37,346 nucleotides of DNA, taken from positions 1-37,346 of the forward strand of contig JAFNXL010000030.1 in the NCBI GenBank assembly GCA_017379075.1, written 5' to 3'. The stretch is from Bacteroidaceae bacterium. GTDB lineage: Bacteria > Bacteroidota > Bacteroidia > Bacteroidales > Bacteroidaceae. Below, in pieces: positions 1 through 37,346 of this stretch. Every line of letters starts with the position of its first letter. Within the stretch, counting starts at the first letter, position 1. The position numbers and the translations under genes were made by a program. The notes under the pieces were generated by a model. It was not told the DNA's origin and ran no database searches. It was given only the letters and a program-made list of their open reading frames with translations.

Positions 1-719
1 GACTGCAATGCGATTCGGCCTTTTCCTAAGGGCGTTCCCGCCTTATAGCCTGGGTCGGGCGAAACACCACCTCCACCAATGGTCATGTTCGTATAGGTCA
101 ATACCGTATCGCCCTCTATGATATGATGCGCAAGACTGTCGCCATACACCACAAATTCAGCAGTCACCCATTGATCTCCATGATAGGTTTTGGAATTTGA
201 GGTGGCGCAATGCTCTTCGTATTTCTCATTTGCGATAAAGACTTCTGTGCCCGGAGTGCAAATGTTTCCAGTGGGACGTTCATCCACACCATTCCCGCCT
301 AAAAATTGGCCTTCAATGGATACTGGGAAATCTTGATCTAAATGCATTGTATTAGGGTCTGGGCAATGAAGCATTGCACCGCTGTTACGTACGGCCCATC
401 CTGGACCACCTTTTATCTGCTCACCAACAAAGCGGTATTGCAGACGCAATTTATAATAGGAGTATTCTTTATCTGTGTAAATATGGCCGAAACGATTATT
501 AAACTCATCATAACCGTCATATACTACTTTAAGCACCCCATCTTCAACGCGAAACGTATTCGCAAAGTTTTCACCACAAGGATACCCTGTAACTTTTACT
601 GTCCAACCTGTCAGATCCTTTCCATTGAAAATGGATTCCCATTGAGGTTCAGGCTGGTTTTGCTTACATGAAGACAATGTGCAGACTCCCAATGTAAGTG
701 CAATAATCGTTTTTTTCAT
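1..719 (-). CDS. 3-keto-disaccharide hydrolase (DUF1080) family lipoprotein, partial at left edge
   Basis: This reading frame begins at an ATG at 719 and is still open at base 1, so the C-terminus is missing. The first 18 residues (MKKTIIALTLGVCTLSSC) are a lipoprotein signal with a lipobox ending in Cys18, which suggests a lipid-anchored protein exported from the cytoplasm. The mature part opens with FNGKDLTGW and contains VSIEGQFLGG, a CTPGT segment and GKGRIALQS near the break. These are typical of the DUF1080 beta-sandwich family, several members of which hydrolyse or bind 3-keto-glycosides. Family members usually end some 15-25 residues after the IALQ motif, so little is probably missing. 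It lies 66 bases downstream of a secreted esterase on the same strand and the two are probably co-transcribed. The family call is firm from motifs; the actual substrate is unknown. Confidence 0.8.
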   Translation of the reverse strand, partial: MKKTIIALTLGVCTLSSCKQNQPEPQWESIFNGKDLTGWTVKVTGYPCGENFANTFRVEDGVLKVVYDGYDEFNNRFGHIYTDKEYSYYKLRLQYRFVGEQIKGGPGWAVRNSGAMLHCPDPNTMHLDQDFPVSIEGQFLGGNGVDERPTGNICTPGTEVFIANEKYEEHCATSNSKTYHGDQWVTAEFVVYGDSLAHHIIEGDTVLTYTNMTIGGGGVSPDPGYKAGTPLGKGRIALQ

Positions 720-785
720 TTGCAAAAAAATTAAGTATGGAATAATATGTTGATGTCTCTTCAGATGAACTTTAGGGGGTGAAAC

Positions 786-1958
786 CTATTGATGAGATGG
801 CACGTCCACTACAAGCTGGGCAGGGAAGCAATACATGGGATCCCCTCTTTGTTCCATGGTTTCTGTCATAACCCGCTCCGAACGCGCAACCTTGCCTTTG
901 TAAAGAACCTTTCCGTCCTTCATTACCTTCACATTCTTGTCCAGATTGACGATGCTGTCGTTCAGATAAAGAGTGAGGCTGCTGTAATCGCAACGTTCAA
1001 TGTGAATAGTATTCTTTTTTACGCGGATTCTTACTTCCTTGCCACGCATAATTTCTTCCCTCGGGACAGAAATCCAATAGAAGCACTCGCAGAGCACTTC
1101 TTCCTGGCACCAAACGAGAGCCTGGGGATAAGGGTTGCGCACGAATTTCTCCATCCAGGACAGAGCTGCGGCATCTTCCCTGTCCATCCAATGACCTTTT
1201 CCCTCCAAGATGTGCGTTTGATGAATATATCCTTCTGGTGTTTTTTCTTGCAGAGCATCCATCTCTTCACCCCTTTTTGCACATTCCATATTTCGGTTAT
1301 AGGCAGAGTCATCAGCTCCACACCATATCATAAAGGGCAGATTGCGCAGGTTCTGCAGCCCTACATCGCCCGGATGTCCGGCCATCATAGACGCTGCCGC
1401 AAAATGGCCGGCAAGTCGGGGAGCCAAACGCCACACACCATCACCGCCGGCAGAATATCCCATCAAATATACCTTGTTGGGATTGACACCCTTGCAGACG
1501 ACCATCATCTGAATCAATTCTTCAAACATCTTGTCAATGGGCTCCTGAAACCACATGTTCCAGGCATTCCAGGGTGCTCGCGGTGCAACGTATATTCCTT
1601 CTGTGGGTTTATAGAGGCGCTTCTGATTGTTCCATTGTCCGTCATTGAACTTATGTGTGGTTCCTCCACCGCCGTGCATGGAGATCCAAAGACTCCGCTC
1701 GCCAAAAGGTGCATTGCCATAGGAGGCATACCAAAACGGCAAGGAATCCTTACCGTTGTAAATGGTTGGGGGCGTTCCTTCCTTTGCTTCCAGTATCTTA
1801 CGGAATTGAGTTTCTTTTGCCTTTTTCCATGCATTAATTACTTCAACTCGTTTTTCCTCTGCATCTTCCTTTGACAATTTTTCTTGTGCCGTAGCGGGTA
1901 GCATCATCATAAACAGCAGGGTTAGCGCGGCCTGCATCTTGATTCTTATTGTGTGCAT
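786..1958 (-). CDS. secreted alpha/beta hydrolase, esterase/PHB-depolymerase-like
   Basis: A secreted serine hydrolase of the alpha/beta fold. The preferred start at 1958 gives MHTIRIKMQAALTLL, a hydrophobic stretch and cleavage near ATAQ; an in-frame ATG at 1970 adds four residues and one at 1937 also leaves a usable signal. Visible catalytic features (numbering from 1958) are an oxyanion HGGGG at about 95-99, the nucleophile elbow GYSAGG with Ser169, an acid in WCGADD (Asp216 or Asp217) and His256 in GKGHW. The arrangement resembles poly(3-hydroxybutyrate) depolymerase-like and carbohydrate esterase proteins. Roughly 100 residues follow the catalytic His and may form an accessory domain. 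The next gene downstream is a DUF1080 lipoprotein and a GH16 glucanase is transcribed divergently, which suggests glycan or ester breakdown. The substrate is not evident. Confidence 0.78.
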   Translation of the reverse strand: MHTIRIKMQAALTLLFMMMLPATAQEKLSKEDAEEKRVEVINAWKKAKETQFRKILEAKEGTPPTIYNGKDSLPFWYASYGNAPFGERSLWISMHGGGGTTHKFNDGQWNNQKRLYKPTEGIYVAPRAPWNAWNMWFQEPIDKMFEELIQMMVVCKGVNPNKVYLMGYSAGGDGVWRLAPRLAGHFAAASMMAGHPGDVGLQNLRNLPFMIWCGADDSAYNRNMECAKRGEEMDALQEKTPEGYIHQTHILEGKGHWMDREDAAALSWMEKFVRNPYPQALVWCQEEVLCECFYWISVPREEIMRGKEVRIRVKKNTIHIERCDYSSLTLYLNDSIVNLDKNVKVMKDGKVLYKGKVARSERVMTETMEQRGDPMYCFPAQLVVDVPSHQ

Positions 1959-1988
1959 ATTTCTTGACATTGTTTATTGAGTACAAGG

Positions 1989-1996
1989 CAAAATTA
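1989..1996 (-). promoter_or_regulatory. candidate -7 box for the esterase gene
   Basis: On the minus strand this reads TAATTTTG, an exact match to the Bacteroidetes -7 consensus TAnnTTTG. No good TTTG is seen 19-21 bases upstream, so only half of the promoter is supported. It would place transcription start near 1983, a short distance before the possible start codons at 1970 and 1958, and favours the shorter protein starts. Confidence 0.4.
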
Positions 1997-2070
1997 CAAA
2001 AAACAATCGAGAAAAATTATCGTATTTGGATTTTATTACAAGAAAAGGGCGCAATCTCATTTTAAATGGC

Positions 2071-2078
2071 TAACTTTG
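2071..2078 (+). promoter_or_regulatory. candidate -7 box for the GH16 gene
   Basis: TAACTTTG matches TAnnTTTG exactly. No TTTG lies at the expected distance upstream. If it is used, transcription starts near 2083-2085, which is after the ATG at 2080, so translation would have to begin at the in-frame GTG at 2101. The same octamer is the -7 box of the much better promoter near 36942. Confidence 0.4.
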
Positions 2079-2079
2079 C

Positions 2080-2919
2080 ATGAGATTGGAACATTTGTTA
2101 GTGAAAAAACATCTTGTCATCATCAGCACATTTCTCATTGTCGCATTTGCTTTCTGTCTATTCATCAAGGCGAATGCCGGATGGTCTGTCCCATTGGGAG
2201 AACAGTCGGATGGTTATGAACTTATTTTTGAAGACCATTTCAACGGCAACCAGTTAGACACTGCCCGTTGGAGCATCCCCCCTCGTGGAAACAGCACCTG
2301 GTCACGCTGGATTTCAAAGGACAGAAGGGTTGTAGAGATAAAGAAAGGCAAACTGACGTGCCGTGCCATACCTAACAAAGACCGTTCCCAGGACAGCGCC
2401 ACCATGCTGACGGGTGCCATCTGGACCAAAGACAAGTTTACCTTTAAATACGGTCGAGTGGAAGTGCGCATGCGGACCAACCTTCAGCCTGGCAATTTCC
2501 CAGCGGCATGGATGGGGCGCCAATGGGGTAAGGGCAACGTCCCACCCTACGGCGAAATCGACATTGTGGAAATGGTGGGCAATGACCGCAAGGCACGCCA
2601 TGCCTTTCACACAGAACATACAGCCAAAACGTCCAAGCACGGAATAAAGAATTCGTTCATGGAACAGGTTGAGGTAAACAAATGGCACATCTATGCCATT
2701 GAATGGACGCCTGAGTATATCCATTGGTCTGTAGACGGAAAGATTACAGGCCGCCACCATAAGCCAAAGACTGGCAATGTCCAAAACGAATGGACCTTTG
2801 ACGTCCCCTTCTACCTGTTGCTCAACCAAAGCATCATGCACGGAGTGTATGGAATAAAGGCCGACTTGGATAAAACCTATGAAACCCAATTCGATTGGAT
2901 AAAAGTGTATCAAAAATAA
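2080..2919 (+). CDS. glycoside hydrolase family 16 endo-beta-glucanase (laminarinase-like)
   Basis: A GH16-family retaining beta-glucanase, expected to cut beta-1,3 or beta-1,3/1,4 linked glucans or a related galactan outside the cytoplasm. The N-terminus has one long hydrophobic segment (about residues 11-30) ending in ANAG, which acts as signal peptide or anchor. The jelly-roll domain starts at YELIFEDHF, includes YGRVEVRMR, and carries the catalytic signature GEIDIVE with Glu159 as nucleophile, Asp161 as helper and Glu164 as acid/base. At 279 residues it is a single-domain enzyme without a binding module. The start is uncertain: the ATG at 2080 overlaps the expected promoter, and the in-frame GTG at 2101 gives a shorter and more typical signal peptide beginning KKHLVI. 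The stop is 17 bases before the preferred start of the next membrane protein, so it may lead the operon of the following trio. Confidence 0.88.
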   Translation: MRLEHLLVKKHLVIISTFLIVAFAFCLFIKANAGWSVPLGEQSDGYELIFEDHFNGNQLDTARWSIPPRGNSTWSRWISKDRRVVEIKKGKLTCRAIPNKDRSQDSATMLTGAIWTKDKFTFKYGRVEVRMRTNLQPGNFPAAWMGRQWGKGNVPPYGEIDIVEMVGNDRKARHAFHTEHTAKTSKHGIKNSFMEQVEVNKWHIYAIEWTPEYIHWSVDGKITGRHHKPKTGNVQNEWTFDVPFYLLLNQSIMHGVYGIKADLDKTYETQFDWIKVYQK

Positions 2920-2936
2920 TTTTCTATTTTAGCATC

Positions 2937-4568
2937 ATGTTGTATTCTAATCATAATTTTCTACGTTATTTTCAAAAGCACGCATACACTATTTTACTAG
3001 CGGTATTTGTCCTATGGGTTGGGATAGGTGTATTTCCTTTAAATTGCTATGAAACAGATAGCATGGAAATTATTATGGGATGCGATATTCTTTACCACCA
3101 AGGATGGTCTTTACCACCAGCCCTTTGCTATGAGTACAGGATGCAGCCGTTGATGGTTAATGCCATCGTTGCCTTTAAATATATATTCTCATTTTTAACA
3201 AGCGAGCAAATATATTGTATTTTTACGGCTATAGCAAGTTTTATTTTCTTAATTGGCTCTATCGAGTTTGTCCGAGAAATTACTAATCACAAAAGAATAA
3301 ATATTCTGATTGCAGCAATGTTACTTCCTGAAATGTATGCTATTGCAATGTATCCTAATTCAGCTATACCCGCTGCAGCTTGTTTTATATGGGCATTAAA
3401 GTTCATCATTTATCGGAAACATTGGCCTGCTATTCTGTTAATGTGTATCGCTCCATTATTTCGCGTTGATGTAGTGATTGTCTATCCAGTTATTCTACCA
3501 TTATTTATATATTATGGACATTCCGCCAAGAAAAGCGTTTTATTATCTGGGGGGTATGGTTTGATTGTAACTACTGCATCGTTATTCTTATTTGAAATAT
3601 TTAAGGCCGACGTGCTTTCCTCCTTTACTGGATATAATACATGGAATGGTAGAATTACCACATTGCAAGTCCTTGTCGCGATTTTTGGTTTTTATTCTTT
3701 AAGTTATTTAATTTTGATCCCATGTGGTATCTATGCAATTATAAGACATAAAAAGTGGGAAGAACTTTTTATGGTGTTAGTTCCAATCTTATTATTACAT
3801 TTTATTTATCGTTCAATGGGATGTGCTTCTAAACACTATCTTTATATAGCACCATTTGTGATGATAATAGGAGTAAGAGCCATGTCGTTGCTGTATTCTT
3901 ACTTTACAAGAAAAAACATTCTTATAAAATCAGGAGTAATCGTTTGTATTATTTTATTTTATACAGTATCAATCAGACTTTTCCCCACGTCAAAGCCCTG
4001 GTACGTGAATCATACATTATATAATGGTGGTATTGTCATTCCTATATACTCAACAAATACATCATCGACAAACACAAAGTTTGGTATTGGTGCAGGCCAG
4101 TTAGTTCCCACTCTTGACGAAAAAATGTTGGCTTCAGGTCATTTGTTTTATTCGTGGTTCATTCATTCTCTAAAAACTGAAAATCAAACAAACTATTTAA
4201 AGCAGAAATCTGCTCTTGACGCAATCCCATCATCAGAGATTATCACGATTTCATGGGGAGCCAGAGCGCCTTTAATCTCCATGTTTTTATCGCAACTGTA
4301 CAATATTAAAATAGACAAGCCCTTAATCAAACTCTCAAATAAGGGAAGGGAGTTGGACATTCAATTCTTTAACATTGAAGAGATACAAGATAAAGAAAGA
4401 GAATGTGCATTATCTGATTATCTGGAAAATCGTTTAAATGAATTGCAAACAGACAATCTATATATATTGGCAGCAAAACCTCGTGATGAATATTATTTAG
4501 AAAATCTTTCAAAGAAAGGGAAAATTTTTAAAGTCGCAGAAATGCTATATAAATACAACCACCAATAA
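2937..4568 (+). CDS. multi-pass membrane glycosyltransferase, GT-C/family 39-like
   Basis: About 543 residues from the ATG at 2937; an upstream in-frame ATG at 2895 would overlap the GH16 gene and break the hydrophobic N-terminus, so it is not preferred. The protein has about ten hydrophobic segments, and the first external loop carries an E-x-D pair (Glu39, Asp41 in CYETDSME). This is the usual location of the catalytic acidic motif in GT-C enzymes that use polyprenyl-phosphate sugars as donors. The last 130 or so residues are mostly hydrophilic. It is followed after two bases by a UbiA-family gene and then a HAD phosphatase, which could make a polyprenyl-phosphate-pentose donor for it. The region is clearly AT-rich (16 of 60 bases G+C in 3181-3240). 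GT-C is an inference from topology and motif; an uncharacterised membrane protein remains possible. Confidence 0.6.
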   Translation: MLYSNHNFLRYFQKHAYTILLAVFVLWVGIGVFPLNCYETDSMEIIMGCDILYHQGWSLPPALCYEYRMQPLMVNAIVAFKYIFSFLTSEQIYCIFTAIASFIFLIGSIEFVREITNHKRINILIAAMLLPEMYAIAMYPNSAIPAAACFIWALKFIIYRKHWPAILLMCIAPLFRVDVVIVYPVILPLFIYYGHSAKKSVLLSGGYGLIVTTASLFLFEIFKADVLSSFTGYNTWNGRITTLQVLVAIFGFYSLSYLILIPCGIYAIIRHKKWEELFMVLVPILLLHFIYRSMGCASKHYLYIAPFVMIIGVRAMSLLYSYFTRKNILIKSGVIVCIILFYTVSIRLFPTSKPWYVNHTLYNGGIVIPIYSTNTSSTNTKFGIGAGQLVPTLDEKMLASGHLFYSWFIHSLKTENQTNYLKQKSALDAIPSSEIITISWGARAPLISMFLSQLYNIKIDKPLIKLSNKGRELDIQFFNIEEIQDKERECALSDYLENRLNELQTDNLYILAAKPRDEYYLENLSKKGKIFKVAEMLYKYNHQ

Positions 4569-4570
4569 TA

Positions 4571-5470
4571 ATGAAGAACATGAAAGCAATATTAAAACTT
4601 CTTCGCCCACATCAATGGGCTAAGAATTCTTTTGTTTTTCTACCATTGTTTTTTAATGGCAAGTTTACAAATCTTGAGTTTTTATTTATTACAATAATCG
4701 TTTTTTTTGTATTCAGCTTTGCTGCTAGTGGTATCTATTGTTTCAACGATATTTTAGATGCCAAAAAAGACAAATTACACCCAATAAAAAGGCATCGTCC
4801 TATAGCAAGTGGTAACATTGGCAAATGCTCTGCTTTTTTTATTATGTTAATTTGTTTTATTATTTCTCTATTGACAATTTATTTTTTCTCATCGTATATT
4901 AAAACACATGTTTACAATTTATATTGGGTTATTGCCATATACATATTAATGAACATATTTTATTGCATTAAACTAAAAAAAATGATAATCGTTGATGTCT
5001 TTGTAATAGCGATTGGGTTTGTATTGAGGATTTTTGCTGGTGGATTGGCTACAGGAATACTACTTTCGCATTGGTTGGTGTTAATGACTTTCCTTTTAGC
5101 TCTTCTCCTTGCATTCGCAAAAAGAAGAGATGATGTTGTAATATACGAACAAACAGGACTCATTGTACGGAATAATATTAATGGATATAACCTTTCATTC
5201 ATGAATCAAGCTGTCAGTATTATTGCAAGTATAACGATGGTTTGCTATATCATGTACACAGTTTCGCCAGAAGTTGTCGAACGTTTTCAAACATCACATT
5301 TGTATATTACTTGTATTTTTGTTCTGGCGGGGATTATTCGTTATCTACAAATTACTATTGTGGATGCAAAAAGTGGAAGTCCAACAGAAGTCCTCATGCA
5401 TGACCGATTTTTGCAAGTATCAATATTAGGTTGGCTACTCGCATTCGTCTTAATTATTTATGTCCTATAA
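4571..5470 (+). CDS. UbiA-family prenyltransferase, decaprenyl-phosphate phosphoribosyltransferase-like
   Basis: A polytopic membrane enzyme of 299 residues (296 if the ATG at 4580 is used). N-terminal LLRPHQWAKN and the motif NDILDAKKD followed by HPIKRHRPIASG (about residues 59-81) closely follow enzymes that move 5-phosphoribose from PRPP to a polyprenyl phosphate, as in mycobacterial DPPR synthase. They differ from the quinone-pathway UbiA/MenA enzymes. The second conserved region is seen as FAKRRDD near residue 182. The product would be polyprenyl-phosphoryl-5-phosphoribose in the cytoplasmic membrane. The following HAD gene is a plausible phosphatase for it; in some bacteria HAD and UbiA domains are fused, while here they are separate. 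No DprE1/DprE2 epimerase gene is visible nearby, so the sugar may stay ribose or be epimerised by enzymes elsewhere. Base composition is low in G+C. Confidence 0.8.
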   Translation: MKNMKAILKLLRPHQWAKNSFVFLPLFFNGKFTNLEFLFITIIVFFVFSFAASGIYCFNDILDAKKDKLHPIKRHRPIASGNIGKCSAFFIMLICFIISLLTIYFFSSYIKTHVYNLYWVIAIYILMNIFYCIKLKKMIIVDVFVIAIGFVLRIFAGGLATGILLSHWLVLMTFLLALLLAFAKRRDDVVIYEQTGLIVRNNINGYNLSFMNQAVSIIASITMVCYIMYTVSPEVVERFQTSHLYITCIFVLAGIIRYLQITIVDAKSGSPTEVLMHDRFLQVSILGWLLAFVLIIYVL

Positions 5471-5534
5471 TCGTTTGACTCAAAATACGTTTGCAAAACA
5501 GCACCAATATATTGAATTTTTCTATAAGTATTGA

Positions 5535-6149
5535 ATGTCCAAATTTATTGACGCTAATATGAATAAACGGGCTATAGCAGTTTTTGATTTTGATGGGACT
5601 CTGACTAGTAAAGACACATTAGTCGAATTCATTAAATATGCATGCGGAACATGGAGATTTTACTTAGGTTTCACATGCTATTCACCCATTATAGTCTTAA
5701 TGTTTCTACATTTATATCCGAATTGGAAAGCAAAAGAAAAAATATTTGCTTTCTTTTTCAAAGGGTGGGAGTATCAAAAATTTAAAGATTATGGAGAAGT
5801 ATTCTCATTAAAAATTGAGAATATGAAAAAAGAAAATACCATGAACAAATTATATACACACATGGAAAAATCAGATACAATATATGTGATTACTGCAAGC
5901 ATTCTCGAATGGGTCTTGCCGTGGTGCAAAAAAAATGGAATCAACAACGTCTTAGCGACAAGAATAGAGATTGATGAAAGAGGAATCATCACTGGCCGTT
6001 TTTCATCAAAAAATTGTTATGGCCAGGAAAAAGTAAATCGTCTATTACAAGTTGAACCCCACAGGCACACATATACTCTTTATGCGTATGGTGACAGTAG
6101 AGGGGATAAAGAGATGATAGAATTTTCTGACTTTGGGATATATTGTTAA
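5535..6149 (+). CDS. HAD superfamily IB phosphatase (phosphoserine phosphatase-like fold)
   Basis: A HAD-superfamily phosphohydrolase of 204 residues, or 196 if the second ATG at 5559 (MNKRAIAVFDFDG) is used, which is a tighter match to family N-termini. Motif I is FDFDGT with nucleophile Asp18 and Asp20, motif II is the Thr in VITAS (Thr120), motif III is Lys166 in GQEK, and motif IV is GDSRGD with Asp187 and Asp191. The insertion between motifs I and II contains a hydrophobic patch, consistent with a membrane-associated substrate. The position directly after the phosphoribosyl-prenyl transferase suggests removal of the 5-phosphate from polyprenyl-phosphoryl-phosphoribose; that is an inference from context and from known HAD-UbiA fusions. 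The protein stops soon after motif IV at GIYC, but close relatives end at a similar place, so I see no clear truncation. Confidence 0.8.
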   Translation: MSKFIDANMNKRAIAVFDFDGTLTSKDTLVEFIKYACGTWRFYLGFTCYSPIIVLMFLHLYPNWKAKEKIFAFFFKGWEYQKFKDYGEVFSLKIENMKKENTMNKLYTHMEKSDTIYVITASILEWVLPWCKKNGINNVLATRIEIDERGIITGRFSSKNCYGQEKVNRLLQVEPHRHTYTLYAYGDSRGDKEMIEFSDFGIYC

Positions 6150-6185
6150 AGAGTATGGTTTAAATTTGTATTGAACTTTCATTTT

Positions 6186-6405
6186 GATACAAGTAAAATT
6201 GTTTTTTTAGCTAACTGAAAAAGTTTTTTGTCAACGATAAAACGTTTGTTCCAACCGTTGGAACGTACGTTTCATCAGTTGGAACGTGTGTTTCATCGGT
6301 TGGAATGTACGTTTCATCGGTTGGAACATAAATTCCACCACAGAGAAAAAACTTTTATAGTACTGTCGCACAACAATTTAAGCACAATGTTTCCAATATG
6401 TTGCA
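6186..6405 (+). repeat. structured repeat element, copy 1: 58-base leader, four 21-base palindromic units, collinear tail
   Basis: A noncoding element that recurs at 36438-36657. The leader (6186-6243) differs from the other copy only by a one-base shift in a T-run/AGCT stretch and the last base. Four contiguous 21-base units follow at 6244-6264, 6265-6285, 6286-6306 and 6307-6327. Unit 1 has a perfect hairpin core TTCCAAC-C-GTTGGAA; units 2-4 have TTTCATC in place of the left arm and still pair with the right arm through one T-G wobble, with one T-T mismatch. The tail shares positions such as ACTGTC and ACAACA with copy 2 without gaps for about 65 bases. Leader TGAAAAAGTTTTTTGTC and tail GAGAAAAAACTTTTATAG are imperfect inverted repeats that could bring the ends together. 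It starts 36 bases after the HAD gene stop. Confidence 0.85.
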
Positions 6406-6458
6406 ATACTGGCAATAAAAATGGCTTTTACAACACAGAATATCATGCAATAAACAAA

Positions 6459-6496
6459 GATAGTGGAAAACCGAAGTGTATCAGTTTTCCACTATC
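6459..6496 (-). terminator. hairpin terminator after the exopolysaccharide operon
   Basis: GATAGTGGAAAAC (6459-6471) pairs perfectly with GTTTTCCACTATC (6484-6496) around a 12-base loop, with one further A-T pair outside. Read on the minus strand the hairpin is followed by the T-rich stretch TCTTTGTTTATTG. It lies 32 bases past the stop of the last exopolysaccharide gene. It could also serve the plus-strand trio, since transcription converges here. Confidence 0.7.
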
Positions 6497-6528
6497 TCGG
6501 ATGATTTATCATTCGTAATCTGATAAGC

Positions 6529-7572
6529 TCAATTCAAGCGTTCCAACAATATCGGCAATAGGTTTTGCGGTAGAAATTCTTTCGCCCTATTAAGGCAGTT
6601 TGTGCGCAATGAGAGCATCTTATCTGGATGCTGTGCAAAATCCACAAGCATTTCACATAAGGCGTCCGCTTCGCCTATGGCGTATCCATAACCCGTTTCA
6701 CCTTCGGAAACCACATCGGCAAAGCTTTCCCATCTGGAACTGATTACCGACACTCCCGAAGCGTATGCATCTATGAGGGTTCCGGGCACACCTTCAGTAT
6801 AGAAATGGGTGGGGAATAACAAGGCAAAACATCCCTGTAACACTTCAGTACTTTTATCGTAGGGTACCACACCTCCATATTTCGCACAATCCGGCAAATT
6901 GGACAGTAATCTATCAAACCATTCTTCCTCTCCTCGTTCTACGGGGCCATAAATGGTAAGATTGTAAGCAGTTCTTCCTAATTTCTCATTGGCACGGGAA
7001 ACCGCCCATACTGCCTCATCTATGCCTTTACGTTCCATCACCCTTGAAAATGTGCATACTTGTAGAGGGTTATTAGGATTAAAAACTGGCAATTCTTGTG
7101 GTTGCAGTATCTTTAAGTTCTTGAAATTAGGCATTAGAACTGTTTGGGAATATCCACGTTCTTTCAATGCCTGACCTAATACGGTCGTTTCCACATAAAT
7201 ATAGGTAACAACCTTGGCATACATTTTTTCTAATGAAGGTCTTTCTGCTAAAAAATTGGCAAGCCATCCGCCTATGACCAAATGATGTGTTTTGAAAGAA
7301 AATATGAGACGCAAGATGGCCAATATAGGGATGATAACACGCAAACCTTTGTGGGCAGGGAAGATAAGAATGTTGTCGCATTTGATGGCAGCCCATAAAA
7401 GTTTGGGAACCAGCATCAGCATACAACGGATTCCTGCCGTATCCACATACATCAGGTTTTCCTCGCCAACAGCACCAGCAAGTGCCTGGGATGTAATTTT
7501 TGTCTTTATGGTCTGACCGTTAAGCTTATCTTTACCAAAAGCAAAATGGCCACATACGCAAATTGGTTTCAT
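6529..7572 (-). CDS. glycosyltransferase family 4-like, exopolysaccharide
   Basis: A cytoplasmic GT-B fold glycosyltransferase of 347 residues, last gene of the exopolysaccharide operon. The C-terminal half has the donor-binding pattern of group 1 transferases: VCTFSRVMERKGID followed by the sugar-nucleotide site EGVPGTLIDAYASG, where the Glu of EG contacts the nucleotide sugar in relatives. The N-terminal acceptor domain is poorly conserved, as usual, but has the Rossmann-like start and a glycine-containing loop near GKDKLNGQT. The gene begins 9 bases after the WbsX-like gene. It presumably adds one sugar to the lipid-linked repeat unit; donor and linkage cannot be read from sequence. Confidence 0.85.
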   Translation of the reverse strand: MKPICVCGHFAFGKDKLNGQTIKTKITSQALAGAVGEENLMYVDTAGIRCMLMLVPKLLWAAIKCDNILIFPAHKGLRVIIPILAILRLIFSFKTHHLVIGGWLANFLAERPSLEKMYAKVVTYIYVETTVLGQALKERGYSQTVLMPNFKNLKILQPQELPVFNPNNPLQVCTFSRVMERKGIDEAVWAVSRANEKLGRTAYNLTIYGPVERGEEEWFDRLLSNLPDCAKYGGVVPYDKSTEVLQGCFALLFPTHFYTEGVPGTLIDAYASGVSVISSRWESFADVVSEGETGYGYAIGEADALCEMLVDFAQHPDKMLSLRTNCLNRAKEFLPQNLLPILLERLN

Positions 7573-7581
7573 GTTCTTCGG

Positions 7582-8730
7582 TTACTGGAACTTTTCAATC
7601 GCATTTCTTATCGCATCGAGCCAACCATGTCCATAGCGCAGGTCTGGCTCCACATAATTTCCTTCGCCCCACTCATTCCAAGCCTTAAGGAAGAGGATCT
7701 GATGCTCGGGTTGTTTGTGCTGTATCAAACGGATAGCTTCTTCTACTGATTTCTGGAACTTCTCAGGTGTACTGTTAACCAATGGGTTGGTGGCAATTCC
7801 TGCACGGGGCGTACGATCCCACTGAGGGAGCAAGGTAGGGTATACATTTTCCCAAGCATCTTCCTCAACGTAGTAATTTTTCATTACTTGTTCGTAATCG
7901 CAACGGTTGGAAGTGGGCAGGAAACTGTTCTTTGTGATGTAATAGAACAACATCTTGAGCTTACCTTTACACAACGATTGGGCACGGGAGAGTCCGGAAG
8001 AAATGACCGCATCAAAACCAAGGTCCAGAATTCGGTTATAGTGCAATGCCGCTTCATCCGTTGCCCATAGCGATACTCCTTTTCCTTGTACGGATCGACC
8101 AGAAGAATTAACCGTGTAACCCACAAAATGAATTCCGGGAAGTCCATTCTCACGGGCAAGTTTTTGCCAGGTGTCAATAAAGGCTTTTACCTCGGGGATG
8201 TCGCGTGGTGCCCAAACACCGAATATCGGTTTCCCGTCTACAGTCATATAACGAGAGTCGCGGAATGCAGGAAGCAGATGATGAAAATGAATCACATGGT
8301 CATCCATGCTATAATTCATTTTCATAATCATGGAATCCCGCCTATGGCTCTTGCCTTTAATCCATGTCTTATTGGTCCAATCATGGTTTGCCCAGCAGAG
8401 GCAGAAGGGAAGGTCGGGTTTTCCCGATGCCAGCACCTCATTAAAGGGACGTTCCAACAACTGTTTCCCACCGCCGAACCAATAATGATAATAGCAGAAT
8501 CCTTCAACTCCTGCTTCTCGTGCCAGTTGGGCTTGTTGCTCTCTGACCTCGGGCAGACGCAAATCATAAAATCCCAAATCGGCAGGGATACGGGGCTGGT
8601 AGTGTCCTTTGAATAAGGGTCGTGCCTGTGCCACGTTTGTCCATTCGGTAAATCCCTTTCCCCACCACTGGTCATTCTCCGGTATGGGATGGTATTGCGG
8701 TAAATATAGTGCAATGATCCTTGGCTTCAT
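7582..8730 (-). CDS. WbsX-like / GH99-like family protein
   Basis: A 382-residue protein of the WbsX family, which has a glycoside hydrolase 99-like barrel. The start IIALYLPQYHPIPEND with WWGKGFTEW a few residues later, then FCYYHYWFGGG, CWANHDWTN, and WNEWGEGNYVEPD near the C-terminus are the family's hallmark blocks. There is no signal peptide, so it works in the cytoplasm. WbsX proteins occur in many O-antigen and capsule loci and are usually annotated as glycosyltransferases, although their fold is that of endo-mannosidases of GH99. The real reaction has not been firmly settled to my knowledge. It sits between two GT4 genes, 79 bases after the upstream one and 9 bases before the next. 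Confidence 0.85.
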   Translation of the reverse strand: MKPRIIALYLPQYHPIPENDQWWGKGFTEWTNVAQARPLFKGHYQPRIPADLGFYDLRLPEVREQQAQLAREAGVEGFCYYHYWFGGGKQLLERPFNEVLASGKPDLPFCLCWANHDWTNKTWIKGKSHRRDSMIMKMNYSMDDHVIHFHHLLPAFRDSRYMTVDGKPIFGVWAPRDIPEVKAFIDTWQKLARENGLPGIHFVGYTVNSSGRSVQGKGVSLWATDEAALHYNRILDLGFDAVISSGLSRAQSLCKGKLKMLFYYITKNSFLPTSNRCDYEQVMKNYYVEEDAWENVYPTLLPQWDRTPRAGIATNPLVNSTPEKFQKSVEEAIRLIQHKQPEHQILFLKAWNEWGEGNYVEPDLRYGHGWLDAIRNAIEKFQ

Positions 8731-8809
8731 TATAATATGTTATTATATTTTAATAACGGAAAATCCACTGAAATATTTTATGACTTATATCAATATTATA
8801 GCGGAATCA

Positions 8810-9979
8810 TTATAGTCGTTTTTTGTAACAGTCTTTCTGTACAAAACGATAATAGTTTTCTATTTGATCAACATTATGTTCAACAGTGTAAGAAGAAACA
8901 ACTACATCATGCGCCCTGATGCACATATCTGTACAATCAGTTTCTACGGCCTTACACATCGCATCAAACATCTCCTCGTCATTAAGAAAGCGGAAACCAA
9001 TTTCCTTTCCAGTGCTTTTTAAGCCATGATCGAACTGCTCTTTTGTACCGGCGGTATTACGTCCCACTACAGGACAATAATTTAACATGGCTTCTGCTGT
9101 GATAAAACCAAAACCTTCAAAAGGGCTGGAGACAACCAACATTGCGGCTTTAGCCATTAACTCATATACATCTGTACGTTCTCCTAAAAAGGATATTTTT
9201 TGTTGCATATTATTGTCGTCTACCATTTTAAAACATTCTGCGACATATTTGTTCTGCCTATTGAATGAGCCGGCAATGAGCAGTTTATACTGAGGATATT
9301 TTCTGCTAAAGCGGCAAAAGACTCTGATTACATCCAATGTTCCTTTTGAGGGATGTATACGACCAACAAAAAGTATATATTTCTGTTTTTCTTTGATATG
9401 AGCAGGAAAAGACGATGCTTTCGTAAAGACCCCATCGTATATTACTCTGTCTATACCTTCACGAAAATCAGAATGTTCAAAGACCCCTCTAGTGATGCAG
9501 ATATTATAATTACCTTTCCTATGGCTTTGACGCAAAAAACTTTGGTGAGTGGGGAATATATGATAGCCCAAACCAATATCTATATATTCGCGCTGATGCC
9601 ATACGTGGGGGATTTGCATACGCAAGCATGTATCCACAGCCACATTCACCGGACCGACATTCGTATGTACAATGTCTGGTTGATAATCTCGAATAATTTT
9701 CTTTATTTTGATTGATGCTCTGAAATTCAAGAACAACATCAAGAATAATCGCGGAAGATAAAATATCGGATTAGGATTTGTGGGGTAGAAATTTCCACGC
9801 ATATTAATCTGAATGCATGGGCATCCCACCTCATTCAGTTTCGCAGGTAAAGGGCCCTTGTCGGTAGGAGTAACCACAAGCGTTTCGTGACCCCGTTTCC
9901 GCATCTCTCGCACTATGTGAAGAAGTGCCAGACTGGCGCCAGCCATCGCATTTGCGTTTGATATATACAGTACTCGCAT
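8810..9979 (-). CDS. glycosyltransferase family 4, exopolysaccharide
   Basis: A cytoplasmic GT-B glycosyltransferase of 389 residues. The N-terminus MRVLYISNANAMAGASLALL is the acceptor-side glycine loop of GT4 enzymes. The C-terminal domain shows ILFVGRIHPSKGT, the SFLGERTDV strand-turn, and the donor site SPFEGFGFITAEAM, with the E-x7-E type pair typical of the family. It starts 6 bases downstream of the pyruvyl transferase gene. A role in building the polysaccharide repeat unit is inferred from the operon. Substrates cannot be named. Confidence 0.88.
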   Translation of the reverse strand: MRVLYISNANAMAGASLALLHIVREMRKRGHETLVVTPTDKGPLPAKLNEVGCPCIQINMRGNFYPTNPNPIFYLPRLFLMLFLNFRASIKIKKIIRDYQPDIVHTNVGPVNVAVDTCLRMQIPHVWHQREYIDIGLGYHIFPTHQSFLRQSHRKGNYNICITRGVFEHSDFREGIDRVIYDGVFTKASSFPAHIKEKQKYILFVGRIHPSKGTLDVIRVFCRFSRKYPQYKLLIAGSFNRQNKYVAECFKMVDDNNMQQKISFLGERTDVYELMAKAAMLVVSSPFEGFGFITAEAMLNYCPVVGRNTAGTKEQFDHGLKSTGKEIGFRFLNDEEMFDAMCKAVETDCTDMCIRAHDVVVSSYTVEHNVDQIENYYRFVQKDCYKKRL

Positions 9980-9985
9980 AAACTC

Positions 9986-11095
9986 TTATTTAATGATTTT
10001 ATTTAAATACTGGCGCGAGAATGTTCGCATTGGTTCCAAACGATCATGGACGGTGGTATAGTCTATAGGCAACTCTAATGTGACATCGTTGTCTTCTTTG
10101 AAACGGTTCTCCAGACCTAGTTCACGAAGAAATACTAATATCCGGTCGTTATCATTCATAATCTCTTTAGTTTTTGCCTCACGTTTTGCAAAGCTATAAA
10201 ACTCCACTTCATAATTAATGCTGAACAATGTGCCGTGGAATGAATCTGTTACAACATAGGCGGCATTGCGTATCAAACCCACAAATTCTTGTGGACCGAC
10301 ATTGTCAAGCACATTCTGTTTATGCATATAACAAGGACGGGTGGCGATATAATATACTGGAAGATTGTACTTGTTGCCAATCATCTCAGCATATTGGGCA
10401 ATACAATCCTTTTCTCCCAAAATATAGGCAAGGATATATGAGTTCTTGCCCAACTTGGGTTCAACAGCTATTATATCCCATTCCTTGGTTGTTAATAGCA
10501 ATGTCGGATCTACCACATAGGTTATATCCCTATGCAGGAGAGAAGATAAATACGCACAATTCTGACGTTCGCGGCACGATATGAATTTGAATGAATTTAA
10601 ATAGGCAGACAATTGCTCGCCGTACTCTTTTGCTATCCGTAACGTACCAAAACTGGGTGCATAGGCGCATTTCTTTGTCTCTTCTTCTACAAACTGAAGG
10701 AAATTGATGCAGTATGGATTACGGTTCATGTATGGGCTCCAAGTCTGATCACTGCCGACCATGAACATGTCATAATCATTCAAGGCGCTTTTTATATTGT
10801 CTGCATAATATTTGTGTTTTGAGACTGGAATGAGGTTTCTATGAAAAATGGCAAACTTGTCCCTTATTTGCCGAAATTCCTTTGTGTCAAAAAATGCGAA
10901 ATCTCCCTGCTTTACCAACCCAAGAACGTTTGCTAATTTCAGTGCGAGTTTGCGCCATAGAGGTTTACGGACATATCTGTAATCAAGATATGAACATGAT
11001 GTACCCTCACGTTCAATGGCATAGGCCAATGCATATGCCTGAAGCATGGTTCCATAATTGGGTTCACGATGATATGATACAAGTCCGATTTTCAT
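9986..11095 (-). CDS. polysaccharide pyruvyl transferase family protein
   Basis: Preferred start is the ATG at 11095 (MKIGLVSYHREPNYGTMLQAYAL), giving 369 residues; an upstream ATG at 11215 would overlap the FrhB-like gene by about 120 bases and adds a sequence without family features. The start codon overlaps the preceding stop as ATGA, which implies translational coupling. Family blocks are GTMLQAYAL near the N-terminus, VGSDQTWSP in the middle and TDSFHGTLFSI towards the C-terminus, the last being a diagnostic of the CsaB/WcaK group. These enzymes add pyruvate from phosphoenolpyruvate to sugars as a ketal, giving a negative charge. The pairing with an FrhB-like ferredoxin protein is common in surface polysaccharide loci, but the reason is not known. 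Confidence 0.87.
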   Translation of the reverse strand: MKIGLVSYHREPNYGTMLQAYALAYAIEREGTSCSYLDYRYVRKPLWRKLALKLANVLGLVKQGDFAFFDTKEFRQIRDKFAIFHRNLIPVSKHKYYADNIKSALNDYDMFMVGSDQTWSPYMNRNPYCINFLQFVEEETKKCAYAPSFGTLRIAKEYGEQLSAYLNSFKFISCRERQNCAYLSSLLHRDITYVVDPTLLLTTKEWDIIAVEPKLGKNSYILAYILGEKDCIAQYAEMIGNKYNLPVYYIATRPCYMHKQNVLDNVGPQEFVGLIRNAAYVVTDSFHGTLFSINYEVEFYSFAKREAKTKEIMNDNDRILVFLRELGLENRFKEDNDVTLELPIDYTTVHDRLEPMRTFSRQYLNKIIK

Positions 11096-12288
11096 TTTCT
11101 TAATTTCTTTTTTAGTAAGAAGTATAATGGTTTGAATCCGGGGATATTGAATACGATATTTGTTATCGGCTGCAATCTTAGGTGACGAATCTCGGCAGAT
11201 AATACTTTTCTGCACGCTATATTAAATCCCGATTTCTTATACAATGTCCAGAATATATCCGCATTTCTATGCCGCGGCATCGGATGGCTTAATTGTCCGC
11301 TGTGCTTTAGTAATTTATCCAATGAGATTGGCTCTACCCTTAATTGGTCAGAGAGCAATTGATAAAGTCGCATTCCTTGATCGGTATTGACATGCATTTG
11401 AGAAAGGCCGTCTTTGCTCCTAGCCAAATAATCGTATTCCTTATCACTGTTCCAATAATCTCCCACTGTTATATCCCCCACACGTTCTCGGCTGGCAAAA
11501 GGACATTGGTAACAACTATCCCGGTAAAACAATGCATAAATAAAGCCTGTCATATAACAGTCCTTGCCGTATTTACCTTTATATAAAACCGAGCCAGCCT
11601 TATCGGTCAATTGCAAACAATATTGTGATGGCTTCCCCTGTTCCTTTAATCGGAATTTCACTTCATGGGGCGTGTCGTCTAAATCAAACTCATTAATGGC
11701 AGAGGTCAGAATTTGTTGAGAAGGCACACCATGGCAAATAAAGTCTACACAAAACAACTTGTCATACGATTTCCTCAAATACTTGCGGAGTCTGGCAACC
11801 TGGCAGGGCGTGCCAATGAACATGACATAACGGCCAGACTTCAAATCCGTTTTAACTTTCGGAAATATACCATTTAAGTCACTTTGCACATATTTACTAC
11901 CTTTGATGGTTGGTAAATCCTGTATAGAATCTATTCTTATATGGCGGACATGGAAACAGTCTTTTCCTGTGCAGCCATATACCACACCAGCAAACTGTTC
12001 AATAATGTATCGGGCAAAAACAGAAACAAGTCCGCCGCTCGTAGAAGTCAATTGTTCTCTGTGATCGCTTGCTAATGCCACAAAAGTCTGCCTTGCCGTG
12101 TTTGTCTCAGGACTTTCATGTAATGGGCAAACCTCTTCGCATAAATGGCAATTTGTACATAAATCCAGATTGACATGAGGGAAGGCAAAACCTTGTTCAT
12201 CATGTTCCATGGATATTGCGCGATGTGCACAAACCGACGCACATGCCGTACATCCGCAACATTTGGATTTATTGTACACAACTATCAT
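11092..12288 (-). CDS. FrhB-like iron-sulfur protein (coenzyme F420 hydrogenase/dehydrogenase beta-subunit family)
   Basis: A 398-residue cytoplasmic protein with two 4Fe-4S ferredoxin motifs at the N-terminus: C10-x2-C13-x2-C16-x3-C20 and C44-x2-C47-x2-C50-x3-C54-P. An FrhB N-terminal-like segment (TSTSGGLVSVFARYI) follows, then a C-terminal block including GTPCQVARLRKYL and CVDFICHGVPS, and a further cysteine cluster CYQCPFASRERVGDITVGD. The family binds flavin and moves electrons, classically to F420, but Bacteroidetes are not known for F420 and this version belongs to the group found in polysaccharide loci. It overlaps the flippase gene upstream and the pyruvyl transferase downstream by four bases each. 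Its redox job in glycan synthesis is unknown. Family call sure, function open. Confidence 0.87.
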   Translation of the reverse strand: MIVVYNKSKCCGCTACASVCAHRAISMEHDEQGFAFPHVNLDLCTNCHLCEEVCPLHESPETNTARQTFVALASDHREQLTSTSGGLVSVFARYIIEQFAGVVYGCTGKDCFHVRHIRIDSIQDLPTIKGSKYVQSDLNGIFPKVKTDLKSGRYVMFIGTPCQVARLRKYLRKSYDKLFCVDFICHGVPSQQILTSAINEFDLDDTPHEVKFRLKEQGKPSQYCLQLTDKAGSVLYKGKYGKDCYMTGFIYALFYRDSCYQCPFASRERVGDITVGDYWNSDKEYDYLARSKDGLSQMHVNTDQGMRLYQLLSDQLRVEPISLDKLLKHSGQLSHPMPRHRNADIFWTLYKKSGFNIACRKVLSAEIRHLRLQPITNIVFNIPGFKPLYFLLKKKLRK

Positions 12289-13808
12289 TTCCTCTTTCGT
12301 ATTTTATCAATGTGCGTTTTAATCCAAGCACGTTCTTCCTTCTCCAATGAAAAGAAATATACCAAAACAACACCCATACACACAGAACAAAACTCTGTCA
12401 ACATGAAACGATATTGTATCTGTATGTTTGTTGCAATGAGATATGCAGCAAAGAATGTACCCACAATAGGTAAAATGGAATGCACACACACCTTATTTAT
12501 ATATATATATACAGGAAGTCCAGCAGAATGCTTCATGTAAGGAACCCGAATGATGCCAATAATCATTTCAACTAACAGATAAGAGCACATCACCCAAAGG
12601 GGTGAAAGGGACAGCTGCAAGCATCCCCAAGCGATGGGGAGTGTCATAAGTCTGATGGTACTTATTAGCAATGAGTAATTCCTAATTTTTCCAATAGCCT
12701 GATTTGCTGATGTCAAGCCAATAGTTAGTTGGTCCATAATGTAGGCTATGAGGACAAATCGGCAAAACAAGGTGGCAAACTCAGGAACATTGCCCAACCA
12801 AAATATAAGGATCTCAGGCATTTCAACGATGACGGGAATAAGGATCAGCCCCATTGTCAGAAAGGCGTATTTGCTCTCAATCATGCTTAAATGCAACATT
12901 CGTTTTCTGTCACCTGCACCCTCTGCCTTCATTAACTGCGGATTTACGGCATTTAATATGGACAATGCGATAAATCCTGCTGCATTTGAAACTTGTAATG
13001 CGATTCCGTATGCTGCATTTGCGATTGTCCCTAAAAAACGGTTAAAGACGACTGCGAGACCTTGAGTACGCATAACAGTTGCCCCAACCGCATATACATT
13101 CCAGACGGCAAAGTTTAAAAGTCGCCTGATTGTGGGCAAAGAAATCACACTTAGCCTTAATCTGCGGCATTCCTCATATCTTATTCTAGCATAAATATAA
13201 TATGCGGAGAAATTGAACATAGAAATTAGCGCCATCATCATGGCGTATAATTTCAATGAATCAATAGGAATATAGGGCAATGCAATTGCGCCAGCCAACT
13301 TTAACACAGCGTCAAGCATTTCAACGACAGAAACATAAACGATATTTTCTCTGGCAATGAATATAGCCCTTACTGGAGAAGTGACAAATGTAAGCATTAC
13401 CATAAGGACTACAGTATAGTAGACAAAAACACTTGTAGAAGCCAACTCTGTCGGAATATTAAGTTTGTCCATGCAAATTGGTTCTATGAGGGCCATAACC
13501 AAAACAATGATTAGCGCAACAACTATATGCAGAAAAAATGCGTTAGAAAATATACGTTTCAACTCCTCTTTATCTGAAAGACCGTGCGAGTAAGAAAGAA
13601 AGCGCTGTGTACTGGTGGCCAACGATTGGGTCAGGAAGCCCGCCATATAAACCACACTTCCCACAAGCGCATACACGCCATAGGCAGAATGCCCCAAAGC
13701 ATCCAACACAAATCGCGTGGAAAACAAAGTAAGCAGCATATACACCATGGAACGAATATACTGTACTAATGTGTTAATGATAATTCTATTGGTTGGATTC
13801 ATTTTCAA
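12285..13808 (-). CDS. Wzx-like polysaccharide flippase (MATE/MOP superfamily)
   Basis: A polytopic membrane protein of 507 residues (505 from the ATG at 13802) with about 12-14 hydrophobic segments. The N-terminus NRIIINTLVQYIRSM followed by TRFVLDALGHSAYGVYALVGSVV is typical of lipopolysaccharide/capsule flippases in this superfamily, and a second similar half begins near residue 230. It would move the undecaprenyl-linked repeat unit across the inner membrane. The start region overlaps the end of the polymerase gene by about 20 bases and its stop overlaps the start of the FrhB-like gene by four, so translation is likely coupled. Confidence 0.88.
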   Translation of the reverse strand: MKMNPTNRIIINTLVQYIRSMVYMLLTLFSTRFVLDALGHSAYGVYALVGSVVYMAGFLTQSLATSTQRFLSYSHGLSDKEELKRIFSNAFFLHIVVALIIVLVMALIEPICMDKLNIPTELASTSVFVYYTVVLMVMLTFVTSPVRAIFIARENIVYVSVVEMLDAVLKLAGAIALPYIPIDSLKLYAMMMALISMFNFSAYYIYARIRYEECRRLRLSVISLPTIRRLLNFAVWNVYAVGATVMRTQGLAVVFNRFLGTIANAAYGIALQVSNAAGFIALSILNAVNPQLMKAEGAGDRKRMLHLSMIESKYAFLTMGLILIPVIVEMPEILIFWLGNVPEFATLFCRFVLIAYIMDQLTIGLTSANQAIGKIRNYSLLISTIRLMTLPIAWGCLQLSLSPLWVMCSYLLVEMIIGIIRVPYMKHSAGLPVYIYINKVCVHSILPIVGTFFAAYLIATNIQIQYRFMLTEFCSVCMGVVLVYFFSLEKEERAWIKTHIDKIRKRK

Positions 13809-15084
13809 TGCAGTTCATACTATGAGTAGGCGGACATACGGTACTAAACAACAATATATACAAAGGAATGTAAATATAAGGCCCATATGGTATACCATGC
13901 GCCCAAAAGGAAAGGGCATGAATTAGGAGCATGGATATGCATGCGCGTTTGTTTGTACTTGTACGGGTGACAGCAAAGAACATCACGCATAAACAAAATA
14001 CACTAACTATACCATAACAATAAATAAATACTCGATAGCCGGAGTTGCCAAATCCAAACTTTGCCAGTTCTTCGTTTCCTTTCCCGAAAAAAACTTCACC
14101 AGAGGAAATCATTTTGTCGTATTCTTTTGTGAACAAGTCAGATGTACGGTTATTACCTTCCATTTCTCCTTCTTCATCCAACATGAGTCGGCTGACAATT
14201 AAATTGCTTATCAAATTGTCACCTTTATTGTAAAACATAGAACCAACACCTATTGTAAGGATAATACTACCCAATAACAGAATTTTTCCTATTACAGCCT
14301 TTCCTTTCATCCAAGAAACAGAGAATAGCATCGCCACCATACACACATAGGCAGCAAGGGAGAATGACATGAAAAGCGCCAAAAATAATATGCGGCATCG
14401 CCAAGTGTTCCATTTGCCTGCCTGTGCATACAACAAGGTGACACAAGCCATTCCCAAATGCGCAGGTTCTATGAAGACAGAATGAAACCGGGGAATGATA
14501 TCCCAGTTAAAACGGTCGTCTATGAGGAAGAAAAGATAATTATCAAACATATAATCTCCCAGCCCTGTCCGTGAATGCGGAAGAGGAAAACCAATAAGGT
14601 ACAAAATAAAAAAAGGAATGGATACCGATAAAATACAGGCCATTATTGAAGCCAATATATCGCTCAATTTGTGCAATTCCGGAATATTTACCTTAAAGAT
14701 GGAAAGATACACAGTCATACTGAAAAAGACCATGAATATTCCGTTAATGTTTCTTCCGCTACTTAATGCCATTACCAAAAGGAATAATGTCATGGTTATT
14801 AAAGGGAAAAAGTAATCTTTACGGTTAAACAATGGAGCCTTGAGCCGCAACGAAAGTAACATGGATGCTACTATTGGCAAAAATGCCATAGGCATATAGT
14901 AGCGTTGTATAGGCCAAAGGAACCAAGGTCTAAGCGATGTAAAAAAGACAATGATTATTCCTAAATAAAACAGCCATAAAGCAACTGTTCGCTTCTGTAT
15001 TAGGAACAGTTGCGACAAATTAGGCTTGTGCCATAAAAAAAGTCGGTTCAACGTATCCTTAGGGATAATGAACGGAATCTTCAT
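13786..15084 (-). CDS. Wzy-like polysaccharide polymerase (O-antigen ligase/polymerase family)
   Basis: A membrane protein of 432 residues from the ATG at 15084 (MKIPFIIPKD); a longer frame from 15195 would run into the chain-length gene and lacks hydrophobic character. It has about ten predicted membrane segments and, between the middle ones, a periplasmic loop with the segment FHSVFIEPAHLGM. This fits Wzy-like polymerases, where the polar loop and an acidic/histidine motif form the active site. A second long hydrophilic loop (around the GKGNEELAKFGFGNSGY segment) lies towards the C-terminus and also fits. Position between Wzz-like and Wzx-like genes supports the role of repeat-unit polymerase. 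Sequence families here are very diverse, so the call rests on topology and context. Confidence 0.75.
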   Translation of the reverse strand: MKIPFIIPKDTLNRLFLWHKPNLSQLFLIQKRTVALWLFYLGIIIVFFTSLRPWFLWPIQRYYMPMAFLPIVASMLLSLRLKAPLFNRKDYFFPLITMTLFLLVMALSSGRNINGIFMVFFSMTVYLSIFKVNIPELHKLSDILASIMACILSVSIPFFILYLIGFPLPHSRTGLGDYMFDNYLFFLIDDRFNWDIIPRFHSVFIEPAHLGMACVTLLYAQAGKWNTWRCRILFLALFMSFSLAAYVCMVAMLFSVSWMKGKAVIGKILLLGSIILTIGVGSMFYNKGDNLISNLIVSRLMLDEEGEMEGNNRTSDLFTKEYDKMISSGEVFFGKGNEELAKFGFGNSGYRVFIYCYGIVSVFCLCVMFFAVTRTSTNKRACISMLLIHALSFWAHGIPYGPYIYIPLYILLFSTVCPPTHSMNCIENESNQ

Positions 15085-15097
15085 GACGCAATGTCTT

Positions 15098-16186
15098 TTA
15101 GTTCTGTACACTTCCAACGAACTGAGACACCAGTTCTTTACGGAAAATATAAATACATGTCCCGATAGTTGAAAGGAAAAGCATCGCCGCCACAAAAATC
15201 ATCCGTTTTGGACCGTTAGGCTTAACAGGGACACTAGGGGCACGAAGTATTGTGAAAGCAGGAGTCTGTTCCTGTACTTTGGCTTTTGCCGCAAGGTATT
15301 GTGCCTGCATGGCATTGTAGGTACTCATGCTTGTTTGCAGTTCATTTTCCAAGCGATCACGCTCCGAGAGATAGCTTTGCAATACTATGTTCTTGTGTGC
15401 GTCACAAAATTGACTATATTGCCTGCTTATAGTCTCATATTCTATGCGTGCGCTATCAGCCAGACTTTTATAATATTGCTCATCGATACGTGATTTGTTA
15501 GTACGGTAAGCGGTAATAAAATCCTGTAATTTAACACGAACGGAGTCTGCAATAGTCGCACACACCAAAGGATCCTGATCCTTTACAACAATCGTGATAA
15601 CATTTGTCTTTATATCCACATCACATTGAATGGATTTTCGCACTTTATTTACAATAGCATCCTCACGGCGTGTCAAACGGTGCGGATTCATCCTCTTTGT
15701 ATGACTAATGGGAGGGGCATCCTCTTCAAAAAGTTTGTTTATCTGTGCACGACACCAATTGTAAGGTTTAATGTATGGATTCTTCCGGTGATGACGTAAT
15801 ATATAATTAAGATATGTGGTATCTACAGCTGCGTCCGCTGTCTGCACTCGAGTATACAACAAGTCCACGATAAACTTGTTGGTGGACAGCAGGTCGGGGT
15901 ACAGTTCTGGATAAAACGCATCGCTAATCTCTGCATTTCCCAGATTGAAACCAAACGAACTTGCTATGCTTGACAAAGTTCCTGTCGCTGAGGCACCACC
16001 CATTTCTGGAGCCAATGCGAGATCTACGGTATATGTACGAGGTTGAGGTAAGATATAGATACATGCCAGGGCAAAGGTGACAACCCAGACCTTGATAAAT
16101 AATGTTTTACGTTTCCACAATTTTGCAAACTGGACACGCAAATCTATCACCTCGTCGTTATTATATTTGTTCGCGTCTGTATTCAT
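15098..16186 (-). CDS. Wzz/GumC-like chain-length determinant protein
   Basis: A 362-residue inner-membrane protein with the usual two-helix topology: a first membrane segment near residues 33-48 (VWVVTFALACIYIL) and a second near the C-terminus (IFVAAMLFLSTIGTCIYIF). Between them is a long periplasmic region with coiled-coil character around residues 240-310. The proline-rich PSVPVKPNGPKR before the last helix is a Wzz hallmark. There is no C-terminal kinase domain, and no separate tyrosine kinase gene is seen in the operon. It follows the export protein by 5 bases and is expected to set polymer length together with Wzy. Confidence 0.87.
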   Translation of the reverse strand: MNTDANKYNNDEVIDLRVQFAKLWKRKTLFIKVWVVTFALACIYILPQPRTYTVDLALAPEMGGASATGTLSSIASSFGFNLGNAEISDAFYPELYPDLLSTNKFIVDLLYTRVQTADAAVDTTYLNYILRHHRKNPYIKPYNWCRAQINKLFEEDAPPISHTKRMNPHRLTRREDAIVNKVRKSIQCDVDIKTNVITIVVKDQDPLVCATIADSVRVKLQDFITAYRTNKSRIDEQYYKSLADSARIEYETISRQYSQFCDAHKNIVLQSYLSERDRLENELQTSMSTYNAMQAQYLAAKAKVQEQTPAFTILRAPSVPVKPNGPKRMIFVAAMLFLSTIGTCIYIFRKELVSQFVGSVQN

Positions 16187-16191
16187 TGAGG

Positions 16192-18747
16192 TTATTTTAA
16201 AATACTTATCAATGCAACTACTACACTTGCCAAAGAAGCACCTCCCGAGGCAATTGCCATTACCTCGCCTGTGGTCATTCGCTTACCTTGTTTCTTTGTT
16301 GGTATCACAATTTCGCAGCCGGGTTCAATGTCTTTACCCGAACGTCTTCCCAACTGTTCAACCGCACCGTTCATATAGATGGCATAAGCTCCGCGTTTTT
16401 TTGCCATGTTGCCAAAACCACCGGCACGCTTGATATAATAGCTTAACGGTTCTCCTTTCTTGTAATTAATTGAAATGGGATAAACTACTTCACCACTAAT
16501 CTTGACCGTGTTGCTATATTGAGGTATGGTAAGGCGGTCACCTTCGCGCAAAATAAGGTCTTCTGCCCCACCGGGTTCTTCCAGCGCCTTTTCCAGATTT
16601 ACAGCCACAGGATATGTATATCCCAAATCCATTTTCAAGCTTAACAAAGAGTCTGCACGATGTACATCATAGTCCTTTTCATCCTGCATAGCTTCTTCAT
16701 ACATTTGAATCTGCGCTTTGCGAAGCGAACTTTCGTTCTGTATCCTTTCTTCCTCGGTCAGTGTGCGAATCAGACGTGCGCCTTTAGCATAGGCTATAGT
16801 AGAAAGACCACCGGCCGCTTTAATCAAATCACTTAGGCGATAATTTTGACTTGTCATGGCATAATCGCCTTCAAAGTTTACGCAACCTTTGACAGTAACA
16901 TTCTGTTGTTCGCTGTAACCGGGACTTTTACGCACTACAACCACATCATAGGGTTTAAGGAAATAAGTGGAATCTGCCTGTCTCAACCCGTCTTGCAATG
17001 ATATTGTAATGCTCTCAGCCAATACCTCATCGCTTTCTGAAGCTTTTTCGTTACGTATTCTTCGGAATATATCAATTTTTGCCATTGATGCCGCATCCGT
17101 CAAACCGCCCGCCTGAAGAATAAGGTCTTCTACAGAAGTATTTTCTGCAAAATGGTATGTTCCGGGATACATGACTTCACCAGAGATCTTCAACGTCTGT
17201 TCACCGCGCATATCTATCGTACTCGGGACAAACAACAAATCGTTTTTCTTTAATGGGATGTCTGCCTTTGAACCATTCATTATTCCTTCCAGGTCAATGG
17301 ACACCATTTCCAATGTCAAATCCTCGCGGCGGCGGTGCATAACCACTCTGCTGACAAACGCATCTTCACGAAGTCCGTCTGCAGCCTTTAACAGTTCTTT
17401 AACGCTGGAAATCTTGGAGCTGAGTTGGAACTGTCCGGGATGCATAACCGCTCCGCGTACCTCAACCATATTGCTGAATCTTGGGTTGACACTATCTATG
17501 TAGAGTGAGTCGCCGTCTGCCAATTCAAACGCGTTCATCTTAAATTCATCAACAGTATGCAGGCTATATTCCGCACCTTTTTTACGGGTGAGACGCACAT
17601 TTTCAGTATATGCGTTTCCTGTAAAACCTCCGGCATAACCTATTACGGTTCCAACGCTTTCACCAGACTTCATCTCATAGAACATGGGACGTTTGACCTT
17701 TCCACGCACATTTACCAGACACTCATAAGGACCGACTACAATCACGTCGTTATCTGTCAATCTGATATCGCCCGATGTGTTACCGTTAAGCAGATAGTCA
17801 TACACGTCAATTACAGAAACTACTTTTCCTGCACGATAAACCTTAATATTACGTAGTGTTCCTATATTGCTGATACCTTGAGCGGCATACAATGCATTGA
17901 ATGCGGAACTCAAACTGCTCAATGTATATGTTCCGGGGACATTTACCTCACCCATTACCTGAACGGTTATGGTGCGGGTGTCACCAACTGACAGGCTGAA
18001 ATTGCAATCGGCATAGTGTTGGCCCAATTTATTGCTGACAACTTCATTGGCTTTCTGAACACTCAAACCGGACAGGTTGATGGGGCCAACTCCTTGTAAC
18101 ACTATCACACCATCAGGAGAGATAACGGCCTCGAACGTCTCCTGGCTTGCCCCCCATATGTCAATTATAACATTGTCACCAGGACCTAAACGATAGTTGG
18201 CCGGAGTGGGCATATTCTGGTTCGGCTCAAATGTAAGATTAGCGTTATTAAAAATATTACGACCGAAAACCGCACTTTCATCACGGAAATAATTCTGATA
18301 ATAAATCAAGGAGTCAATATCAAGAAAACCAACTTCATTGTTTAGTTCCGCTTCTCTTTCAGAAATGGGTCTCCTCTCTTTTTCCTCTTGCTGGGATCTG
18401 ATCATAAAGCCCTTCCTTTTCTGAGCTTCGTCGGCCGCCTTTTCCTTAGCTGTGCGCATGCGGGAACTTCCAGACTTGACTTCTGTTGACCCAGTCAAAT
18501 CCACTGCCCCCAGCTGACTCTGCTCCGCATCGTACTTTTTCTTAATCCGACGCATTTGGTCAGCAGAAACACCCTTTTGCAACAACTTGGTAACGATTGT
18601 TTGTTGGTCTGTTCCCTTCTCCACTTCCTGTTTCACGAAGCGGACAACTTGCTCATCCGTCATTGATTGTCCAAAGATGAGTAAAGAACTGCAAAAAAAC
18701 AATATAATGAAACTGAATCTATGCCACATAATTTTAACTGGATTCAT
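16192..18747 (-). CDS. multi-SLBB polysaccharide export protein (Wza-like)
   Basis: Preferred start at 18747 (MNPVKIMWHRFSF), giving 851 residues; a longer frame reaches 18825 but runs into the preceding gene, and an ATG at 18729 also keeps the signal peptide. After the signal (IILFFCSSLLIFG) comes a helical segment with MTDEQVVRFVKQEVE, then the export domain beginning YRLGPGDNVIIDIWGA. At least five SLBB-type repeats follow, recognised by starts like VRGKVKRP, VRGAVMHPG, ISGEVMYPG, VKGCVNFEG and ISGEVVYP, each followed by a GG-containing stretch. A last hydrophobic segment (ASGGASLASVVVALISIL) could anchor the C-terminus. Wza is about 380 residues, so this is more than twice as long, a form common in Bacteroidetes. 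It should build the periplasmic/outer-membrane export channel. Confidence 0.88.
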   Translation of the reverse strand: MNPVKIMWHRFSFIILFFCSSLLIFGQSMTDEQVVRFVKQEVEKGTDQQTIVTKLLQKGVSADQMRRIKKKYDAEQSQLGAVDLTGSTEVKSGSSRMRTAKEKAADEAQKRKGFMIRSQQEEKERRPISEREAELNNEVGFLDIDSLIYYQNYFRDESAVFGRNIFNNANLTFEPNQNMPTPANYRLGPGDNVIIDIWGASQETFEAVISPDGVIVLQGVGPINLSGLSVQKANEVVSNKLGQHYADCNFSLSVGDTRTITVQVMGEVNVPGTYTLSSLSSAFNALYAAQGISNIGTLRNIKVYRAGKVVSVIDVYDYLLNGNTSGDIRLTDNDVIVVGPYECLVNVRGKVKRPMFYEMKSGESVGTVIGYAGGFTGNAYTENVRLTRKKGAEYSLHTVDEFKMNAFELADGDSLYIDSVNPRFSNMVEVRGAVMHPGQFQLSSKISSVKELLKAADGLREDAFVSRVVMHRRREDLTLEMVSIDLEGIMNGSKADIPLKKNDLLFVPSTIDMRGEQTLKISGEVMYPGTYHFAENTSVEDLILQAGGLTDAASMAKIDIFRRIRNEKASESDEVLAESITISLQDGLRQADSTYFLKPYDVVVVRKSPGYSEQQNVTVKGCVNFEGDYAMTSQNYRLSDLIKAAGGLSTIAYAKGARLIRTLTEEERIQNESSLRKAQIQMYEEAMQDEKDYDVHRADSLLSLKMDLGYTYPVAVNLEKALEEPGGAEDLILREGDRLTIPQYSNTVKISGEVVYPISINYKKGEPLSYYIKRAGGFGNMAKKRGAYAIYMNGAVEQLGRRSGKDIEPGCEIVIPTKKQGKRMTTGEVMAIASGGASLASVVVALISILK

Positions 18748-18766
18748 GGTTATTACGTAATTATAA

Positions 18767-19402
18767 TCAGAACTTTTTACCATAAATGATAAAACGAACT
18801 GTAGTGAAGACAATTTTGGCATCAAGCCACAAAGAACGGTTTTTCAGATAATCCAAATCCATCTGCAAACGGATAAGCATTTTTTCCATGGTATCCGTAT
18901 AGCCGTTATATATGGTTGCCATAGATGTCAGCCCAGGGCGCATCATGTATATATATTCGTAATCCGGATTAATTTCCATGATACGGTCTATGAAATACTT
19001 GCGTTCTGGCCTGGGGCCGACAAAGGACATGTCTCCCTTAAAGACATTTAACAATTGCGGCAGTTCGTCCAGATGATGTTCTCTAAGGAATTTGCCAACA
19101 GGTGTAAGTCTCTCATCACCTTTACATGCCAGTTGCGGAGTGCCATTCTCTTCGCTATCAGTCCGCATTGTTCTGAATTTCAGAATGTAAAATGGTTCGC
19201 CCTTATAACCGATTCTTTCTTGTTTAAAAACAACCGGACCGTCATTTTGTTTCTTTAGAAGTATGTAAACTAATAGAAAAATTGGGGACAATATGACAAG
19301 CCCAATCAATGAGAGTATAAAATCAATCGTTCGTTTAAGTATTCTTTCCGTACGGCTCATGCCGTCCTGTATGACCATATCTACATAAATTTGTTGTACC
19401 AT
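18767..19402 (-). CDS. undecaprenyl-phosphate sugar-1-phosphate transferase (initiating bacterial sugar transferase)
   Basis: The first gene of the exopolysaccharide operon: a 211-residue enzyme that moves a sugar-1-phosphate from a nucleotide sugar to undecaprenyl phosphate. It consists of the catalytic domain only, with one membrane segment (FILSLIGLVILSPIFLLVYI, about residues 28-47) and without the N-terminal multi-helix part of WbaP. Core blocks are VFKQERIGYKG, LKFRTM, the DELPQLLNV catalytic stretch, GDMSFVGPRPE and RPGLTSMA. ATGs at 19378 and 19360 are alternative starts. The sugar (glucose, galactose or an N-acetylated sugar) cannot be told from sequence. A promoter-like pair lies about 75-105 bases upstream. 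Confidence 0.9.
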   Translation of the reverse strand: MVQQIYVDMVIQDGMSRTERILKRTIDFILSLIGLVILSPIFLLVYILLKKQNDGPVVFKQERIGYKGEPFYILKFRTMRTDSEENGTPQLACKGDERLTPVGKFLREHHLDELPQLLNVFKGDMSFVGPRPERKYFIDRIMEINPDYEYIYMMRPGLTSMATIYNGYTDTMEKMLIRLQMDLDYLKNRSLWLDAKIVFTTVRFIIYGKKF

Positions 19403-19476
19403 AGAAATAACTGGCGATTTGTTTTATCGATTTTAATATCTATATGTAAAAACTAAATCGTCCATGTTTTATTGTG

Positions 19477-19508
19477 CAAAGGAATATACTTTTTTCGTGA
19501 TATACAAA
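19477..19508 (-). promoter_or_regulatory. candidate promoter of the exopolysaccharide operon
   Basis: Read on the minus strand: TTTG (19508-19505), a 20-base spacer, then TTCCTTTG (19484-19477). This differs from the Bacteroidetes TTTG-N19-21-TAnnTTTG consensus at one -7 position. Transcription would start near 19470, leaving a leader of roughly 70 bases before the sugar transferase ATG. Such leaders can carry antitermination signals in capsule operons, but I see no obvious one. Confidence 0.5.
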
Positions 19509-19564
19509 CTTTTCCGTAATATTCTATACTTTACGTATCAGAGTAAAAAATTATACTTTATATA

Positions 19565-19596
19565 CTTGCATATTTCGTATAATTCCTCTATCTTTG
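19565..19596 (+). promoter_or_regulatory. candidate promoter of ssrA
   Basis: CTTG (19565-19568), a 20-base spacer and TATCTTTG (19589-19596), which fits TAnnTTTG exactly and the -33 box with one mismatch. Transcription start would be near 19602, about 30 bases before the mature tmRNA 5' end, which RNase P would then create. Confidence 0.6.
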
Positions 19597-19632
19597 CGCC
19601 AAATTACATGACAAATTTCATCTGTATTTAAT

Positions 19633-20031
19633 GGGGCTGACATGGATTTGACAGCAGGATGATAGTTTGTGTAAGCACGCAGTGAGTCGGTGATTGCTCA
19701 CTATAATCCATAGTTACCAAAGATTTAATTGGCGAAAATACTTACGCTCTCGCTGCTTAATCGAAGTACAGTAGATGTAGCTTTATCAAGGCACAAGGTG
19801 CTTTGACGAGATGTCACTCAAAGGCTCTTGCTCCGAAGCATTTGATCCAGTGGCACAGGAATATCGGGGATAGTTGGCAATGTCCCTGCATTGTGCAATG
19901 AAATCTTAAGGGATAAGATGCAGGTTGGTGGCCCAGGTCTTGCCTGCATTCGAAAATCAAGGCTGGGATAAGCGTGTAGAAAGCACAGGGTGTCCCTGTT
20001 TGGACGAGGGTTCAATCCCCTCCAGCTCCAC
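19633..20031 (+). ncRNA. ssrA: tmRNA (transfer-messenger RNA)
   Basis: The gene rescues stalled ribosomes and tags incomplete proteins. The 5' end GGGGCTGACATGGATTTGAC and the 3' end with T-loop GGTTCAATCC and acceptor strand CAGCTCC are the canonical tRNA-like domain; GGGGCTG pairs with CAGCTCC using one G-U pair. The discriminator A is at 20031 and CCA is not encoded, so it must be added. The tag frame starts at GGC 19731 and ends with TAA 19758-19760, giving GENTYALAA, very close to tags of other Bacteroidales. Pseudoknot segments lie between tag and 3' end. A run of T follows directly. The 399-base length is normal. Confidence 0.97.
19731..19760 (+). other. tmRNA proteolysis tag reading frame
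   Basis: Codons GGC GAA AAT ACT TAC GCT CTC GCT GCT TAA encode GENTYALAA. The trailing ALAA is the degradation signal recognised by ClpXP-type proteases. The resume codon at GGC is inferred by similarity to other tmRNAs. Confidence 0.93.
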
Positions 20032-20058
20032 TTTTTTTATTATAGATTTCTATACTTT

Positions 20059-21240
20059 ATGAAAGAACTTACACTCAAGTATGGATGTAATCCAAACCAG
20101 ACCCCTTCACGAATTTACATGGAAGAGGGCGAATTACCTTTAAATGTTCTTAATGGCCGTCCCGGGTACATCAATTTCCTGGATGCACTTAACAGCTGGC
20201 AGTTGGTGCGTGAATTGAAGCATGCCACTGATATGCCTGCTGCAGCCAGTTTCAAGCATGTGAGCCCCGCAGGTGCTGCGATAGGTCTTCCACTTGACGA
20301 GACACTCGCCAAGATATATTTTACAGATGACGTAAAACTGCCCCTGTCTCCCATCGCTTGTGCGTATGCAAGAGCAAGAGGAGCAGACCGTATGAGCAGC
20401 TACGGTGATTTTATTGCATTAAGCGATATCTGCGATGAGGTTACCGCCACACTCATCAAGAGAGAAGTGAGCGATGGAGTCATTGCCCCAGGATATACTG
20501 AAGAAGCGTTGAAGATCCTTCGCGAAAAACGTAATGGCACTTACAATGTAATTCAGATAGACCCTGAATATACCCCTGCACCCATTGAGCGCAAACAAGT
20601 TTATGGCATTACCTTCGAGCAGGGACGCAACGAAATCCGTTTGGATGACCCCAAATTGTTCGAGAACATACCTACAAAGTGCAAAAACTTCCCCGAAGAC
20701 GCAAAGCGCGACCTCATCATTGCACTTATTACCCTTAAATACACCCAAAGCAATAGCGTATGTTATGTAAAGGACGGACAAGCCATTGGTATTGGTGCAG
20801 GCCAGCAGAGCCGAATCCATTGTACCCGATTGGCGGGTAATAAGGCAGACATCTGGTGGTTGAGACAAAACCCCAAAGTGATGAACCTTCCCTTTATTCC
20901 TGGAATCCGCAGAGCTGACCGCGACAACACCATTGATATTTATATCAGTGATGACTATATGGATGTGCTCGCAGACGGTGAATGGCAGAAATTCTTTACC
21001 GAACAGCCTGAACCGCTCACCCGTGAGGAGAAGAAGGCGTGGATTGCCCAGAACAAGGGTGTTTGCTTAGGTAGCGATGCATTCTTCCCATTCGGTGACA
21101 ACGTAGAGCGTGCCCATAAGAGTGGAGTAGAATATATTGCCCAGGCTGGCGGAAGTGTGCGTGATGACCATGTCATCGACACATGCGACAAGTATGGCAT
21201 TGCAATGGCCTTTACCGGTGTAAGACTATTCCATCATTGA
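20059..21240 (+). CDS. purH: phosphoribosylaminoimidazolecarboxamide formyltransferase, stand-alone AICARFT domain
   Basis: A 393-residue cytosolic enzyme that formylates AICAR with 10-formyl-tetrahydrofolate in purine synthesis. The ATG at 20059 is chosen because an upstream frame from 19990 would start inside the tmRNA. Family marks are KYGCNPNQTPSR at the N-terminus, the catalytic block SFKHVSPAGAA with Lys66 and His67, GQQSRIHCTRLAG, GSDAFFPFGDN and the typical end FTGVRLFHH. Full PurH (about 500-530 residues) also has an N-terminal IMP cyclohydrolase domain; that is absent, so the last step would need another enzyme or a second PurH. The gene starts 27 bases after tmRNA, with no promoter-like sequence in between, so read-through from the ssrA promoter is possible. 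Confidence 0.93.
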   Translation: MKELTLKYGCNPNQTPSRIYMEEGELPLNVLNGRPGYINFLDALNSWQLVRELKHATDMPAAASFKHVSPAGAAIGLPLDETLAKIYFTDDVKLPLSPIACAYARARGADRMSSYGDFIALSDICDEVTATLIKREVSDGVIAPGYTEEALKILREKRNGTYNVIQIDPEYTPAPIERKQVYGITFEQGRNEIRLDDPKLFENIPTKCKNFPEDAKRDLIIALITLKYTQSNSVCYVKDGQAIGIGAGQQSRIHCTRLAGNKADIWWLRQNPKVMNLPFIPGIRRADRDNTIDIYISDDYMDVLADGEWQKFFTEQPEPLTREEKKAWIAQNKGVCLGSDAFFPFGDNVERAHKSGVEYIAQAGGSVRDDHVIDTCDKYGIAMAFTGVRLFHH

Positions 21241-21250
21241 TTTTATATCT

Positions 21251-21454
21251 ATGATACCAGGAGGAGACGATATCAGCCAGGTAATTCTTAACGGCATCAC
21301 CTTCCGTGGTGGGCCTAAAAAAGACAAGCCTGCCACTGATACAAAGGTAAAAACCAAGGCAAAGAAAAAAAAGTATATCACTGGCTCGCATGGTTCTGGT
21401 TCAGCTAAAATGAAGGCAGAGATCAGACGCAAGCGTGCGAACCGGCATAAGTGA
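21251..21454 (+). CDS. small very basic hypothetical protein
   Basis: A 67-residue frame 10 bases after purH on the same strand. The N-terminal third is neutral (MIPGGDDISQVILNG), while the rest is rich in Lys and Arg, including KTKAKKKK and EIRRKRANRHK, with no membrane segment or cysteines. Such a charge pattern fits a nucleic-acid or ribosome binder but I do not recognise the family. Close spacing to purH and lack of overlap with another gene make it likely to be real and co-transcribed. Could also be a chance frame. Confidence 0.55.
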   Translation: MIPGGDDISQVILNGITFRGGPKKDKPATDTKVKTKAKKKKYITGSHGSGSAKMKAEIRRKRANRHK

Positions 21455-21528
21455 TAAATGCCATAGACATCAATGTCATTAATAAACTGACAGGATTTGC
21501 CTGAAAATCTTTGTTAGGACCAACAAAA

Positions 21529-21590
21529 AACGCAACGCGTTGCGATGGCTTACGGAATGCTTTCCGTTCACTATCGCAACGCGTTGTGTT
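21529..21590 (-). terminator. 62-base nested palindrome, terminator between convergent genes
   Basis: Bases 21529-21548 pair with 21571-21590 (18 Watson-Crick pairs and two G-T wobbles), then a three-base internal loop, then ACGGAA (21552-21557) pairs with TTCCGT (21562-21567) around TGCT. On the minus strand the hairpin is followed by TTTTTT, so it is a good terminator for the efflux operon, whose last stop is at 21612. Each outer arm also contains the self-complementary CAACGCGTTG. Confidence 0.75.
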
Positions 21591-21611
21591 TATGATTTCA
21601 ATGCACTGCGT

Positions 21612-22967
21612 TTACTGAGCTGGTTGCATGTAGGTCATTATGCCACCACTAATCTGATTTAATGAAATCTCGCACAATTTCGTGTTGTACTCTGCAACCA
21701 AGATGCGTTCCTCAGCATCCAGAAGGCTTTGCTGTGCTTCTCTCATCTCTATACCAGACAAATCGCCCAACAGATAACGTTCGCTGGCAATGTAATGGTT
21801 CTCTTGTGCGGTTATGAGATTCTCACGTTCCAAAGCCAACAATCTCAGGTTATTCTTATAAGCCTGCCACAAGTCGGCAAGGTCGGCACGCAATGTCTGC
21901 TCAATCTCCTTCTGTGCCAGTTCTGCATTGTCCATATCAAGGCGGGCGTTCTTACGTTCCATACTGCGCTTACCATCGAATAGTTTATATCCTACACTTA
22001 CACCCACATCTGGTCCCCAACTGTTTCTGTTCTTGTTCGCGCCAGATCCGTATTCATTATGTGAATAATTATATCCAGCAGCTAATTTAATATAAGGGTA
22101 GTCTCGTGCTGCCACTTTCTTGAAATCAAGTTCTGCCAAAGTACGGTTCTGAGCAGCTTTAATCAGCGTGGCGTTTGCACGAAGCGTAGCATCTAAAAGG
22201 GCATTGTAATCCAATGCATCGTTGACCACAATGGCTGTGTCAGGCAAAACGATTCTTTCCTCAATGTCCTTCACGGCCATCAATTCATACAGTCGGATAC
22301 GTGATGTGGCAAGAAGTTCAAGTTGCTTAAGGCTTTGCGCGCTATCTGCATTGAAGTCCACACGCGCCTGTTGAAGATCCAATCGGGAGGCACTACCCAG
22401 TGTATAACGTTCAAACACAATGCGTAAGCGTTCCTTGGATAAAGCAACGGCATTATGCAGGTTCCGCATACGGATGCGCTGCTGGATGAAGTTGTAGTAT
22501 TCTGCCGTCAGATCTGCCACATAATCCTCAATGGCGATGCGGGTTTGTGTCTCGCCTTGCAAACGGAGTTGCTGCAGCCTTTTATAATCAGTTTGAATCT
22601 TAAAACCGTCAAAAACAGTCCATTCCGCATTTACTCCTGCAGTAAAACCATGGTTGAAGACATTGCGTTCGGATGAAGTAGCACCACCAGTACGGTTTTT
22701 TGAGTTATTGCTATTCAGCGCTCCATCATAACCTGCATTCAAATTTACTTGCGGCAAATATCCTGCATTTGCTTTTGTTGCCTGATTCGCCGCTATTTGT
22801 TCCTCGTTGCGTACAATTTGCAGTCCATAATTATTTTTCAGTCCGGTTTGTATGAACTGAGGCAGTGAATAGGCTTTAGCGCTTCCAGTGTCTTGTGCTT
22901 GAGCTGTACTGATTGCCATAAAGTGACAAAGCGCCCATAAGGCCTGACTTATAATGAATCTTTTCAT
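21612..22967 (-). CDS. TolC-family outer membrane efflux protein
   Basis: A 451-residue outer-membrane channel subunit with a signal peptide (about residues 1-24, ending AQAQ). Two tandem OEP-type halves can be followed: the first from LPQFIQTGLKNNYGLQIVRNEE, the second starting near DYNALLDATLRANATLIKAAQN, each with long heptad-rich helices and short strand segments. ASRLDLQQARVDF and LGDLSGIEMREAQQSLLDAEERI are typical of the helical barrel ends. The ATG overlaps the RND pump stop as ATGA. Together with the adaptor and pump upstream it completes a tripartite efflux system. Confidence 0.92.
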   Translation of the reverse strand: MKRFIISQALWALCHFMAISTAQAQDTGSAKAYSLPQFIQTGLKNNYGLQIVRNEEQIAANQATKANAGYLPQVNLNAGYDGALNSNNSKNRTGGATSSERNVFNHGFTAGVNAEWTVFDGFKIQTDYKRLQQLRLQGETQTRIAIEDYVADLTAEYYNFIQQRIRMRNLHNAVALSKERLRIVFERYTLGSASRLDLQQARVDFNADSAQSLKQLELLATSRIRLYELMAVKDIEERIVLPDTAIVVNDALDYNALLDATLRANATLIKAAQNRTLAELDFKKVAARDYPYIKLAAGYNYSHNEYGSGANKNRNSWGPDVGVSVGYKLFDGKRSMERKNARLDMDNAELAQKEIEQTLRADLADLWQAYKNNLRLLALERENLITAQENHYIASERYLLGDLSGIEMREAQQSLLDAEERILVAEYNTKLCEISLNQISGGIMTYMQPAQ

Positions 22968-25900
22968 TGTTTCTTAGACAAATTAGTTGACACGTATGTG
23001 TAAATCGCCGGCACCACAAACATGGTGAGCAACGTTGAGATAATCATTCCGCCTACAACAGCCGTTCCCATGGCCACACGGCCATTACAACCTTCACCCG
23101 TAGCAAACATCAAAGGCAATAAGCCTAATACTGTAGAAAGACTGGTCATAAGAATCGGGCGCAGACGTTGGATAGAGGCCTCTTTAATGGCAGTCATCTT
23201 GTCTTCTCCCGACTTCTGACGTTGATTGGCAAACTCTACAATCAAAATACCATTTTTAGCCACAAGGCCGATAAGCATGATAATACCAATCTGGCTGAAG
23301 ATGTTCATAGTCTGCTCTCCCACAATCATGAAGATCAATGCACCGCAGATAGCCAAAGGTACGGTAAGCATAATGGTAAACGGATCCTTAAAGCTCTCGA
23401 ACTGAGCTGCCAGAATCAGATATATAAGAAGCAATGCCAATGCAAAGGCGAAGATCAAACTGGAACTACTTTCACGGAATTCCTTTGAATCACCAGCAAG
23501 AGCCGTGCGGAATGTATCGTCAAGCACATCTTTGGCAATCGCATCCATGGCATCCAAACCCTGGCCGATTGTCTTTCCTTCCGCCAATCCAGCAGAAATT
23601 GTCGCAGAGACAAATCGGTTATAACGGTAGAGTTTCGGCGGAGCGATGCTTTCAATCAAGTCCACTAGATTCTCCATCTGAATCATACTGCCGTCAGCAG
23701 AACGCATATAAATGGCTTTCAGATTGGTTGGGTCGTTACGCTGCTGTCGGTTGATTTCACCCACAATCTCGTATTGCTTTCCGTTCATATAAAGATAACC
23801 CATACGCTGTCCGCTCAAACCATATTGCAGTGTCTGTGCAATATCACGGGTACTGACCCCCATCATGTTTGCCTTCTCGCGGTTTACGCTAAGCCTTACT
23901 TCAGGCTTGGAGAATTTCAGGTCCACGTCCGCCATTTGGAATGTCGGGTCATCATAGACACGGCTCATAAATTCAGGCAGCACCTTTTGCAACTTCTCTA
24001 TATTCGTGGCTTGAAGCACATATTGTACAGGCATGGATCCACGACGGCCGCCAAAAGTACTTTGCTGTTGCACAAACGCACGGGCATCGGTTTTCTCACG
24101 CACAGCCTTTGACAACTTTTCCGCCATATCCATCTGAGAATAGTCACGGTCTTTCAAATCCTTGAGGGTAATCTGTACGTTACCACCTCCTTCAAACACA
24201 CGCGCGGTGATGAATTCAGCATCAGGCATGAGCGAATCCGCAAGACGGTTGATGTCTTCCGTGTAGTCGCGCATATATTCATAGGTTACGCCCTCTGGAC
24301 CCATAGTGCGGATGGTAATCTTGGAACGGTCTTCCAATGGTGCCATCTCGGCAGGAATCTCGGACCACATTTGAACAGTGGCAGCAAGTGCAACCACCAT
24401 GATAAGAATCGCTATGATACGATGTTTTAAAAAGAAGGACAAACCACGGGCATATATCTGGTTCATGCCTTCAAAGAATGGTTCTGTTTTCCTGTAGAAC
24501 CAGTTCTTTTCTTCTCTTCTTACCAACAATTTGGTTGCCAGCATCGGCGTAAATGTCAATGCGGCAAAAGAAGAAATTACTACTGAGCCCGCCACAACAA
24601 AACTGAACTCGCGGAAAAGACGACCGGTTGTTCCTTCCATGAATACGATGGGAAGGAATACAGCCAAAAGCGTGATAGTTGTGGATATAACGGCAAAGAA
24701 GATTTCTTTCGCACCTTCGATTCCCGCCTCAAAAGGCCTCATTCCGCGTTCTATTCGGATATAGATGTTCTCTGTCATCACAATGGCGTCGTCCACCACA
24801 AGACCAACCGACAACACTACGGCCAACATTGAAAGCACGTTGATGGAGAAATCACAAAGGTACATCACGAAGAAAGCGCCGATAAGCGAAACCGGTATCA
24901 CCACACAGGGAATCAAGGTTACGCGCCAGTCACGCAAGAAAAGGAAGATAATGATGATTACCAATACAAACGCCTCGTATACAGTACTTTCCACTTCTGC
25001 AATAGAGGCACGGATAAACTTTGTATTGTCAAATCCATAGTCATAATGCACGTCTTCGGGCAAGTCCTTTTCCATCATCTTCATACGCTCATGTACAGCA
25101 TCAGCAATGTCAATGTGGTTAGCACCGGGTTGTGGAATAACAACCACACCCACCATGGGCACACCGTTCATCTTCATATAACTCTTGATATCACGCGGAG
25201 AAAGTTCTGCACGTCCGATATCGCTGAAACGCACAATTCTTCCGTCTTGTTCCTTGATAACCAAGTTGTTGAATTCTTCTGTCGTATGCATCTGACCCAT
25301 GGTACGGATGGTAAGTTCTGTGGTATTTCCCTCAATAGAGCCAGAAGGCAATTCCACGTTTTCACGGTCCAGCGCACTTTTAACGTCCATGGGTGTCACG
25401 CTGTATCCGGACATCTTTACAGGATCCAGCCACAAACGCATACAATAACGCTTTTCACCCCAGATGGAAACGCTTGACACATCCTGAATGGTCTGTAGTT
25501 GCTCCTTTACAGTAAGGTCAGCAATCTCACTCAGTTCCAGCAGAGAACGTTTGTCGCTCTGCAATGCAACCATCAGAATGGGCTGTGCATCGGCGTCGGC
25601 CTTAGACACAGTTGGCGGGTCACAGTCTCTTGGCAACCATCTTTGCGCACGGGACACCTTGTCACGCACGTCATTGGCAGCAGTCTCCAAGTCTACTGAC
25701 AATTCAAATTCCACGGTAATACGGCTGTTGCCCTGCTGACTCACACTGGTCAACGAACGGATGCCAGGGATACCGTTAATATTCTGTTCCAAAGGCTCTG
25801 TAATCTGGTTCTCAATTACATCCGCATTGGCACCGGGATAAGAACATGATACAGAAATGATGGGATTATCCACAGAGGGATATTCTCGCACGCCCAGGGT

Positions 25901-25990
25901 CATATAACCAATACATCCGAAAAGCAGGATGATAAGGGTCATTACGGTGGCCAACACCGGACGGCGTATGGATAACTCTGATATATTCAT
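22964..25990 (-). CDS. RND multidrug efflux pump, HAE1/AcrB-like
   Basis: A 1008-residue inner-membrane proton-driven pump with the RND plan: first helix (residues 10-30), large periplasmic loop, helices 2-6, helix 7, second large loop and helices 8-12. The start ISELSIRRPVLATVM is typical. The proton relay is intact: Asp400-Asp401 in VGLVVDDAIV, and the helix-10 Lys in GLVAKNGILIVEFANQ. FMEGTTGRLFREF and the RLRPILMTSLSTVLGLLPL block are also family marks. It begins 6 bases after the adaptor gene and overlaps tolC. Substrates cannot be inferred; antibiotics, bile salts or detergents are common for relatives. Confidence 0.95.
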   Translation of the reverse strand: MNISELSIRRPVLATVMTLIILLFGCIGYMTLGVREYPSVDNPIISVSCSYPGANADVIENQITEPLEQNINGIPGIRSLTSVSQQGNSRITVEFELSVDLETAANDVRDKVSRAQRWLPRDCDPPTVSKADADAQPILMVALQSDKRSLLELSEIADLTVKEQLQTIQDVSSVSIWGEKRYCMRLWLDPVKMSGYSVTPMDVKSALDRENVELPSGSIEGNTTELTIRTMGQMHTTEEFNNLVIKEQDGRIVRFSDIGRAELSPRDIKSYMKMNGVPMVGVVVIPQPGANHIDIADAVHERMKMMEKDLPEDVHYDYGFDNTKFIRASIAEVESTVYEAFVLVIIIIFLFLRDWRVTLIPCVVIPVSLIGAFFVMYLCDFSINVLSMLAVVLSVGLVVDDAIVMTENIYIRIERGMRPFEAGIEGAKEIFFAVISTTITLLAVFLPIVFMEGTTGRLFREFSFVVAGSVVISSFAALTFTPMLATKLLVRREEKNWFYRKTEPFFEGMNQIYARGLSFFLKHRIIAILIMVVALAATVQMWSEIPAEMAPLEDRSKITIRTMGPEGVTYEYMRDYTEDINRLADSLMPDAEFITARVFEGGGNVQITLKDLKDRDYSQMDMAEKLSKAVREKTDARAFVQQQSTFGGRRGSMPVQYVLQATNIEKLQKVLPEFMSRVYDDPTFQMADVDLKFSKPEVRLSVNREKANMMGVSTRDIAQTLQYGLSGQRMGYLYMNGKQYEIVGEINRQQRNDPTNLKAIYMRSADGSMIQMENLVDLIESIAPPKLYRYNRFVSATISAGLAEGKTIGQGLDAMDAIAKDVLDDTFRTALAGDSKEFRESSSSLIFAFALALLLIYLILAAQFESFKDPFTIMLTVPLAICGALIFMIVGEQTMNIFSQIGIIMLIGLVAKNGILIVEFANQRQKSGEDKMTAIKEASIQRLRPILMTSLSTVLGLLPLMFATGEGCNGRVAMGTAVVGGMIISTLLTMFVVPAIYTYVSTNLSKKQ

Positions 25991-25996
25991 GGTATA

Positions 25997-27076
25997 TTAC
26001 TTCTGCTGAACCGATACTACTACATTCTGTCCGCTACGCAACTGCATCGTGCCACTGGTAATCACTGTGTCACCGGGAACAAGACCGCGCAATACCTGCA
26101 CCATGGCATCTGTACGCAATCCCTTGGCAATCTCTACAGGTTGTGCTTTACCGTTTTTGCATACAAACACCTTGTCTATACCCATTTCCGAAACAATGGC
26201 TTCGCTGGGAACAGCCAGTGTGTTATCAAAACGTTGAGTTACGAGGTTCACGTTTACGTAACGGCCGGGAATCAGTTTCCCGTCGGCATTGGGATAGATG
26301 GCGCGAATGGCAAAGGTTCTTGTTTCGGGGTCAACACGTGAGTCCGAAGCATATACTTTTGCGTTTCGTGTAGTCAAGTCTCCTTCAGCGGTGAAGGTCA
26401 GTTCTGTTCCTTCAGGCAACATACCTGCATATCGTTCCGGCACATTGAATTCCACTTTCAAAGGAGCAGTCTTGGTCAGAGTCGCCACTTCTGTGGTAGT
26501 GGTGGCATAAGCACCCACACTGACTTGGCGTAAACCGATGATTCCGGAGAAAGGTGCGCGCAGTTCTGTCTGCTCTATCTGTGCTTCCACTCCCTCAATC
26601 TCAGCTTCCAGCGCTGCCAGATTGGCTTCCGCTTCCTGAAAAGCCTCCTTACTTACCGCCTCCTTTTCCAACAGCGCCTTAGCGCGGAACAGACGGTCCT
26701 GCATCAGTTTTACCTGTGCCTGTTTCTTCCTTAAGTCAGCCTGTAAAGGAGCATCGTTAATTTTGGCCAAAAGTTCCCCTTTTTCCACATGGGTTCCTTC
26801 TTTAAAGAAAATATCCGTGATTTTACCTGATGATTCGAAAGAAAGGTTCACTTCTTCATCCGGCACAAGACTGCCGCTCACAAATATACCATCTGTCAAA
26901 CCTTGTTGAGACAATACAACCGCTCTAACATTCAATGCTTTACTTTGTCTGTTACCCGCTTCTTTCGGAGCCTCTTTCATTTCTTTGTTCTCATGTGGCA
27001 TCAGATGTTGGTATGCCAGAAAGCCAGAGCCTAATACAATGACTCCGACTATACTCCACTTGGTAATCTTATTCAT
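25997..27076 (-). CDS. RND efflux periplasmic adaptor (HlyD/AcrA family)
   Basis: A 359-residue membrane fusion protein linking pump and outer-membrane channel. An N-terminal uncleaved or weakly cleaved helix (about residues 6-24) has no lipobox cysteine, so it is not an AcrA-type lipoprotein. The lipoyl half-motifs VNLSFESSGKITDIFFKEGTHVEKG and LRAPFSGIIGLRQVSVGAYA flank an alpha hairpin rich in Glu, Ala and Gln (residues about 115-165). The beta-barrel and membrane-proximal regions include VEFNVPERYAGML and LIPGRYVNVNLV. First gene of the pump set, 90 bases downstream of the MFS gene. Confidence 0.93.
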   Translation of the reverse strand: MNKITKWSIVGVIVLGSGFLAYQHLMPHENKEMKEAPKEAGNRQSKALNVRAVVLSQQGLTDGIFVSGSLVPDEEVNLSFESSGKITDIFFKEGTHVEKGELLAKINDAPLQADLRKKQAQVKLMQDRLFRAKALLEKEAVSKEAFQEAEANLAALEAEIEGVEAQIEQTELRAPFSGIIGLRQVSVGAYATTTTEVATLTKTAPLKVEFNVPERYAGMLPEGTELTFTAEGDLTTRNAKVYASDSRVDPETRTFAIRAIYPNADGKLIPGRYVNVNLVTQRFDNTLAVPSEAIVSEMGIDKVFVCKNGKAQPVEIAKGLRTDAMVQVLRGLVPGDTVITSGTMQLRSGQNVVVSVQQK

Positions 27077-27166
27077 AATTTATTCTTCTCTATCGAATAA
27101 TTATTATATCGTTATTGCTGTATAGACAGTTTTTCTCTTTATGGGTTTAATCACATTATTAAATTT

Positions 27167-28477
27167 TTATCTTTCATCGTCAGGGAGATGAACCATAGCC
27201 GTAACGGCAAATGTCACCAGACAAAGAATCATCACCCACCAGAAGAAATCAATATAACCCAGATTGTCCGACATCCAACCCGATACCATTCCGGGCAACA
27301 TCACGCCTCCGAGATATTGGAATGCCGTACAAAGCGAGAAAACCGACGTACTGCGTTCGCCTCTTGCAAAGCCCACCAGATATAGGGTATAGGCAGTAAA
27401 GCCCAAACCATATCCCACCTGCTCCACAAACACGCAAGAACCGATGAGCCAAAGGTTTTCGGGCAAGACATAGCTCAGATAGACATAGACTAAGTCGGGA
27501 AGCGTGATACTCATCACCAATGGCCACAGACAACGGCGCAGACCGAATCTGGAAACCAAGTAGCCCCCCAGAAGACCACCACCCAAAAGTCCAATAACAC
27601 CTAATGTGCCGTAAATGGTGCCATAGTCAAAACTGTCAAGTCCCAAACCACCGTCAACGCGCGGGCGTTTCAGGAATAAAGGCACAATTTTGGTCAGCAA
27701 TCCTTCGGGAAGGCGGAACAGCAGGATAAAACATAATGCAGTGATTATATGAGGCTTGCGAAAGAAAACCACCCAAGTCCTGGCAAATTCCTGCAGATGA
27801 TATCCTATGGATTTACTTCCCTCGGTGTGTTCTTCTTTGATCTCTTCCACTTGTGGCAACACCCTTGTGTGATATGCCGCAAGCAGAATCATCAGTCCGG
27901 CAATTGCCATAAAAGTGATACTCCACGATAAAGGGACGTTCATCTCATTGCCCAAAAGACCGCGTTGTAAAGCACCAGCCAACACTATAAGTCCTCCTTG
28001 CCCCAGTATCATACCTATTCTATAGAAGGTATTTCGCACACCCACATACAATTCCTGATCCTGTTTGCTCAAACCTAAAATATAGAAACCGTCTGCAGAA
28101 ATGTCATGTGTAGCACTGCTAAACGCCACCAGCATGAACAATGCCAGACTGGCCTGCAACCAGAATGCAGTAGGAAGGCAAAGGGCAACACTCGCCAATG
28201 CGGCTCCAATAACCAGCTGCATACTAAGAATCCACCAGCGTTTTGTTCGCATCATATCCACCAACGGACTCCAAAGAGGCTTTATCACCCATGGAAGCCC
28301 CAACCAACTGGTATAGAGTGCAATTTGCGTATCTGTTAATCCCATTTCCTGGTACAGCACAACCGACATCAGCATCACTGCCGCATAAGGAAGCGCTTCT
28401 CCCATATAAAGCGTTGGTACCCATGCAAACGCCTTTGCCGATGTTTTCTTTCCTTTTCCCGTCATATCTGTTTTCAT
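27167..28477 (-). CDS. AmpG-like MFS transporter
   Basis: A 12-helix major facilitator of 436 residues (432 if the second ATG is used). The block WVPTLYMGEALPYAAVM with YTSWLGLPWVIKPLWSPLVD is characteristic of the AmpG subgroup, which in enterobacteria imports anhydro-muropeptides for cell wall recycling. A polar stretch between the two halves (around VEEIKEEHTEGSKS) is the central loop. There is no nearby ampC or amidase gene to support muropeptide import, so the substrate is uncertain. It follows the DUF5103 gene by 27 bases. Confidence 0.82.
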   Translation of the reverse strand: MKTDMTGKGKKTSAKAFAWVPTLYMGEALPYAAVMLMSVVLYQEMGLTDTQIALYTSWLGLPWVIKPLWSPLVDMMRTKRWWILSMQLVIGAALASVALCLPTAFWLQASLALFMLVAFSSATHDISADGFYILGLSKQDQELYVGVRNTFYRIGMILGQGGLIVLAGALQRGLLGNEMNVPLSWSITFMAIAGLMILLAAYHTRVLPQVEEIKEEHTEGSKSIGYHLQEFARTWVVFFRKPHIITALCFILLFRLPEGLLTKIVPLFLKRPRVDGGLGLDSFDYGTIYGTLGVIGLLGGGLLGGYLVSRFGLRRCLWPLVMSITLPDLVYVYLSYVLPENLWLIGSCVFVEQVGYGLGFTAYTLYLVGFARGERSTSVFSLCTAFQYLGGVMLPGMVSGWMSDNLGYIDFFWWVMILCLVTFAVTAMVHLPDDER

Positions 28478-28504
28478 TGTCTGTTCTACCTTATTATATA
28501 TATG

Positions 28505-29752
28505 CTACTTGCTGCCAGTCTTCACGCGCGAATACCCCACCAGTCGGTCTGTCCTTGCACCTTGCGCACGGAAATAGACTAATGTGATGTATTCGTTTTC
28601 CGTCTCGTAGAAATCTCCCATTGTCCGGGAGGTTGCACTGTTTTCCTGAACAAACTGGTAACTGTAGTAACCTTGTTTCAGCATCACCACCGCTTCATAG
28701 CGTTTCTTCATGTCATCATACTCCATACGGCACGACGGGTCGAAAGCGCCGTTGGTCCATTGTCCGCACACATACACATCACCGCCCGGAAGCCTTTCCG
28801 ACTCCAGGATGAAATGCACAAGTATATATTCGGCCGTTGTGGCATCGTCCTCATCATCCTCACTGCGGATTACGGCCACACCATTCTGGTCTTCATCGTA
28901 ACGATAGTTGCGTCCAGGTACTTGCGCAAACAAGGTGGCATGGTAATGAGGCTCAAACCATTCCATTTTGTCCACGCCCATCGCCGCACGGTTCACATCC
29001 AGAATCTCAAACTTGTGAAATTCGTTTCCTGCGGAGAATATCAAGTCCTTACAATGTGTGAAGGCTATTCCTTTGTTGTTTCTGATATTGGCTTTTGGGT
29101 TCACCACCCTATTGTCCCATCGTCTGTTCTGCATCACCACCGTGTGCAACTGCTGGTGCGGGTCCACAACCGGCAGCGTACCATAGTTGAGATTCAGCGA
29201 CACTTGCTGATGCTTCTTGTTAAAGTCTATGTCTGTATCGCTGCTCACTTCTGTCTGTATGCTCACTGCTTTTTCAAACACACAGAAACGCGCTTCCAGT
29301 ATCGGTTCATCCTTACTCCCACCATCTTCGTAAATCAGCACTTTGTAGTTTCCACTCAGCAAAAGGCCCGTTTCCGGATTTGGAAATCTGATTTGGTAAT
29401 GTGTGTATATCTGCGTGGTATTGAAACTCTTTTCATAGTCCTCCACTGGTTGGTCGTTCAGCCCACTCAAATAGTCGCTTTCAAAGATGCCGTCCGAGGG
29501 TGTCCAATCATACTGGCAGTGTTGGACGTGATAGATATAGCGGTGATAGTCATGACTCATCTCATCCCATGAGATCTGCACGTGCTGATGCTTGTCCATG
29601 TCAAGCATAGGGGGAAGCAAGGGATTGCCGTCCACTGCCACTTGCACACTCTGAATCTGATGCGAAAAAGCTTGGTGTGTCTGTGCTGATATAGGCAGCA
29701 CACACATCAAACTGAACAAAAACAAGGAAAAACCAATCAATTGTCTCATCAT
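28505..29752 (-). CDS. DUF5103 / type IX secretion system plug-like protein
   Basis: A secreted beta-rich protein of about 415 residues from the ATG at 29752 (MMRQLIGFSLFLFS, signal ending ISAQ); a frame from 29782 adds ten charged residues before the signal. The N-terminal block HVQISWDEM, then YIYHVQHCQYDWTPS, DYLSGLNDQP, SFNTTQIYTHYQIRFPN and LLSGNYKVLIY is the family signature. A second domain near VYVCGQWTNGAFD looks like a carbohydrate-binding or E-set fold. In Flavobacteria the family includes a plug of the SprA translocon; in Bacteroidales it is often just DUF5103. No other type IX secretion genes are in the window, so the role here is open. Confidence 0.8.
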   Translation of the reverse strand: MMRQLIGFSLFLFSLMCVLPISAQTHQAFSHQIQSVQVAVDGNPLLPPMLDMDKHQHVQISWDEMSHDYHRYIYHVQHCQYDWTPSDGIFESDYLSGLNDQPVEDYEKSFNTTQIYTHYQIRFPNPETGLLLSGNYKVLIYEDGGSKDEPILEARFCVFEKAVSIQTEVSSDTDIDFNKKHQQVSLNLNYGTLPVVDPHQQLHTVVMQNRRWDNRVVNPKANIRNNKGIAFTHCKDLIFSAGNEFHKFEILDVNRAAMGVDKMEWFEPHYHATLFAQVPGRNYRYDEDQNGVAVIRSEDDEDDATTAEYILVHFILESERLPGGDVYVCGQWTNGAFDPSCRMEYDDMKKRYEAVVMLKQGYYSYQFVQENSATSRTMGDFYETENEYITLVYFRAQGARTDRLVGYSRVKTGSK

Positions 29753-29783
29753 ACACTCACCTTTTTTATCGAATGGATTCATC

Positions 29784-29805
29784 CCTGCCTTTCAGAATAG
29801 GCAGG
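29784..29805. other. short hairpin between dehydrogenase and DUF5103 genes
   Basis: CCTGCCT (29784-29790) pairs with AGGCAGG (29799-29805) around an eight-base loop. No T-run follows on either strand, so it is more likely an mRNA stabiliser or attenuator than a terminator. It lies between the dehydrogenase stop at 29816 and the preferred DUF5103 start, within the possible seven-gene operon. Confidence 0.4.
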
Positions 29806-29815
29806 CACCAGTGAA

Positions 29816-30775
29816 TCATGACACTACGTTTTGGGGATTGCCTTTAAGAAACATTTCAATATTATTGGCGCATATCTGCATTAACCTTATCCTTGCTTCC
29901 TTGCTTGCCCATGCGATATGTGGGGTCAGTTGCACACGGGGTGCGGATAGCAAAGGATTGTCTGCCTGTGCCGGTTCCACAGAAAGCACATCGGCTGCGT
30001 AAGCACCCAACTCCCCTTCTTTCAGTGCTTTGGCCACTGCTGCTTCATCAATCAACGGTCCACGGCCAGTGTTTATCAATATGGCATCACGCTTCATTGT
30101 GCGCAGACGTTCCTCGTTTACCAGATGCAAGGTGCCTTCCGTAAGCGGGCAGTGCAGTGAAAGCACATCACTTTGGGTAAAGATTTCGTCCAAGTCTGCT
30201 TTTTGGATACCATTTGGCAAATCTTTCTGGTTTTTACTGGTAAAGGCCACCACATTCATACCGAAGGATATGGCAATCTGCGCTACAGCCATGCCAATGC
30301 GGCCCAGACCAACCACCCCCATCGTTCTGTTCGCCAGTTCCGTCAAGGGACGGTCGCAGAAGCAGAAATCCTGCGAGGTTACCCACTTCCCTTCCTCCTT
30401 GGCCTTTTGCGTATAGTGTGCCACATGGTTGGTCAGGTTCAGCAGATGGGCGAAAACCATTTGCGCCACCGAGGCCGTACTGTATGCCGGAATGTTTGTC
30501 ACACAAATGCCCAATCGTTTGGCGGCTTCCACATCCACCACATTATATCCTGTTGCCAACACACCCACATAACGCAGTGTGGGCGAAAGGTTTTCCAACA
30601 GAGTGGCGTCCAAAACAACCTTGTTGGTCAGTGCAATTTCAGCACCAGCCAGACGTTCCATCACTTCCTCCGGTCGTGTGCGGTCATATACTTCCACTTG
30701 ACCAAGGCGTTCTACTGCCTCCCAACTCAGGTCTCCGGGATTCAAAGTAAATCCGTCCAGTACGACTATACGCAT
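29816..30775 (-). CDS. D-2-hydroxyacid dehydrogenase (glycerate/hydroxypyruvate-type)
   Basis: A 319-residue cytosolic NAD-dependent dehydrogenase. The ATG at 30775 (MRIVVLDGFT) is preferred over 30835, which would lie inside the previous gene. The Rossmann motif GLGRIG is at residues 156-161, and the catalytic triad is Arg238 (INTGRGPL), Glu267 (LSVEPAQ) and His286 (PHIAW). The substrate-binding loop GVLATGYNVVD matches glycerate dehydrogenase-like members common in Bacteroidales. It begins 10 bases after the preceding small gene. The exact substrate (hydroxypyruvate, pyruvate or other 2-oxoacid) is not shown by sequence. Confidence 0.9.
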   Translation of the reverse strand: MRIVVLDGFTLNPGDLSWEAVERLGQVEVYDRTRPEEVMERLAGAEIALTNKVVLDATLLENLSPTLRYVGVLATGYNVVDVEAAKRLGICVTNIPAYSTASVAQMVFAHLLNLTNHVAHYTQKAKEEGKWVTSQDFCFCDRPLTELANRTMGVVGLGRIGMAVAQIAISFGMNVVAFTSKNQKDLPNGIQKADLDEIFTQSDVLSLHCPLTEGTLHLVNEERLRTMKRDAILINTGRGPLIDEAAVAKALKEGELGAYAADVLSVEPAQADNPLLSAPRVQLTPHIAWASKEARIRLMQICANNIEMFLKGNPQNVVS

Positions 30776-30785
30776 ACGCTTGTAA

Positions 30786-31214
30786 TTATTTGTTTGCTTC
30801 TCCGCTGTCCAGTGGTTCAACGACTTTGAATACAAACTGGTTGTTATTCAGCACATTCAGCTTCATACCCTTCATCTTATTATATTTCGCAAGGGCTTTC
30901 TGATATGCCTTGTCCAACTTCTGTTTTTTTACATTAAAGCTGACGGCGCAAGTCATATGAGGCGGCAAACCCTGTTGTTCCAAATGACTGCGCAGCTGTT
31001 CGCTGTACATGGTACGGGCTTCCAGGAAACTGGTCTTTGCGTTTAGTACGGCTTTGTCCACATATTGGATGTCGGTTATATACACTACAGAATCCATCAG
31101 TGAGGTTGCCATGCCATACATATAGACTCCCTTCACGGGTTCTTTGGTCTTGGCGGTAACAATGACCATAGCCATCGCACACATCAGCAGACCAGTCCAC
31201 AATCTTTTGTTCAT
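30786..31214 (-). CDS. small secreted hypothetical protein
   Basis: A 142-residue protein with a likely signal peptide (MNKRLWTGLLMCAMAMVIVTA). The mature part is predicted soluble, rich in Lys and Gln, with a basic middle segment (NVKKQKLDKAYQKALAKYNKMKG). I do not recognise a family. It is the first gene of the run that continues with the dehydrogenase, and a good promoter-like pair lies about 30-60 bases upstream of its ATG. A Cys at position 12 is inside the hydrophobic core and not in a clear lipobox. Confidence 0.75.
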   Translation of the reverse strand: MNKRLWTGLLMCAMAMVIVTAKTKEPVKGVYMYGMATSLMDSVVYITDIQYVDKAVLNAKTSFLEARTMYSEQLRSHLEQQGLPPHMTCAVSFNVKKQKLDKAYQKALAKYNKMKGMKLNVLNNNQFVFKVVEPLDSGEANK

Positions 31215-31245
31215 AATCAGTCAAATCGTTACAAAATTATCAATG

Positions 31246-31277
31246 CAAATTTACGGAGTTTCCCCGATATTCACAAA
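31246..31277 (-). promoter_or_regulatory. promoter of the 31214-21612 gene run
   Basis: On the minus strand TTTG (31277-31274), 20-base spacer, TAAATTTG (31253-31246): exact matches to both Bacteroidetes boxes. Transcription would start near 31240, about 25 bases before the ATG at 31214. A second possible -7 box (TAATTTTG, 31239-31232) lies just downstream without an upstream partner. Confidence 0.65.
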
Positions 31278-31301
31278 TCTTTGTTCAGGTTTGTCGTAAC
31301 G

Positions 31302-31317
31302 GGGGTTTAAAAACCCC
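31302..31317. other. GGGG/CCCC palindrome in the intergenic space
   Basis: GGGGTT (31302-31307) can pair with AACCCC (31312-31317) around a four-base A/T loop. It sits upstream of the minus-strand promoter and downstream of the nhaC stop. There is no T-run. It may be part of a termination region or an operator. A second six-base hairpin GCGTCT/AGACGC occurs at 31394-31409, just past nhaC. Confidence 0.3.
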
Positions 31318-31422
31318 ACTGTTCTTAACTGCCCGGTCTTTGGCTTCGCCTAAACTGCTAACGCTTTTGGCGGAATATATACATCTACAAATGGCGTCTA
31401 TAAAGACGCAGAACGGCAACAA

Positions 31423-32853
31423 TTATCTCTTCGTCCTCACTATCTTATACCCCAAAAACGCCATAAGTACCGTCATCACTGGACTCAGATAGCAGAAGAT
31501 GGCATAAGGAGCATAGGCTAAAGTGGTAACGCCCAACACCGAGCTCTGCGTCATGCCGCAAGTATTCCACGGAATCAGCACACTCGTTACCGTGGCGCTG
31601 TCCTCACAGGTACGGCTTAGCAGACGGCCCTCATATCCGTTGTCCTTGTATACGCTCTGGAAAATGTTGCTTGTCAGGATGATGCTCAGATACTGGTCCG
31701 CACTGACAATGTTCAGGAAGATGCCAGTGAAGGCCGTTCCCGCTACCATGGATGCCGTACCTTTTACCATACGGATTATGGCGTGCATGATGCTGTCCAC
31801 CATACGGGTGGCGGTCATGGCCGCGCCGAAGATTGTGGCACACAGAATCAGCCAGATGGTACCCAACATGCCCGACATGCCGCGAGTGGCCACTAGCTCG
31901 TCAAGTTCCGGTGCCCCGGTCTCAATTCCCGTGCTGCCATACATCAGTATCATGGCGCCTCTGAAGCGTCGGGCAATGCCCTCAAATTCCTCACCGGCAA
32001 TGTGGTCCAGCAACTCGCCTTGCACGCACACCGCCACACCGATACCCATCAACACCGCAGTAAACAACACTGCCATGGCGGGTCTCTTGCGCAGAATCAT
32101 GATGAAGGTCAGCACCGGCACAAGCAGAAGCCAGGGTGAGAGCAGAAAAGTGCTGTCCAGCGCATCCTGCACCATTGCAATCTGTTGCACATCTGCCTGG
32201 GGTTGCATCAGTCCTCTTACTGTGAAAATCAGCAATGTAACCAACATCGTAGGCACGGTGGTGTACATCATATAGCGTATATGGGTAAAGAGCGGAACCC
32301 CCACCGTGCTGCTTGCCAGTACGGTAGTGTCCGAGAGGGGTGAAATCTTGTCACCGAAATAAGCGCCACTGATGACAGCGCCGGCAATCCATCCCTCTTC
32401 GTACCCCAATGCCTGTCCTATACCCATCAGCGCAATGCCGATGGTGGCAATGGTGGTCCATGACGAGCCTGTCATCACACTCACTACGGCACTGATGAGA
32501 CAAGCGCTGGCCAGGAACCATTGCGGGTGCATGATTTCCATTCCATAGTAAATCAGTGTGGGAACCACACCGCTCAACATCCACGAGCCGCCTAACGCGC
32601 CAATTAACAACAGAATGAAAAGTGCCTGGCTCACGCCCGACACCTTCTCTGTTATGGACTTTTCAAAATCGTCCCATGTGATGCGCCGTGTCAGCAGACC
32701 GATGCCCACGCATACCGCAGTGGCCATAATCAGAGCAATCTGACTGGCTCCGCTCAGCGCATCGTCGCCGAACACGCTCACCACACAAGCAATGAGTGCC
32801 ACCAGTAAAACCAGTGGCACACATGCAACCCATAAGGGAGGGTATTCTTTCAT
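31423..32853 (-). CDS. nhaC: NhaC-family Na+/H+ antiporter
   Basis: A polytopic inner-membrane antiporter of 476 residues with about 11-12 helices. The block MTGSSWTTIATIGIALMGIGQALGYEEG followed by GAVISGAYFGDKISPLSDTT is the NhaC signature; its acidic and polar residues are the presumed ion site. A later block CEDSATVTSVLIPWNTCGM is also conserved. It likely exports Na+ (or exchanges organic acids, as in malate-lactate relatives) against protons. It starts 15 bases after the peptide transporter stop and is likely in the same transcript, which could link Na+ and H+ gradients to peptide uptake. Confidence 0.9.
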   Translation of the reverse strand: MKEYPPLWVACVPLVLLVALIACVVSVFGDDALSGASQIALIMATAVCVGIGLLTRRITWDDFEKSITEKVSGVSQALFILLLIGALGGSWMLSGVVPTLIYYGMEIMHPQWFLASACLISAVVSVMTGSSWTTIATIGIALMGIGQALGYEEGWIAGAVISGAYFGDKISPLSDTTVLASSTVGVPLFTHIRYMMYTTVPTMLVTLLIFTVRGLMQPQADVQQIAMVQDALDSTFLLSPWLLLVPVLTFIMILRKRPAMAVLFTAVLMGIGVAVCVQGELLDHIAGEEFEGIARRFRGAMILMYGSTGIETGAPELDELVATRGMSGMLGTIWLILCATIFGAAMTATRMVDSIMHAIIRMVKGTASMVAGTAFTGIFLNIVSADQYLSIILTSNIFQSVYKDNGYEGRLLSRTCEDSATVTSVLIPWNTCGMTQSSVLGVTTLAYAPYAIFCYLSPVMTVLMAFLGYKIVRTKR

Positions 32854-32868
32854 TTTCAGTATTTTATA

Positions 32869-34455
32869 TCAGCTTACCTTGTTCAGTTTCTTGATGATAG
32901 AGAAGATGAACAATGCTGCCAGCAGACAGATTACCATCAGGGTTCCCCATACAATGGTCAGGTCCATACCCCACATGTGGCCGGGGATACTTACCAGCTT
33001 GTTACCGATGGCTGTGGCTACGAACCATCCACCCATCATCATTCCCTTATACTTGTTGGGAGCAACCTTTGTCACGAATGAGATACCAATGGGGCTGAGC
33101 AACAATTCGGCAAAGGTCAGAATCAGATATGCGTTCACCAGCAAAGAGGGTGAGAGGTCGGCTACATGGGTGTGCTTTGCAGCGTCAGCGAGAGGCTGGT
33201 TCACGCTACATACGGTAAGCATCAGGTAAGCGGCGGCAGCCACCAACATTCCCAAACCGATCTTCACGGGAGCCTTGGGCTCCTTGCCCTTCTTGCCAAG
33301 CCATCCGAACAGCGCAATGCTGATGGGAGTCAGCATCACCACGAAGCAGGCGTTAAAGTGCTGATAGATAGGAGCGCTCAGCTGGGTCTCCACACCGGGA
33401 GCGGGAATCATGTTGTAAAGGAAGAAGATGCTGACAATGATCATCACCACAGAAAGCACTCTGGGAAGTCCCTTGGTCTGGAAGATACCGAAAGCACCAT
33501 ATACGATAAAGATGCCGGCCAAGAGGTTGCGCACGTCAAAGAGCATGCTGCCGATACCGGTAGAGGTGGTGGCGGTGTACTCGTCGGCAAACCATGTCAG
33601 GGTCAGACCGTTCTGGTGGAATGCCATCCAGAAGAAGATAACCACGGCAAATACCAGACACAGACATACGATACGTTCCTTGGTGTCGTTCTCCACGGGA
33701 AGAGTGGCCTCTTCCACGTTTGCGGCCTTCTTGGTCTCAACAGCCTTTTTGCCGTTGCCAATCACATGAGCGTAGGTCTTACGGCCCAGGAAGTAGATCA
33801 AAATTGAAGCGATTACGCTGATGCATGCCACTGCAAAGGCAAAGTGGTAAGAGTCTGCCTTAGAGTAGTTTAATGACTGCTGTGCCCAATCCATTATAGA
33901 AATGGCGGCGGTGGGGGCAAACAATGCGCCCACGTTGATGGCCATGTAGAACAATGAGAAACCGCTGTCACGCTTGTCTGCAAATTCGGGAGCGTTGTAC
34001 AAGTCGCCAACCATTACCTGCAGGTTACCCTTGAACAGACCGGTACCCAGTGACACGAACACCAGACCGGCAACCATGGCCACAAGCGCGGTGTTTGAAC
34101 CGCCCAAAGGCACAGACAGGATAAGATAACCCAGGAACATGATCAGGATGCCGATGACAACCATACGGCTGTAACCATACTTGTCGGCAAGGATACCGCC
34201 CAACAAAGGCAGCAGATACACAAAGAAAAGGAAGGTGGAGAAGGTTTCAGAGGCCCAACCAGAGTCAAAACCAAAGTTGTCGCCCAAGAACAATACAAAT
34301 ACGGCAAGCATCGTGTAATAGCCGAATCGTTCACCCGTATTGGCAAGCGCCAATGTCCATAAACCCTTGGGTTGTCCCTTATATGAAAGGATAAGGAAAC
34401 ATGCCCAAATTGCAAACAGCCCAACAATCAGTGGGGTTGATAATACTTCAAACAT
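32869..34455 (-). CDS. POT-family proton-dependent oligopeptide transporter
   Basis: A 528-residue MFS transporter of the POT/PTR2 group, importing di- and tripeptides. Marks are GGILADKYGYSRMVVIG, LGTGLFKGNLQVMVGDLY with the conserved helix-4 Lys, and FYMAINVGALFAP (the PTR2 signature). An extra N-terminal hydrophobic segment (residues 9-24) precedes helix 1. The helix-1 motif ExxER appears as N39-T-G-E42-R43, so the first Glu is Asn. A long hydrophilic linker around KKAVETKKAANVEEATLPVEN joins the halves. First gene of the pair with nhaC. Confidence 0.9.
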   Translation of the reverse strand: MFEVLSTPLIVGLFAIWACFLILSYKGQPKGLWTLALANTGERFGYYTMLAVFVLFLGDNFGFDSGWASETFSTFLFFVYLLPLLGGILADKYGYSRMVVIGILIMFLGYLILSVPLGGSNTALVAMVAGLVFVSLGTGLFKGNLQVMVGDLYNAPEFADKRDSGFSLFYMAINVGALFAPTAAISIMDWAQQSLNYSKADSYHFAFAVACISVIASILIYFLGRKTYAHVIGNGKKAVETKKAANVEEATLPVENDTKERIVCLCLVFAVVIFFWMAFHQNGLTLTWFADEYTATTSTGIGSMLFDVRNLLAGIFIVYGAFGIFQTKGLPRVLSVVMIIVSIFFLYNMIPAPGVETQLSAPIYQHFNACFVVMLTPISIALFGWLGKKGKEPKAPVKIGLGMLVAAAAYLMLTVCSVNQPLADAAKHTHVADLSPSLLVNAYLILTFAELLLSPIGISFVTKVAPNKYKGMMMGGWFVATAIGNKLVSIPGHMWGMDLTIVWGTLMVICLLAALFIFSIIKKLNKVS

Positions 34456-34490
34456 GATAAAATTATTGATTTAAATTAATTAATTTGGCG

Positions 34491-34498
34491 CAAAGATA
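34491..34498 (-). promoter_or_regulatory. candidate -7 box of the peptide transporter/nhaC pair
   Basis: On the minus strand TATCTTTG, an exact TAnnTTTG match. The upstream partner is weak (TTTC, 34520-34517, spacer 18). Transcription would begin near 34485, about 30 bases before the ATG at 34455. Confidence 0.5.
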
Positions 34499-34540
34499 AC
34501 GAAAAATAATGAATCTGAAACCCATCAATGGAAATTTTCG

Positions 34541-34548
34541 TAATTTTG
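34541..34548 (+). promoter_or_regulatory. candidate -7 box of the SulP gene
   Basis: TAATTTTG matches TAnnTTTG. A TCTG at 34514-34517 is the nearest -33-like partner, with an overlong 23-base spacer. Transcription start near 34555 would give a leader of about 37 bases to the ATG at 34592. It is arranged divergently to the -7 box at 34491. Confidence 0.45.
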
Positions 34549-34591
34549 CACTCCATTTTCAGCTTACACACCTAAAAAAGAGAAGAAAATA

Positions 34592-36334
34592 ATGAAAGGA
34601 TTTGGTTTGAAGCCCTCATTGATAGACAGTTTGAGGGGGTACAGCCGCGAGATGTTCATGAAGGATCTCATGGCTGGCATTATTGTAGGTATTGTGGCGC
34701 TCCCCCTTGCCATCGCATTTGGTATCGCCAGTGGCGTAACACCCGAGAAGGGAATCATCACGGCCATCATCGCCGGTTTCCTCATTTCCCTGTTGGGAGG
34801 TTCCAAGGTACAGATCGGAGGTCCCACGGGAGCTTTCATCGTTATTATATATGGTATTGTCAACAATCCCGAATACGGATTGCAGGGTCTGCTCATCGCC
34901 ACCATTCTGGCCGGAGTCATCCTTGTGGCGTTGGGTGCGTTCCGCCTGGGTGCGCTCATCAAGTTCATCCCCTATCCCATCATCGTGGGTTTCACAGCCG
35001 GTATTGCCGTCACCATCTTCACCACACAGATGGGCGACATCCTCGGTCTCACCCAAGAGGCGGTCAGCCAGACTGGTGAGGCCATCCGCATACCGCTGAA
35101 GACGCCTGGCGATTTCATCGGCAAGTGGATCTGCTATGCCCAGCACATCTCCACCTTCAATGTTTGGAACTTCATCGTGGCCATCGGCAGCTTGTTGCTC
35201 ATCATCTTCACGCCCATGGTCACCCGCCGAATTCCCGTACTCAACAAGATTCCCGGCTCGCTCTATGGCATTATGCTCGGCACCGCGGCCGTACTCATTA
35301 TGAAAGAGTTCTTCGGCATCACCGGCATTGACACCATTGGCGACCGTTTCCAAATCCAGTCTCAACTGCCCGATATGGTAGTGCCCGACATCACTTTCGA
35401 ACTGATTCAGAAGCTCATGCCCGTGGCCTTCACCATTGCCATCCTCGGTGCCATTGAGAGTCTGCTCAGTGCAGCCGTGGCCGATGGCGTTACCGGAGAC
35501 AAGCACGACAGCAACATGGAACTCATCGCCCAGGGAGCGGCCAATATCATCACACCCCTCTTCGGCGGCATCCCCGCAACCGGTGCCATTGCCCGCACCA
35601 TGACCAACATCAACAACGGCGGTCGCACACCCATTGCCGGAATCATCCATGCCGTGGTGCTCATGCTCATTCTGCTCATTCTCATGCCTTATGCCGAGTA
35701 CATCCCCATGGCTTCTCTGGCGGCCGTACTGGTCATCGTCAGCTATAACATGAGCGGCTGGCGCACCCTGAAGAGTCTTATGAACAACCCCAAGAGCGAC
35801 ATCCTGGTGTTGCTCACCACCTTCTTCCTCACCGTCATCTTCGACCTCACCATCGCCATTGAAGTGGGTCTCATCACCGCTTGCGCCCTCTTCATGAAGC
35901 GCATCATGGAGACCACAGAGATCAGTGTCATCAACGATGAAATCAATCCCGGCGATGAAATGGGCTTGAGCCATGTCCATGACAGTCTGGCCATTCCCGA
36001 AGGTTGTGCCGTATATGAGATCAACGGCCCCTTCTTCTTCGGCATCGCCAACAAGTTCGATGAGTTGCAGGCCAACATCGGCCACGAGAAGCCCCGTGTC
36101 CGCATCATCCGCATGCGCAAAGTGCCGTTCATCGATTCCACGGGCATCCACAACCTCACCAACCTCATCCGCATGAACCAGGAAGACGGCATCCACATCA
36201 TCCTTTCCGGTGTCAGCCCCAAGTTGCATAAGCAGCTCGAGAAGGCGCGCTTCTACAACCTCATTGCGCCGGACCACATCTGCCCCCACATTGACATCGC
36301 GCTGGAGAAAGCCCGCGAGTTTTTGGCAAAGTAA
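34592..36334 (+). CDS. SulP-family inorganic anion transporter with STAS domain
   Basis: A 580-residue membrane protein of the SulP (sulfate permease/bicarbonate transporter) family. The N-terminus DLMAGIIVGIVALPLAIAFGIASG is a strong family mark, as is GGSKVQIGGPTGAFIVI. About 12-14 helices span residues 25-430, and a STAS domain covers about 460-580 with the conserved FIDSTG. Substrate could be sulfate, bicarbonate or another anion; the closeness of many bacterial members makes bicarbonate/sulfate equally possible. The gene is visibly richer in G+C than the left part of the window (32 of 60 bases in 35401-35460) with strong preference for codons ending in C, which suggests high expression. 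It is transcribed away from the peptide transporter and ends in a clear terminator. Confidence 0.93.
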   Translation: MKGFGLKPSLIDSLRGYSREMFMKDLMAGIIVGIVALPLAIAFGIASGVTPEKGIITAIIAGFLISLLGGSKVQIGGPTGAFIVIIYGIVNNPEYGLQGLLIATILAGVILVALGAFRLGALIKFIPYPIIVGFTAGIAVTIFTTQMGDILGLTQEAVSQTGEAIRIPLKTPGDFIGKWICYAQHISTFNVWNFIVAIGSLLLIIFTPMVTRRIPVLNKIPGSLYGIMLGTAAVLIMKEFFGITGIDTIGDRFQIQSQLPDMVVPDITFELIQKLMPVAFTIAILGAIESLLSAAVADGVTGDKHDSNMELIAQGAANIITPLFGGIPATGAIARTMTNINNGGRTPIAGIIHAVVLMLILLILMPYAEYIPMASLAAVLVIVSYNMSGWRTLKSLMNNPKSDILVLLTTFFLTVIFDLTIAIEVGLITACALFMKRIMETTEISVINDEINPGDEMGLSHVHDSLAIPEGCAVYEINGPFFFGIANKFDELQANIGHEKPRVRIIRMRKVPFIDSTGIHNLTNLIRMNQEDGIHIILSGVSPKLHKQLEKARFYNLIAPDHICPHIDIALEKAREFLAK

Positions 36335-36355
36335 AGTAAGTTTATATCAATACAG

Positions 36356-36390
36356 ACAGTAGGGACCTCATACGTTCCTACTGTTTTTTT
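36356..36390 (+). terminator. intrinsic terminator of the SulP gene
   Basis: ACAGTAGGGAC (36356-36366) pairs with GTTCCTACTGT (36374-36384) through 11 pairs including one G-T, with a seven-base loop, followed by seven T (36384-36390). It begins 21 bases after the stop codon. Confidence 0.92.
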
Positions 36391-36437
36391 ATGCAGTTTT
36401 GATGGTAGTTTGAGTCCGTTTAGCAAAATTTTGTTCA

Positions 36438-36657
36438 GATACAAGTAAAATTGTTTTTTAGCTTAACTGAAAAAGTTTTTTGTCAACGATAAAAAGTTCA
36501 TCCCAAGCCTTGGGATGTACGTTTCAAGCTTTGGGATGTACGTTCCAAACCTTGGGATATACATCCCAAAGCTTGGGACAAAACTTTCTCCACTGAGAAA
36601 GAACTTTTTCACCACTGTCCTACAACAGTTTAGCTACTATGTTTCAACAATATTCTA
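36438..36657 (+). repeat. structured repeat element, copy 2: 58-base leader, four 21-base palindromic units, collinear tail
   Basis: Second copy of the element at 6186-6405. The 58-base leader (36438-36495) is almost identical to copy 1. The four units are at 36496-36516, 36517-36537, 36538-36558 and 36559-36579. Unit 1 has a perfect core TCCCAAG-C-CTTGGGA; unit 2 keeps all seven pairs if three T-G/G-T wobbles are allowed; units 3 and 4 keep six of seven. The arm sequence differs from copy 1 (CCAAG/CTTGG here, CCAAC/GTTGG there), yet pairing persists. The flanks TGAAAAAGTTTTTTGTC and GAGAAAGAACTTTTTCA are inverted repeats with 15 of 17 positions alike. It lies past the SulP terminator. Confidence 0.85.
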
Positions 36658-36789
36658 ATATTGTACCATTTTGTGCGTATAATTAGGGCGAAAAACATCG
36701 TCTGCAAAGGTGGGGAGATTCAAATACCGAGGGACTTTCATGTCCCTGGATCAGTTGCCGACACCCGTCTTACAGACACCAGAACCAAA

Positions 36790-36876
36790 ACTCACAACCC
36801 ATCACTCACTACTCATTACTCAATGCTCATCACTCACTACTCATCGCTCACAACTCACCACTCATATATATATATA
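36790..36876. repeat. low-complexity CTCA/CACT tract ending in a TA run
   Basis: A tract with almost no G on the plus strand made of variants of CACTCA, CTACTCAT and CTCACAACTCA. The 17-mer CATCACTCACTACTCAT occurs exactly twice (36800-36816 and 36828-36844). It ends with a TA dinucleotide run at about 36865-36876. Slippage-prone and probably variable in length between strains. The adjoining stretch 36658-36789 holds only a small AGGGAC/GTCCCT hairpin and nothing else I can name. Confidence 0.75.
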
Positions 36877-36918
36877 ATAATGTGTAAAACCACGTTTTGA
36901 AAAAAAGATGTTAATTTT

Positions 36919-36949
36919 TTTGACACATTAGAAAAAAATGTTAACTTTG
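36919..36949 (+). promoter_or_regulatory. Bacteroidetes-type promoter for the right-edge secreted protein gene
   Basis: TTTG (36919-36922), a 19-base spacer, and TAACTTTG (36942-36949): exact matches to the -33 and -7 boxes at the best spacing. Transcription should start near 36955, leaving a leader of about 110 bases before the ATG at 37064. Confidence 0.8.
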
Positions 36950-37063
36950 ACTAAAAATATCCTAAAAAGGGGTAAAATAACGTGCGAAAAGAGCAGAAAA
37001 ACCCTCCTGCTCCGCTTGCACAAAGAATTAATTATCAAGAGGGTAACTTTAAAAATCATTGCT

Positions 37064-37346
37064 ATGAGGCAAAAAAACTTCTTCTCTCTGTTTACTGCCA
37101 TCACGATGATGTTCGCATTCCTGCTCCCCGGCACAGCGCTGGCACAGGACAATGCTGACATTTTCGGCCTGAATGACGGTTACAGAAACAACACTACCAT
37201 CGAACAGATGGAAGATGGTTCGTGGGTGATTACCACCATAGGCGGAGACCCCTATGTGGCATCCACTGGTTTGAATCGCGACCTCACCGAGGCCGAGACC
37301 ACTCTTACTTTCGAGTATCAGGCAACTCAGGAAGCCGAGCTCGAGT
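37064..37346 (+). CDS. secreted protein of unknown family, partial at right edge
   Basis: The frame opens with ATG at 37064 and has no stop before the window ends (94 full codons). Residues 1-27 form a clear signal peptide (MRQKNFFSLFTAITMMFAFL, cleavage after ALA). The mature start contains ADIFGLNDGYRNN and later GSWVITTIGGDPYVAST and TLTFEYQ, a pattern of beta strands as found in secreted carbohydrate-active or adhesin-like proteins. I do not recognise the family from this piece. It has a strong promoter and a long leader. It could be a surface glycan-degrading enzyme, but that is only a guess from the signal and strands. Confidence 0.75.
   Translation, partial: MRQKNFFSLFTAITMMFAFLLPGTALAQDNADIFGLNDGYRNNTTIEQMEDGSWVITTIGGDPYVASTGLNRDLTEAETTLTFEYQATQEAELE

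Follow-up and report, generated by a model that had tools for sequence, protein, structure and literature searches.

The repeated element that occurs twice in the analysed stretch of DNA (37,346 nucleotides, hereafter the window) is probably an operator-like array, the cognate site of a chromosomal protein in which an HU-HIG domain is joined to a winged-helix-like domain, and it occurs as dispersed copies as well. This reading was derived from sequence comparison of the element, its copies and the gene family beside which such arrays lie. A protein-binding module, one of the possibilities raised by the initial annotation of this DNA, is the reading now favoured.

Structure and distribution of the element

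The repeat search of the window (seed 12, minimum 18 nt) returned two copies, at 6174-6411 and 36426-36663, which aligned without gaps over 238 bp at 74% identity; the next longest repeat family in the same search had copies of 28 nt only. Each copy is made up of a head (leader), an 80-bp array of four spacer-free units with a 21-bp period, and a tail, with head and tail being imperfect inverted repeats of each other, as seen from the opposite-strand self matches. The initial annotation had described two copies about 30 kb apart, four contiguous 21-base units without spacers and inverted repeats in leader and tail, and all of these were found to be real. The position downstream of plus-strand genes was likewise confirmed, the upstream neighbour being a HAD hydrolase gene (5535-6149, plus strand) for copy 1 and a sulfate permease gene (34592-36334, plus strand) for copy 2. 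The features of the two copies are listed below.

6174..6247, plus strand: copy 1 head (leader), imperfect inverted repeat of the copy 1 tail
6248..6327, plus strand: copy 1 array, four palindromic 21-bp units, core TGRRAYRTAYRTTYCA plus 5 bp
6328..6411, plus strand: copy 1 tail, lacking the promoter -7 motif that the gene-linked copy has
36426..36499, plus strand: copy 2 head (leader)
36500..36579, plus strand: copy 2 array, four palindromic 21-bp units, TTGGGA variant
36580..36663, plus strand: copy 2 tail, without the promoter -7 motif

Both strands of each copy folded better than dinucleotide shuffles, with z values of -7.53 and -4.65 for copy 1 and -9.65 and -8.30 for copy 2. Shortly past copy 2, at 36790-36864, about five copies of a ACTCACTACTCATC-type 14-bp repeat were seen.

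The source genome is a 3.0 Mb draft of 106 contigs. It holds 14 copies of the element, the window pair included, so that the duplication stands but extends well past the two copies first described. Their dispersed, non-random character was borne out by the further copies, and the proposed search for more copies with covarying arms had, in form, a positive outcome, as pairing-preserving arm changes were found among the 14. The copies vary in unit number, contrary to the fixed number that had been claimed: four units were commonest (10 copies), while three copies have three units and one has two (52 units were counted, one of them false, in the gene-linked copy L006). The 16-bp core gave 31 forward matches in the genome, all within the 14 elements, and the reversed-core control gave none. 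Two of the elements (flanks of L004 and L015) are adjoined by a second repeated stretch (AGGGTGGTTCT...), and L004 and L005 have about 480 bp in common at 88%, the tail flank included.

A pattern of two cores spaced 21 bp apart was searched among 84,980 species, one genome each, and was found in 88 stretches from 34 assemblies (a count of titles). All 88 titles name Bacteroidota, and Candidatus Minthosoma equi alone accounts for 20 of the stretches. There are two cores per array in four cases, three in 25, four in 30, five in 28 and six in one. The five bases between cores vary by genome, being TTGTT/AACAA in Minthosoma, CGGGC/CGCCG in Phocaeicola intestinalis, GGCCT/GGACC in RUG12758 and TCAGT/TCGGT in the present genome. 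A nucleotide search of 60 relatives (E 1e-4), a set outside which the sister species discussed below falls, returned no copy beyond this genome, and the two-core pattern gave no match in the viral contigs of IMG/VR. A phage origin was rejected, since the viral pattern scan gave 0, phage tblastn gave none and 12 pattern matches in viral contigs were all unconfirmed. A plasmid origin was rejected as well: three records are labelled as plasmids, two of them annotated, and as one carries recA and clpB, these are probably chromosomal pieces.

The genomic setting was determined for 101 arrays, of which four lie inside open reading frames of at least 100 aa, 16 lie at contig edges and 81 could be classified. 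Convergent, tandem and divergent settings numbered 17, 46 and 18 among the 81, against 20, 62 and 36 among background intergenic gaps (p = 0.41). The downstream-of-gene position of the arrays is therefore not special. The same lack of gene-orientation or promoter bias among dispersed arrays leaves a simple promoter regulon unsupported, and a promoter-only regulon was rejected.

The linked gene family and its upstream arrays

Clustering of the open reading frames near the arrays revealed one family present in most genomes (8), the products of which (202-212 aa) carry an HU-HIG domain together with a C-terminal region that is conserved; of the eight linked proteins, one is a 75-aa fragment (P. 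intestinalis) and two are near-identical. The second cluster, found in seven genomes, comprises ABC transporter ATPases, a common family. Among the best 14 clusters no other recurring partner gene was seen, as these were mostly other reading frames of the HU-winged-helix gene, with one being a neighbour gene in four loci. In the present genome the sole full-length member of the family (C11:10328-10951) lies outside the window, with 32 bp between it and the head of an element. On contig C48 an orphan C-terminal (winged-helix) fragment was noted (L132, about 1479-1674), preceded by a short stretch resembling the element head.

By domain score the linked protein belongs to the HU-HIG family PF18291: three array-linked proteins scored 71.4, 47.4 and 63.5 bits and six more family members 45.0-126.8 bits, all above the curated cut-off of 26.2. 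This genome has a total of nine HU-HIG genes that score above the Pfam cut-off. The HU-type N-terminal region is directly similar to solved HU and IHF (5eka, E 1.7e-5). The conserved C-terminal region matched the IclR helix-turn-helix at E 0.0018, below cut-off, and a Fic protein weakly at E 0.033; together with the Pfam family description, the weak helix-turn-helix matches point to a putative winged helix. No nuclease match to the linked protein was obtained. A defence system was rejected, as PADLOC profiles gave no match for three proteins at E 0.01. Our search of open-licence papers returned no literature on HU-HIG.

Co-occurrence of gene and element was assessed in 201 genomes of the taxonomic family. 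At least four forward cores were present in nine of them, and all nine carry the gene, against a base rate of 118/201 (P = 0.007). A type-1 array was located upstream of a fetched gene in seven of these nine; in the other two (G073 and G171) the single fetched gene is without a type-1 array, and their other family members fell outside the sample.

Judged by sequence self-similarity, the link between gene and array is a general one. From among the matches listed in the 201 genomes, 110 gene places were sampled, two of which (L201 and L212) were dropped for having less than 250 bp upstream, and the 450 bp upstream of the remaining 108 genes were scored for self-similarity at lags 10-45 with a threshold of 29/42 identities. 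An array passed at lag 21-23 upstream of 88/108 genes, whereas the same test gave 0/106 for downstream regions and 0/106 for background genes. The threshold was reached at lag 21 in 74 cases, at lag 22 in 16 and at lag 23 in 10, and lags that are not multiples of 21-23 rarely reached it. With a looser threshold (27/42 identities) the count rose to 97/108; nine of the 20 genes below the stricter threshold score less than 27, several being without a clear array. Outside the taxonomic family 16/24 genes passed, mostly at lag 22, and in the downstream control of this outside set (27 genes, three from the taxonomic family) 1/25 regions reached lag 21. Three named records passed at lag 21. Of seven tail-less HU-HIG genes in this genome, one reached the threshold (L133, a repeat of 14-bp units). 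The seven rows of the search profile all came from genes next to arrays of a single type, so the sample drawn with it is not free of bias, but that array type was present in only 15/108 upstream regions.

The upstream arrays hold about three to four units and lie at a median distance of 99 bp from the start codon. Their units showed a palindromy of 0.69 against 0.54 for shuffled units (sd 0.09), with 36/88 above the 99th percentile. The units differ in sequence between genes, and only in close relatives does their similarity follow that of the proteins (rho 0.14).

The motif TAnnTTYG, which we take to be the -7 box of Bacteroidetes promoters, was counted at the 78 of 88 arrays whose distance to the start is 30-200 bp. 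Between array and start it occurred 43 times in sense and five times in antisense, with 6.7 expected, and was present in 37/78 arrays; upstream of the arrays, over equal lengths, 31 sense occurrences were counted. By array, the motif was upstream only in 28, downstream only in 35, on both sides in one and on neither in 14, and the 35 arrays that it follows would therefore lie outside that transcript. The two layouts, nearly exclusive of each other, place the motif either some 20 bp ahead of the array or some 45 bp past it. In the present genome and its sister species (G155), the motif was retained only in the gene-linked copies (L006 and L280); it was found in 0/25 dispersed copies and was absent from the sister's copy beside a decayed gene. 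On these comparisons, the dispersed copies look like the upstream region of the gene minus its promoter and the gene itself.

Dispersal and concerted change of the arrays

Sequences unrelated to the window type were also found at several places per genome. The g33 array occurred at 13 places in G182, contig ends among them, seven in G195, four each in G223 and G250, and one in G237; it gave no match in G154 and G118, and in G209 the query matched outside the array. The g33 places have mainly the array in common. A 22-bp array type was found at six places in G264, its own gene included. By sequence matching, three array types, that of the window among them, recur elsewhere in the genomes that carry them.

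The sister species G155 also holds 14 elements, 13 from one search and a fourteenth, at C74:20630, from another; ten of these are set by their flanks opposite elements of the present genome, some on one side only. The HU-winged-helix proteins of the two are 88% identical. Core centres in the present genome are GTAC, GTAT or ATAC in 37/42 cores and ACAT in 0/42, while in the sister species ACAT occupies 24/42 and GTAC 0/42. Across seven orthologous pairs the arrays are 49-72% identical, the heads 74-92% and the tails 63-97%. Both flanks exceeded the array in 6/7 pairs, the exception being the copy 1 pair, in which the array scores higher (68%) than the tail (63%), and the one-sided Wilcoxon comparison of flank and array identity gave 0.008 and 0.016. 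Across the two genomes array identity was 0.66 (equal-length arrays only; the syntenic pairs L009-L278, L010-L270 and L013-L281 were left unscored), compared with 0.78 and 0.75 inside the respective genomes; heads and tails displayed no such within-versus-between pattern. The likeness of the arrays in one genome has to be maintained by a reader acting in trans or else by recopying.

At the copy 1 site the sister's element lies beside a decayed HU-winged-helix gene (L287, about 1327-1482), which retains 48% identity over 52 aa and carries one stop. An array beside a fumarate-reductase-like operon was observed in two genera (L032/L108); the HU-winged-helix gene is there in RUG383 and absent here.

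Interpretation, rival explanations and known systems

The HU-winged-helix protein would bind the arrays, and its dimers would probably sit along a single face of the DNA, as 21 bp corresponds to two turns. It may control its own promoter through the upstream array, and at the dispersed sites it could wrap, bend or bridge chromosomal DNA. The finding of different unit sequences in the same gene-plus-array layout in many related gut bacteria suggests a fast-changing protein-and-address system. A wider proposal, which we put forward tentatively as a real possibility that falls short of an expectation, is an undescribed chromosome-organising class in Bacteroidales. Each protein would have a private address of phased palindromes, located at its own promoter and at dispersed sites, through which distant loci might be bridged or wrapped; protein and address would co-evolve rapidly, with the address of a sister species changed genome-wide and those of paralogues differing.

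The structural alternative is an RNA, in which the head-to-tail transcript would form an outer stem closing the hairpins and act in mRNA stability or termination. Both strands of the window copies fold far better than shuffles, the window copies lie downstream of genes, and within the genus the head-to-tail strand favours G.U pairs. Intra-unit cells on that strand, with the false unit removed, comprise 254 Watson-Crick pairs, 50 G.U and 2 A.C, and in 23 aligned four-unit elements from two species G.U exceeds A.C by 89 to 17 in the array and by 43 to 6 in the outer stem, with alifold energies of -27.0 kcal/mol head-to-tail and -13.9 on the other strand. Such an excess of G.U over A.C would be unexpected for a purely double-stranded site and counts against the operator reading. 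It is likely due to the shared ancestry of the units, by which the G.U count is inflated, and the preference is not general: over 59 palindromic promoter arrays the gene-sense strand has 132 G.U and 130 A.C, with 28 arrays leaning one way, 21 the other and 10 tied. These equal numbers argue for recognition of double-stranded DNA. The structured RNA of the initial annotation does not hold as the general explanation, and the arrays followed by the -7 motif (35/78) would lie outside its transcript. Moreover, the head-to-tail strand is antisense to the linked gene, the arrays have no orientation or 3'-end bias, and the element has no Rfam match at gathering thresholds. Taken together, we regard the RNA explanation as improbable.

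The element could instead be a MITE with the array as its passenger. Such a non-autonomous transposon would depend on the transposase of an insertion sequence, as has been proposed for BrickBuilt. Intergenic dispersed copies with head, array, tail and overall inverted symmetry, and a patchy distribution, are consistent with this, and the MITE-like nature had also been proposed initially. It gained no support, as the copies showed no target-site duplication signal, no defined ends and no BrickBuilt-type terminal repeat. Over 27 elements the longest end-spanning direct repeat came to 5.67, and to 5.78 once flanks were swapped (a weak comparison because the ends are not sharp), and the BrickBuilt terminal inverted repeat GAGACCTTTGCA, allowing two mismatches, matched the window three times against 3.37 expected, with none at or near the copies. 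A MITE also leaves unexplained why most members of a single gene family are preceded by an array and why arrays change in place at orthologous sites, and the g33 places share mainly the array; we rate it the least probable of the explanations weighed. Somewhat easier to entertain, yet still unlikely, is that the dispersed arrays are relics only, left without function as array-plus-gene cassettes duplicate and their genes decay. The pseudogene beside the sister's element, the orphan fragment on C48, the truncated gene in P. intestinalis and the fumarate-reductase site, with array and gene in RUG383 and the array alone here, all point that way. Most dispersed arrays, however, adjoin no gene remnant, and relics should diverge freely, yet the dispersed arrays follow their own genome, a pattern that recent recopying could likewise produce.

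The operator reading resembles several known systems in part. As in RAYT/REP systems, a trans-acting gene is flanked by its own type of palindromic repeat, with dispersed copies and fast divergence; a RAYT, however, is a Y1-type transposase nuclease, and the linked gene here encodes HU-HIG and helix-turn-helix-like domains. Plasmid iterons (with winged-helix Rep) and centromeres similarly have in-phase arrays of about 21 bp beside the gene of the expected binder, with autoregulation and possible pairing of distant arrays as further likenesses. The present arrays differ in being chromosomal, in having many dispersed copies and in their HU-type protein, and no replication or partition genes were seen among the recurring neighbours in the best 14 clusters.

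A likeness in form is seen in the BrickBuilt MITE of Porphyromonas gingivalis, described, in the excerpts available of its report, as 23-nt spacer-free tandem repeats with leader and tail, intergenic, at 19 copies in one strain (PMC4596501). Both have spacer-free repeats of about two helical turns between a leader and a tail, with a period of 21 nt here and 23 there; periods of 22 and 23 bp do occur upstream of related HU-winged-helix genes. BrickBuilt has up to 22.8 repeats and terminal repeats matching IS5 elements (PMC4596501), whereas two to four units and no such ends were found here. The same excerpts report no cognate binding protein for BrickBuilt, although a PF00216 DNA-binding protein gene is listed in Table 1 as the neighbour of BrickBuilt_14 (PMC4596501); here the HU-winged-helix gene is linked.

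If the operator reading is true, a class of dispersed repeats that go unannotated in Bacteroidales of the gut and rumen would be accounted for, and a large protein family annotated merely as HU-related would gain a DNA target along with a role open to testing. The paralogues with their matched, differing targets would form a natural series in which the co-evolution of specificity and dispersed sites can be followed. Should the sites bridge DNA, the protein would be a site-specific nucleoid organiser, few of which, to our knowledge, are known in such bacteria. No literature on such gene-array pairs was found in open-licence papers, a scope outside which most subscription journals fall.

Two further features of the window were observed. 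An inverted repeat of 30 nt with a 4-nt loop (83%) lies at 21528-21591, and a related 78-bp stretch was seen near the element at C1:82371 (L031, 6674-6751). With Rfam 15 covariance models at gathering score, the sole match in the whole window, the element giving none, was a tmRNA gene at about 19633-20033, with the tag GENTYALAA.
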